DNA of 44,368 nucleotides from Actinomycetota bacterium (GTDB lineage Bacteria; Actinomycetota; Acidimicrobiia; Acidimicrobiales; Ilumatobacteraceae): NCBI GenBank assembly GCA_017856115.1, contig JAFMFM010000012.1:1-44368 (forward strand), in the 5' to 3' direction. The notes beneath the pieces were generated by a model. The model searched no databases, had not been told where the DNA came from, and saw nothing but the letters and a program-made list of their open reading frames with translations. Position 1 is the first letter of the stretch. Each line of letters starts with the position of its first letter. Positions 1-44,368 of the stretch are shown in pieces. The position numbers and the translations under genes were made by a program.

Positions 1-395
1 CGATCGGTTCGTTGTTGGTAACCGGCGTATCCCTTGTACTTCTGTTCGACGATCGGCCACAAACGTGCCCGCTCCGCTGCAGTGGCGGTGCGGGCGGTCA
101 TCGTCTTGGTGGGCTGGCCCTTGAATTTCACTTGCACTCGCGGGTTCGCCACCAGATTCAGGTACCAGGCGGGGTGAACATCATCTCCACCACGTGATGC
201 AACGACCACGATGGATTCACCTTCCTGCATCGGTGACGTCAACATCACGCTTCGAGGCTTTCCGGTCTTGCGACCAGTCGTGGTCAGTTCAAGCACGGGC
301 ATGTTGCCGGCTTCCCACCCCTTGCGACCGCCGGTGACGCGCAAGATGATGCGATGGGCGATGTTCATCGCTTTCAATGTGGCGTTGCTCGGCAT
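1..395 (-). CDS. F420 (deazaflavin)-dependent nitroreductase family protein, partial
   Basis: The reverse strand reads as a Ddn-type small split beta-barrel protein. Family hallmarks visible are TTTGRKTGKPRSVML near residue 40 and PAWYLNLVANP near residue 75. Family members bind cofactor F420 and reduce nitro compounds, quinones or related substrates; the substrate here cannot be told. The chosen ATG (395-393) lies 5 nt after the stop of the upstream M20 peptidase gene, so the two are probably co-transcribed. The C-terminus runs off the left edge after about 131 residues. The cofC/fbiD gene in this window is consistent with the cell making F420. Confidence 0.85.
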   Translation of the reverse strand, partial: MPSNATLKAMNIAHRIILRVTGGRKGWEAGNMPVLELTTTGRKTGKPRSVMLTSPMQEGESIVVVASRGGDDVHPAWYLNLVANPRVQVKFKGQPTKTMTARTATAAERARLWPIVEQKYKGYAGYQQRTD

Positions 396-400
396 CGTGG

Positions 401-1549
401 TCAACCGTTCACGATTGCTTGCACGAGACCGGCGATCAATGCCGCGCGCTCGGGCATGAGATCGAGTCGAACATGTTCGGTTTCGGCGTGTGCACCGGCA
501 CCGACGGCGCCGAGACCATCGAGCGTGCGTATACCTACTGCGGCAGTGATGTTCCCGTCGCTACCGCCGCCGACTGCAACTCCTCGTAGACCGCCGATGG
601 CATACTCGCCAGCAACCTTTTCCGCAATGGCAAACAGCTCCGTGGTCATCGACTCGTGCATCGGTGGTCGGTTCATTCCCCCGGACACCGTGACGGTTGC
701 ACCCGGCAAGGTTGCAACGAGCGAAGCCATACCGCGTTCCAAGCGATCCTTCTCCTCGGGAATGACGCAGCGCACGTCAACGGAAATGGTTGCCGAGTCA
801 GGCACCACATTGTCAGCCGTACCGGCTTTGGCCACGGTGGGCGTCACCGTCGTGCCCAGCTCGGGTCGGGCCAGTGCGGCAATACGGGGCACCTGTGCTG
901 CGAGCTCTACCAGTGCATTGATTCCCTTCTCGGGCTCAAGCCCCGCGTGCGAGGCGCGACCCGCAATGTTCACCATGAACGTTCCGGTCCCCTTGCGGGC
1001 AATCTTCAATGCGCCACCGTCGGCACTCGGCTCCAACACCAAGACTGCTCCAGTTGCCTTGGCGCGTTCCTCCAACAATGCGCGGGATGCGTGCGAACCC
1101 ACTTCTTCGTCGGCGGTAATGAGGATCTCGGTGTGGTACCACTCCTTTACCGCAGCCACGCCGTAGATGGCTTGAACGATTCCGGCCTTCATATCGAAGA
1201 TGCCGGGGCCGCGACCGATGTTGCCGTCACGCGTGAACGGTCGGCGTGCCACCGTGCCGAGCGGGAACACGGTGTCGTGATGGCCAACGATGAGCACCTT
1301 GGTGTCGTTACTGCCCTTCCAGTGCACGTGCGGGCCACGATCGCTTTCGATGAGTGTGGGCGGCGTACCCAACACTCGGGTCATCAGGTCGGCAAGAAAG
1401 TGCGCACTACGTTCGAGGCATTCACGCTCCAGCGACGGCGACTCCACGTTGACGAACGTCTCCAGATCGGTGATCATTGCGTCGCCCTGAGTGTCGAGAT
1501 ATGCGCGCACCTGTGCGGCGGTGCGATGGTCAGAGACGCCGAGAGTCAT
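401..1549 (-). CDS. M20 family metallopeptidase (carboxypeptidase G2/ArgE-like)
   Basis: This 382-residue protein has the full M20 di-zinc set: GHHDTVFP (His91/Asp93 region), GIFDMKAG with the bridging Asp119, TADEEVGS with the Glu-Glu pair at 148-149, and a late GAGAHAETEHV segment carrying the last histidine ligand. The central part resembles the dimerisation domain. Closest by eye to glutamate carboxypeptidase (CPG2-like) enzymes, which cleave C-terminal glutamate or other N-acyl amino acids; the actual substrate is not readable. No signal peptide is visible, so it is probably cytoplasmic. It is followed 5 nt later by the F420 nitroreductase gene in the same direction. Confidence 0.88.
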   Translation of the reverse strand: MTLGVSDHRTAAQVRAYLDTQGDAMITDLETFVNVESPSLERECLERSAHFLADLMTRVLGTPPTLIESDRGPHVHWKGSNDTKVLIVGHHDTVFPLGTVARRPFTRDGNIGRGPGIFDMKAGIVQAIYGVAAVKEWYHTEILITADEEVGSHASRALLEERAKATGAVLVLEPSADGGALKIARKGTGTFMVNIAGRASHAGLEPEKGINALVELAAQVPRIAALARPELGTTVTPTVAKAGTADNVVPDSATISVDVRCVIPEEKDRLERGMASLVATLPGATVTVSGGMNRPPMHESMTTELFAIAEKVAGEYAIGGLRGVAVGGGSDGNITAAVGIRTLDGLGAVGAGAHAETEHVRLDLMPERAALIAGLVQAIVNG

Positions 1550-1569
1550 GTGCCTTCATTCTGTCGGAG

Positions 1570-1654
1570 TGCCCGGGGCGGGACTCGAACCCACACAGCC
1601 ATTTCTGGCCAGGGGGGTTTAAGCCCCCCGCGTCTACCATTTCGCCACCCGGGC
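1570..1654 (-). tRNA. tRNA-Leu (anticodon UAA)
   Basis: The reverse strand folds as a class II tRNA of 85 nt. The acceptor stem GCCCGGG/CCCGGGC is a perfect 7-bp match with discriminator A. The anticodon arm is GGGGG-CUUAAAC-CCCCC, placing UAA at positions 34-36 behind U33. A long variable arm and a GGTTCGAGTCC T-loop region are present. CCA is not encoded. Confidence 0.93.
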
Positions 1655-1694
1655 AATGCGACGTCGTTGCATGGCCGAAATGCTCGACCGCACT

Positions 1695-2075
1695 TCAGGC
1701 TACGTGCGCAGCAGTGGGCTCGTTTCGGTTGGCACGAGCTTGGACATTGGCATTCTCGAGTGAGTTCCACAACGCACCACGTACTTGCGCGGCATGTGTG
1801 GGCGACAACCGATTGAGCATCACTACACCCTCGATCATGTCGGCCACCACGGCGGCAAGGGGGCGATCCTTAACGTTTACCGCGACGATTCCGGCAACTT
1901 CATCACCCATAAAACGACGCATGGTGCGATCCACCCCGATGATGCGGGTTGGACACCGGAAACCCGGCGCAGCCAACCCCAAGTGACGCGTCGTCGACGC
2001 AATGGCGCGAGCCAACGCCGCAAATTCCACGGTGGAGAGTGCTGTCGGATTGCTGCGCATAGAACCGCTCATCAT
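1695..2075 (-). CDS. Conserved hypothetical protein
   Basis: Soluble protein of about 126 residues that I do not assign to a named family. It has a coherent core, with segments such as RIIGVDRTMRRF, VAVNVKDRPLAAVVADMIEG and VRGALWNSLE, suggesting a small alpha/beta fold. The reading frame extends to 2105, but ATG codons at 2075, 2072 and 2060 are all possible starts and none has a clear ribosome binding site; I chose 2075. It is divergent from the nuclease gene at 2129 and lies just downstream of the start region of that gene's promoter. Function unknown. Confidence 0.55.
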   Translation of the reverse strand: MMSGSMRSNPTALSTVEFAALARAIASTTRHLGLAAPGFRCPTRIIGVDRTMRRFMGDEVAGIVAVNVKDRPLAAVVADMIEGVVMLNRLSPTHAAQVRGALWNSLENANVQARANRNEPTAAHVA

Positions 2076-2128
2076 GTCATGGGGGTGACACGTAGAACCG
2101 AGCACCGGCTCGGTACTGTTGCCACACG

Positions 2129-3076
2129 ATGGTGACGCCCCCCGTTCCCCCGGCGTCTTCGGAAGCGCCGCTCAACCCCATGCAACAAGCGGTGGTCGAC
2201 ACGCTCGGCAAGTCTCCTGATTGGACACCACTTCCCACCAGCGTCGTGGATGCCGTGCGAACGATGTTGCACGACCAGCTGGCCGGTATCGCACCACGAT
2301 TCAGCAAGGACAACCCGTTGTGGTTGAGCAAGAACAAACTCACCACCATCCATGGTTGCGAAGCCCACCACGTCGCCACCAGGGACTCTTTTGCATGGAC
2401 CCCCATCACCGCCCGCGGAACCGTGCTGCACAAGGCTGTCGAGCTCGGTGTGCATTGGCGGGGCGACTCCTCGCCCGCAGAGATCGTCGACGAAGCCATC
2501 GCCCGGCTTGCGGACTCCAACAACAACGTCGCTGACTTCCTCATCGGAATGAGCCCGGGCGACGCCGCCCAGCTACGTGGATACGCAGTCGACCTCTACA
2601 CGCGCTTCGAGGAATGCTTTCCCAAACTCAAGCCATCGTGGCGTCCGGTAACCGAGTCATCCGCGCGCTACGAACTGTTCGGTGGCGCAATCGTGCTCGG
2701 CACGCGGGCCGACCTCACCCTTGGCACCGCTGAACAGAAGGTGATCATCGACGTGAAGAGTGGTGGCTTGCACGTGTCGCATCGTGAAGACTTGCGCTTT
2801 TATGCGTTGGTGGAAGCGCTACGCAGTGGAATGGCGCCGCGCCGATTGGCAACGTACTCACTGGCTGCGGCACGTGCCGATGTTGAAGATGTATCCGAAG
2901 GCGTGCTACAGGCTGCAGTACGTCGCGTGGTCGCTGGTGTGCAACGGATGGTCGCAGTCGAGTTGGACAAGGCCGAACCAACGCGTCGTCCTGCGGCCCA
3001 CTGTCGATGGTGTCCGCTGAACGAGGAGTGCACGCAGGGGATGGCGTATCTCGCGAGGGACCCGGAAGAGGAATAG
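2129..3076 (+). CDS. RecB-like PD-(D/E)XK nuclease with Fe-S cluster cysteines
   Basis: A 315-residue stand-alone nuclease of the AddB/Cas4/RecB type. The core motif is TRADLT (Asp195) followed by VIIDVKSG (Asp208, Lys210), with a plausible His101 upstream. Four cysteines match the Fe-S staple of this group: Cys77 and then HCRWCPLNEEC near the C-terminus (Cys292, Cys295, Cys301; C-x2-C-x5-C). No helicase domain is attached. A -10-like TACTGT at 2114-2119 ends 9 nt before the ATG, so the transcript may be nearly leaderless. No cas genes are nearby, so I infer a DNA repair or processing role, not CRISPR adaptation. Confidence 0.82.
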   Translation: MVTPPVPPASSEAPLNPMQQAVVDTLGKSPDWTPLPTSVVDAVRTMLHDQLAGIAPRFSKDNPLWLSKNKLTTIHGCEAHHVATRDSFAWTPITARGTVLHKAVELGVHWRGDSSPAEIVDEAIARLADSNNNVADFLIGMSPGDAAQLRGYAVDLYTRFEECFPKLKPSWRPVTESSARYELFGGAIVLGTRADLTLGTAEQKVIIDVKSGGLHVSHREDLRFYALVEALRSGMAPRRLATYSLAAARADVEDVSEGVLQAAVRRVVAGVQRMVAVELDKAEPTRRPAAHCRWCPLNEECTQGMAYLARDPEEE

Positions 3077-3106
3077 GGCGAGGCTTCGGTCCTGCGCTGA
3101 GTCCGC

Positions 3107-3754
3107 TCAGCGCGACATCAGCGCGAGTGGCACGCCGAGGCCCGCACCGGATCGCACCGTTGCAATGAGTCGTCCCGGCTGCACGGCTGGTTTTGGTGCA
3201 CCGATCACGTCTGGACCAAGGTGTGCGCACACCGTCGCGATGTCATTGACGACGAGCACGAAACCCCAGTATGTGGCGTCGCTCGCAACGGCGCGCGGCT
3301 GTACCAACCGGCGCTCCACCACTTCGAGAATGACGCTTCCCCAGCGATGGAAGCCTTGAATACCTCGTTCACTCTCCTTTAAACGCTTGAGCTCAGCACC
3401 AGATACTCGAGTGATCTCGGAGCAGGTGGCACGCACGTCGTCGGCCAGCACCACGACATGGTCGACGCCGACCACATTCAATTGGAATGGTGCGTCACCG
3501 CCACGGGTGAGCGGCGTTGTGACGACGGTGCCGCCACGGGTGAGCGGCGCAGTGGCAACGTCGCCGTGAACCACCGGCAACCCCGCAATGTTTGCCACTC
3601 GGTTGGGACAACCAACGAGCGTCAGATGTTGCAGGCCGGGCGGCAACGACTCGTCGATGCACAGCGACACGTCACCGAGTGACGAACCGACTACCCCAAT
3701 ATCGCGCCACGGTGCCGCGCGACCACCAACGGTGATTTCGGCGACGCGTGTCAG
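3107..3754 (-). CDS. VOC (glyoxalase/bleomycin-resistance) superfamily protein, non-standard start likely
   Basis: The reliable part reads as two VOC half-modules: an N-terminal half with LTLVGCPNRV and a second half beginning with FQLNVVGVDHVVVLADD and containing IQGFHRWGSVILEVVE. Substrate unknown. The first usable GTG is at 3670, but the same frame continues upstream with VOC-like sequence (LTRVAEITVGG) back to a CTG at 3754. There is no ATG, GTG or TTG between them, and the frame closes only at the bL37 stop codon, which lies in the same frame. I therefore place the start provisionally at CTG 3754; 3670 is the conservative alternative. A 33-bp internal tandem duplication encodes the repeated PLTRGG. 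Confidence 0.68.
   Translation of the reverse strand: MTRVAEITVGGRAAPWRDIGVVGSSLGDVSLCIDESLPPGLQHLTLVGCPNRVANIAGLPVVHGDVATAPLTRGGTVVTTPLTRGGDAPFQLNVVGVDHVVVLADDVRATCSEITRVSGAELKRLKESERGIQGFHRWGSVILEVVERRLVQPRAVASDATYWGFVLVVNDIATVCAHLGPDVIGAPKPAVQPGRLIATVRSGAGLGVPLALMSR
3498..3563. repeat. 33-bp tandem duplication inside the VOC gene
   Basis: Two copies of a 33-bp unit (3498-3530 and 3531-3563) share an identical 19-bp core. On the coding strand they give two successive 11-residue units with the same PLTRGG core, in the linker between the two VOC half-modules. It is in frame and probably neutral. Confidence 0.7.
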
Positions 3755-3793
3755 GGGCGGTGAGGAAGAACGACTGGAATCAGACGAGAGAAA

Positions 3794-3880
3794 TTAGCGG
3801 CGACCCATGTTGGGACGCTTGCCGTGATTTGCTTTCGAGCGGCGCATGCGCGCCTTGCGCTTCTTGGTCTTCTTGGACAT
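3794..3880 (-). CDS. Ribosomal protein bL37-type mini-protein (28 aa)
   Basis: A very short basic ORF: MSKKTKKRKARMRRSK, then ANHGKRPNMGRR. The ANHGKRPN ending is what I recall as the signature of actinobacterial bL37, the roughly 24-residue large-subunit protein first seen in mycobacterial ribosome structures. Its few extra N-terminal lysines and C-terminal residues are compatible with that family. It would bind 23S rRNA through its basic residues. No strong Shine-Dalgarno sequence precedes the ATG. The VOC gene follows in the same frame after the TAA stop. A short AURKAIP1/bS22-type protein is the alternative, but the NHGKRPN motif argues against it. Confidence 0.75.
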   Translation of the reverse strand: MSKKTKKRKARMRRSKANHGKRPNMGRR

Positions 3881-3904
3881 GAGCGTTAAGGGTAGTGGAG
3901 CCAA

Positions 3905-4870
3905 CTAGTTCTGCTGTCGCCAGCGCTTGGCCCCGTTCACGTAGGGCGTTCCGGTGGCACTCGTCGTAGAGCACACGTACGTGCGCCCTCGATAGGTGCC
4001 CACGGCTCCTTCGGGTGCGCAGAACGCACCGGGGCGAACCGTTGGAAGTGAGCCGGTGGTTGGCTGTGTCGTGGACGACGAATTTGTCTGTGTCGTGGAC
4101 GAGGCGGACGATCCACTCCCTCTTGCGGTCGTGGTTGGCGCACGAGTTGCAGTCGTGGCAGGTGTCGTTGAAGTCGACACGGTGCCGCCGGGTGGTGGAT
4201 TCCAGCCACGCATCGTGGTGCCCGCGCACGTGCCGGAGAGCACGTTGTTGAGTCGTCCCCATTCACTCTGGTCCATCGACAAACCCCAACGGGCCTTCAC
4301 TGCAATCCAGTTCGCGCTGTACGTGCACCAGAAGCCCCGCAATTGCGGCATCCAGTTGGATGGATCCCTGTCCCCTTTCGATCGATTGCTGGACGCCGAC
4401 ACCGCCACCAGCGTTCGCGGGTCCGACGTGTCGTTCGCATACGCCGTGCGCTGTTCGAGGTTCCACTGCCACGCGCCAGAGTCCCATGCCTCCTTCAGGG
4501 CCACCGTGTGGTCGATGTCCATCGACGTTCGGTCGGAGGACTTTCTGCCGTCGTACGGTGACAACCAGTCGGCTTCGACGACGAAGCATCGGAACGGATC
4601 CACCTGCGGCAATCCGAGCGCGTCGCGTTTCAGTACCTGCTCTCGGGCGTCGCAGCCGTCACCGTCCACGTCGCGCCAGTGCGGAAAGAGGTTTCGTTTG
4701 TAACCGCGCGAATACTCCTTCTCGACAGGGATGGTCTTCAAGACCTCCAGGGCCAGAACGATGTCATCGGCACCTTCGACGCGCAGGTCGACTCCTCGAT
4801 CGACCGCGGCGGCACCGGTGACGCCCACCGAAACAGCGAGAGCGGCTCCGGCGACGACGCGAAACTTCAC
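3905..4870 (-). CDS. Secreted HNH nuclease, DUF1524/GmrSD C-terminal-like
   Basis: From the GTG at 4870 this is a 321-residue exported protein with a signal peptide (basic start VKFR, hydrophobic VVAGAALAVSVGVTGAAA). The nuclease core carries MDIDHTVALKEAW, the His-containing beta-beta-alpha-metal motif of DUF1524 proteins, followed by a conserved NRSKGDRDPSNWMP segment. Behind it lies a Thr/Ser-rich linker (about residues 225-275) and a small C-terminal module with two cysteines (FCAPEG, YVCST). The start codon overlaps the ferredoxin stop as GTGA, which favours translational coupling and argues against the longer frame to 4939. It probably degrades extracellular DNA. Confidence 0.8.
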   Translation of the reverse strand: MKFRVVAGAALAVSVGVTGAAAVDRGVDLRVEGADDIVLALEVLKTIPVEKEYSRGYKRNLFPHWRDVDGDGCDAREQVLKRDALGLPQVDPFRCFVVEADWLSPYDGRKSSDRTSMDIDHTVALKEAWDSGAWQWNLEQRTAYANDTSDPRTLVAVSASSNRSKGDRDPSNWMPQLRGFWCTYSANWIAVKARWGLSMDQSEWGRLNNVLSGTCAGTTMRGWNPPPGGTVSTSTTPATTATRAPTTTARGSGSSASSTTQTNSSSTTQPTTGSLPTVRPGAFCAPEGAVGTYRGRTYVCSTTSATGTPYVNGAKRWRQQN

Positions 4871-5151
4871 GAGATTGCGCTGGCCCCACCAACGAACGTG
4901 AGTCGCTCGTCTTCGTCGCTCGTGTCGATGAAAATGCATTCACCGGGGCACACGTCGGCCGCCAACACCACCGCGCCCATGTGCTTGTGATGAACCGTCG
5001 CCAGACTGCCCGCGCTCCCCGGATCGTTCAGCACCATGCCATCCTCCACCACGTACGCAATGCCGTCCTCCAGTTGCGTGAATACGTCGGGACAATGATC
5101 GACGCACAGACCGTCACCCGTGCACAGGTCTTGGTCGATCCACACGCGCAC
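4867..5151 (-). CDS. Ferredoxin, short Fe-S type with insertion
   Basis: A 94-residue electron carrier. Cys10, Cys16 and Cys20 (C-x5-C-x3-CP, in LCTGDGLCVDHCP) plus a late DVCPGEC (Cys68, Cys72) give enough ligands for one 4Fe-4S or 3Fe-4S cluster. About 25 residues longer than the minimal actinobacterial P450-type ferredoxin in this window because of an insertion between the cysteine groups (around residues 36-60). It starts with GTG, sits 9 nt after the MauE-like gene and overlaps the nuclease gene by four bases. Its redox partner is not obvious; the flavin reductase two genes upstream is a candidate. Confidence 0.85.
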   Translation of the reverse strand: MRVWIDQDLCTGDGLCVDHCPDVFTQLEDGIAYVVEDGMVLNDPGSAGSLATVHHKHMGAVVLAADVCPGECIFIDTSDEDERLTFVGGASAIS

Positions 5152-5160
5152 GTCTTCAGG

Positions 5161-5541
5161 CTACGAAGCAAGGGCGACGATCACCAAGATGAGCAACGCG
5201 AAATTGCGCACGATGTCACGGACACCGATCGGTCGCTGCGACGAGCCACCGAAACAGGCGCATGGAGGACGCTCGCCAGCTCGCAGGTGCCATGCCAACA
5301 ACATCGTGAAAGCCAGGAGAAGTACCGCAGCTGCCGCGAGAAACCGACTGCGCCAAGAGTCACCCAGCACCACCCCGAGACCGATCACCACCTCCGCCAC
5401 CATCACCGCGAATGCGCCAGCCGGTGGTACGCCGAGCCGTCGAGCCGACACCAGCCACGAACGTCCAGCAAGCATCTTCGACACCCCCGCATACACCAGC
5501 ACCGCACCAACCACGAATGCTGCAGCGTTCGACAGGTTCAC
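5161..5541 (-). CDS. MauE/DoxX-like integral membrane protein
   Basis: A 126-residue protein with about four predicted transmembrane helices (AAAFVVGAVLVYAGVSKML, AFAVMVAEVVIGLGVVLG, LAAAAVLLLAFTMLLAW and ALLILVIVALAS). The PPCACFGG motif before the last helix is typical of MauE-family proteins, which take part in disulfide or cofactor maturation of periplasmic proteins. That role is established only for some members. ATG overlaps the flavin reductase stop by four bases, so the two are translationally coupled. Confidence 0.8.
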   Translation of the reverse strand: MNLSNAAAFVVGAVLVYAGVSKMLAGRSWLVSARRLGVPPAGAFAVMVAEVVIGLGVVLGDSWRSRFLAAAAVLLLAFTMLLAWHLRAGERPPCACFGGSSQRPIGVRDIVRNFALLILVIVALAS

Positions 5542-6050
5542 GATTCGATTCGTGCGTCGCCCGTCTTGCCCCGATAAAACACCATGGACGGCTGCGTGGA
5601 GTTTCGAACCCGAAAATCCGTAACCATCCCAACGACCAGATCGTGATCACCGATAGATCGGGTTGAATCGAGCGTGCAGTCGATGGTGGCCACGACGTCG
5701 GGCAACACGGGTGAACCGTTCGTCGACACACCGAAATCGAGACCGGAGAAACGTGACTCTTCGTTGTTGTCCTTTGCAAATTTCCAACAAAGGTCCGACT
5801 GCGCACTGCCGAGAATGTTGGCGGTGAACGATCCGCGCTCGGCGATGAGCGGCCACGTCCGCGAGGAGCGACCTACGAAGAAGCCGGCAAGCGGTGGATC
5901 GAGTGAAATTGAAGCGAACGAGCCGATGGTGATACCGAGCGGTTCGCCAGACGTACTCAATCCGGTGATGACCACCACGCCGGTTGGGAGATGGCCGAAC
6001 AGCGAGCGGAATTCCTTGGAGTCGAACGGTGGTGCGCCGGCGGTGCTCAC
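5538..6050 (-). CDS. Flavin reductase domain protein (FMN-binding split barrel)
   Basis: A 170-residue flavin reductase-like protein. The LFGHLPTGVVVITG start, GITIGSFASISLDPPL and the following FFVGRSSRTWP stretch are the flavin-contacting segments of the family; FTANILGSAQ and the C-terminal VVGMVTDFRV also fit. Such proteins reduce FMN or FAD with NAD(P)H and often feed two-component monooxygenases. No monooxygenase partner is in the operon, so the client is unknown. Four-base overlaps join it to the MBL gene upstream and the MauE gene downstream. Confidence 0.88.
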   Translation of the reverse strand: MSTAGAPPFDSKEFRSLFGHLPTGVVVITGLSTSGEPLGITIGSFASISLDPPLAGFFVGRSSRTWPLIAERGSFTANILGSAQSDLCWKFAKDNNEESRFSGLDFGVSTNGSPVLPDVVATIDCTLDSTRSIGDHDLVVGMVTDFRVRNSTQPSMVFYRGKTGDARIES

Positions 6051-6889
6051 GCACTACACGTTACGACGTCCACCGTCTGGCCCTCGCGTGCGGCAAAGAC
6101 ATCGACGCTCGATGCGGCTGCAACGCTCTCCGCAATGCTCGAGAGCGATGCATCGCTGCGAGACGGATCGTGGTGGAACAAGGCCAACTGCTTCACTCGA
6201 CACGTTTCTGCCACCCAGCGGGCGTAGGCGAACGTCGAATGTCCCCACGACGACTTCGCCTCGAACTCCGCGTCGGTGAATTGCGAGTCGTGAATCAACA
6301 AGTCGGCATCCTCACAGAGTGCCCGGGCGCCATCGGTGAGCGAAAAGTCCGCGCCGGCGGGCTGTTGATGATCGGAAAGATACGTCACCGCGACACCGGC
6401 ATGTGAAACTCGGAATCCGAGCGTCGGTCCAACGTGAGGTACGTACCTACTACGCACCTGCATGTTGCCCACCGTGAAGTCGTCGTCCCCCACTTCATGG
6501 AACACCAGTCGGGCCGCGAACTGTTCGAGTGGCACCGGGAACATCGGTGGTTTGATCTTTTCCAGGAACAACTCCTTCACGGAACGTCCGTCCGGCTGCT
6601 TCGGCGCGTAGATCTCGAAGATGGTGTCGCCGCGCAGAAGCGGCTCGAAGAACGGCAGACCCATGGTGTGGTCGTAATGCAAATGCGTGAGCAGACACAC
6701 CGCATGGAAGTTCGGTGTGCCGTTCACCTGTTTCCCGAAGTAACGCAGCCCGGTACCGAGATCGAAGATGATCGGAATCTCGTCATCCGCACGCAGCGAA
6801 ACACACGAGGTGTTGCCACCGAAGTGTCGAGTCTCGTCGCAGTGGCACGGAGTGGAACCGCGCACGCCGTGGAAAGTCACGTTCAACAT
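6047..6889 (-). CDS. MBL-fold metallohydrolase
   Basis: A 280-residue metallo-beta-lactamase-fold enzyme. The zinc motif is THLHYDHTMGLPFF; further ligands are likely His in VPHVGPT, Asp in YLSDHQQ, and a late HDSQF/GHSTF region. It resembles the group that includes phosphodiesterase and tRNase Z-like hydrolases more than true beta-lactamases. It is the first gene of the five-gene minus-strand operon. A possible -10 (TAGCGT) lies about 11 nt upstream of the ATG. Substrate unknown. Confidence 0.85.
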   Translation of the reverse strand: MLNVTFHGVRGSTPCHCDETRHFGGNTSCVSLRADDEIPIIFDLGTGLRYFGKQVNGTPNFHAVCLLTHLHYDHTMGLPFFEPLLRGDTIFEIYAPKQPDGRSVKELFLEKIKPPMFPVPLEQFAARLVFHEVGDDDFTVGNMQVRSRYVPHVGPTLGFRVSHAGVAVTYLSDHQQPAGADFSLTDGARALCEDADLLIHDSQFTDAEFEAKSSWGHSTFAYARWVAETCRVKQLALFHHDPSRSDASLSSIAESVAAASSVDVFAAREGQTVDVVTCSA

Positions 6890-6985
6890 GGGCTGTGCTG
6901 ACGCTAAGGCGAACGGTGGAAGGCAACCCCTTCGTGCAGCGGTGACGTTCGTCGCAAAGCGCAGGGTTCATCTACTGTGTGAGAC

Positions 6986-7882
6986 ATGTCAACACCGAAA
7001 AAAGGAACGCCGATCACCAGTTCCACGATTCGTGCCGGCGAACTCGACGTCACCTTTCTCGAGTGTGGCTCGGGCCCACTGGCGTTGTGCATGCATGGAT
7101 TTCCGGACTCACCGCACACGTGGCGCCACCTCATGCCCGAATTGGCCGAGCGTGGTTACCGCGCAGTAGCACCGTTTCAGCGCGGTTACTCCCCGACCAC
7201 GGTGGCTCCGTCCGGCGTCTATCAGACGGCGGCGCTGGCTCGTGACGCGAACGCACTGCACGAAGCGCTCGGTGGCGACGGACGTGCGGTGATCATCGGA
7301 CACGATTGGGGCGCACCCACGGTGTGCGGTGCGGCAATCGACCAGCCACATCGCTGGAGCAAGGTCGTGAGCATCGCGGTACCGCCGGGACCTGCGCTCG
7401 GCGTTTCGTTTCTCGGAAATCTGGCGCAAATTCAGCGCAGTTGGTACATGTTCTTCTTTCAACATGCGCTCGCCAACCACGTGGTAGCGGCCAACGACCT
7501 TGCGTTCATCGACATGTTGTGGTCGCAATGGTCGCCCGGTTACGACGCGAGCAGGGATCTTCCGTTCGTCAAGGACGCACTTCGAAGTCCGGAGAATCTG
7601 CAGGCGGCACTCGGCTACTACCGAGCCACATTGGGTGACGGAAAGCGGGATCCGGAACTTGCCACGCTCCAGCAACGCATGGGCAGCGAGTTTCCCACAC
7701 AGCCGATGTTGTACCTGCACGGCGAGGATTGCGGTTGCATCGGCATCGAAGTCGCGAAGGCTGCGCAAGCAACCGCTCCGGCGAACGTTCGCTTCGAATA
7801 CGTGGCGAACGCCGGACACTTCGTGCAAGTGGAGCGACCCGATCACGTGAATCGGCTCATCCTCGATTTCATTGTCGGCTAG
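6986..7882 (+). CDS. Alpha/beta hydrolase, epoxide hydrolase-like
   Basis: A 298-residue alpha/beta hydrolase. The oxyanion motif is HGFPDS, and the nucleophile elbow GHDWGA has Asp107, as in epoxide hydrolases and haloalkane dehalogenases, rather than Ser. The acid is probably Asp248 (HGEDCG) and the base His278 (NAGHFV). Tyr211/Tyr212 in the cap could be the epoxide-polarising tyrosine, which favours epoxide hydrolase. TACTGT at 6973-6978 ends 7 nt before the ATG, predicting a leaderless transcript. It is divergent from the MBL operon. Confidence 0.85.
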   Translation: MSTPKKGTPITSSTIRAGELDVTFLECGSGPLALCMHGFPDSPHTWRHLMPELAERGYRAVAPFQRGYSPTTVAPSGVYQTAALARDANALHEALGGDGRAVIIGHDWGAPTVCGAAIDQPHRWSKVVSIAVPPGPALGVSFLGNLAQIQRSWYMFFFQHALANHVVAANDLAFIDMLWSQWSPGYDASRDLPFVKDALRSPENLQAALGYYRATLGDGKRDPELATLQQRMGSEFPTQPMLYLHGEDCGCIGIEVAKAAQATAPANVRFEYVANAGHFVQVERPDHVNRLILDFIVG

Positions 7883-7923
7883 TCGTCTGCCCGAGCAAGT
7901 GATTCACCTGCTCTACATATCTC

Positions 7924-8778
7924 CTACGGAAGACGACACCAGTCGCCGCGAATTTCCACGAGGCCATCGCGCACCAACGACTGCAGCAGCCGCGTTGCGC
8001 GCTTCGAGTCGTCGCTGAGTTTCATCACTCGGGCGACGTCCACTCGTCGTACGCCACGTTCCGCGAGTGCCTTCATCAGCAGGCCTCGCGCTTGACGATC
8101 CGAGCCTTCGAAACGCGGTTGCGGCTTGCTCGTGAGCGCACTGGCGTGAGCGGGGTCGGGGCCGGCGTTCCATGCACAATGGCGGCGAATGGGACACTCG
8201 TTGCAGTTCGGATTTCGGGCAACGCACACCCGTGCGCCGAAATCCATCAACACTTGGTTCCACTCCCACGCCTGCCCCTCCGGCAGCACACGGTCGGCCA
8301 ACTCTTGGGACGCTCGGGCCGTCAACGGCGCGTTCACCACCCGAGACAGCACACGAGCCACGTTGGTGTCCACCACGGCGACATCCCGCTCGTCGGCAAA
8401 CGCCAGCACCGCCCGCGCCGTGTACGGCCCGATTCCGGGCAAGGCCAGCAGCGCATCGAGGCTGTCGGGCACCTGACCGTCGTGCAATTGCATGATTGCT
8501 CGCGCGGCGTCGTGCAAATGTTTGCATCGACGCGGGTAGCCCAGACCACTCCACAGGGTGAGGAGGTCGGCAAGCGGCGCCTCGGCACATGCAACCGGCG
8601 TCGGAAACCGCTGCATGAACGCCGCGTACTTCGGTACCACTCTCGACACCTGGGTCTGCTGGGCCATCACTTCACTCACGAGCACCGACCACCGATCTCG
8701 CGTGTTGCGCCACGGCAGGTCGCGCAACCGGGGCACACCCCACGCCAGCAATGGCTCGGTGAAGTCCGGGTGATCCAC
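7924..8778 (-). CDS. mutY: A/G-specific adenine DNA glycosylase MutY
   Basis: A 284-residue HhH-GPD glycosylase that removes adenine mispaired with 8-oxoguanine. Visible landmarks are catalytic Glu36 in SEVMAQQTQ, the helix-hairpin-helix LPGIGPYTA near 113-121, catalytic Asp137 in VVDTNVARV, and the 4Fe-4S loop Cys185-x6-Cys192-x2-Cys195-x5-Cys201. The C-terminal NUDIX-like domain of E. coli MutY is absent. Instead there is a short basic region and a winged-helix-looking end (VDVARVMKLSDDSKRATRLL). The GTG start is 23 nt after the MaoC gene stop, so it is likely read with it. Confidence 0.93.
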   Translation of the reverse strand: MDHPDFTEPLLAWGVPRLRDLPWRNTRDRWSVLVSEVMAQQTQVSRVVPKYAAFMQRFPTPVACAEAPLADLLTLWSGLGYPRRCKHLHDAARAIMQLHDGQVPDSLDALLALPGIGPYTARAVLAFADERDVAVVDTNVARVLSRVVNAPLTARASQELADRVLPEGQAWEWNQVLMDFGARVCVARNPNCNECPIRRHCAWNAGPDPAHASALTSKPQPRFEGSDRQARGLLMKALAERGVRRVDVARVMKLSDDSKRATRLLQSLVRDGLVEIRGDWCRLP

Positions 8779-8801
8779 TGGCTAGGTGATGATCGGGTGG
8801 T

Positions 8802-9317
8802 TCACTCCGACCAGACGTCTCGACCGTCGTGGGGGCGTTCCCGCGTCGGGGCCGACGCCCGCTTCCACACCATCACTCGACGACGGAAGTAACACACCTC
8901 TTTACCGTCCTGGTTGAAACCCTTGGTCTCCACCGTGACCACGCCCCGATCGGACTTGGACTTGGATTCCACCACCTCCAGCACCCGCGTTTCTGCGTGA
9001 ATCGTGTCGCCGTGAAACGTGGGGTGCTTGTGCTGCAGGGTTTCGACCTCCAAGTTGGCGATGGCCGCACCGCTCACGTCGGGCACGCTCATGCCCAACA
9101 CCAAGGAGTACACGAGGTTGCCCACCACCACGTTCCGGCCCTGCACACTGCGCGAGGCGAACCAGTCGTTGGTATGCAGCGGATGATGGTTCATGGTGAT
9201 CATGCAAAACAGGTGGTCGTCGGCCTCGGTGATGGTCTTGCCGGGCCAATGTTTGTAGACGTCGCCGACGACGAAGTCCTCGAGGTGTCGACCAAAGGGG
9301 CGCTCGTGCGTGGTCAT
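8802..9317 (-). CDS. mch: MaoC-family hydratase, probable mesaconyl-CoA hydratase
   Basis: A 171-residue single hot-dog MaoC-like protein. Its motifs (VGDVYKHWPGKTITEADDH, MNHHPLHTND, FHGDTIHAETRV, DRGVVTVETKGFNQDG) closely match the short actinobacterial MaoC proteins encoded with methylsuccinyl-CoA dehydrogenase and citrate-lyase-like genes. Mesaconyl-CoA hydratase adds water to mesaconyl-CoA, giving beta-methylmalyl-CoA in the ethylmalonyl-CoA pathway. The nearby Mcd and Mcl genes make this assignment much more likely than a generic enoyl-CoA hydratase. Leaderless start: TACTCT at 9330-9325, 7 nt before the ATG. Confidence 0.78.
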   Translation of the reverse strand: MTTHERPFGRHLEDFVVGDVYKHWPGKTITEADDHLFCMITMNHHPLHTNDWFASRSVQGRNVVVGNLVYSLVLGMSVPDVSGAAIANLEVETLQHKHPTFHGDTIHAETRVLEVVESKSKSDRGVVTVETKGFNQDGKEVCYFRRRVMVWKRASAPTRERPHDGRDVWSE

Positions 9318-9334
9318 GGCGTCAAGAGTAGGGG

Positions 9335-10510
9335 CTAGTCGCCGCGTAGTGATTGCGGTGGGTCGTCGTCCCCCACCTTCGGCTGTTCACCCGTGTCCTC
9401 GTAGACCGGCGTTTCGAACATGCCGGTTCGATCGCGCGGAGCATTGCGTTCGATCCATCGGGCTTTCGACTCACTCACCTGCGAGCCGGCACGAGCCGCG
9501 GATTGCAACCGCCCGAATCGGCTCTGGGGTGCGGGCACCGGGGTAACCGCCCCGATGCGTAGCGATGCGTAGCTCAACCCACCAACGATGATGGGTAGCC
9601 AGAACTGGGCGATGCGATACGTCAGCACCGTGACGGTTGCGGTTGCCGCCGGAACCCCGAAGCCAACGAGCGTGGGAATGTAGACGCCTTCCACGATGCC
9701 GAGTCCACCCGGTGTTATCGGAACCGATGCCAACACGTTCGCCAGTCCGAAGGCCACGAGCAGCCCGTCGGGCGACACGCTTCCGCCAAAGGCACGCAGG
9801 AAGAGCCACAACGCGAGAAGGTCGAGCAACCAGTTGATGGTGCCCCACATGATCACCCGTCGAAGCACATCGCGCTCGGCGAGGAGTCCTCGAATGCGAT
9901 CGCGGAGGTGGTCCATGAGGCTGGCGGCGGATTCTCCGTCTCGACCGATCTTGTCGTACAACCAACGCACGAATCGGTGGAGACGGCCCTTGTCGTCGAC
10001 GATGCCGAACACCACTGCTCCGACGACAGCCATCAAGATCGCGCCGGCAACGGCCGCCGTCCCGTATACGGGGCTCGACCCACGCAATGGAATGGACACG
10101 ACCAGACCAACCCACAACAGCACGTTGAGAATCACGGCCGAACCGATACCGGCGGTAGCCAACGCAAAGCCGGCATCGGCCTTGGAGATTCCCGAACTCG
10201 TCACCAATCTGAACCCCAACGCATTGCTGGCGGCGCTTCCCCCGGGCAGGATGCTGCCGAGCGCCCGGGTGCTCAACTGGATCCGGAACAGATCGAATCG
10301 CGTCAGCCGATTGGCGTCGGGTCCGAGTGCTGCGTGGGTAACCAGCGTGTAGCAGTAAAGGGCCACGAATTCGAGCCCGATGGCAACCGCGAGGAGGACC
10401 GGATCGATCCGGGTGAGGTCGCCGATGGCATTTCGAAACGCCGGCACCAGCGGAAGAACGAAAAAGTAGATGACGACGGCAAAAAGCACCCAACGAAGTG
10501 CCTTCAGCAT
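9335..10510 (-). CDS. Lysylphosphatidylglycerol synthase TM-domain (UPF0104) membrane protein
   Basis: From ATG 10510 the protein has 391 residues and about eight transmembrane helices. The family motifs LPGGSAASNALGFRLV and ITPGGLGIVEG are clear. Related domains form the flippase half of MprF, and stand-alone forms occur in lipid-modification loci; no aminoacyl-transferase domain is fused here. The last roughly 70 residues are a charged, disordered cytoplasmic tail. The frame could extend to 10579, but TACGCT at 10522-10517, 6 nt before this ATG, supports a leaderless start. It is divergent from the Mcd-like gene. Confidence 0.8.
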   Translation of the reverse strand: MLKALRWVLFAVVIYFFVLPLVPAFRNAIGDLTRIDPVLLAVAIGLEFVALYCYTLVTHAALGPDANRLTRFDLFRIQLSTRALGSILPGGSAASNALGFRLVTSSGISKADAGFALATAGIGSAVILNVLLWVGLVVSIPLRGSSPVYGTAAVAGAILMAVVGAVVFGIVDDKGRLHRFVRWLYDKIGRDGESAASLMDHLRDRIRGLLAERDVLRRVIMWGTINWLLDLLALWLFLRAFGGSVSPDGLLVAFGLANVLASVPITPGGLGIVEGVYIPTLVGFGVPAATATVTVLTYRIAQFWLPIIVGGLSYASLRIGAVTPVPAPQSRFGRLQSAARAGSQVSESKARWIERNAPRDRTGMFETPVYEDTGEQPKVGDDDPPQSLRGD

Positions 10511-10614
10511 TACTCCAGCGTAAATGAGCCCGTGGCGTGTGCCACCGCATAAAGACCCGAATTTTCCGTGCTGGGACAAGGAGAACGAAAGTCACTTCAC
10601 TACCGTTGGACTTC

Positions 10615-12216
10615 GTGCACGACTCCGTCAAAGACCTCACCACCGCCGCAACCATCGTCGAAGGGGTTGCCGCACTTCTGCGACGCGCAACGCTGCGACT
10701 CGCCGAGTCGGGCGGACCCGAACGGCAACAAACTCTCGCCTACGACCTGGCGCACGCCAGCGCCGCGCTCGAAACGGCACGTTCGCTCATCGACTACGGC
10801 GCCAAGGGTGAAGCCGAGGCAACCATCACCTGTGCATTCGTCGCCGACATGGTGCACGATTTGTCGAGCCGATTGATCGGGCGTGAACGACTCTGGACGG
10901 TGCACATCTCCGAACTCGCCGCATACGAGACGTTCGTCGCAACGTACCGCGCCCCGGAACTGCTCGCGTCGCTCGCTGCCACCACGGGTCCGCGGCACCT
11001 CGATGACGATTACGAAATGGTGCAGGACACCTTCCGCAGTTTCGGCAAGAAGGTAATCGGCAAGCACGCCGAGCACGTGCACAGGGAAAACGCCGACGTG
11101 CCGGAAGAAATCATCGCCGGCCTCGCCGACATTGGTGCGTTCGGGCTCTCCATCCCGTCGGAGTTCGGCGGCTTCAGCGAAGGAGGCGAAGGCGAGTACA
11201 TGGCCAGCTGCGTGGCCACCGAGGAACTGTCGCGAGCATCGCTGGGTATCGGCGGTTCGCTCATTACGCGACCCGAGATCCTCACACGCGCCCTGGTGAA
11301 GGGTGGAACCGAAGCCCAGAAACAGTATTGGTTGCCCAAACTTGCGACGGCCGAGGTCATGGCGGCGGTTGCGGTAACCGAGCCCGACTACGGCAGCGAT
11401 GTTGCGTCATTGAAGACCACCGCCACCGCAGCGAAGCGCGACGGCGTCGACGGGTACGTCATCAACGGCGTGAAGACCTGGTGCACGTTCGCGGCACGAG
11501 CCAACGTGTTGATGTTGTTGGCACGAACCGATCCGGATCGCTCCAAGTCGCACCGCGGACTGAGTTTGTTCATCGTCCCCAAACCGCTCGGTGAGGCGCA
11601 CGGCTTCGTATTTCAACAGGAGGGTGGCGGAAGGATGGAGGGTCGTCCCATCGACACCATCGGATATCGCGGTATGCACTCGTACGAAATCGCGATCGAG
11701 GACTGGTTCGTACCCGCCGATCACTTGATCGGTGAAAACGAGGGCCTCGGCAAGGGTTTCTACTTCCAGATGGAGGGCTTCGAGAACGGGCGCCTGCAGA
11801 CCGCGGCGCGTGCCGTGGGCTTGATGCAGGCCGCCTACGAAGCGGCGTTCGACTACGCGAACAACCGCAACGTGTTCGGAAAGAACATCATCGACTACGA
11901 ACTCACTCAAGTGAAACTCGGTCGCATGGCGGTGGTAATTCAGGCTTCGCGGCAGTTCAGTTACGCCGTGGCAAAGATGATGGGCAAGGGAGAAGGTGCC
12001 ATGGAAGCCAGCATGGTGAAGGCATACGTGTGCAAGGCCGCCGAATGGGTCACCCGCGAAGCCATGCAGATACACGGTGGATACGGTTACGCAGAGGAGT
12101 ATCCGGTGAGTCGTCTGTACGTCGACGCGCGCGTGCTGTCGATTTTCGAGGGCGCCGACGAGACCCTCTGCCTGAAGGTGATTGCCCGACGACTCGTGGA
12201 GTCCGTGCAGGGCTAG
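10615..12216 (+). CDS. mcd: Acyl-CoA dehydrogenase, probable (2S)-methylsuccinyl-CoA dehydrogenase
   Basis: A 533-residue flavoenzyme, longer than ordinary acyl-CoA dehydrogenases because of an N-terminal helical extension of about 140 residues, a feature of methylsuccinyl-CoA dehydrogenase. Typical segments follow: AVTEPDYGSDVASLKTTA (FAD/substrate), QIHGGYGYAEEYPVSRLYVD, and FEGADETL with the likely catalytic Glu. It would oxidise methylsuccinyl-CoA to mesaconyl-CoA, feeding the MaoC hydratase and Mcl lyase nearby. The open frame reaches 10537, but TACCGT at 10601-10606 lies 8 nt before this GTG, so I chose 10615. An isovaleryl- or other acyl-CoA dehydrogenase is the alternative. Confidence 0.78.
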   Translation: MHDSVKDLTTAATIVEGVAALLRRATLRLAESGGPERQQTLAYDLAHASAALETARSLIDYGAKGEAEATITCAFVADMVHDLSSRLIGRERLWTVHISELAAYETFVATYRAPELLASLAATTGPRHLDDDYEMVQDTFRSFGKKVIGKHAEHVHRENADVPEEIIAGLADIGAFGLSIPSEFGGFSEGGEGEYMASCVATEELSRASLGIGGSLITRPEILTRALVKGGTEAQKQYWLPKLATAEVMAAVAVTEPDYGSDVASLKTTATAAKRDGVDGYVINGVKTWCTFAARANVLMLLARTDPDRSKSHRGLSLFIVPKPLGEAHGFVFQQEGGGRMEGRPIDTIGYRGMHSYEIAIEDWFVPADHLIGENEGLGKGFYFQMEGFENGRLQTAARAVGLMQAAYEAAFDYANNRNVFGKNIIDYELTQVKLGRMAVVIQASRQFSYAVAKMMGKGEGAMEASMVKAYVCKAAEWVTREAMQIHGGYGYAEEYPVSRLYVDARVLSIFEGADETLCLKVIARRLVESVQG

Positions 12217-12267
12217 GCGAGCAGCGTCGCGTCACGTGCGACGTTCAGGGCCGCGCCGCGAGCCGAT

Positions 12268-12975
12268 CTAGGCGACGAGTTCGAGCAGTTCGTGTAACGA
12301 ACCAAGTCGCTCGCAGTCGTAGTCGGCGTGATCGCCGAACGGGTCGTACAACAACGGCACCAACCCCGCAGCGCGTGCACCACCGACGTCGTTCACGTAC
12401 GAGTCACCCACGTAGGCGATTCGCTCGGGCGGCAGGTCGAGTGCGGCGATCGCTTCGGAGAAGATTCGCGGATCGGGTTTGGCGTATCCAATCACGTGGG
12501 AGTCGGTCACGATGCTCACCGGCACTCCGGCACCGGGACCCACCTGACAGATGCACAAGTTGTCGAGGGTTGCCTCGATCTGGCCACTGGCGTTCGACAC
12601 CACGCCGATGGGCACCTTTCGGTAGTGCAGTTGTCCGAGCGCTGCGACGGATTCCAGCATCGGGAACCGCCAGTAGTAGGGCGAGAACAGTCGTCTCATC
12701 GCCAGCGCTGCGGGCTCCACGTTGTCGTCGGCAACCCCGGCGGTGCGGACGTATGCATGTCGGTAGATGTCCCAGGTGATCTTGTCGATCGACGGATCGG
12801 TGCGCTTGCTCGCCACATCGTCGAGTGCCTCCATCCCGGCGTAGTGACAGCGCACGAGGAGATTCGTGTCGGTCGAGCCACCGAACGGCGAAATTGCAGC
12901 GGCGGTCGCAAAGGGGTCGGGAATCACGAAGATTCCTCCGGCGTCGAACAACACACCGTCGAAGCGTTTGGCCAT
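12268..12975 (-). CDS. HAD-family hydrolase
   Basis: A 235-residue haloacid dehalogenase-fold protein. Motif I is LFDAGGIF with nucleophile Asp11; the usual second Asp (DxD) is Gly13, so classic phosphatase chemistry may be altered. Motif II is VVSNASG, motif III AKPDPRIF and motif IV YVGDSYVNDVGGARAAG. Leaderless start: TAGGCA 7 nt before the ATG. It sits between the Mcd and Mcl genes, but no step of the ethylmalonyl-CoA pathway needs a HAD enzyme, so a housekeeping or repair role is equally possible. Substrate unknown. Confidence 0.83.
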   Translation of the reverse strand: MAKRFDGVLFDAGGIFVIPDPFATAAAISPFGGSTDTNLLVRCHYAGMEALDDVASKRTDPSIDKITWDIYRHAYVRTAGVADDNVEPAALAMRRLFSPYYWRFPMLESVAALGQLHYRKVPIGVVSNASGQIEATLDNLCICQVGPGAGVPVSIVTDSHVIGYAKPDPRIFSEAIAALDLPPERIAYVGDSYVNDVGGARAAGLVPLLYDPFGDHADYDCERLGSLHELLELVA

Positions 12976-13031
12976 GGCGCGATGCCTACTTCCGCGTCAT
13001 TGCGCGACGCACGATCGTCATCTCGGGGTAC

Positions 13032-13967
13032 TCACGCAGAGCGAGTGAGGCCGGCGCGGGTACCACGCGAGATGAACTTGAGCGCCATCTTGCGACTGGC
13101 TTCGTCGATCATCTCGTCGCCGAACATCACCGCACCCTTGCCTTCGCCTTCGGTGGCGGTGTGGTACGCGTCGAGTATGGCGCAGGCGCGGTCAAACTGT
13201 TCCTGGGTTGGTGAGAACACCTCGTTGAGAATCGCCACCTGGTCGGGGTGCAACGCCCATTTTCCGTCGTAGCCGAGGGTTCGGGTGCGTTTGCAGTAGT
13301 CACGGAATCCGTCGGCGTCGCGAATGTAGAGGTACGGGCCGTCGATGACCTGGAGGCCGTTCGCGCGACCCGCCATGAGGATCTTGTTGAACACGTAATG
13401 AAAATGGTCGCCCGGATAGTCGGGGATCTGCACGCCACCGGTCAACACAGGCATCTCCATGCTTGCAGCGAAGTCGGCTGGGCCGAAGATGATGGTTTCC
13501 AATCGCGGGCTGGCTGCGCAAATTTCCTCCACGTTGATCAGTCCGCGCGCGGTTTCGATCTGCGCCTCGATGCCGACGTGACCCACCGGCAGACCACTTG
13601 CGATCTCCACCTGACGGAGAAGCATGTCGGTGGCGACGATCTGTGCGGCCGACTCCACCTTGGGGAGCATGATCTCGTCCAGCCGGGCTCCCGCACCACC
13701 AACCACCTCGATGATGTCGTAGGCGGTCCACTTGGTGCTCCAGTCGTTCACGCGGACGCACAGCACCTTGTCGCCCCAATCTTGCGTCGCGATCGCTTGT
13801 GCGACGCGCGCTCGCGAGGCTTCCTTCTCTTTCGGCGCCACTGCGTCCTCCAGGTCGAGGAACACCATGTCGGCCGGGATTCCGGGCCCTTTGCCCAACA
13901 TCTTTTCCGACGATCCCGGAATTGACAAACAAGAACGGCGTGGCAGGTCGCGCGAGCGTGGAGACAT
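13032..13967 (-). CDS. mcl: HpcH/HpaI-CitE family CoA-ester lyase, probable L-malyl-CoA/beta-methylmalyl-CoA lyase
   Basis: A 311-residue TIM-barrel lyase of the CitE/Mcl group. Visible elements are the N-terminal SCLSIPGSSEKML, VFLDLEDAVAP (substrate and metal-site acids), GIEAQIETARGLIN with the Mg-binding Glu, FGPADFAAS with the Mg-binding Asp, and GKWALHPDQ near the C-terminus. In the ethylmalonyl-CoA pathway it splits beta-methylmalyl-CoA into glyoxylate and propionyl-CoA and can also act on malyl-CoA. The ATG lies 10 nt after the stop of the eIF2B-like gene. The frame extends to 14057 but would then overlap that gene by 80 nt with no family sequence. A citrate lyase beta-subunit is unlikely without partner subunits. 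Confidence 0.8.
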   Translation of the reverse strand: MSPRSRDLPRRSCLSIPGSSEKMLGKGPGIPADMVFLDLEDAVAPKEKEASRARVAQAIATQDWGDKVLCVRVNDWSTKWTAYDIIEVVGGAGARLDEIMLPKVESAAQIVATDMLLRQVEIASGLPVGHVGIEAQIETARGLINVEEICAASPRLETIIFGPADFAASMEMPVLTGGVQIPDYPGDHFHYVFNKILMAGRANGLQVIDGPYLYIRDADGFRDYCKRTRTLGYDGKWALHPDQVAILNEVFSPTQEQFDRACAILDAYHTATEGEGKGAVMFGDEMIDEASRKMALKFISRGTRAGLTRSA

Positions 13968-13977
13968 GCCTTGCAGG

Positions 13978-14778
13978 CTAGATGACGCTGCGTCGCAGGA
14001 GCTCGGTTGTGGGTGCACATTCCGGCTCCAGATTGCCCAGCACATCATCGACTGCACCGTGCGGACCCACCATCTTCGAAAACGACGCGCCGGGAATCAC
14101 ATCGAGGCCTGAGCGCCAATCGCTGTGCACCTCCAGTCCGCCGAGCATTCCGTCCCACAACACACCCGGTAGTCGAGTTCCAGATCCGGCAACGAGCCAG
14201 ACGGGCTTGCCGTGGGTACGTGCGGTGTCGACCACGGTTCGCGATCCGCCAACCGCCAGCACCGCATCCGGGCCGCAGGCCAGCGCTTCCACGATCACCA
14301 CGTCGGCACTCTCGATTGCACCGGCAAGGTACTCGAACGGCACGAGTTCGGCTGCGATCTCCGCATCGTGCAAACGATCCACGAGTGCTTCCCCCTCGCC
14401 GTGGCTGTCGACCACCAACATGAGCGCATCTCCTCGCTGCGCCAAACATTTCACGGTGTTGAACGGCCAGCCGATGATTACGACACGCACGTCATCCCCG
14501 AGTACGTCGTCGAGATGGCCGGGGGTCTCATCGCGCTCCACTACGAGCGCCAGGGCGCGGGCCCGAGCGAATGGCTCGGCAGCGGTCAGAACGTTCGCGC
14601 ACAACCACCACAACTGCGCCATCGACGGATGACGCTCCACGATCCGTCTGCACGCCAACACCAACGACGGTGGATCCATGTCCATGTCGCACAATGCCAA
14701 CGCGGTTTCGCGCACCAACACGCCGGGGCCCGCACCATCGGCGCGTGCCACATATCGCAAGCGCTCGATCGGGTGCAT
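13978..14778 (-). CDS. eIF-2B/MtnA-like fold protein of unknown function
   Basis: A 266-residue protein that resembles the NagB/eIF2B alpha-beta-delta Rossmann group, judged by [27 protein letters not shown] and the [19 protein letters not shown] segment. The catalytic set of methylthioribose-1-phosphate isomerase is not obvious, so I do not call it MtnA. Leaderless start: TACTGT at 14791-14786, 7 nt before the ATG. It is the first gene of a two-gene unit with the Mcl-like lyase; whether it acts in that pathway is unknown. Confidence 0.6.
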
Positions 14779-14816
14779 TACGAAAACAGTACTTGCGGCT
14801 TGCTACCGTCACAGTT

Positions 14817-15302
14817 GTGATTACGCCGTCCCCCGACACGGTGTTGCAGCCGCTGGATGGGCCTTCGCGCCCGCTGCACGAGTGGCTCACCACCTTCCAC
14901 CTGCTGTCCGTGGTCATCGATCCGTACACCAACGAAAGTGCCTGGGTACTGAAGACTGCTCGTCGCATCCTCGCGCAGTTCGCCGGCTCCAGTGTTCGCA
15001 CCAATTACGTGGTCACCGCTGGCGCCGACGATGCCCGGGCCTTCCTCGGCCCGCTCGCAACCGAGGCACTGGTGTTTTGCGACCCCGACCGAACCTTCGT
15101 CAAACAACTCGGGCTCACGCAATTGCCGGCATTCGCGTTCCTGCGAATCGACGGCAACGTGGTGGCAACGGCAGAAGGCTGGAACCCGCTCGAATGGCGC
15201 GCCGTTACCGACGAGGTTGCGCGCACAGTGTCATGGAGCAAGCCGCTCATTCCCGCGCCGGGCGACCCCGGTGCATTTGCCGGCACTCCGGCGCTGGTGT
15301 GA
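14817..15302 (+). CDS. Thioredoxin-fold protein without CxxC
   Basis: A 161-residue protein. The C-terminal half looks like a thioredoxin fold, with [15 protein letters not shown] followed by the cis-Pro strand [14 protein letters not shown] and a final helix. A redox CxxC pair is missing (one Cys in the region), so it is unlikely to be a classical disulfide reductase. Leaderless start: TACCGT at 14804-14809, 7 nt before this GTG; the longer frame upstream is not family-like. Its TGA overlaps the fumarase ATG (TGATG), indicating translational coupling. Role unknown, possibly related to the Fe-S fumarase. Confidence 0.7.
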
Positions 15303-16957
15303 TGTCCGCACCCGAACCGTTCGTTCATACCGACCTCTTGCCGCTCGCGCCCGACACCACGGAGTACCGACTGGTCACCCGCGAGGGCGTCTCCGTGGAA
15401 AAAACGTCGTTGGGCGAATTCTTGCGAGTCGACCCGAGCGCCATCACCCGACTTACCGCCGAGGCCATGCGTGACATCGCCCACTTCCTCCGTTCCGGTC
15501 ACCTGCAACAACTCGCCGACATTCTGAGCGACCCCGAAGCCAGCGACAACGATCGTTTCGTCGCCCTCGACCTCCTGAAGAACGCCTCCATCGCCGCAGG
15601 CGGTGTGTTGCCGATGTGTCAAGACACCGGCACCGCGATCGTGAAGGCCAAGAAGGGCCAGTTCGTGATGACGAGTGGTGCCGACGACGCCGCCATCTCG
15701 CGCGGAATCTACGACACGTACCTCACCAGCAACCTGCGCTACAGCCAGCTCGCTCCACTCTCGATGTACGAGGAGGTGAACACCTGCACCAACTTGCCCG
15801 CTGAAATCAAGATTGCCGCGGTCGACGGTGACGAATACAAGTTCCTCTTCATCGCCAAGGGAGGTGGTTCGGCGAACAAGAGCTACCTGTTCCAGGAAAC
15901 CAAGGCGCTGCTCAACGAAAAGACCCTCCTGCCGTGGCTGTTCGAAAAGATGAAGACCCTTGGCACTGCCGCGTGTCCGCCGTACCACCTTGCAGTGGTC
16001 GTCGGTGGAACTTCCGCCGAGTACGCCGTGGAGGTCGCCAAGTTGGCGAGCACTCGATACCTCGATTCGCTCCCCACTTCTGGAAGCGCGGCCGGACACG
16101 GTTTCCGTGACCTCGACCTGGAGCGCAAGGTGCTGCAACTCGCGCAGCAAACGGGTATCGGTGCGCAGTTCGGTGGCAAGTACTTCTGTCACGACGTTCG
16201 CGTCATCCGCCTGCCGCGACACGGTGCGAGTTGCCCAGTGGCAATGGCGGTGTCGTGCAGCGCCGATCGTCAGGCACTCGGCAAGATCACCCGCGATGGC
16301 GTGTTCCTCGAGCAACTCGAAACCGACCCGGCACGCTTCCTCCCGGATGTCACCCACGATGATCTCAGCGACCACGTGGTGCAGATCGACCTCAATCGTC
16401 CGATGGCCGAGATCCGCAAGGAGTTGTCGAAGTACCCGGTGAAAACTCGTGTGATGCTCACCGGCCCGATGGTGGTGGCGCGCGACATCGCGCATGCCAA
16501 ATTGAAGGAACGCCTTGAGACATCGGGATCGCTCCCCGACTACTTCAAGGATCACTGCGTGTATTACGCCGGCCCGGCAAAGACGCCAGAGGGTTATGCA
16601 TCCGGCGCGTTCGGACCCACCACGGCGGGACGCATGGATTCTTACGTTGCAGAGTTCCAGAAAGCCGGTGGCAGTTACGTGATGCTCGCCAAGGGCAATC
16701 GTTCACGTCAAGTCACCGAGGCATGCAAGGAGTTTGGTGGCTTCTACCTCGGTTCGATCGGTGGACCCGCCGCACGTCTGGCACAGGATTGCATCACCAA
16801 GGTGGAGGTGCTCGAATACTCCGACCTCGGAATGGAAGCCGTGTGGAAGATCGAGGTACGTGACTTCCCCGCGTTCATCGTGATCGACGACAAGGGCAAC
16901 GATTTCTTCGACATGGTCGATGCGACGCGCGCGACGCCGGTCAACCTCCGCTCGTAG
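15302..16957 (+). CDS. fum: Fumarate hydratase, class I (4Fe-4S)
   Basis: A 551-residue class I, FumA-type fumarase converting fumarate and malate in the TCA cycle. The three iron-sulfur ligands are Cys106 (MCQDTGT), Cys225 (TAACPPYH) and Cys319 (VSCSAD), each one residue from the E. coli FumA positions 105, 224 and 318 as I recall them. Both the N-terminal Fe-S domain and the C-terminal beta domain ([39 protein letters not shown]) are complete. The ATG overlaps the upstream TGA. Class I enzymes are oxygen-sensitive. Confidence 0.95.
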
Positions 16958-16979
16958 GTCGCGTCGCCGCCCCGGTGCG

Positions 16980-17447
16980 GTGACGCGCGCACAGGGCGAA
17001 TACTCCCCACTCGAATTGGAACGCATCACGTGCTCGCTCTCGGTATGGCGAGGTGAAGCCGGTCGGTGTCAGTGGTGCAACATTCGCATCGAGGTGGCGA
17101 GACGGCGCACGTGGTGCGGCAATGCCTGTGCCCGCGCGTACCAGCGCAACCACATTTGGCGATTCGCGCGATCGGCGGCAAAGCGTCGCGCCAAGTACTT
17201 CTGCGAACGACCGGACTGCACCGCCGAGCGACGTGACTGCGAGGTGAACCATCGCACCGCCCGCGAGGGTGCCGGCTATGGCCCTGGCTGTCATCATCAT
17301 CTGGACCCCGACCAAAACGGCACGGGCGGACTCGAGGTGCTGTGCAGGGTGCATCATCGCGAGATAACCACGGCCCAAGCCAAGGCTCGTGCGGCGCGGC
17401 GCCGCGCCGCCAAAGAAGCGGCTACGGATTCGTCGACTGCGACCTGA
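16980..17447 (+). CDS. HNH endonuclease-like small protein
   Basis: A 155-residue basic protein starting at GTG 16980. The first half has a zinc-finger-like set (RCQWCNIRI, TWCGNACARAY) and the second half an HNH-type motif: CEVNHRTAREG, then LEVLCRVHHREITT with paired histidines and cysteines. This layout matches small actinobacterial HNH proteins of unknown target. The end is an Ala/Arg/Lys-rich tail. It lies 22 nt after fumarase and converges, with a short overlap, on the SGNH lipoprotein gene. Confidence 0.7.
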   Translation: MTRAQGEYSPLELERITCSLSVWRGEAGRCQWCNIRIEVARRRTWCGNACARAYQRNHIWRFARSAAKRRAKYFCERPDCTAERRDCEVNHRTAREGAGYGPGCHHHLDPDQNGTGGLEVLCRVHHREITTAQAKARAARRRAAKEAATDSSTAT

Positions 17448-18288
17448 TTCCCGTATCGTCGCGGAACTTCGGATCGAGACACGACGGCTCCCGGTAGGGG
17501 GCGTAGTCGAGCGCACGGGCGATGGTTTGAGCAAGCACCGAACGCCCCATGTCGGAGAGATGGATCTTGTCCCTTCCGGTGATGCCCTTCACCTTGGCGA
17601 CGCTCGCCCAATCGAGTACGTGAACGTGGTCGTACCGGTTGGCCACGCTTCTGATCGTGGCGTTCACCGTTTTTTGCGCGTCGCGAAACACTCCCGTGGT
17701 GAGCACGACGGTTTCGACGCCCTCGGTGATGTCGAACATCTGCTCGAATTCCCGCCGAACCGACGATTCGTTGCCCTCGTAGTTGGTTCCGAGGTAGATG
17801 ACCACCACGTCCCACACGGCATCGATTCGGGCCCTCAACACGCGGGTGCCGAACTCGGCGAAACGTCCGGGCTCGGCCTCCACCGCAACCTGCCAACCCA
17901 GCGGGTCGAGCGTTTCGCACATCTCGTTTCCGTACCGTCGTGCCGTCGACGCCAAGATGGAGTCACCCACCAACAACACACGGTTCCCAGTCACGCGACC
18001 GCCCACCGGGCCACCTTCGGGTAATGGCAGTTGCAACTCCACGCCATCGGGCAGGGTGACCGGAGCCCAGAAGTCGTATCCGGGTAAGCGACCCACACCT
18101 TCCAGCACTCCCGACTCGCTCGTGGTGGTTATCTCGCCACACGCAGTCAACGACGCAAGAAGCGCAAGCGACGCCGCGAGTCGGGTCACGTGTCGGGCCA
18201 CGACTCCGGTCATGCGATCCACGCCACGCATGCGATCCACGCTGGGCGTCCGCGAACTTGCGTCGGCACGATCGTGGAAGCGGTTCAT
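17422..18288 (-). CDS. SGNH/GDSL hydrolase-like lipoprotein
   Basis: A 288-residue exported protein. A lipoprotein signal is visible as VTRLAASLALLASLTAC with the lipobox LTAC. The SGNH domain follows: VLLVGDSILAS (Ser block), IYLGTNYEGNES (Gly/Asn block) and DKIHLSDMG (Asp-x-x-His block). Substrate unknown, perhaps acyl groups of envelope polysaccharides. ATG 18288 overlaps the MFS stop as ATGA, so I chose it; ATG 18231 or 18213, nearer the signal peptide, are also possible. The frame stays open far upstream inside the MFS gene but is not coding there. Confidence 0.77.
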   Translation of the reverse strand: MNRFHDRADASSRTPSVDRMRGVDRMTGVVARHVTRLAASLALLASLTACGEITTTSESGVLEGVGRLPGYDFWAPVTLPDGVELQLPLPEGGPVGGRVTGNRVLLVGDSILASTARRYGNEMCETLDPLGWQVAVEAEPGRFAEFGTRVLRARIDAVWDVVVIYLGTNYEGNESSVRREFEQMFDITEGVETVVLTTGVFRDAQKTVNATIRSVANRYDHVHVLDWASVAKVKGITGRDKIHLSDMGRSVLAQTIARALDYAPYREPSCLDPKFRDDTGIRSQSTNP

Positions 18289-19541
18289 GTCGGCTGTAGA
18301 TCTTCGAAACGATCGACGTTTCGCATCTCCTTGAACTTGAACCACCATACGCCCACGATTCCGAGGGTGAGCACACCGCCACCAACCACCGTCGCCGGAA
18401 CGCCGACGGCCTGTGCTGCCACCCCCGACTCGAACGCGCCGAGTTCGTTCGTGGCACCGATGAACACGTTTTCCACCGCGGAAACCCGACCACGTTTGTC
18501 GTCGGGTGTCACCAGCGGAACGATGGAACCACGCACGAACACGCTCACCATGTCGGCGCCGTGCAGAACCATGACGGCGAAGAATGCAATCCAGTAATTG
18601 CGGGTCAGTCCGAGCACGATCGTACCGATGCCGAAAACTGCAACGGCCACCAGCAACCAGCGACCCACGTAGCGACGAAGCGGTCGAACCGCCAAGAGCA
18701 GCGCAACTGCACCCGCACCGATTCCAGCGGAGGCTCGCAGCCATCCGTAGGCGATGTTGCCCACTCCAAGACGCTCTTCGGCGATCACCGGCAACAACGC
18801 GACCGCGCCACCGAACAACACTGCGAACAGATCGAGCGAAATCGCCGCAAAGAGGATCGGTGTACGACGGATGTAGCGGAGGCCCTCCACCGCCGAACGA
18901 AGGGTTGGGCGCTCGACACCTGCGTCGCCGTGCTGCGTTGCCGGCACACGAACACCGGAGAACAACAGGATCGCGGTGGTGATCAAGGCCGATCCAACGC
19001 CGTAGGCAACCACGGGCGACGCCGAGTACAAGAACCCGGACATTGCTGGTCCGACGATTCCCGCCGACGTCCACACGGTGGAGTACAAGGCAATCATTTG
19101 TGGCAAGCGACCTTCGGGCGCGATCGATGCAGCGATGGGACGCATGCTCGGGGCCAGGAATGCACGCGACGCCCCGTAAAGAATTGCAATGAGGAAGATC
19201 GGTGCCACACCGGTCGGCTTCGTCGATGCGTACCACATCAGCAACAGCGCGGAAGCCAACTCGCCGCACATGGCGATTTGGGAAACGCGCTTTCGATTGA
19301 ACCGGTCGGCAACGGTGCCGGTGACGAACACCAGGAGTGCAATGGGGAGGAACTCCGCCAAGCCGAGGAACCCAAGATCCAACTCGCGCCGCGTTATGTC
19401 GTACACCTGCTTGGCCAACGTGGTTACCTGAAGGGAGAGCCCGACGTAGAGCAGCACGTTCGCGCCGATGTAAGCGCCCACCGACGGGGCCCGCAGTACC
19501 TCCAGCACCGACGCTCGCCCCGATGAATGTTGCGGCGTCAC
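18285..19541 (-). CDS. MFS transporter
   Basis: A 418-residue permease with about 12 hydrophobic helices in two halves. The loop VTGTVADRFNRKRVSQIA fits the conserved MFS loop 2-3 signature (GxxaDRxGRkr), and TPDDKRGRVSAVENV matches the second-half equivalent. It resembles enterobactin exporter/MFS-3 types, but the substrate cannot be told. The GTG start is preceded by TAACCT (19556-19551), 9 nt away, on a -10 region shared with the divergent amidase. The SGNH lipoprotein is translationally coupled downstream. Confidence 0.87.
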   Translation of the reverse strand: MTPQHSSGRASVLEVLRAPSVGAYIGANVLLYVGLSLQVTTLAKQVYDITRRELDLGFLGLAEFLPIALLVFVTGTVADRFNRKRVSQIAMCGELASALLLMWYASTKPTGVAPIFLIAILYGASRAFLAPSMRPIAASIAPEGRLPQMIALYSTVWTSAGIVGPAMSGFLYSASPVVAYGVGSALITTAILLFSGVRVPATQHGDAGVERPTLRSAVEGLRYIRRTPILFAAISLDLFAVLFGGAVALLPVIAEERLGVGNIAYGWLRASAGIGAGAVALLLAVRPLRRYVGRWLLVAVAVFGIGTIVLGLTRNYWIAFFAVMVLHGADMVSVFVRGSIVPLVTPDDKRGRVSAVENVFIGATNELGAFESGVAAQAVGVPATVVGGGVLTLGIVGVWWFKFKEMRNVDRFEDLQPT

Positions 19542-19549
19542 GGTCTCAT

Positions 19550-19556
19550 TAGGTTA
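19550..19556. promoter_or_regulatory. Bidirectional core promoter (MFS / amidase)
   Basis: Only 22 bp separate two divergent GTG starts. TAGGTT (19550-19555, plus) ends 8 nt before the amidase GTG, and TAACCT (19556-19551, minus) ends 9 nt before the MFS GTG. The two -10 hexamers are almost the same base pairs read in opposite directions, so the two promoters must compete or alternate. Confidence 0.55.
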
Positions 19557-19563
19557 GTGAGCC

Positions 19564-21021
19564 GTGACCTTGTCGTCGTTCGCTCGCGAGACGCGATTCA
19601 TGTCCGCCATCGACCAAGCGACGCTCGTGCGCGACAAGAAGGTGTCACCGGCGGAGTTGTTGGAAGCGGCAATCGAGCGGTACAACGAGTACAACCCACA
19701 CATCAACGCGGTGAACATCGTGTGGCTGGAACATGCGCGCGAACTCGCAAAAAGAGCCGGCAGCCAGGCATCTCGTGCCCCGTTCCACGGAGTTCCGACG
19801 TTGTTCAAGGACCTCCACACGTTGTACGCGGGACAACCGATTACCAACGGCAACAAGGCGTTGAAGCAGGCGAACTACGTCGCCACGCAGAACACCGTGA
19901 TGGTCGATCGGTACCTCAACGCAGGCTTCGTGCCGTTCGGCCGTACGAACAGTTGCGAGTGGGGCAGTTTGCCGGTGACCGAACCCGAGGCGTGGGGGCC
20001 AACGCGAAATCCCCACGACCTGTCACGCACCTGTGGTGGTTCGAGCGGAGGTTCCGGGGCAGCGGTCGCCGCCGGAATCGTGCCGTTGGCCCACGCCAGT
20101 GATGGTGGTGGGAGCATTCGAATTCCCGCCTCGTGCAACGGCCTCGTCGGATTGAAAACGAGTCGTGGTCGGATCTCGGTGGGGCCACTACGGGACGAGT
20201 TCGGCTTCGGTGTCGAGTTGTGCGTGTCGCACACGGTTGCCGATACCGCAGCGCTGTTGGACGCCGTGCATGGCGCCGATGTCGGTGATGGTGTCGTTGC
20301 GCCGTTGCCTGCGCGAACCTTCAGCAGCGAGGTTGGCGCGCACGTTTCGCCGCTACGCATCGGCTTGCTCGACCACGATCCGCTCGGTGCACACGTGGAT
20401 GTGGAGTGTCGCGATGCTGCTCGAGCCACGGCAAAGTTGTTGGAGTCACTCGGACACCACGTTGAAGAGTCGTACCCGTCGGCGATGGGCGATGCGACGT
20501 TTCCGCCCCGATTCGGTGCGATGTGGGCAACCAATCAAGCGGTGTCCCGCGATGCACTTGCCGGCATGTTGAACCGACCCGTCACACGTGACGACATCGA
20601 GGCCGTCAATTGGGCACAGGCGGAGTATGCATCGAAGGCTTCCGCTCTGGACTACGCAAAGGCGATGAACGCTGCGGCCACGTTCCGTCGTGCGCTCGCC
20701 CAGTGGTGGCACGACGGGTTCGATCTGTTGCTCACCCCCACGCTTGCCCGCCTCCCCTTCCCGATCGGCTCGTTCACCAACGACCCCGGCGACCCGCTGA
20801 AACCGTCACGACTCGCCAGCGAGTGGGTTCGCTTCACCGCTCAGTTCAACATGTCGGGTCAGCCGGCAATCAGCCTCCCCTTGGCGCGCACGCCGGCCGG
20901 CCTGCCCATCGGTGTGCAGCTGGTGGCTGCCTACGGTCGCGAAGACCTGCTCCTGCGAGTGGCGTCGCAACTCGAGACGGCATCGCCGTGGAAGAGCTTC
21001 ACACCGACCGCGGTCGGCTGA
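19564..21021 (+). CDS. Amidase (amidase signature family)
   Basis: A 485-residue amidase signature enzyme with the Ser-cisSer-Lys triad: Lys in LFKDLHTLY, the Gly/Ser-rich TCGGSSGGSGAAVAAG, and Ser in DGGGSIRIPASCNGL. It hydrolyses carboxylic amides; the exact substrate is unknown. It is not part of a gatCAB cluster, and the C-terminus (NMSGQPAISLPLARTPAGLP) is that of generic amidases. GTG 19564 follows the shared -10 by 8 nt; an internal ATG at 19603 is less likely. Confidence 0.88.
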   Translation: MTLSSFARETRFMSAIDQATLVRDKKVSPAELLEAAIERYNEYNPHINAVNIVWLEHARELAKRAGSQASRAPFHGVPTLFKDLHTLYAGQPITNGNKALKQANYVATQNTVMVDRYLNAGFVPFGRTNSCEWGSLPVTEPEAWGPTRNPHDLSRTCGGSSGGSGAAVAAGIVPLAHASDGGGSIRIPASCNGLVGLKTSRGRISVGPLRDEFGFGVELCVSHTVADTAALLDAVHGADVGDGVVAPLPARTFSSEVGAHVSPLRIGLLDHDPLGAHVDVECRDAARATAKLLESLGHHVEESYPSAMGDATFPPRFGAMWATNQAVSRDALAGMLNRPVTRDDIEAVNWAQAEYASKASALDYAKAMNAAATFRRALAQWWHDGFDLLLTPTLARLPFPIGSFTNDPGDPLKPSRLASEWVRFTAQFNMSGQPAISLPLARTPAGLPIGVQLVAAYGREDLLLRVASQLETASPWKSFTPTAVG

Positions 21022-21097
21022 CCATACGATTCGCGTCGGGCCACGCCTGCACACCTCCGACTCCTCGCGCCCACGGAGTCGCCAGTAACCTCGGCGT

Positions 21098-21292
21098 ATG
21101 CGCGTACGAGTGGATGCCGATTCCTGCCAGGGCCAGCAGATGTGTTCGATTGCTGCTCCGGAAATCTTCGGTAGCGACGAACTCGGTCACGCAACCGTAT
21201 TGATCGAGGGAGACGTTCCCGTGGAACTGCAGGCCAAGGCACGTCGTGCCCAGGCCAACTGTCCGGAAGACGCCATCATCATCGAGGAGTAA
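21098..21292 (+). CDS. 3Fe-4S ferredoxin, P450 redox partner
   Basis: A 64-residue ferredoxin with only three cysteines: Cys10, Cys16 and Cys55 (C-x5-C ... CP). The position that would hold the fourth ligand is Ala20, the hallmark of the 3Fe-4S ferredoxins that feed actinobacterial cytochromes P450. The P450 gene starts 2 nt after its stop. Leaderless start: TAACCT at 21086-21091, 6 nt before the ATG, so this promoter probably drives both genes. Confidence 0.92.
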   Translation: MRVRVDADSCQGQQMCSIAAPEIFGSDELGHATVLIEGDVPVELQAKARRAQANCPEDAIIIEE

Positions 21293-21294
21293 CC

Positions 21295-22512
21295 ATGACA
21301 ACGTTGGAAGAGAACTCCGGTCCCGTCAACGACCCGACCACCGACTACAACATCTTCGATCCCGAATTCGTGCGCGACCCGTATCCCACGATGACCGAGA
21401 TTCGCGAGTCCGGATGCCCCATCGCCCACAGCAATCGCTGGGGTGGCTCGTGGTTCCCGACTCGCTACGAGGACGTGGTGGCGATCGCCCAGGAACACGA
21501 GATCTTCACCTCGCGCGACATCATCGTGGTGCCCCGCTCCGCCGCGCAAGCCGAGGGTCCGTATGCGGGCGTCGCTGCGCCACCCATCACCAGCGACCCA
21601 CCCGACCACCACTGGCATCGTCGCTTGATCCTTCCGATCTTTTCACCCCAGTCGGTGGCGAAGTACGAGCAGGGCACCCGTGATCTCTGCAACAAACTCA
21701 TCGACGGCTTCATCGCAAAAGGTGAGGCCGATGCAGGTACCGACTACGCCCAACAAATCCCCGTGCGCGTCATCGCCACCATGCTCGGTGTCCCCACCGA
21801 AATGGCGGACGAGTTCACCGGGTGGGTGCGCGGTGTGCTCGAAGTTGGCCTCACCGATCCCAAGGTGCGCCTCGAGAGTCGGCTCAAGATCCTGAATTTC
21901 TTCCGCCAACAGTTGGATGACCGACGTGCCAATCCACGCGAGGACGACCTCATCACGGACCTGCTCAACTCGGGCGACAAGTACCCGGTCACGGATCAGT
22001 ACGTGCTTGGTGTCTGCAATCTCATGCTGGTTGCCGGTATCGACACCACGTGGAGTGCCATCGGATCATCGCTCTGGCACATGGCGCAACATCCGGAACA
22101 TCGCAAACAGTTGCGCGACAACCCAGAACTGTGGCCGACCGCCATCGAGGAGTTGCTCCGTGCCTATTCGCCGGTCACCATGGCCCGAATCGTGGACCGC
22201 GACACCGAATTCCAGGGATGTCCGATGAAGGCCGGTGACCGCATCTTGATGTCGTTCCCCGCCGCCAACCGGGACCCCCGACAGTTTGAGCAGCCCAACG
22301 AGGTGATCCTGGACCGCGAGCACAACCGCCATGTGGCGTTCGGTTCCGGCATCCACCGATGTGCAGGTTCCAACCTTGCCCGATTGGAACTGCGCGTGGC
22401 ACTGCAGGTCTGGCTGGAGCGCATTCCCGAGTTCTCCCTCGTCGACCCCGCCACGGTGACCTGGGCTGGCGGACAGGTGCACGGTCCGCGCGTGTGTCGC
22501 GTGCGCTTCTAG
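21295..22512 (+). CDS. Cytochrome P450
   Basis: A 405-residue bacterial P450. The I-helix oxygen-activation motif is VAGIDTTWSA, the K-helix ExxR is EELLR, and the heme-binding loop FGSGIHRCAGSNLARLE supplies the thiolate Cys. An N-terminal DPYPTMTEIRESGCP region and substrate-recognition segments resemble CYP107/CYP105-like soluble enzymes; family and substrate cannot be set by eye. It receives electrons from the 3Fe-4S ferredoxin immediately upstream. No ferredoxin reductase is in this window. Confidence 0.95.
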   Translation: MTTLEENSGPVNDPTTDYNIFDPEFVRDPYPTMTEIRESGCPIAHSNRWGGSWFPTRYEDVVAIAQEHEIFTSRDIIVVPRSAAQAEGPYAGVAAPPITSDPPDHHWHRRLILPIFSPQSVAKYEQGTRDLCNKLIDGFIAKGEADAGTDYAQQIPVRVIATMLGVPTEMADEFTGWVRGVLEVGLTDPKVRLESRLKILNFFRQQLDDRRANPREDDLITDLLNSGDKYPVTDQYVLGVCNLMLVAGIDTTWSAIGSSLWHMAQHPEHRKQLRDNPELWPTAIEELLRAYSPVTMARIVDRDTEFQGCPMKAGDRILMSFPAANRDPRQFEQPNEVILDREHNRHVAFGSGIHRCAGSNLARLELRVALQVWLERIPEFSLVDPATVTWAGGQVHGPRVCRVRF

Positions 22513-22576
22513 GGCCCTTTCGCCCCGTACCGGCATCACCCGACCATCCACCACCCGTGTAATAGGGTGGGCGTCT

Positions 22577-22927
22577 ATGAAGAAAAACGAACTAATCAAC
22601 GCAGTAGCAATCCACGCAGACGTCGAGAGGAAAGTGGCGAAAGCCGTCATCGAGGGAACCGTCGATGTCATCCTGGCCAATGTGGCCAAGGGTGAGATCG
22701 TCAACATCTCGGGCTTCGCCAAGTTCTTCAAGAAGAAGCGCCCAGCACGTATCGGTCGCAACCCGGCAACGGGTGAGCAGATCCAGATCAAGGCGAAGAC
22801 CGTCGCCAAGATCACCGCGCTGAAGGGCTTCAAGGACATCGCGCTTGGCGTTGCACCTGCTCCAAAACTCAACTCAGCGCGCAAGGCTTCGGCCCCAGCG
22901 AAGAAACCCGCAAAGAAGAAGCGCTAA
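22577..22927 (+). CDS. hup: HU-family DNA-binding protein with lysine-rich C-terminal tail
   Basis: A 116-residue HU protein. The HU core spans about residues 1-92: MKKNELINAVA, ISGFAKFFKKKR, and the DNA-binding arm region IGRNPATGEQIQI. A basic Ala/Lys/Pro tail (ARKASAPAKKPAKKKR) follows, a shorter version of the H1-like tail of mycobacterial HupB. It compacts and organises the nucleoid. The upstream TAATAG/TAGGGT run at 22560-22568 could be a -10 giving a very short leader. A second HU without tail is encoded at 34567-34848. Confidence 0.92.
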   Translation: MKKNELINAVAIHADVERKVAKAVIEGTVDVILANVAKGEIVNISGFAKFFKKKRPARIGRNPATGEQIQIKAKTVAKITALKGFKDIALGVAPAPKLNSARKASAPAKKPAKKKR

Positions 22928-22944
22928 ACCCGCTCTTTCTTCGT

Positions 22945-22987
22945 CGCCGACGGGTCGTTCGCGAGCAATCGCAGCGTCCCGTCGGCG
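22945..22987 (+). terminator. Stem-loop after the HU gene
   Basis: A perfect 10-bp inverted repeat (22945-22954 and 22978-22987) with a 23-nt loop. No U-run follows, so it may be a weak terminator or an RNA-stabilising structure. It ends 2 nt before the GAGGG ribosome binding site of the aminotransferase gene. Confidence 0.45.
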
Positions 22988-23000
22988 CGAGGGTACTTCT

Positions 23001-24149
23001 GTGGCCCTCGTTCCTCCCACCGAGTGGAGCATCGACTCCTCGGTCCGCTACCTCAACCACGGTTCGTTCGGCGCCGTCCCCCGAGAGGTGACCGCTGCAC
23101 AGCTCTCCATTCGCGAGGAGATGGAACGCAATCCGAACTTGTTCTTTCGCTCGCAACTCCCTTCGTTGGTGCGACGAGCTCGCGACCGATGCGCCCGCGA
23201 ACTCGGCACGGTGGAAGAACGGCTCGCGTTCGTACCCAACGCGTCGCAAGGTGTGATTACCGCGGCCGCAGCTGTGGTGCGTCGCGGTTCACGAATGGTG
23301 ACGATGGCATCGAACTACGGGGGCGTCGTGCTCGGCTTGCGCGCACTCGCGGCACGAGCCGACGCTGAATTGCGTGAGATTGCGGCTACGCCGCCCGCGA
23401 CCGCCACGCCGCAGTCGTGCGTCAGCGATGTGGTCGATCAGCTCCGCGATGCCGACGTGCTTGTGCTCGACCACATCGTCGCCACCAGCGCACAATTGAA
23501 TCCCGTGGCCGATATCGCGCGGGCAGTGCGAGCGCTACGACCCGAGTGTTTCATCGTCGTCGATGCGGCACATGCGGCCGGGCAGGTGCATCCGCCGATT
23601 CCCGACGGCGTCGACGCGTGGGTGAGCAACTTCCACAAGTGGGTTGCAGCCCCCCGACCATCGGCGGCGCTGGTGGCGATATCCGATCGAGCCGCCGGGG
23701 TGCTCGAGCCTCTCGCCGGAAGCTGGAACTCCGAGTTGGGGTTCCCGTCGTCGTTCGACACGCAGGGCACGTCGGATTTGTCGGCCTATCTCGCCACCCC
23801 GGCAGCCTTCGACTTTCTTGCGCGATGGCCACGCGAGCAACGCGATCGGCATTGTCGCGAGACGGTGGGTGCTGCGGCCGACATGCTCGCCGCGGCGTGG
23901 GATGTGCGATTGCCAACCCACCAGCAACTGCGGTCGCCGTACATGCGCTTCGTGCCGTTTCCCGGCGAACGATGCCTCACGACCGAACAAGAGCAGGCCG
24001 TAGTGATTGCTGCACGGCAACTGGTTGGGGCCGAGATTGCGGTGACGAGCCCGGGCGGCATCAGCGGGGTGCGACTCTCGGCGTTCTTGTACAACGACGT
24101 CACCGACTACGAATGCTTGCGCGACGTACCGTCGCTGCTGCCGCGCTGA
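23001..24149 (+). CDS. Class V aminotransferase (isopenicillin N epimerase-like)
   Basis: A 382-residue fold-type I PLP enzyme. NHGSFGAVPREV near the start, PNASQGVITAAA, VDAAHAAGQ (cofactor Asp) and the Schiff-base lysine in SNFHKWVAAPRP are all present, and the C-terminal domain is complete. It most resembles isopenicillin N epimerase/cysteine desulfurase-like proteins; no beta-lactam genes are nearby, so the substrate is open. GTG 23001 follows a GAGGG ribosome binding site (22989-22993) by 7 nt. The frame upstream overlaps the HU gene and is not real. Confidence 0.83.
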   Translation: MALVPPTEWSIDSSVRYLNHGSFGAVPREVTAAQLSIREEMERNPNLFFRSQLPSLVRRARDRCARELGTVEERLAFVPNASQGVITAAAAVVRRGSRMVTMASNYGGVVLGLRALAARADAELREIAATPPATATPQSCVSDVVDQLRDADVLVLDHIVATSAQLNPVADIARAVRALRPECFIVVDAAHAAGQVHPPIPDGVDAWVSNFHKWVAAPRPSAALVAISDRAAGVLEPLAGSWNSELGFPSSFDTQGTSDLSAYLATPAAFDFLARWPREQRDRHCRETVGAAADMLAAAWDVRLPTHQQLRSPYMRFVPFPGERCLTTEQEQAVVIAARQLVGAEIAVTSPGGISGVRLSAFLYNDVTDYECLRDVPSLLPR

Positions 24150-24195
24150 CCGCCGAGCCTGCTACCGCGCTGACCGCGCCGACATTCGACGTTGG

Positions 24196-24268
24196 CACTC
24201 CCAACGGGATTTGAACCCGTGCCGCAGCCTTGAGAGGGCTGTGTCCTAGGCCGCTAGACGATGGGAGC
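24196..24268 (-). tRNA. tRNA-Glu (anticodon CUC)
   Basis: A 73-nt cloverleaf on the reverse strand. The acceptor arm GCTCCCA/TGGGAGT has one G-U pair; the discriminator is G. The anticodon arm is CAGCC-CUCUCAA-GGCUG, giving CUC. The T arm is CGGGTTCAAATCCCG. CCA is not encoded. Confidence 0.93.
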
Positions 24269-24297
24269 CTGAACGGGTCACCACGCTATCGCTGTGG

Positions 24298-24369
24298 TTG
24301 GGGAGCAAGGAATCGAACCCTGAATAACAGATCCAGAATCTGCTGTGTTGCCAGTTACACCACTCCCCA
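24298..24369 (-). tRNA. tRNA-Gln (anticodon CUG)
   Basis: A 72-nt cloverleaf on the reverse strand with acceptor TGGGGAG/CTCCCCA and discriminator A. The anticodon arm is GCAGA-UUCUGGA-UCUGU, giving CUG. The U1-A72 pair is typical of bacterial tRNA-Gln. It lies 29 nt upstream of the tRNA-Glu gene on the same strand, and both are downstream of gltX. Confidence 0.93.
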
Positions 24370-24383
24370 GAGTGTTGCGTGGT

Positions 24384-25046
24384 TCATTGTAGCCACGACT
24401 CCAGTTGACGAAACCCCGTGATGCGGCCCACCATGATGCCGAGTGCTTCACGAACGTTGCGCCGCAACGCTCCAAGACCACTCACCACACCGTCTCTCGT
24501 GGCTGATACCTCGACGTCCAAGCCCAACTCGCCGGACACCAACTGTGCACGCTTGAGGTGGTAGGGATCACTCACCAACACCAGTCGCTTCCACTGATTG
24601 AGGCGAGCGGTATCTCGTACCGCCTCGAGCGACTGGTACGTCGATGCCCCGAGTGACTCGATGAAGATTGCAGTCGGCGGTACTCCCTGCGAAACGAGGT
24701 AATCACGACTCGCCTCTGCTTCGGTGAAGCGGTCGCCGAGCTGCTTGCCGCCGGTCACCACGACCACCGGCGCAACCGGCACGCTCCAGAGCGCCACCAC
24801 GTGGTCCAGTCGCGCCCGAAGTTGGGGCGAGGGTCGCCCGTCGTACTGGGCCGCACCGAGCACCACGATCGCATCCACGGTGCGTTGCATGCGAACGAAC
24901 GATTCGTTCCGCCCGGTATCCCACACCTGCGCGAGCGACACCAGGAAGTACAAGATCAACGAGGTTGCCGTTACCAGCGACACCACCACCGCGCGACGTG
25001 GCACGTCCGACGGCACGTCGTCAACCTGCGCGTGTGAGTGCGGCAT
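24384..25046 (-). CDS. YdcF family protein (DUF218)
   Basis: A 220-residue protein with one N-terminal transmembrane helix ([20 protein letters not shown]) and a DUF218/YdcF domain outside: [60 protein letters not shown] and [11 protein letters not shown]. Family members are envelope-associated, and some relate to cell-wall intermediates (SanA/ElyC); the activity is not established. ATG 25046 overlaps the gltX end by 26 bp, so it is co-transcribed with gltX. The longer frame to 25112 lies wholly inside gltX. Confidence 0.83.
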
Positions 25047-26475
25047 CCACGCGACGCAGGGTCTCGTCGCGACCCAGCACCTCGAGTGACTCGAACAACG
25101 GTGGGCCGACACTGCGTCCGGTGGTTGCCACGCGAAGCGGCGCCTGCAGTTTGCCGAGTTTCACTCCGTGTTCGACACCAACCGCCTCAACGACGGCCTT
25201 CAGCGCGTCAGAGCCCCACTCACCAACCGAGATGCGATCGCGAATCGCCCGCAACGCGGGTACCGCCCACTGCGCCGCGAACGCCTTGTCGAACGCCACG
25301 GAGTCGATCGGCGCGTCGGGCAGGAACAGGAAGTCGACCATCGCGGGCACCTCCGACAGCAACGCCACACGGGTCTGCACGTGCGGGGCGATCCGCAGGA
25401 ACACGGAACGATCGAATCGCTCTGCCGGCCATGGTGCAGAGGGCGGGTCGCCGACGGCCGCAACCGCGGTGCGAACACCCGTCAACCAGGGATCGCACGC
25501 AGCGACGAACTGATCGATGCTCAATTTGCGAATGTAGTCGCCGTTGAAGGAATTCAACTTCTTGATGTCGAAGAACGCCGACGAGTGGTTGACCGCCGAC
25601 AACTTGAACTCGCGAACGATGGTGGCGAAGTCGACGATTTCCACGTCTCCGGGAGGTGCCCAGCCCAGTGTCATGAGGTAGTTCACCATGGCTTCCGGCA
25701 GCACGCCCTCATCGCGATACTGCTCGAGCGCCACTTTGTCGCGCCGCTTGGAGAGCTTCTTTCGCTGTTCGTTCACCAAGACGGGTACGTGCGCCCATAC
25801 GGGCACGCGACCGGCGAGAGCCTCCCAGAGCATCTGTTGCTTGGGTGTATTGGGAAGGTGTTCCTCGGCGCGCACCACGTGGGTGATGTTCATCGTGAGA
25901 TCGTCCACCACGTTGGCGAGGTTGAAGATTGGTGAACCGTTGCCACGCAGCAGCACGAAATCCTCGAGCGTTGCATTGTCGAACTCCACCCGACCGCGCA
26001 CTTCGTCGTGCACCACCGTGACACCTTCCGGAACCCGAAAACGCAGAACACGGCCCGGTCCTGCCTCCAGGTTCCGGTCGCGGGAGAAGCCGTCGTACCC
26101 CGGTTTGCCGGATGCCTTGGCGCGCTCTTGAATCTGCTCCGAGGTGAGGTCGCAGTAGTAGGCACGTCCCGATTCGAACAGCCTGTGCGCCGCCGCCACG
26201 TGGGCAGCAGCATTCGCCGACTGGAAGTACGGACCTTCAAAGTGCGGATCATTACCATTGATGCCGATCCATGCGAGGGCATCGATGATGCCCTGGGTCC
26301 ACTGCGGTTCGTTGCGTGATTCATCGGTGTCCTCGATGCGCAACACGAATACTCCGTTGGTCTGCAGCGCCAGAATCCAGTTGTACAGTGCCGTGCGAGC
26401 ACCACCCACATGGAAAAAACCGGTCGGTGACGGTGCGAATCGGTAGCGGGGAGTGCCATTCACCACGTTCGACAC
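25021..26475 (-). CDS. gltX: Glutamyl-tRNA synthetase
   Basis: A 484-residue class Ib synthetase charging tRNA with glutamate. The HIGH-type motif sits in [19 protein letters not shown] and the KMSKS-type motif is KKLSKRRD. The anticodon-binding domain is complete. Cells without glutaminyl-tRNA synthetase use a non-discriminating GluRS that also charges tRNA-Gln; both tRNA genes lie directly downstream. GTG 26475 is chosen because TAGTGT (26489-26484) sits 8 nt upstream; GTG 26487 and TTG 26499 are alternatives. Confidence 0.95.
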
Positions 26476-26483
26476 GACGTGTG

Positions 26484-26506
26484 ACACTAACTGCCGCAAC
26501 TAGGTT
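26484..26506. promoter_or_regulatory. Divergent leaderless promoters (gltX / VIT transporter)
   Basis: TAGTGT (26489-26484, minus) ends 8 nt before the gltX GTG, and TAGGTT (26501-26506, plus) ends 6 nt before the VIT GTG. The whole divergent region between the starts is 37 bp. Confidence 0.5.
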
Positions 26507-26512
26507 GGAGGC

Positions 26513-27235
26513 GTGACTGCATCGCCACGCGCCGAACACGACGATCATCCAGACCACCGCGCACTTGCCGGCGGAAGCGTTCGCGCCGGCGTGTTCGGTG
26601 TCAGTGATGGTCTCGTCACGAACGTGTCGCTCATCATCGGGTTTGCAGCAAGCGGTGTCGACGCCAGTTACGTGCGACTCGCCGGCATCGCCTCGGCCGT
26701 GGCGGGAGCCGTCAGTATGGCGGCCGGTGAGTGGGTGTCGATCACCTCTCAAAACGATCTGGTGCGACGGGAGATTGCCCTCGAACTACGCGAATTGAAG
26801 CGCAATGCCAGTGCCGAAACCTCCGAACTCGCGGGCATGTACCGGTCCCACGGCATGTCCCCGAAGCAGGCCGAGGCCGCGGCTGCCGAGGTGATGCAAG
26901 ACCCCGAGCGTGCAGTGATGGTTCATGCACGGGAGGAATTCGGACTCGATCCCGCCCAATTGCCGAATCCGATTCGAGTTGCCGTCGTTTCCATCTTCAC
27001 CTTCCTGCTCGGCGCGATGTTGCCTGTGATTCCATGGATTGCGGGCTCTGGCGACTCGGCGCGGTGGTTCTCGATCGTCATCGGTGTGGTTGCCGCAGGC
27101 ATCCTCGGCGCAGTGATTGCCCAGCAGTCGGAGCGACCCTGGTGGACCGGAACCACTCGACAGGTGGCCATCACCGTCCTGGCCGTCGTGGTTACCTACG
27201 CAATCGGCAGCCTCGTTGGTGTGAACATCTCGTGA
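26513..27235 (+). CDS. VIT1/CCC1 family metal transporter
   Basis: A 240-residue membrane protein. The family start VRAGVFGVSDGLVTNVSLIIG is clear, followed by GAVSMAAGEWVSITSQND and a Glu-rich cytoplasmic metal-binding loop (LVRREIALELRELK to ERAVMVHAREEFGL). Three further helices end the protein (about five in total). Relatives move Fe2+ or Mn2+ out of the cytosol. The leaderless-type GTG start is 6 nt after TAGGTT. The DUF2237 gene overlaps by four bases (GTGA). Confidence 0.9.
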   Translation: MTASPRAEHDDHPDHRALAGGSVRAGVFGVSDGLVTNVSLIIGFAASGVDASYVRLAGIASAVAGAVSMAAGEWVSITSQNDLVRREIALELRELKRNASAETSELAGMYRSHGMSPKQAEAAAAEVMQDPERAVMVHAREEFGLDPAQLPNPIRVAVVSIFTFLLGAMLPVIPWIAGSGDSARWFSIVIGVVAAGILGAVIAQQSERPWWTGTTRQVAITVLAVVVTYAIGSLVGVNIS

Positions 27236-27597
27236 CCTCGCAACCCAACGTGTTGGGCGAACCAATCGAACCCTGCAGCCTCGATCCGATGACTGGTTGG
27301 TACCGCAACGGTTGCTGCGAAACCGGCGGCGACGACACCGGCGTGCACACGGTGTGCGCCATCATGACCGACGAGTTCCTCGCCTTCTCCAAATCGATGG
27401 GCAACGACTTGTCCACGCCGATGCCGCAGTACGGGTTCCCCGGGCTCAAAGCCGGTGATCAGTGGTGTTTGTGCGCATCTCGATGGCAGGAAGCCTTCGA
27501 GGCCGGCAAGGCGCCGCGCGTACGACTTCGCTCGACGCATGCCCACACGCTGGAGTTCGTGCGGCTCGACGACCTGAAACGGTTCGCGGTCGACTGA
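27232..27597 (+). CDS. DUF2237 family protein
   Basis: A 121-residue cysteine-rich protein matching DUF2237: EPCSLDPMTGWYRNGCC, HTVCAIMTDEFL, SKSMGNDLSTP, and the signature GLKAGDQWCLCASRWQEA. Function is unknown in the family; the many conserved cysteines suggest metal binding or redox chemistry. It is translationally coupled to the metal transporter gene through a GTGA overlap, which fits a metal-related role but does not prove it. Confidence 0.85.
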   Translation: MTSQPNVLGEPIEPCSLDPMTGWYRNGCCETGGDDTGVHTVCAIMTDEFLAFSKSMGNDLSTPMPQYGFPGLKAGDQWCLCASRWQEAFEAGKAPRVRLRSTHAHTLEFVRLDDLKRFAVD

Positions 27598-27642
27598 CAC
27601 TTGGCAACGCAGATTGCCCGACGACCGACGCTTGCAGCGCGA

Positions 27643-28173
27643 CTAGTGCTGGGCCCCGGTGAGGGCTCGCCAGGAATTCGGCATCGCCTTTCGAACCGCA
27701 TCCGGGGTCATGATGATGGTCGATTGTGGCACCATGTCCACGATCGTGCGTGCCTCCACGTAGTGGTGCACCACGTTGGCGACACCAGCGAACAATCGCG
27801 TGCGCGCTGACACCAAATCCGCCGGAGGCGTGTCGAGGAAGTACCCCCACATCGTGAGCGCAATGTCGAGATCATGCACGACCGGTGCGCGCCCGAAGTG
27901 CGATGCGCGACGCAGTGCGATACCGATGCAGCCCTGGATCGCGTCGTCGATGCTCTCTCCCGTGGTCACCTTGATGCGCGAACGCATACGTTCGGCCAGG
28001 ACGAACACGTACCCCTGATCCGGCCCCGGGTGGCCGAGGCGCTCGGCTCGCGGCTGACGACCGGTAATCGACGCCTTGCGAGTGTTGCTCCATGCGCCCG
28101 GAACGAAGTCAGGCGAGGCGTAGGCGCGGGGTCGATCGGTGGGGTCGATGGGTGTGTGTTTCGGGGCGGCCAC
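27643..28173 (-). CDS. Conserved hypothetical protein
   Basis: A 176-residue soluble protein that I do not recognise. It has a Pro/Arg-rich N-terminus and a helical body with segments such as GYVFVLAERMRSRIKV, DAIQGCIGIALRRASHFGRAPVVHDLDIALTMWGYF and ANVVHHYVEARTIVDMVP. No catalytic motif is obvious. Leaderless start: TAGCGT 8 nt before the GTG. It lies just downstream of the CarH-like regulator gene in the same direction but has its own promoter. Confidence 0.65.
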   Translation of the reverse strand: MAAPKHTPIDPTDRPRAYASPDFVPGAWSNTRKASITGRQPRAERLGHPGPDQGYVFVLAERMRSRIKVTTGESIDDAIQGCIGIALRRASHFGRAPVVHDLDIALTMWGYFLDTPPADLVSARTRLFAGVANVVHHYVEARTIVDMVPQSTIIMTPDAVRKAMPNSWRALTGAQH

Positions 28174-28193
28174 GGCGAACGACGCTAGTCATC

Positions 28194-29021
28194 TCACGCA
28201 GACAGCAGCGCAATGAGCGCACGAGGATCCGGTGCCCAGACATCGGCGCCCAAACCTTTGGCGGTTTCCTCTGATTCCACGCCGGAACCGCCGAGAAACA
28301 CCGCCACCCCTTCGGGAAGCACCTTTCGCAGTTCGCGAATCACCTCGCCTGCCGCCGGTAGGGAGTCGCTGAGCGTTACGCCGATGCACACCGCCTTCAA
28401 CCGATCGACACCGACCGCCGCCGTGGCGAACGACGCCGCCGGCACGTTCGTGCCGATATCGGAAACGTTCCAACCCTTGCTCCGCAGCAGGTCGGCGACC
28501 ATGGTGATGGCCAACCCGTGATGCTCGCCGCTCGGACCGCCGATCACCACCGTGCCGCGCGACGGACCACGATGCGCAAAGCGGGTACTCACCCGCGCGA
28601 GCAAGCGACCGACGATCACACTGGCACGGTGCTCCTCGTGGATGTGCAGTTTTCCTCGAGCCCATCGCTCCCCGATCGACACCATCGAAGGGGATACCAC
28701 GTCGAGATACAAACTGAACAAATCGTGACCACTCGCGAGCGCATCGTCGAGCAATTTTGCGGCCCCCGCTTCATCACCCTCCAGGAGACGCTGTTCGAGT
28801 CGTGCCGCCCAATCGGCCGCGGGTCGTGCACCACGCTTGACGGGCTTCTTCTTGGCCTCTATGAACCGATCGAGGTCCGACACGAGAACGTGCCAGGTGC
28901 CGTCACGGCGCTCTGCCGGCAACTGCCCGAGACGAACGTAGCGGTACACCGTCATGTAGTGAACGCCCAAACGTTTGGCTGCCTGATCCAACGAAACGGT
29001 TGCTTCGACGACCCTCGGCAC
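28194..29021 (-). CDS. B12-binding transcriptional regulator, CarH-like
   Basis: A 275-residue regulator. Residues 8-55 form an excisionase-type helix-turn-helix (SLDQAAKRLGVHYMTVYRYV), where classic CarH has a MerR domain. Residues 70-150 look like the B12-binding helical bundle and 155-275 the Rossmann cobalamin domain. CarH's adenosylcobalamin cap residues Trp131, Glu141 and His142 match Trp120, Glu130 and His131 with identical spacing, and GEHHGL provides a candidate lower ligand (His168). The His following Trp (His132 in CarH), which ligates cobalt after light, is Ala121 here. It could be a light- or cobalamin-sensing repressor. Leaderless start: TAGCGT 6 nt before the GTG. Confidence 0.82.
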   Translation of the reverse strand: MPRVVEATVSLDQAAKRLGVHYMTVYRYVRLGQLPAERRDGTWHVLVSDLDRFIEAKKKPVKRGARPAADWAARLEQRLLEGDEAGAAKLLDDALASGHDLFSLYLDVVSPSMVSIGERWARGKLHIHEEHRASVIVGRLLARVSTRFAHRGPSRGTVVIGGPSGEHHGLAITMVADLLRSKGWNVSDIGTNVPAASFATAAVGVDRLKAVCIGVTLSDSLPAAGEVIRELRKVLPEGVAVFLGGSGVESEETAKGLGADVWAPDPRALIALLSA

Positions 29022-29071
29022 ACCGCCACGCTACGACTGGTTGCCGTGCACGTTCATAACCCTGCACGGCG

Positions 29072-29383
29072 CTACGCGGTTGGAAGTGACGGCTCCATTC
29101 CCGGCTTCCAATACTGATACAAGTCAACGAGGATTGGCGTGAGTTGGTCGGCGTCGGCGCCCGGCACCAGGTCGACTGTCACCACGCTGGAATACACGTG
29201 TACGCGTTGCACGAGACCCGTGGCAAACAACCGCTGCGCAAGGACTCCGCCGAACGTCTCGGTTCGCTGCGGACTCTGGTCGTAGGACTCATGACCCTGG
29301 CCGGTCAGCGATCGATTCAACTCGAATCGAACGCGCCCCGGCTCGGCGGAACGCTTGAGTGTCACGGCAACAGGCTGACCCAT
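29072..29383 (-). CDS. Stand-alone Nfu/NifU N-terminal-like domain protein
   Basis: A 103-residue protein that resembles the Nfu_N domain: PGRVRFELNRSL early, then GVLAQRLFATGLVQRVHVYS and SVVTVDLVPG followed by a C-terminal helix. In Fe-S scaffold proteins this domain precedes the CxxC NifU domain, which is missing here, as are cysteines. It might bind Fe-S assembly partners; this is inference. ATG 29383 is supported by TAGCGT (29397-29392), 8 nt upstream; the frame to 29467 is therefore too long. Confidence 0.6.
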   Translation of the reverse strand: MGQPVAVTLKRSAEPGRVRFELNRSLTGQGHESYDQSPQRTETFGGVLAQRLFATGLVQRVHVYSSVVTVDLVPGADADQLTPILVDLYQYWKPGMEPSLPTA

Positions 29384-29481
29384 GCGAACGAACGCTAGTT
29401 GCTGGTGGCAACGGACGCCGAACGTACGTATCTGTTGCTCGGCTTGCAGGCCCACATCGGACACCAACTACGGTGAGCATC

Positions 29482-30735
29482 GTGGAACTGAACGAATTCA
29501 CGCAAAAAGCCACGGCCTTCCTCGATGCCACCTTGCAACGCAAGGAGCCGGCCAAGAAATTCGTCTGGGGTGAGGGCTCGGACAACGTGTCGATGTTCGA
29601 AGAGAAGTCGCGCGAAGCGGAACAGGAAATGGTGACGACCGCCAAAGAGTGGCGCACCAAGAAGTTCGATGCCGGCTTCGGCTGGATCACCGGACCAAAG
29701 GAGTACGGCGGCGCCGGCCTAACCGCCGAGCATGAACGCGCGTATGCCGCAGTGGAAGCCAACTACAAGGTGCCGAACCAGAGCATTTTTACCATCGGTC
29801 TCGGCATGGTGGCCCCGACGATCCTGGCCCACGGTTCACCGGAGGCAAAGGAAAAGTTCCTGCGCGCCATGTGGCGAGCAGACATCGTCGGCTGTCAGTT
29901 GTTCAGCGAACCCGGCGCGGGTAGCGACCTGGCGTCGCTGCAAACCAAGGCCGAACGGGATGGTGACGAGTGGGTCATCACCGGCCAAAAGGTGTGGACC
30001 TCCGGCGCGCACTACAGCGACATCGGCGAAATCATCTGCCGCACCGACCCGTCGCTTCCCAAACACAAGGGTCTCACCGGATTCCTCGTCGACATGAAGG
30101 CACCGGGAGTGGAGATTCGCCCGCTTCGGCAAATGACCGGTGGAGCAAGCTTCAACGAGGTGTTCTTCAACGAGGTTCGGGTGCCCGACTGGTACCGACT
30201 CGGTGACGTGAACAACGGCTGGGGTGTGGCCCTCACCACGCTGATGAACGAACGCGCCGCAATCGGCGCCGGCTCGGGTGGCGGCGAGGTGTCGATGATG
30301 ACCCGAATCACCCAGATGGTGCGCCACTACGGATTGGAGAACGATGCGTTGGTGCGCGACATGGTGGCCAACTTGTACATCAACTATCGCGTTGCCAACT
30401 TCAACAACAAGCGGGCGATGGACAAGATGAAGGCCGGCCAAACCCCCGGACCAGAGATGTCGATTTCCAAGATGGCACTCGTCAACAACCAGCAGTTGCT
30501 CAACGAGTTTCTCTGCCACGTGCTCGGCGCCAAGTTGCAAGCCGACACCGGCGAGTGGGGCACCTATGCGTGGCACCAGTTGGTCGTTGGCGCTCCGGGA
30601 ATGCGCATCGCCGGAGGATCCGACGAAGTGATGCGCAACATCGTTGGCGAGCGAGTGCTCGGATTGCCCAAGGAACCCGGCATCGATTCCAAATCGGCGT
30701 TCCGCGACTTGAAGGTCGGCACACAAAAGGGCTGA
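29482..30735 (+). CDS. Acyl-CoA dehydrogenase family protein
   Basis: A 417-residue FAD-dependent acyl-CoA dehydrogenase. Conserved parts are GWITGPKEYGGAGLT, QLFSEPGAGSDLASLQTKAE, ITGQKVWTSGAHYSDIG, MTGGASFNEVFFNEVRVPD and the C-terminal AGGSDEVMRNIVGERVLGLP. In that last stretch the YEGT-type Glu motif is altered to GGSDE, so the catalytic base may lie elsewhere. Typical of multi-copy actinobacterial enzymes acting on branched or steroid-derived acyl-CoAs; substrate not assignable. TACGGT at 29469-29474 ends 7 nt before this GTG; GTG 29473 is the alternative. Confidence 0.87.
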   Translation: MELNEFTQKATAFLDATLQRKEPAKKFVWGEGSDNVSMFEEKSREAEQEMVTTAKEWRTKKFDAGFGWITGPKEYGGAGLTAEHERAYAAVEANYKVPNQSIFTIGLGMVAPTILAHGSPEAKEKFLRAMWRADIVGCQLFSEPGAGSDLASLQTKAERDGDEWVITGQKVWTSGAHYSDIGEIICRTDPSLPKHKGLTGFLVDMKAPGVEIRPLRQMTGGASFNEVFFNEVRVPDWYRLGDVNNGWGVALTTLMNERAAIGAGSGGGEVSMMTRITQMVRHYGLENDALVRDMVANLYINYRVANFNNKRAMDKMKAGQTPGPEMSISKMALVNNQQLLNEFLCHVLGAKLQADTGEWGTYAWHQLVVGAPGMRIAGGSDEVMRNIVGERVLGLPKEPGIDSKSAFRDLKVGTQKG

Positions 30736-30741
30736 GCGCGA

Positions 30742-31389
30742 CTAGCGCAAACCGAGGTTCTCCATGAATGCCCAGCTGGTGCGGTGCAGCGGCGACACGC
30801 CGTGGTCGCGCAATCCTGCACGATGCTTCGGGCACGGATAGCCCTTGTTGGTGGCAAACGACCAATGCGGATGCGCTTCGGCGGCAGCACGCATCACGCG
30901 ATCACGCGACACCTTGGCCAGCACACTTGCTGCCGCAACCGAGAGCGATGCGGCATCCGCCTTCACCTTCATCATCACGTGGGGAACGTTCGGCGATACG
31001 AAATTCCAGCGTCCATCGACGATCGCGCTGTCGGGTCGAACGTCGCGTTGCGCCAACTCCTCGAACGCGCGCGAGGTAGCCAGCCGCTGTGCCGCACTCA
31101 TCCCGAGTTCGTCACACTCGCCGTTGGTCGCGCTCCCGAGGGCCCACGCAGCACATTGGTTTGCCACCGCAGCAAAGAGGTGCTCGCGCTTCTTCTCGCT
31201 GACCGACTTGGAGTCGCGTGCAACGAAGTCCGCTTCTGCAATGTCGGGCGATAACACCGCCACACACACCACCAATGGTCCGGCCCAGGAACCCTTGCCC
31301 ACTTCGTCCACGCCACACACCACACCGGAGAGCGAGCGCTCGATCTCGAGCGAGGGTCGCTGCCGGAGCCGAGTACCGCCGGCAGTCAT
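30742..31389 (-). CDS. rnhB: Ribonuclease HII
   Basis: A 215-residue type 2 RNase H, which cuts RNA or single ribonucleotides in DNA-RNA hybrids. The active site signature GVDEVGKGSWAGP carries the first Asp-Glu pair, DSKSVSEKKRE follows, VDGRW and KADAASLSVAAAS supply the remaining acids, and HPHWSFATNKGYP is the conserved late motif. The C-terminal HRTSWAF is also typical. The ATG overlaps the stop of the upstream unknown gene by four bases (31386-31389), so it is translated from the gpsA transcript. Confidence 0.95.
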   Translation of the reverse strand: MTAGGTRLRQRPSLEIERSLSGVVCGVDEVGKGSWAGPLVVCVAVLSPDIAEADFVARDSKSVSEKKREHLFAAVANQCAAWALGSATNGECDELGMSAAQRLATSRAFEELAQRDVRPDSAIVDGRWNFVSPNVPHVMMKVKADAASLSVAAASVLAKVSRDRVMRAAAEAHPHWSFATNKGYPCPKHRAGLRDHGVSPLHRTSWAFMENLGLR

Positions 31390-32600
31390 GGTGCAACCCG
31401 CAGCAATGCTTCACCCTGCGCGGCACTCGAAGAGAATCCCGGATCGACCACCGGAGCACTCAGGTGAAGTCCGGGTGGGCCGTCCACCTCCCACAGCAGC
31501 GCGGCATTTTCGCCGTGCCAGCGCAACGCCAGGGACAATCGGTGATCCGGTGTTGCCACCACGCCGTGGGCTTCCACGTTCGCACCTCGCCATGCGACGG
31601 GGATTCCGGTTGGCAGCACCCGAGCACTCGTGGGTGTGGCAACCCCGACGAATCGATGCTCGATTGCGGCAATCCGAAGCGCAACTCCAGCCTCCGAATC
31701 CACGGAGCCATCGCCACCCTCCGGATCCATGGTGCCCACGCCACGTTGCTGCCACAACCGCACCACGTCTTCCGTCGCCGTTGGTTCGACGGCGGAGGAC
31801 AACGTTCGGGCTGCCATCACCATGGCTCGCGGCGTCCACGCAGAACGCCCTGGGGACCTCATCGAGCGCCGTACCGCGTCGGCGAGCTGCGAGGTCCACT
31901 CCTGCGCACGGTCGCCCATCCGAACGCGTTCGGCAATGGTCATGATGCCCAAAATCGGGTCGGTATCCAGAATGGCATCGATTTCGGGGGCGGTCATGAG
32001 CGCGAGTTCGCATCGCGCAGCCACCAGCGACGACGCGTCGGGCACCACTCGGCTGGCACGGTCGCTCGCGAGCATCCAACCGCGCACCACCTGATCGTGT
32101 GACGGCAGTTGCGACGCGTCGATCGGCGCGGCACTGCGAAACCGGGGCAACACCAACGGCCACGCGAACGTGATGCGAGCACGATGCGACAACGGATACG
32201 CCATCACGCCGTTGGGTGTATCCACGCCGTGTACATGACTCGCACCTGCGGCCGCGGTGGTCGAGAGATGGCGAGTCGGCACGGCCACCGCCACCGGTTC
32301 GGGCGACTCGTTGGATACCTGCATAACCAGACGACCCCCGTGGTCGGCCACCACGAACATTCGTTGCACCACATCGCCGCCCGGAACCGCCACCTTGGTT
32401 TGCACCACGGGTGTGCCGTCGATGCGTTGCTGACGAACACTGGGCGACGTTCGCGGATCGTGCCACGTATCGCTCGCCGCCAACCACCACCCGCACGTCG
32501 CACCGCGCCATCCGTCCGGGTGGGCTACTCCATACGGGTCCACGACGGCGCTTCCCGCACCATGCAGCCCGATGCGTATCCCCCGTTGCACCCCGTTCAT
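31386..32600 (-). CDS. Conserved hypothetical protein (about 404 aa)
   Basis: A 404-residue protein I cannot name. The first half is beta-rich and reads like a beta-sandwich as found at the N-terminus of glycogen-debranching or GH-type proteins (DPYGVAHPDGWRG, TPVVQTKVAVPGGDVVQRMF, NESPEPVAVAVPTR). The second half is helical (DPILGIMTIAERVRMG, SAWTPRAMVMAARTL), then beta-rich again. No signal peptide and no catalytic signature stand out. It lies between gpsA (15 nt upstream) and rnhB (four-base overlap) in one transcription unit. Enzymatic function is not claimed. Confidence 0.65.
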   Translation of the reverse strand: MNGVQRGIRIGLHGAGSAVVDPYGVAHPDGWRGATCGWWLAASDTWHDPRTSPSVRQQRIDGTPVVQTKVAVPGGDVVQRMFVVADHGGRLVMQVSNESPEPVAVAVPTRHLSTTAAAGASHVHGVDTPNGVMAYPLSHRARITFAWPLVLPRFRSAAPIDASQLPSHDQVVRGWMLASDRASRVVPDASSLVAARCELALMTAPEIDAILDTDPILGIMTIAERVRMGDRAQEWTSQLADAVRRSMRSPGRSAWTPRAMVMAARTLSSAVEPTATEDVVRLWQQRGVGTMDPEGGDGSVDSEAGVALRIAAIEHRFVGVATPTSARVLPTGIPVAWRGANVEAHGVVATPDHRLSLALRWHGENAALLWEVDGPPGLHLSAPVVDPGFSSSAAQGEALLRVAP

Positions 32601-32615
32601 TCGTTCCGAGGCAAA

Positions 32616-33623
32616 CTACTCGCGCTCGGCCTTGCGCGAGCGCGTCATCAACCGCATGAGACCATCTGCGGCGCTGAGGCGACCCTCGCACACGTCGGCA
32701 ACGGCCTCGGAAATCGGCATCTCGACACCCACTTTGCGTGCGAGTGCAACGACCGTACCGGCACTCTTCACGCCCTCGGCAACCATGTGGTTCATCGAAG
32801 CGTTGATCTCGGCGATGGTCTCGCCCTTGCCGAGTCGCACACCAACCGTGGTGTTGCGGCTCTTCATCGACGAGCAGGTGGCGATGACGTCTCCCATGCC
32901 GGCAAGACCCGAAAATGTCCCCGGGTTGGCACCAAGTTGCGCCCCCAATCGACCCATCTCCACGAGTCCCCTCGTAATCAACGTTGCTCGCGAATTGTCA
33001 CCAAAACCCATGCCGTGTGCCATTCCGGCGGCAATGGCAATCACGTTCTTGACCACACCGCCGATCTCACAGCCGATCACGTCGTCGTGGGTGTACACGC
33101 GAAACAACGGGCGGCTGAACACCTCCTGTAGGCGCTGTACCACCTTCACGTCTTTGCAGGCGACGACGCTCGCCGCCGGCTGCCCGGCCGCGATCTCGCT
33201 TGCCAGATTCGGTCCCGACAAGACCGCCACTTCGTGGTTCGGTGCGAGGTCCACCAACACCTCACTCATGCGACGCCCCGTGCCACGCTCCAGACCCTTG
33301 GTCAAACTCAAGAGAACGGCGTTCGGTTCGAGGTGCAGCGTCAACGAGCGCACCGCGTCACGAAAACCCGACGATGGAACCGCCATCACCACCAACGATG
33401 CGTCGGTCACCGCATCCACCACGTCGCCCGTCACCTGGAGTTCGTCGTGCACACGATGGTCGGGGAGATAGCGAGAGTTCACACGCGTGCTCCGCAATTC
33501 ATCGACGAGTTCCTCTCGCCGAGCCCACAACACCGTGGGCGCGTTGTTGGCAACGAGTGACGCAACCGTCGTACCCCACGAGCCGGCGCCAATCACGGCG
33601 ACTCGAGCAAAGGGCATACCCAC
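32616..33623 (-). CDS. gpsA: NAD(P)H-dependent glycerol-3-phosphate dehydrogenase
   Basis: A 335-residue enzyme making sn-glycerol-3-phosphate from dihydroxyacetone phosphate for phospholipid synthesis. The Rossmann motif is VAVIGAGSWGTTVA; LSGPNLASEIA, GGVVKNVIAIAAGM with the catalytic Lys, and GDVIATCSSMKSRN are all family signatures. GTG 33623 is chosen because TACGAT (33635-33630) ends 6 nt upstream; ATG 33617 is the next possibility. It heads the gpsA-unknown-rnhB unit and is divergent from cofC. Confidence 0.94.
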   Translation of the reverse strand: MGMPFARVAVIGAGSWGTTVASLVANNAPTVLWARREELVDELRSTRVNSRYLPDHRVHDELQVTGDVVDAVTDASLVVMAVPSSGFRDAVRSLTLHLEPNAVLLSLTKGLERGTGRRMSEVLVDLAPNHEVAVLSGPNLASEIAAGQPAASVVACKDVKVVQRLQEVFSRPLFRVYTHDDVIGCEIGGVVKNVIAIAAGMAHGMGFGDNSRATLITRGLVEMGRLGAQLGANPGTFSGLAGMGDVIATCSSMKSRNTTVGVRLGKGETIAEINASMNHMVAEGVKSAGTVVALARKVGVEMPISEAVADVCEGRLSAADGLMRLMTRSRKAERE

Positions 33624-33629
33624 GACCAA

Positions 33630-33639
33630 ATCGTAGGCT
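33630..33639. promoter_or_regulatory. Overlapping divergent -10 boxes (gpsA / cofC leader)
   Basis: TACGAT (33635-33630, minus) serves gpsA and TAGGCT (33634-33639, plus) serves the cofC leader. They share one TA step, so this is a symmetric bidirectional promoter. Each lies 6-7 nt from a start codon. Confidence 0.5.
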
Positions 33640-33646
33640 CAACCCG

Positions 33647-33676
33647 ATGAGCACAGCCCACGAGGCGGTCCTTTGA
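33647..33676 (+). CDS. Nine-codon leader ORF upstream of cofC
   Basis: ATG 33647 lies exactly 7 nt after the -10 box TAGGCT, the leaderless spacing seen elsewhere in this window. It opens a 9-codon frame (MSTAHEAVL) whose TGA (33674-33676) overlaps the TTG start of cofC as TTGA. A GAGGCGG ribosome binding site for cofC lies inside it. Ribosomes probably load here without a leader, terminate and restart on the TTG. No regulatory amino-acid run is seen. Confidence 0.5.
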   Translation: MSTAHEAVL

Positions 33677-34266
33677 GCACCCCTCACGACGTCGCCGTGG
33701 TGATTCCCATCAAGTCGTTCTCGCTCGCCAAGACACGTCTCGCCGCATCACTTTCACCCGAATCGCGCAACCGGCTGGCACGCCAGTGTGCCGACGCCGT
33801 GGTGAGGGCGGCATCACCCCTTGCGGTGTACGTGGTCTGCTCCGACGACGAGGTTGCGTCGTGGGCACGAGCCCATGGCGCCTCGGTGGTAACCCCGACC
33901 GTGACCGGACTGAACGAGGCTGCCGTGGCGGGCCGCGAGGCCGCGCGGGTTGCGGGCCACGAGCGAGTCATGGTGGTGCACAGCGACCTCCCCAACGCAA
34001 AGGATTTGGCGACCCTATGTACGGTCCGTGCGGACGTGGTGGTGGTACCCGACCGGCACGGTAACGGCACCAACGTGCTCCTGGTGCCGTGCTCGGGCGG
34101 ATTCGGATTTCATTATGGCCCAGGGTCGTGTGCAGCACACATCGCAGAGGCAACCCGACTCGGGCTCACCACCCAAACGGTCCACCGTGACGATCTGGCG
34201 CTCGACCTCGACACCCCCGCCGACCTCCACGCCGCCGGACTCGGTGGGTCACACCCAGCCACGTAG
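33673..34266 (+). CDS. cofC: 2-phospho-L-lactate / phosphoenolpyruvate guanylyltransferase (F420 biosynthesis)
   Basis: A 197-residue nucleotidyltransferase of the CofC/FbiD family. Family motifs are VVIPIKSFSLAKTRLA near the N-terminus, VVHSDLPNA (metal and nucleotide site), VVVPDRHGNGTNVLLVP and FHYGPGS, plus LDLDTPADL near the end. In actinobacteria the enzyme (FbiD) activates phosphoenolpyruvate with GTP for coenzyme F420 synthesis. The start is TTG 33673, the only start-like codon in frame near the RBS; it overlaps the stop of a nine-codon leader ORF. No other F420 synthesis gene is in the window. Confidence 0.9.
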   Translation: MSTPHDVAVVIPIKSFSLAKTRLAASLSPESRNRLARQCADAVVRAASPLAVYVVCSDDEVASWARAHGASVVTPTVTGLNEAAVAGREAARVAGHERVMVVHSDLPNAKDLATLCTVRADVVVVPDRHGNGTNVLLVPCSGGFGFHYGPGSCAAHIAEATRLGLTTQTVHRDDLALDLDTPADLHAAGLGGSHPAT

Positions 34267-34341
34267 AGACGGCTGACTGTTGGCCGACGGTGGGCTGAAT
34301 GTCGGCCGACGAGCCGTTCACTCGCCCCCAAAAAGAACGAA

Positions 34342-34363
34342 CCGGGAGGCTTTCGCCTCCCGG
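34342..34363 (-). terminator. Intrinsic terminator for the HU/lysine-rich peptide unit
   Basis: A 9-bp perfect stem (34342-34350 and 34355-34363) with a TTTC loop, extended by AACGA/TCGTT with one bulge. On the minus strand a run of five T follows within 10 nt (34331-34335), so it terminates transcripts of the HU unit; cofC from the other side may also end here. Confidence 0.75.
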
Positions 34364-34411
34364 TCGTTACGTACTCCGAACCGATTCACTTCACCTAACG
34401 GTGAGAGTGAG

Positions 34412-34525
34412 TTATTTCTTCTTCTTGGCGGCCTTCTTACGACGCTTTGGGGCAGCCTTCTTTGTTGCCTTCTTGGTTGCCTTCTTCTTCGTCGCCTTCT
34501 TTGCGGCCTTGCGCTTCTTTGCCAT
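34412..34525 (-). CDS. Lysine/alanine-rich histone H1-like peptide (37 aa)
   Basis: A 37-residue peptide made almost only of Lys, Ala, Arg and Thr: MAKKRKAAKKATKKK, then repeated KKAT units, then APKRRKKAAKKKK. It looks exactly like the H1-type tail found fused to HU in many actinobacteria, but is free-standing. A strong AAAGGAG ribosome binding site lies 7 nt before the ATG, and the codons are distinct, which argues for real translation. It begins 41 nt after the stop of a tail-less HU gene and ends before a terminator. It probably binds DNA together with that HU. Confidence 0.75.
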   Translation of the reverse strand: MAKKRKAAKKATKKKATKKATKKAAPKRRKKAAKKKK

Positions 34526-34566
34526 GTTTGGCTCCTTTTATTGGTTGAGGTATTGCTTGGTTTGTA

Positions 34567-34848
34567 TTACCGGTTTGGATTCAGTTCGGCCTTCAGCGTT
34601 GAGCTGGGGCTGAACTTCATCGCTGTAGAAGCGGCGATCTGAACCGGTTCCCCCGTTCGAGGGTTGCGGCCCGTACGCGCCTGGCGCTTCGACGTCGAGA
34701 ACGAACCGAAGCCCGGCCACGACACTTTGTCGCCCTTCTTTGCAGACTCGACAACAAGGTCGACGAACGCCTGGATGACGCGATCAGCTTCCGCTGATGG
34801 AACATTGGCCTTCGCCGCTACTGCTGCGAGGAGGTCTGCTTTGGTCAT
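34567..34848 (-). CDS. hup: HU-family DNA-binding protein (tail-less)
   Basis: A 93-residue HU protein. The N-terminal helices MTKADLLAAVAAKANVPSAE, the core VSWPGFGSFSTSKRQARTGR and the arm region NPRTGEPVQIAAS are standard, with the terminal KFSPSSTLKAELN. Unlike the HU at 22577 it stops at the core, without a basic tail. It has a ribosome binding site (AAGGA, 7 nt before the ATG), hence a true 5' leader. The lysine-rich peptide follows on the same transcript. The frame upstream to 35088 is not coding. Confidence 0.93.
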   Translation of the reverse strand: MTKADLLAAVAAKANVPSAEADRVIQAFVDLVVESAKKGDKVSWPGFGSFSTSKRQARTGRNPRTGEPVQIAASTAMKFSPSSTLKAELNPNR

Positions 34849-35345
34849 TGCTATTCCTTGCTTTCTCGGAATCGGAGTTCCGTGACCATCAATCTGAGTG
34901 GATACGACGACAAAATGCAAGTACCAGCGTGCAACGAGTTGCGTCGGGGTGACGCGCGTCGCAAATTCTTTCGAAGCTCGATGCGTCGCTGCACGCGACC
35001 GTGAAGAAACCGAATTTTGTCGGATTTTGTGAATATCCACAAGGGCACTACCGTCCAGAAGTCGTGCTGCCTTGTTCCAGGTAGTCACAAAGTACCCATA
35101 TTTACGAGCGAATCATGATGTTTTTGCACCTTGGGAGTGTTGGGCGACACACCGCGTTAACGGGCCGCTACCTATTTCGTCGGACAATTGCACATGGCAT
35201 CACAACGGAATGCGGCAGGTCGAAGTGCGACGACGACCCACATCCGCCACCACCGTTCATGGTCGGCCAAAAAAATTTTCGGTATGAGACAAAAATTCAT
35301 CAAAAAAGTGCAGAACAATCCACCACTCCATCGAGTGCAACGACC
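34849..35345. promoter_or_regulatory. Divergent intergenic region between HU and phoH
   Basis: The longest gene-free stretch (497 bp), locally AT-richer than the rest. It must hold the HU promoter and leader (minus) and the phoH promoter (plus), but I see no clear -35/-10 pair for either; TTGCAT, 17 bp, TCAGAT on the minus strand is only a weak candidate. A 5-bp inverted repeat (34867-34871 and 34878-34882) lies in the HU leader. Poly-A tracts near 35269-35276 and 35308 may bend the DNA. Frames here look non-coding. Confidence 0.5.
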
Positions 35346-36761
35346 ATGCTTGGACTGTTGTCCGCTGAACCGCTCCGCAAACTGTCTCCACTCGACGTCG
35401 ACGTTGCCACCGAGCGAAGCGGTGTCGCCCTGTCGCTCGTGCCGCAACGCATCGTGCTGGACACGTCGGTGTTGATCGCCGATCCGATGTCGATGCATGC
35501 GTTTCCGGGATGTGCCGTGGTGATTCCGCTCACCGTGGTGGAGGAACTCGACAGCCTAAAGACACGAATGGACGACGTTGGGCGATCGGCGCGTACCGCA
35601 CTGCGCAACGTCGAGGAATTGCGCCGTCTCGCTGGTGGTTCTCTCGCGGAGCCCACCCCGTTGTCCAACGACCCCGACTCCGGAACGTTGCACATCGAGG
35701 TGAACCACGTAGACCGCGATCGCCTCGAGCACCACGGGCTCGATCCGTCGGTTCCGGACAATCGCATCATCGGGGCCGCCCTCGGACAATCGAAGATTGC
35801 CCCGACGTGCATGGTGTCGAATGACGCCGCACTGCGAATCAAAGCTGCTCACCTCGGGCTCACCGCCAGCGAACACCACCCGATTGCACGGTCGGCGGCG
35901 GACCGTGCCATGGGTTGGGTGACGCTGGAGGCCGATACCGCCGCTGTGGATGGTCTCTATTCGCACGGCGTCACCGCGCTCGACGCGGTGGATGGGGCGG
36001 GGCATCTCTACAACAACAATTTCGCCGTGCTGCGTTGCGGATCTCAGAGTGCACTCGCCCGCGTACGCGACGGCGAAATGCGCCTCATCGACACCAACAC
36101 CCCCGAGGCATGGGGATTGCGACCACGCAACAAGGAACAGCGCTTCGCACTCGAACTACTTCTCGACCCGTCAATCGCCGTGATTGCGCTCGACGGTCGC
36201 GCCGGTACGGGAAAGACGGTGATGGCGATCGCCGCCGGACTCGAACAGGTGGTGGAGCAGCGTCGCTACGAACGTCTTGCGGTGTATCGCCCACTGGTTC
36301 CCGTGGGACGTGCCGACGTTGGTTTCCTCCCCGGTGGCCTCGAAGAAAAACTGGATCCGTGGATGTCGGCCATTCACGACGCAATCATCGCGCTGACCCA
36401 GGAGCGCTCGAGCCGCGATGCTCGAAGCCTGATCGAGGATCTCTCCGATCGTGGACAGCTCACGTTGGAATCGGTCACGTTCTTGCGTGGCCGGTCCTTG
36501 CAGGGGCAATTCGTCGTGGTGGACGAGGCCCAAAATCTGGAGCCCACCACGTTGAAGACCATTCTCACGCGGATTGGGGAAGGCACCAAGGTGGTATTTA
36601 CCGGTGACACCAGCCAGATCGATGCCCCGTACATGGGGGAAAGCAACAATGCCCTCGCCGTGCTGATCAACGCCTTTGCCGGACAGTCGCTGTTTGGCCA
36701 CGTCACCCTGGCGGCATGCGAACGCTCGGAAGTGGCCAGCCTGGCCGCCGAGTTGCTCTAA
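35346..36761 (+). CDS. phoH2: PhoH family protein with N-terminal PIN domain (PhoH2)
   Basis: A 471-residue PIN-PhoH fusion. The PIN domain starts VLDTSVLIADP with its first acidic residue and has Asp/Glu in VVEELDSLKTR and VPDNRIIGAAL; the PhoH ATPase has Walker A GRAGTGKT, Walker B VVVDEAQN and KVVFTGDTSQID. Such proteins are RNA-unwinding ribonucleases in mycobacteria, where phoH2 can be paired with an antitoxin-like partner; none is visible here. ATG 35346 is the first start with family sequence; the frame is open to 35115 but the extra 77 residues look non-coding. Confidence 0.88.
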   Translation: MLGLLSAEPLRKLSPLDVDVATERSGVALSLVPQRIVLDTSVLIADPMSMHAFPGCAVVIPLTVVEELDSLKTRMDDVGRSARTALRNVEELRRLAGGSLAEPTPLSNDPDSGTLHIEVNHVDRDRLEHHGLDPSVPDNRIIGAALGQSKIAPTCMVSNDAALRIKAAHLGLTASEHHPIARSAADRAMGWVTLEADTAAVDGLYSHGVTALDAVDGAGHLYNNNFAVLRCGSQSALARVRDGEMRLIDTNTPEAWGLRPRNKEQRFALELLLDPSIAVIALDGRAGTGKTVMAIAAGLEQVVEQRRYERLAVYRPLVPVGRADVGFLPGGLEEKLDPWMSAIHDAIIALTQERSSRDARSLIEDLSDRGQLTLESVTFLRGRSLQGQFVVVDEAQNLEPTTLKTILTRIGEGTKVVFTGDTSQIDAPYMGESNNALAVLINAFAGQSLFGHVTLAACERSEVASLAAELL

Positions 36762-36765
36762 ACCG

Positions 36766-36790
36766 GGCCGGCCGCAAGCCCTCGCCGGCC
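36766..36790 (+). terminator. Stem-loop after phoH
   Basis: GGCCGGC (36766-36772) pairs with GCCGGCC (36784-36790) around an 11-nt loop, 4 nt after the phoH stop. It has no U-run, so it is a weak or factor-assisted terminator. The whiB promoter follows at 36824. Confidence 0.5.
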
Positions 36791-36823
36791 GACAAACGTC
36801 ACAACCTCGCCCAAAGATTCCAC

Positions 36824-36852
36824 TTGACAGGCTGCGACCCGCTGTTTAGTGT
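36824..36852 (+). promoter_or_regulatory. whiB promoter
   Basis: Consensus -35 TTGACA (36824-36829), a 17-bp spacer, and -10 TAGTGT (36847-36852). It is the best -35 in the window. It puts the transcription start near 36859, about 115 nt before the whiB ATG. Confidence 0.65.
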
Positions 36853-36872
36853 TAAATACCGAGCACAGTCTC

Positions 36873-36938
36873 CCCTCGTCCGATCAGCCCCCTCCCAATC
36901 GATCGGACGAGGGTCTTGCTTCCAGCGTGGGAAGCAAG
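36873..36938 (+). promoter_or_regulatory. Structured 5' leader of whiB (two stem-loops)
   Basis: Two strong hairpins in tandem inside the predicted leader. The first has a perfect 13-bp stem (36873-36885 and 36901-36913) with a 15-nt loop; the second has a perfect 9-bp stem (36915-36923 and 36930-36938) with a 6-nt loop. An AAGGAG at 36936-36941 starts in the second stem and sits 3 nt before an in-frame GTG (36945). No known riboswitch class is recognised. Confidence 0.6.
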
Positions 36939-36974
36939 GAGACGGTGCGAGCCCCAACACCTACGAGGCACGAG

Positions 36975-37367
36975 ATGACCACCTTCGACACACGCACCGA
37001 AACCCCTACCACGGCGGCTCCCGACGATTTCGATCTTCGGGGTCCCATCGGCGACATCGACTGGACGCAATTCGCCAATTGCAAAGGCAAGACGCACCTC
37101 TTCTTTGCGCCGAAGGCGGAGCGCCCGCAGGCGCGGGCTCGACGCGAAGCCAAGGCTCGATCGCTGTGCAACGGATGCATCGTCAACGCCACGTGCCGTG
37201 AGTTCGCACGGGTGAATCACGAGTACGGGTACTGGGGCGGCGAGAGCGAAGAGGAGCGTCACCTCGCTGGCTTTACCATCGCGGCTCCGGTCGGCCTGCG
37301 CAGCGCCAAGTACCGCAACCTTCGCAGCGAGGGCACCGAGCCGACTGGGGCGTCAGCGGAGCGCTGA
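36975..37367 (+). CDS. whiB: WhiB-family Fe-S transcriptional regulator
   Basis: A 130-residue WhiB-like protein. The four 4Fe-4S ligands are Cys36, Cys65, Cys68 and Cys74 (C ... C-x2-C-x5-C in LCNGCIVNATC). The GYWGGESEEER turn and a basic C-terminal region (GLRSAKYRNLRS) for DNA binding follow. WhiB proteins bind the principal sigma factor and respond to O2 or NO. By sequence it is closest to WhiB1/WhiB2-like proteins, which control cell division or are essential in relatives. ATG 36975 has GAGG 6 nt upstream; GTG 36945 is an in-frame alternative. The gene has a clear promoter and a long, folded leader. Confidence 0.92.
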   Translation: MTTFDTRTETPTTAAPDDFDLRGPIGDIDWTQFANCKGKTHLFFAPKAERPQARARREAKARSLCNGCIVNATCREFARVNHEYGYWGGESEEERHLAGFTIAAPVGLRSAKYRNLRSEGTEPTGASAER

Positions 37368-38072
37368 CTACCGGCTGGTCTCGCGCAGTGCGAGCAGCCG
37401 TTCGAACAGTTCCGGTCGCATCGAGATGAAGAGTCCGGTCGACTCTGCGCACAACGTGTCGCCCTGATGCACGGTGCCACGCGTGAAGATCTTTCGTCCC
37501 TCCACTCGTTCGCACCAGCCACGGAACACCAGCTCGCGCAAGATGGGTGTGGGTGACCGGTAATCGACCGTCAGATTGGCGGTCATGCCGGGCTGGCCGG
37601 ATGCCGACTGGGCAACCCCCAGCACCTCGTCGAACGCACTTGCGATGAATCCACCGTGCACACAACCTGGTGCTCCCTCGTACGGAGCGGTGAAGGTGAT
37701 GCGGCCTTCGACGATGGCGTTGGGACCATCCTGCAGCACGGTGACGGTCAATGGAACCGCGATGGGATTGATGGTGCCCAACACGGGGCTGCGAGCGAGA
37801 AAGTTCTTTCGGCGCTCGGCGAGCGCAGCCTCGTTCACACCCTCTGCCCCGGCATGACCCCGTGCAACGAGCGCGGCAACCCCGGCGCGAACCTGATCGC
37901 GCACCATGCGGATCTCTTCCACCGTGGCATCGGTGGAGATGATCTCGCCAATCATGGCGCGCACCTCGTTGGCCAGTTCTACCCGTGCGACATCCTGGTC
38001 CGAGAGGGGCTCGGTTTGTATATGGAAGCCACCGAAATGGTTCGTGGCGTCCCCGCCCGAATCTTGCGTCAC
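37368..38072 (-). CDS. PaaI-like hot-dog thioesterase
   Basis: A 234-residue protein with a C-terminal hot-dog domain. The signature GCVHGGFIASAFDEVLG and the later TANLTVDYRSPTPI place it with PaaI/DUF4442-like acyl-CoA thioesterases. An N-terminal helical part of about 95 residues is not assigned. The ATG overlaps the exonuclease III stop by four bases (38069-38072), so it is co-translated from the xthA transcript. The acyl-CoA substrate is unknown. Confidence 0.83.
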   Translation of the reverse strand: MTQDSGGDATNHFGGFHIQTEPLSDQDVARVELANEVRAMIGEIISTDATVEEIRMVRDQVRAGVAALVARGHAGAEGVNEAALAERRKNFLARSPVLGTINPIAVPLTVTVLQDGPNAIVEGRITFTAPYEGAPGCVHGGFIASAFDEVLGVAQSASGQPGMTANLTVDYRSPTPILRELVFRGWCERVEGRKIFTRGTVHQGDTLCAESTGLFISMRPELFERLLALRETSR

Positions 38073-38839
38073 TGCGATACCTCGATCAATACGGGGGCGT
38101 GATCACTGGGTTGCTCGCCCTTGCGGGCGTTGCGATCGATGACCGACCATGTGGTGCGCTTTGCGACACCATCGGTGACCAGCATCAAGTCGATTCGCAT
38201 CCCCCACCCGCGGTGGAACGAGCCGTTGCGGTAGTCCCACCACGAGTAGATGCCGGGTTCGGGATGTTGCTCGCGCACGATGTCGCGCAAGCCCCACCTT
38301 GCCAGCGCCTCGAGCCGCTGACGTTCGGGGGCGCTCACGTGCGTGGAGCCCTCGAGCGCTTTTGCATCCCACACGTCGATGTCGGCTGGCGCAATGTTGT
38401 AGTCACCACCGACCACCAGGTTGCCCGAAGGCTTGGCGATGGCCGCCACATGCTCTGCCAATTGATCGAGCCAACGCAGTTTGTACTGGTAGTGCTCATG
38501 GTCGAGTGCGCGACCGTTCGGCACGTATACCGACACCACGGTGATGCCACCGCATTCGGCGGTGATGATTCGTGCCTCCGAGTCCGGTTCGCCCACCGCA
38601 AAATTGGCCCTGGGATTGGCGAGACCAACCTTGGAGAGCACCGCAACGCCGTTCCACTGTCCTTGTCCGAAGTGCGCGGACTCGTACCCCATCTCGGTGA
38701 AGGTGAGCGCGGGAAACGCCTTGTCGGTCATCTTGGTTTCCTGCATCAGCACCACATCGGGCCGCACATCCTCCAGCCAGGCCTGCACACGCTGCAATCG
38801 AGCCTTCAACGAGTTGACGTTCCACGTGGCGATCAGCAC
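38069..38839 (-). CDS. xthA: Exodeoxyribonuclease III (AP endonuclease)
   Basis: A 256-residue exonuclease III that repairs abasic sites and 3' blocks. Catalytic landmarks are ATWNVNSLK, LMQETKMTD (Glu), VVSVYVPNG (Tyr), GGDYNIAPADID (Asp/Asn) and the final SDHAPV (Asp-His), with RIDLMLVT before it. Length and order are canonical. Leaderless start: TACCGT at 38851-38846, 6 nt before the GTG. A thioesterase gene is coupled downstream. Confidence 0.95.
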   Translation of the reverse strand: MLIATWNVNSLKARLQRVQAWLEDVRPDVVLMQETKMTDKAFPALTFTEMGYESAHFGQGQWNGVAVLSKVGLANPRANFAVGEPDSEARIITAECGGITVVSVYVPNGRALDHEHYQYKLRWLDQLAEHVAAIAKPSGNLVVGGDYNIAPADIDVWDAKALEGSTHVSAPERQRLEALARWGLRDIVREQHPEPGIYSWWDYRNGSFHRGWGMRIDLMLVTDGVAKRTTWSVIDRNARKGEQPSDHAPVLIEVSQ

Positions 38840-38913
38840 GTCACAACGGTAGTTGTCGGCCGTCGCGTCACTCTCGTCGTGAGATGGTCGGTTCGTGCTC
38901 GTAGCCTCGTCGC

Positions 38914-39288
38914 ATGGCGGTGCGCGAACTCGTCGGCGTGTACGACGCCGACGCCACGCTGTGGGGTGAGGTGTCGTATTGGATCGGCGCCCGCCTCGGA
39001 CGGCGCCACTGCGGTCTGTGCGACATCACCCACGGTCTGTTCACCAAGAAGTCGCAGTGGCAGGCATGCGAGACCCGGTTACCGGTGTCTTTTTCCACCC
39101 ATCACCGCAACGACCAGCCCGCCGACGTGCGGGCGTGCATCGGTGGTCGACTGCCCGCAGTGGTGGCCCGCACCGACGATGGCGTCAGATTGATCGCGGC
39201 ACCCGAAGAACTCGCGAGTTGCGGAGGCGACGCCGAGGCGCTACTGACGCTGTTGACGTCGAAGCTCGACGCCGACGACTACAAGTAG
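38914..39288 (+). CDS. Conserved hypothetical protein with CxxC
   Basis: A 124-residue protein with ELVGVYDADATLWGE, a RRHCGLCDITHG segment containing CxxC, and the acidic ending KLDADDYK. I have seen this general pattern as an unannotated actinobacterial family, but no function is known to me. The CxxC-plus-His might bind a metal. Leaderless start: TAGCCT at 38902-38907, 6 nt before the ATG. Its end overlaps the end of the convergent AAA+ gene by 10 bp. Confidence 0.7.
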   Translation: MAVRELVGVYDADATLWGEVSYWIGARLGRRHCGLCDITHGLFTKKSQWQACETRLPVSFSTHHRNDQPADVRACIGGRLPAVVARTDDGVRLIAAPEELASCGGDAEALLTLLTSKLDADDYK

Positions 39289-40682
39289 ACGCCGCGGTGG
39301 GCGCCCGCCTCGGGTACCACGGCATCCGGATCGGGAATCACCTCGGCGGTGATGGTGGTGAGGTCAACGGCGTTCACCTCACCGCTGCGCGTTGCCCAAA
39401 CGGCATGACGACGCACTACTTCATTGAAGAAATTGCGCATCGCTCGACCGTTGCCAAAGCCCCGCCCACGCGGAAGCGAATTCACATGGGCGATTACCTT
39501 CTCACGTGCTTCGACGGTGAGTACGAGCTCGTACTCGGCGAGATACAGATCGAAGATCCGACCCAACTCCTCGGTGGTGTAGTCGGGAAAGTCGATCACT
39601 ACGTCGAAACGACTTCGTAGTCCAGGGTTTGCGTCGAGAAAGCCCTGCATTTCCTTGGGGTATCCCGCAACGATCACCACGATCTCGCCGCGGTTGTCCT
39701 CCATGAACTTGAGCAGTGTCTCGATGGCTTCCGGACCATAACCCTGGTGCTGATGCGCCGTGAGCCCGTATGCCTCGTCGATGAACAACACACCACCCCG
39801 TGCCTCCTCGCACAGTCGCTGGGTCTTGATCGGTGTCTGACCGATGTAGGCGGCGATCAACTTGGAACAGTCGGCCTCCACGACATGGCCCTTTTTCAGG
39901 ATTCCCAAGGCCTTGTAGAGATCGGCCACCAGACGCGCCACGGTGGTCTTGCCGGTGCCCGGATTCCCCGTGAACACAAGGTGCGGTGACTGGTCGATTG
40001 CGGGCATACCTGCAGCAACGCGCGCATTGGTGAATTCACGCGCTGCGACCAGACGTTCCACTTCGAGCTTGACCGGCTCCAACCCCACCAGTCGGCGAAG
40101 GTTTCCGAGGATCTGAGTGGTCGATGCATCGGTCACGCGAACACACGGCTTGCGTGCCCGCGCAGCACTGGTGGAATCACCACCAACATCGTCGACTTCG
40201 TCATCGATGTTTTCGGTGATCCGCTCGTGTTGGCGCCTCGTGGTGCGCTTCTCGGGCTTTTCGCGCAACGGACTCTGTGCTTTCGGCGAGAACTCCGCAG
40301 TTCGCGACAACACCGGACGCTGTTCAGCCACCTGGTACACGATGCTGTCGAGCGACTCGATGAGCTGTTCTGGGCTGATACCGGCAACCGACAACGAATG
40401 TGTTGCGGTGATGGTGTGCTCACCGTTGTTCGATTTGGCCACCTTGAATACCGTGAAGGGCAACTGGCCGTTCAGTCGATTGATGAGATCCTGCTTGCTG
40501 CGCACCAGTTTGGTGGTGCATACGTCCACCGAGAATGCCACCACAAGGTGCCCGTTGAAGCGCTCGTACACTCGGCCGATGAACTCCTCATCCTGGTAAG
40601 AGAACCAGAAATTTCCGCCCACTTCGATGTCGCCGTGCAGGTCGGAAACCATTTCGGTAACGAGTTGCCGTAGATACTCCAC
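39279..40682 (-). CDS. CbxX/CfqX-type AAA+ ATPase with N-terminal YbjN-like domain
   Basis: A 467-residue ATPase. Residues 1-120 form a YbjN/type III chaperone-like domain (FWFSYQDEEFIGRVYERFNG, DLINRLNGQLPFTVFKV). A charged linker of about 60 residues leads to a CbxX/SpoVK/EccA-type AAA+ module: Walker A GNPGTGKT (239-246), Walker B VLFIDE (298-303), then VIVAGYPKEM and the NPGLRSRFD arginine finger. Relatives remodel protein complexes, such as Rubisco activase CbbX and the type VII secretion EccA; no Rubisco or ESX genes are here. GTG 40682 directly follows the sigma-like gene stop, so they are made together. Confidence 0.83.
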   Translation of the reverse strand: MEYLRQLVTEMVSDLHGDIEVGGNFWFSYQDEEFIGRVYERFNGHLVVAFSVDVCTTKLVRSKQDLINRLNGQLPFTVFKVAKSNNGEHTITATHSLSVAGISPEQLIESLDSIVYQVAEQRPVLSRTAEFSPKAQSPLREKPEKRTTRRQHERITENIDDEVDDVGGDSTSAARARKPCVRVTDASTTQILGNLRRLVGLEPVKLEVERLVAAREFTNARVAAGMPAIDQSPHLVFTGNPGTGKTTVARLVADLYKALGILKKGHVVEADCSKLIAAYIGQTPIKTQRLCEEARGGVLFIDEAYGLTAHQHQGYGPEAIETLLKFMEDNRGEIVVIVAGYPKEMQGFLDANPGLRSRFDVVIDFPDYTTEELGRIFDLYLAEYELVLTVEAREKVIAHVNSLPRGRGFGNGRAMRNFFNEVVRRHAVWATRSGEVNAVDLTTITAEVIPDPDAVVPEAGAHRGVYL

Positions 40683-41330
40683 TTATTCGACCTCCCAATC
40701 GTTGTCTTCGAGCATTGCCCTTGCGATCTTCTTTGCCTTGCTGATTTCACGGTTCAGGTGTTCTCGGCCAACACCGAGCACCTTCGCCGCCGCGGTCTGG
40801 GTGAGACCATTGATTTGGGTGAGCACGAGGCCCTCCCACGCCAGCGACGAGATGTTTTCGCGGACCTCTCGGATGATTCCCTCCCGGTAGTCATCCTCAA
40901 CGAAGTCCTCCGGATTCAGGACGGTTCCGGACTGACGAGCAATCAACGATTCGCCGTCGCGATCGCCCTGGACGCCCGGTTCGTCTCCGATCACCGTGCG
41001 TGAACCACGCGCACCGTGGCCGCGTTGGGCGTTGTCGCGACGGCAGTAATCGACGAATGCATTGGCTGCCACCGCGTTCGCCGCATGATCCGCCGTCGGA
41101 TAGCGGTCCATGTAACCACGGACGTTGCGGATCACCTTCTGGATCGCAAAGTTGGCGACATCGGTTGGCTTGTGGCCTCGAAGATTGGCCTTGGCAATCT
41201 TGTAGCCATAGGACTTGCACAGGTGTGCATACACCGCCTCGACGTACTGACGTTGGGCGGGGGTGAGTGGGGTGGCGGGTGTTGCGTTGGTCTCCTTTTT
41301 GCTGGTTGGGTCGTTGGATTGCTGCTTCAT
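40683..41330 (-). CDS. ECF-like RNA polymerase sigma factor
   Basis: A 215-residue sigma-70-like protein. The sigma-2 region is recognisable in DVANFAIQKVIRNVRGYMDR and AANAFVDYCRRDNAQRG, and the sigma-4 helix-turn-helix in GLTQTAAAKVLGVGREHLNREI. The linker between them is longer than usual, and the order region 2-linker-region 4 is kept. It has a good AGAGGA ribosome binding site 6 nt before the ATG. No anti-sigma gene is adjacent; the AAA+ ATPase immediately downstream (zero gap) may play a control role. A diverged phage-like DNA-binding protein is the alternative. Confidence 0.72.
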   Translation of the reverse strand: MKQQSNDPTSKKETNATPATPLTPAQRQYVEAVYAHLCKSYGYKIAKANLRGHKPTDVANFAIQKVIRNVRGYMDRYPTADHAANAVAANAFVDYCRRDNAQRGHGARGSRTVIGDEPGVQGDRDGESLIARQSGTVLNPEDFVEDDYREGIIREVRENISSLAWEGLVLTQINGLTQTAAAKVLGVGREHLNREISKAKKIARAMLEDNDWEVE

Positions 41331-41515
41331 TTCGTCCTCTCTGCTGGTGATGGGCTGTCAGAGAGAGCATGGCAACGGGGTGTTACATAGTATTAGCGTT
41401 TTTACCAATAGCCTGCTTTCTCACCGACATTACGCACACCATGGTCATACTTGTGATGTTTTTGCCGTAAGATAAGGGTCATTGTTCGGAACCGATCACT
41501 ATAGCAGGTACTCTC
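41331..41515. promoter_or_regulatory. Divergent control region of the sigma-AAA+ and NUDIX genes
   Basis: An AT-richer 185-bp region between the divergent starts. On the minus strand TACTAT lies near 41390; on the plus strand TAAGAT (41468-41473) and TATAGC (41500-41505) are possible -10 boxes. No good -35 partner or palindromic operator stands out by eye. If the NUDIX protein acts like NrtR, its operator should be here. Confidence 0.4.
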
Positions 41516-42769
41516 ATGCCCCCACAACCCCGGCGCCACAGATCCTTCGCCCACACCACCAAACGCTCGATGTCTAGCCCATCCCTGTCCCCGCAGGTAA
41601 CTCGCCCAGCCGACTTTCATGTCACGGTTGATGTGGTTCTCCTGAGTCTCCGAAACGACCTCCCCCATATAGGTGTCGTGCAACGCAACCGTCCCGAGGC
41701 CTACATCGACCAGGCCCAACTACAACGGCGCGGCAATCCCCATCTGCCTCGCCGAGTGGAGCCGGTCGATCGCCACCCCCAACACCACTGGGCGCTGCCA
41801 GGTGGCCATGTGGGCAACACCCTCTTGGGGGATGCCTACGGCACAGGATCGTCCCCCGACACCACCCTCGCGCAGGCCGCATTACGAGTACTGCAACGTG
41901 AGACCAATCTTTTGCTTACCGAGGATGACCTTCACCAAGTTGGTGCCTTCGGCGATGCCGATCGCGACCCACGCAGCGGTCGCACCATCTCGGTGGCATA
42001 CGTCGCCGTCGTGGGTGACGATCGCGACCTGGCCCTCCACCCCGACACCCATGTAGGGCATGTGAGCCGCGTGCAGTTTCGACCCGTCGTCGATGTGTTG
42101 GCCCGACCCAACCGACTCGAGTTCGATCATGAAGACATCGTGTTGAAGGCCATTTCTCTCGTTCGCAGTCTTGTGGTCACCACCCCACTCGCCACCAGAT
42201 TCTGTCGCGAGGAGTTCACCCTCGGCGAACTTCGGCGGGTGTACGAAGCACTGTTTCATGAGTCGCTCGATTCCGCTGCCGCAGCAGAATTGCCCGGACA
42301 CGCCGACGTCGTTCGCAAATATCTGAAGACCCTCGAGAAGATCGGTGCGCAGCAGACCCCCGACTTTGAACGCACCATCACCGAACTCGCACAGATGCTT
42401 CCATCGTCGGCGTCCAGAGCGGACTTCGTTGGCGATGACTACACGGTGGAGATGAAGGGCTTTGCCTCGCGATCGGCAGCCCCCGTTGCCGATATTGCGC
42501 GCCAGGCGGAACTGATGGCACGACTCATGCGGCAGAGCAATCGCACGCGGGCCCCGAGACCCCCTCGCTTGATCAAGCCACTCGATCCCACCAACTTTGC
42601 CCGACGCATTCAAAAGCTCAACATCCTGAGCTCCGTTGAGGGCGAATCTCGACCCACGTTCGATCGCTACGGCAAACCTGCTGCTCTCTTTCGACTGAAT
42701 GCCCATCGCGAACTTGCGCCATTCCTGCTGCGTCTCGATGGGCTGGGAAAGAGCGACTCCTCCGAGTAG
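41516..42769 (+). CDS. NUDIX/winged-helix (NrtR-like) regulator, degenerate NUDIX box
   Basis: A 417-residue protein. Residues 34-195 form a NUDIX domain (TVDVVLLSLRNDLPHIGVVQ, HWALPGGHVG), but the catalytic helix reads LRVLQRETNLLL instead of REUxEExGU, so hydrolysis is unlikely. An NrtR-type winged helix follows (EEFTLGELRRVYEALF, residues 232-247) and is split by an insertion of about 105 residues before its last part (PTNFARRIQKLNILSS, RYGKPAALFRL). NrtR-type proteins bind ADP-ribose through an inactive NUDIX domain and repress nearby genes. It is divergent from the sigma/AAA+ unit. The start is uncertain within the first 25 codons. Confidence 0.78.
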   Translation: MPPQPRRHRSFAHTTKRSMSSPSLSPQVTRPADFHVTVDVVLLSLRNDLPHIGVVQRNRPEAYIDQAQLQRRGNPHLPRRVEPVDRHPQHHWALPGGHVGNTLLGDAYGTGSSPDTTLAQAALRVLQRETNLLLTEDDLHQVGAFGDADRDPRSGRTISVAYVAVVGDDRDLALHPDTHVGHVSRVQFRPVVDVLARPNRLEFDHEDIVLKAISLVRSLVVTTPLATRFCREEFTLGELRRVYEALFHESLDSAAAAELPGHADVVRKYLKTLEKIGAQQTPDFERTITELAQMLPSSASRADFVGDDYTVEMKGFASRSAAPVADIARQAELMARLMRQSNRTRAPRPPRLIKPLDPTNFARRIQKLNILSSVEGESRPTFDRYGKPAALFRLNAHRELAPFLLRLDGLGKSDSSE

Positions 42770-42779
42770 CGACGCAAGT

Positions 42780-42829
42780 TCCGGGCAACGCGAGCGTGGG
42801 GGTCGCGCGGGCGTCCGGGCAACGCGAGC
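42780..42829. repeat. 16-bp direct repeat
   Basis: Identical 16-bp copies TCCGGGCAACGCGAGC at 42780-42795 and 42814-42829, spaced 34 bp start to start (about three helical turns). They lie between the NUDIX gene and the small protein gene and could be tandem binding sites. Confidence 0.6.
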
Positions 42830-42889
42830 CCTCCGTCGGGCCGTAGGCACTACTCACATGCTGAGAGGTTCGGTGCGTAGACACTGGCG

Positions 42890-42937
42890 TGGTGCATCTG
42901 GCGGTGCTTTTCTCCTTTCTCCCGCCAGGTGACACCA
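42890..42937 (+). terminator. Two-part stem-loop between NUDIX and clamp-like genes
   Basis: The inner stem CTGGCGG/CCGCCAG (42898-42904 and 42922-42928) has a pyrimidine-rich 17-nt loop, and an outer stem TGGTG/CACCA (42890-42894 and 42933-42937) closes it. There is no U-run after it. It may end the NUDIX transcript or act as RNA structure. Confidence 0.45.
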
Positions 42938-42944
42938 CTGCACT

Positions 42945-42964
42945 ACACCGCTCATCTACGGTGT
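42945..42964 (+). promoter_or_regulatory. Possible operator-like inverted repeat
   Basis: ACACCG (42945-42950) and CGGTGT (42959-42964) form a perfect 6-bp inverted repeat with an 8-bp spacer. It lies 38 bp before the small protein gene start. It could be an operator or a small hairpin in the leader. Confidence 0.35.
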
Positions 42965-43001
42965 CGGCCCTCGCACCCATCCACCCAGCCAGGAGGCACT
43001 G

Positions 43002-43277
43002 ATGACCCCATCCAAACGCACCATTCGCATCTCCGCAGCCGATTTTCGTCGACTGCTGGCGGCAGCAACCGATGTCGACTTCTCGCATGCATTTCCCGGG
43101 GAAATGTCCCATCTCGAGATCGACGAGGTCACCATCACCATCACGCGCTCGGTTTCCGAGACTCCGCAAGATCACCGCTGGATTCAGGAGATTTCCGACC
43201 CGCTCTGTACCACCCCACTGGGCTATCAGCGAGCCCACATTCCTCGAACCGATGTCACCGGGAGCACCCCGCAATGA
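43002..43277 (+). CDS. Small protein paired with the clamp-like gene
   Basis: A 91-residue protein of unknown function. The N-terminal half is regular (RTIRISAADFRRLLAAATD, HLEIDEVTITITRSV), with alternating beta strands and a helix; the C-terminal third is Pro/Thr-rich. It has a perfect AGGAGG ribosome binding site (42991-42996) 5 nt before the ATG. The next gene overlaps by four bases (ATGA), so the two proteins are probably made in step and may interact. Confidence 0.72.
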   Translation: MTPSKRTIRISAADFRRLLAAATDVDFSHAFPGEMSHLEIDEVTITITRSVSETPQDHRWIQEISDPLCTTPLGYQRAHIPRTDVTGSTPQ

Positions 43278-44368
43278 CCACCAACATCGGACTTGTCGAC
43301 TCCACCGAGTTGCGACACATCTTCGAGTCGCTCATGATGTTTCGCTCGGAGGGAGTCAACGTTCCGGGCATCACCGTGTACTGCGAGGGAGGCCGCCGCA
43401 AGTGGTTGGTAACCACGAAGGAGTTCACCATCGTCGTCACCGGTGATGCCGCCGACTTCGCCGGTGCCTACAAGTTGCCACTCACCATCGTGGCGAACGC
43501 GGGCCGCCCACGGGCAGCAGCGGGAGCAGTGGCGTTCACCGTTTGCGATGGCCTGGTCACCGCTACGTCTTCGTATGGCACACAAACGTTGCCCTGCAGT
43601 ACCACTGCGATGCCAACGATTCGGCGCGCAACCGCAGGCCACAACCGCGCCACTGCGCAACTCGGCGGCAAGGAGCTGCTGTACACCATCTTTTCGGGGG
43701 CCAATCCCCCGTTCGAAACCAACATGACCGACGACGAGGACGACGAGCGCACGAACCCGGACCACTTCCTTCTTCGAATTGCCGACGGTCGCCTGCACGT
43801 ATCCAGCGATTGGTCGGGCGCACGCTTGTACGAAATGCGCGCCCACACCACGGCACATACCACGGGCGCCGGGCAGATCAAGGTCGACCCGGACATGCTG
43901 AACATCATCTACAACTGCGTCGACGAGGATGCCACGTGGACGCTGTCGTTCGACGGAAATGAGTCACTCGACATCGTGCTCGAAAGCGACACCCACTACA
44001 TCGTGTCCTCGATGGTCATCGTTTCGGCCGCCAAGTTGCACGAGCGCGTGGTGAAGATTCTTGAGCGCGAGAAGTTCGAGCACCACGCACCTGCGGGTGG
44101 GCCAATCGGGGTTCGCCACGACGGTGTCGTCATTTCGCTCGATTTGTTTCAGCGCGACGGCAGCGATGCATCGCTCGTACGACTTTCGACGGTGGTCACC
44201 AGGAACGCCAACGAGAGCAGCGAATTGCTGCGTGAAATCAACGCGCACAACCAGAACGGGTTGATCACCCGTTTGTGGTTCGATCGCGGATCCGTTCACC
44301 TTGCAATCGACATGTTGCCCGACAACCTCGTGGGCTTGGCGCAGCGAATCCGAATGTTGGCCACCGAG
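43274..44368 (+). CDS. Sliding-clamp (DnaN-like) and YbjN-like domain fusion protein, partial
   Basis: An open frame of 365 codons that runs off the right edge. By eye, residues 1-115 resemble a beta-clamp domain, ending with the typical second half (YKLPLTIVANAGRP, VTATSSYGTQTLP, AMPTI). Residues 120-255 resemble a second clamp domain (FLLRIADGRLHVSSDWSGAR, IKVDPDMLNIIYNCV, ATWTLSFDGNESL). The last 110 residues match a YbjN-like domain (SELLREINAHNQNGLITRLW), as in the AAA+ protein of the same locus. A third clamp domain appears to be replaced. ATG 43274 overlaps the upstream stop. All domain calls need profile searches. Confidence 0.6.
   Translation, partial: MTTNIGLVDSTELRHIFESLMMFRSEGVNVPGITVYCEGGRRKWLVTTKEFTIVVTGDAADFAGAYKLPLTIVANAGRPRAAAGAVAFTVCDGLVTATSSYGTQTLPCSTTAMPTIRRATAGHNRATAQLGGKELLYTIFSGANPPFETNMTDDEDDERTNPDHFLLRIADGRLHVSSDWSGARLYEMRAHTTAHTTGAGQIKVDPDMLNIIYNCVDEDATWTLSFDGNESLDIVLESDTHYIVSSMVIVSAAKLHERVVKILEREKFEHHAPAGGPIGVRHDGVVISLDLFQRDGSDASLVRLSTVVTRNANESSELLREINAHNQNGLITRLWFDRGSVHLAIDMLPDNLVGLAQRIRMLATE

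What the first reader, a model, noticed from the sequence alone, without database searches (positions are those of the whole stretch)
39279..44368. Candidate novel system: sigma factor, YbjN-AAA+ ATPase, NUDIX-wHTH regulator and a clamp-YbjN fusion
Five adjacent genes form two divergent units around a 185-bp control region. One unit is an ECF-like sigma factor joined without a gap to a CbxX-type AAA+ ATPase. The other is an NrtR-like NUDIX regulator, a small protein and a DnaN-like protein. The two large effectors share YbjN-like domains. A ligand-sensing regulator, a dedicated sigma factor, a clamp-like ring and a AAA+ remodeller suggest an inducible module acting on DNA or on a replication/repair complex, perhaps in stress or phage defence. 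I know of no described system with this set.
Basis: partly seen in the sequence, partly recalled or inferred. Interest (0 to 1): 0.85.

Follow-up and report, generated by a model that had tools for sequence, protein, structure and literature searches.

The report
ADP-ribose stress module with DNA clamp
A conserved five-gene cassette in uncultured actinobacteria joins a regulator likely to sense ADP-ribose, a sigma factor, an ATP-driven protein remodeller and a DNA-clamp-like protein fused to a chaperone fold; it looks like an unrecognised branch of predicted defence or repair systems that deal with ADP-ribosylation, and its clamp hints that DNA is where they act.

Summary
The five genes form two divergent units around 185 bp and keep order and chromosomal site in 8 related MAGs (D and E missing in one). 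The module ends at E: a 55-bp overlap with contig C68 places E's last 38 residues there, followed by a convergent DUF554 gene. AlphaFold plus PDB alignment give E a two-domain, PCNA/beta-clamp-like N-terminus (Z 18.6), then a TY-chaperone (YbjN-like) domain; A is a CbbX-type AAA+ with a possible N-terminal TY domain; B is an ECF-like sigma; C is NrtR-like with a degenerate Nudix box. It is not wholly undescribed: relatives of A, B, C and E sit beside ADP-ribosylglycohydrolase (ARG), phosphatase, vWA or ARPP genes, the ARG-centred systems predicted in PMC9503650 (2022). No ARG was found in four genomes of the genus, but ARPP-1 is there at another locus. That paper's main text names no clamp, sigma factor or AAA+. 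Best reading: an ARG-less, probably ADP-ribose-induced branch in which TY-chaperones on a clamp-like ring and an AAA+ hexamer handle damaged clients. Linkage and the clamp and AAA+ folds are supported; ligand, regulation, ring formation and target are inferred. New variant of a known kind; interest 0.64.

The parts
39279..40682 (-). A: 467-aa CbbX-type AAA+ ATPase with a possible N-terminal TY-chaperone (YbjN-like) domain (res. ~1-126) and a low-confidence linker
   Evidence: Pfam AAA 9.1e-18, AAA_lid_6; model residues 185-456 vs CbbX 3syk_A Z 26.4, rmsd 3.6, 40% id; N-term element order a-b-b-b-b-a-b-b-a, model pLDDT 73.8; hhalign to TY-Chap set prob 38%
40683..41330 (-). B: 215-aa diverged ECF-like sigma factor; its stop codon abuts the start of A
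   Evidence: TIGR02937 9.1e-8, residues 35-204, below cut-off; relative L029 Sigma70_r4_2 2.6e-7 and r4 4e-7 over cut-off, r2 0.0017; PHROG sigma factor 5.2e-5
41331..41515 (.). 185-bp divergent control region between B and C
   Evidence: 87% mean column identity in four genomes of the genus, over an alignment that includes 30 bp of each flank
41516..42769 (+). C: 417-aa Nudix sensor + NrtR-type winged helix; Nudix box degenerate
   Evidence: NrtR_WHD 4.1e-9, NUDIX 1.6e-5; NF050029 4.3e-12, below cut-off; alignment: RVLxRETN in four genus sequences, RELxEET in L067, L068, L072
42943..42966 (.). imperfect inverted repeat (CTACACCG-N8-CGGTGTCG) upstream of D; possible operator or RNA hairpin
   Evidence: present in 3 of 3 sequences aligned (window, G009, G048), with shorter exact arms in G009
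43002..43277 (+). D: 91-aa small protein of no known family, start/stop-coupled to E
   Evidence: a small same-strand ORF ends within 3 nt of E's start in 16 of 16 E loci first chosen and in 5 of the 16 further E genes; sequence relatives, no clear similarity in L067/L068/L072
43274..44368 (+). E: two-domain sliding-clamp fold (res. 1-247) fused to a TY-chaperone domain (res. ~252-365+); last 38 residues lie on contig G000:C68

Best explanation
The cassette is an ARG-less branch of the predicted ARG/ARPP-centred ADP-ribose systems. Supported here: gene set, synteny, clamp fold of E and CbbX fold of A, linkage of A, B, C and E relatives to ARG/ARPP/phosphatase/vWA genes, no ARG, Macro or NADAR match in four genus genomes, ARPP-1 at a second locus. 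Inferred: C represses the divergent B-A and C-D-E promoters until ADP-ribose (or a related nucleotide released during ADP-ribosylation damage or NAD+ attack) binds its non-hydrolysing Nudix domain; sigma B then amplifies expression; the TY-chaperone domains of E and A bind modified or misfolded client proteins, E holding them on a clamp-like ring (probably at DNA or the replisome, with D as an adaptor), and the CbbX-like A hexamer threads and unfolds or releases them. The system thus repairs or clears clients after an ADP-ribosylation attack, most likely by phage.
For: Relatives of C and E flank ARG-vWA (L067) or ARG-phosphatase (L068) genes. Relatives of A and B flank ARG in L123 and L125 (ARG-DSPc in L125), and B flanks ARG-DSPc in L121. 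L140 and L141 hold B, C, HDAC, D-like, E, vWA, DSP phosphatase and ARPP together by my own profiles; in L141 Pfam confirms ARPP-1 6.2e-63, HDAC 3.7e-28 and sigma over cut-off, DSPc and vWA below cut-off. Non-genus B loci found by B searches: 10 of 15 carry another part; E loci found by E searches: 8 of 15; non-genus C loci: 17 of 68 (profiles partly built from these loci). ARPP-1 in 4 of 4 genus genomes at another locus and in 0 of 14 control genomes; ARG 0 of 4. Clamp. CbbX-type AAA+. In the most distant relatives with the cassette (L136, L137) B, D and E are less conserved than every flanking gene compared. Nudix-TF, TY-chaperone and ARPP with ARG are the predicted system of PMC9503650 section 3.8 (section read whole).
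Against: No ARG, Macro or NADAR match in the four genus genomes, so no known ADP-ribose-removing enzyme was found and ADP-ribose as inducer rests on C's family alone. The locus is a fixed chromosomal site in the relatives seen. PADLOC gives only weak AAA+ hits to A (best IetA 1.7e-7) and none to B-E, nor to the two ARG proteins scanned. 7 of 15 E loci and 5 of 15 B loci show no other part, some because contigs are short; the two full-length E relatives outside the class (L251, L252) have no other part near them. Fast evolution is not clear in nearer relatives, where some flanks (thioesterase 59-81%, est3282 61-71%, rieske4 55-70%) are no better conserved than B and E. The five-gene set as such was seen only in close relatives: A's N-terminal domain was found in 4 of 295 class genomes. 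A's TY domain is weakly supported.
Confidence: 0.48

Rival explanations
1. Housekeeping stress regulon: a vertically inherited chaperone/sigma module responding to NAD+ redox or nucleotide imbalance, with no role in conflict.
For: Same chromosomal site in 8 related MAGs, beside xthA and/or DUF554 wherever the contig reaches that far; NrtR-type regulators classically control NAD metabolism (established knowledge); several flanking genes are as diverged as B and E in nearer relatives; scans of viral contigs with E and B, which reach close relatives only, found none.
Against: In L136 and L137 B, D and E are less conserved than all flanking genes compared, and D/E are missing in one relative; parts recombine with ARG/ARPP/vWA/phosphatase genes elsewhere.
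Confidence: 0.27
2. A and B are a sigma/anti-sigma-like pair: the TY-chaperone domain of A sequesters or remodels sigma B (as T3SS chaperones regulate transcription factors), and E is the only effector.
For: B abuts A in the window and precedes A in L029, L123 and L125; T3SS-type chaperones that regulate transcription are discussed in PMC5398634 (passages seen). No anti-sigma gene was recognised next to B, though none was searched for specifically.
Against: B also occurs without a recognised A (L121, L122, L124, L140, L141), so A is not an obligate partner. Not tested physically.
Confidence: 0.2
3. E's clamp fold is only a protein-protein scaffold that never encircles DNA; the module acts purely on proteins.
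For: Inner-face helices of E sum to net charge -1, so no strong DNA-binding signature is seen; the role PMC9503650 predicts for these chaperones is protein-directed.
Against: The same crude measure gives only +2 for the genus's genuine DnaN (helices picked from recalled beta-clamp structure), so it hardly discriminates; fold match to DNA clamps is strong.
Confidence: 0.4
4. Chance neighbours: two unrelated operons side by side.
For: B/A and C/E are on opposite strands and also occur separately in other genomes.
Against: Conserved order and site in relatives with strongly diverged sequences; C and B are also divergent neighbours in L122, L124, L140, L141 and L143, which lie outside the window's group of relatives.
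Confidence: 0.03

Closest known systems
ARG-centred ADP-ribose systems (PMC9503650, 2022, section 3.8; authors, recalled: Iyer, Burroughs, Aravind)
   Same: Nudix-wHTH regulator and TY-chaperone; relatives of A, B, C and E sit beside ARG, DSP phosphatase, vWA or ARPP; the genus keeps ARPP-1 at another locus
   Different: No ARG or phosphatase at this locus; adds an ECF-like sigma factor, a CbbX-type AAA+ with possible TY domain, a clamp-TY fusion and a small coupled protein; 'sigma', 'AAA', 'clamp', 'DnaN' and 'PCNA' do not occur in that paper's main text; its figures and supplements could not be read here
DnaN (beta clamp) / PCNA
   Same: Clamp fold over E residues 1-247; profile picks up a DnaN by sequence
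   Different: Two clamp domains as in PCNA rather than three as in DnaN, plus a C-terminal TY-chaperone; the genus has a separate true DnaN and PF02767 at E<=1 matches only that
CbbX / SpoVK / EccA AAA+ family
   Same: AAA+ core, 40% identity to CbbX over 269 residues
   Different: Scores 207-252 bits against equivalog cut-offs of 423-467; possible TY-like N-terminal domain; no such context among the neighbouring genes seen (Rubisco was not searched for)
NrtR/AraR Nudix regulators
   Same: Nudix domain + NrtR winged helix over cut-off
   Different: 417 aa with insertions; Nudix box degenerate in the genus; 46 bits against the NF050029 cut-off of 400
YbjN / DR1245 / T3SS class I chaperones
   Same: a-b-b-b-a-b-b-a core order, plus one extra strand, in E's C-terminus and A's N-terminus (topology from PMC3575483, passages seen)
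   Different: Fused to clamp or AAA+ rather than free-standing

Membership tests
ARG-centred ADP-ribose system (PMC9503650) | ARG (PF03747) gene in the neighbourhood | tested here: not met
   none at the locus; 0 of 4 genomes of the genus have PF03747 at E<=0.001
ARG-centred ADP-ribose system (PMC9503650) | Nudix- or WYL-sensor one-component regulator | tested here: met
   C: NUDIX + NrtR_WHD, both over cut-off
ARG-centred ADP-ribose system (PMC9503650) | predicted peptide-binding chaperone (TY-Chap, vWA, SseB) | tested here: met
   E: PF22551 0.0015 itself, below cut-off; over cut-off in relatives L025 8.4e-17, L251 1.5e-16; 0.017 in L067; TY element order in the model
ARG-centred ADP-ribose system (PMC9503650) | coupled rhodanese-type/DSP phosphatase | tested here: not met
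   none among the five genes, nor in the flanking genes scanned: xthA, the 124-aa gene, DUF554
ARG-centred ADP-ribose system (PMC9503650) | ARPP | tested here: inconclusive
   not at the locus but elsewhere in 4 of 4 genus genomes
ARG-centred ADP-ribose system (PMC9503650) | rapid sequence evolution | tested here: inconclusive
   B, D, E below every flank compared in L136 and L137, but not below the fastest flanks in nearer relatives
Sliding clamp (DnaN/PCNA) | clamp fold | tested here: met
   Z 18.6, rmsd 2.8 over 213 residues, on a predicted model
Sliding clamp (DnaN/PCNA) | three-domain bacterial beta-clamp architecture | tested here: not met
   two clamp domains then TY; PF02767 at E<=1 finds only DnaN on C52
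Sliding clamp (DnaN/PCNA) | ring formation and DNA encirclement | not testable with these tools
   no multimer prediction; charge check indiscriminate
ECF sigma factor | sigma-70 regions 2 and 4 | tested here: inconclusive
   B: TIGR02937 31.9 bits vs cut-off 42.9; relatives L029 (region 4) and L141 (Sigma70_r4, Sigma70_ECF) over Pfam cut-offs
NrtR regulator | NrtR winged helix with Nudix sensor | tested here: met
   PF21906 36.9 bits vs 27; PF00293 25.4 vs 21.1
NrtR regulator | ADP-ribose as ligand | not testable with these tools
   needs a binding assay
CbbX/SpoVK/EccA | equivalog score | tested here: not met
   all three below cut-off

The most novel reading that the evidence does not exclude
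Bacteria carry a second, two-domain (PCNA-like) sliding clamp whose tool-belt is a built-in peptide-binding chaperone, expressed on an ADP-ribose signal. It would place chaperones, and in relatives ARG/ARPP/phosphatases, on DNA. If so, the substrate of the ARG/ARPP systems is DNA-bound: ADP-ribosylated DNA or replisome proteins, with a TY-CbbX hexamer pulling clients off the ring and D acting as a clamp-binding adaptor (D-like proteins in L023, L139, L140 and L141, one clade, carry DLALLF, and L143 QLALVF, like the recalled beta-clamp-binding consensus).
Probability: 0.22. Interest if true: 0.88.

Novelty: new variant of a known kind. Interest (0 to 1): 0.64.

Why it matters
The ARG/ARPP systems were predicted to reverse ADP-ribosylation of host macromolecules, but which macromolecule is not known. 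A clamp fused to one of their chaperone domains gives a direct, testable hint that DNA or the replisome is the site of action. The finding also adds parts not named in the main text that predicted the systems (ECF-like sigma, CbbX-type AAA+, clamp-TY with coupled small protein), and offers a bacterial two-domain clamp besides DnaN.

Tried and rejected
Five independent novel genes: rejected, relatives of A, B, C and E link to ARG/ARPP neighbourhoods. More module genes to the right: rejected; C68 overlaps the window end by 55 bp and continues with a convergent DUF554 gene. PF10722 (YbjN) matches only another locus of the own genome, on C12, and not this module; PF22551 is the nearer model. PDB sequence search with the E profile and with A's N-terminal profile gave nothing significant. 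hhalign of E against DnaN: probability 9%, E 0.0037, though co-linear with DnaN's last domains; the structure match and the DnaN hit carry the claim. No model of an isolated TY domain was made: the rows shown by VIA-align were clamps for E and AAA+ chains for A, so the absence of a YbjN structure says nothing. Inner-helix charge: E -1, DnaN +2, no discrimination. ECF-type promoter motif upstream of B, C and ARPP: matched only C of G048 and was dropped. Relatives of E and B in viral contigs by single-protein scans: none, which find close relatives only. PADLOC and NCBIfam: A has weak hits to the anti-phage ATPase IetA/IteA (1.7e-7, 1.9e-7; far below the NCBIfam cut-off) and to other AAA+ families, also PHROG clamp loaders (4.7e-12), which I read as generic AAA+ similarity.

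Rows left out of the counts: loci whose E or B score was weaker than 1e-15 (such as L031, L070, L073, L075-L079), the genus itself, duplicate records (L129, L142, L149, L160). From its totals (B 13 of 18, E 13 of 20) I then took out loci found through C or ARPP rather than through B or E (L140, L141, L143; L139-L141, L150, L230), giving 10 of 15 and 8 of 15. Some loci share a genus or genome (L122/L124, L123/L125, L126/L127), and stretches differ in length, several under 6 kb. L251 and L252, fetched later, have no other part and are not in the 15. The C loci are the best 80 of 262 confirmed, less genus and duplicates. Genome searches scored only the best few candidates per genome, so their tallies are lower bounds. 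Of the 396 genomes, 19 matched: by match range 8 carry clamp plus TY, 10 are TY-type matches and one (G621) is DnaN plus a short match.

Full report
1. What is there. The window is the whole contig C26 of a 1.67-Mb MAG, 95% complete. At its right end lie five genes: A 39279-40682(-), B 40683-41330(-), C 41516-42769(+), D 43002-43277(+), E from 43274(+) to the contig end. B's stop codon abuts A's start, D and E overlap as ATGA, and B and C are separated by 185 bp; an alignment of this stretch with 30 bp of each flank has 87% mean column identity in four genomes of the genus. Contig C68 of the same MAG overlaps the window's end exactly by 55 bp on its reverse strand; there E runs on for 38 residues and stops, and a convergent DUF554 gene follows. 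The module therefore ends with E.

2. Conservation. The same cassette stands at the same chromosomal site in eight related MAGs (L130-L137; L138 is a second contig of the MAG of L136). A, B and C are present in 8 of 8 (for L133 = G009, A lies on another contig, L128), D and E in 7 of 8 (L134 = G032 lacks them). The DUF554 side was seen in 7 of 8 (the contig of L132 ends inside E), the xthA side in L134-L137 and, for G009, by inspection in L128; A, B or E are cut by contig ends in L130-L133. Protein identity to the window is 34-86% for B and 40-81% for E (L138 included), against 81-87% for xthA, 82-89% for DUF554 and 89-94% for glpX. But other flanks are also diverged: thioesterase 59-81%, est3282 61-71%, rieske4 55-70%. 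Only in L136 and L137 are B, D and E all less conserved than every flank compared. Fast evolution is therefore suggested, not shown. In L137 A and E each appear split between two frames.

3. What the proteins are. E: the model has mean pLDDT 85.7. Residues 1-247 align with sliding clamps, best Z 18.6, rmsd 2.8 over 213 residues with an archaeal PCNA, and with residues 123-363 of E. coli beta at Z 18.5; Foldseek's best hit is a beta subunit, 2.5e-11. By sequence alone, the family profile matched a genuine DnaN (PF00712, PF02767 and PF02768 all present) in one genome at 1.1e-9. The genus has its own DnaN elsewhere and PF02767 at E<=1 does not match E. After the clamp come a-b-b-b-b-a-b-b-a elements, the TY-chaperone order with one extra strand (topology of DR1245/YbjN/T3SS chaperones from PMC3575483, passages seen). 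PF22551 TY-Chap1 scores 0.0015 in E, 8.4e-17 in L025 and 1.5e-16 in L251, but only 0.017 in L067. Two clamp domains per chain is the PCNA pattern; bacterial beta has three (PMC8357120, abstract).

4. A: residues 185-456 match CbbX (Z 26.4, 40% identity), but CbbX, SpoVK and EccA equivalog cut-offs are not met. The N-terminal 126 residues have the same element order as E's C-terminus; profile comparison with TY domains gives 38% probability. I treat that as suggestive. B: TIGR02937 sigma70-ECF 9.1e-8 over residues 35-204, below its cut-off; relatives L029 and L141 pass Pfam sigma cut-offs. C: Nudix + NrtR winged helix, NF050029 'ADPR responsive transcriptional repressor' 4.3e-12 but far below its equivalog cut-off. 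The Nudix box reads RVLxRETN in the four genus sequences compared and RELxEET in L067, L068 and L072, so catalysis looks lost while sensing may be kept. D: no family found. A small same-strand ORF ends within 3 nt of E's start in 16 of 16 E loci that I first chose (8 of the window's group, 8 others) and in 5 of the 16 further E genes (E starts were partly my choice). D relatives by sequence reach L143, where C and B are also present; the small proteins of L067, L068 and L072 show no clear similarity.

5. What it belongs to. PMC9503650 section 3.8 (read whole) predicts systems centred on an ADP-ribosylglycohydrolase (ARG), with a Nudix- or WYL-type repressor, phosphatase, TY-chaperones, vWA and ARPP, meant to counter viral ADP-ribosylation. 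Relatives of our genes sit in such neighbourhoods: Nudix-TF/ARG-phosphatase/E in L068, Nudix-TF/ARG-vWA/E in L067; ARG, B and A in that order in L123 and L125 (with a further gene between B and A in L125), ARG and B in L121; B, C, HDAC, D-like, E, vWA, DSP phosphatase and ARPP together in L140 and L141. With profiles of my own, partly built from these loci, 10 of 15 non-genus B loci found by B searches and 8 of 15 E loci found by E searches carry at least one other part, against 17 of 68 non-genus C loci. Against this, the two full-length E relatives outside the class (L251, L252) have none nearby. C and B are divergent neighbours in L122, L124, L140, L141 and L143 too.

6. What is missing. 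ARG is not found in any of the four genus genomes searched, nor Macro nor NADAR. ARPP-1, however, is present in 4 of 4 at another locus (G000:C8:52521-53402) and in 0 of 14 control genomes. So the genus keeps regulator, sigma, chaperones and ARPP and has lost, or never had, a recognisable glycohydrolase; the MAGs are 87-95% complete, so absence is not certain. By the strict features this is not an ARG-centred system; it shares its parts and may work like one.

7. Mechanism. Supported: gene set, synteny, clamp and AAA+ folds, linkage, degenerate Nudix box. Inferred: C represses both divergent units; an ADP-ribose-type ligand lifts repression; B amplifies; E's TY domain and A's TY domain bind modified or unfolded clients; E positions them on a clamp-like ring; A, as CbbX is known to do (established knowledge), threads a peptide through its pore and remodels the client. 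Whether the ring closes, whether it holds DNA and whether the signal is phage-borne are open. YbjN-type proteins can bind DNA-repair proteins (DR1245 binds the ssDNA-binding DdrB; PMC3575483, passages), which makes a DNA-side role reasonable but proves nothing here.

8. Novelty. The term TY-Chap is in two papers of the library: PMC9503650 and an unrelated energy paper. Searches combining sliding clamp with YbjN, ARG with Nudix/sigma/clamp/anti-phage, DNA ADP-ribosylation with ARG and clamp, CbxX with sigma factor and defense, and clamp-like proteins gave no paper that, by its listing, describes this set (listings only). The library lacks most subscription papers and all bioRxiv preprints. In PMC9503650's main text, 'sigma', 'AAA', 'clamp', 'DnaN' and 'PCNA' do not occur. 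I therefore call it a new variant of a known kind, with the clamp-TY fusion as its real surprise.

Noticed in passing
L141:11087-11938, L025:3836-5245, L067:1200-1835, L127:11706-12659, L230:6089-7030, L231:5708-6595: A histone-deacetylase-fold enzyme (PF00850 by Pfam in L141, L025, L067 and L127; by my own profile in L230 and L231) recurs beside ARG/ARPP/vWA or Nudix-TF genes; PMC9503650 has 'histone deacetylase' once, in a reference title. It might act on an acetylated ADP-ribose or a polyamine.
   Followed up: partly
L226:7298-7945 and 6250-7353: Near ARPP-1 in the window's own genome lie a protein that looks sigma-region-2-like to the eye and a coupled downstream gene; Pfam found nothing in either. 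A similar-looking pair is near ARPP in L230.
   Followed up: partly
L023:1848-2051, L139:3053-3256, L140:6500-6703, L141:12758-13156, L143:3006-3341: D-like proteins carry DLALLF or QLALVF just before a conserved TxPxGY motif, resembling the beta-clamp-binding consensus (recalled, not from a call); not in D of the window's group.
   Followed up: partly
window 42943-42966: Inverted repeat upstream of D, perfect 9-bp arms in G048; operator or hairpin unknown.
   Followed up: partly
L071:6314-8122, L230:4294-5982: TY-Chap1 proteins fused to a C-terminal DUF3293 domain.
   Followed up: no
L134 (CAMAWR010000016.1): A public MAG record titled 'Bifidobacterium breve' holds the same A-B-C genes and synteny as the window; the organism label looks wrong.
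   Followed up: no
L136 and L138 (RFOJ01): One MAG holds two diverged copies of the cassette region on two contigs (L138 cut), suggesting mixed strains or two copies.
   Followed up: no
window 38914-39288: Conserved 124-aa protein with no Pfam family between xthA and A, also in L134 and L135.
   Followed up: no
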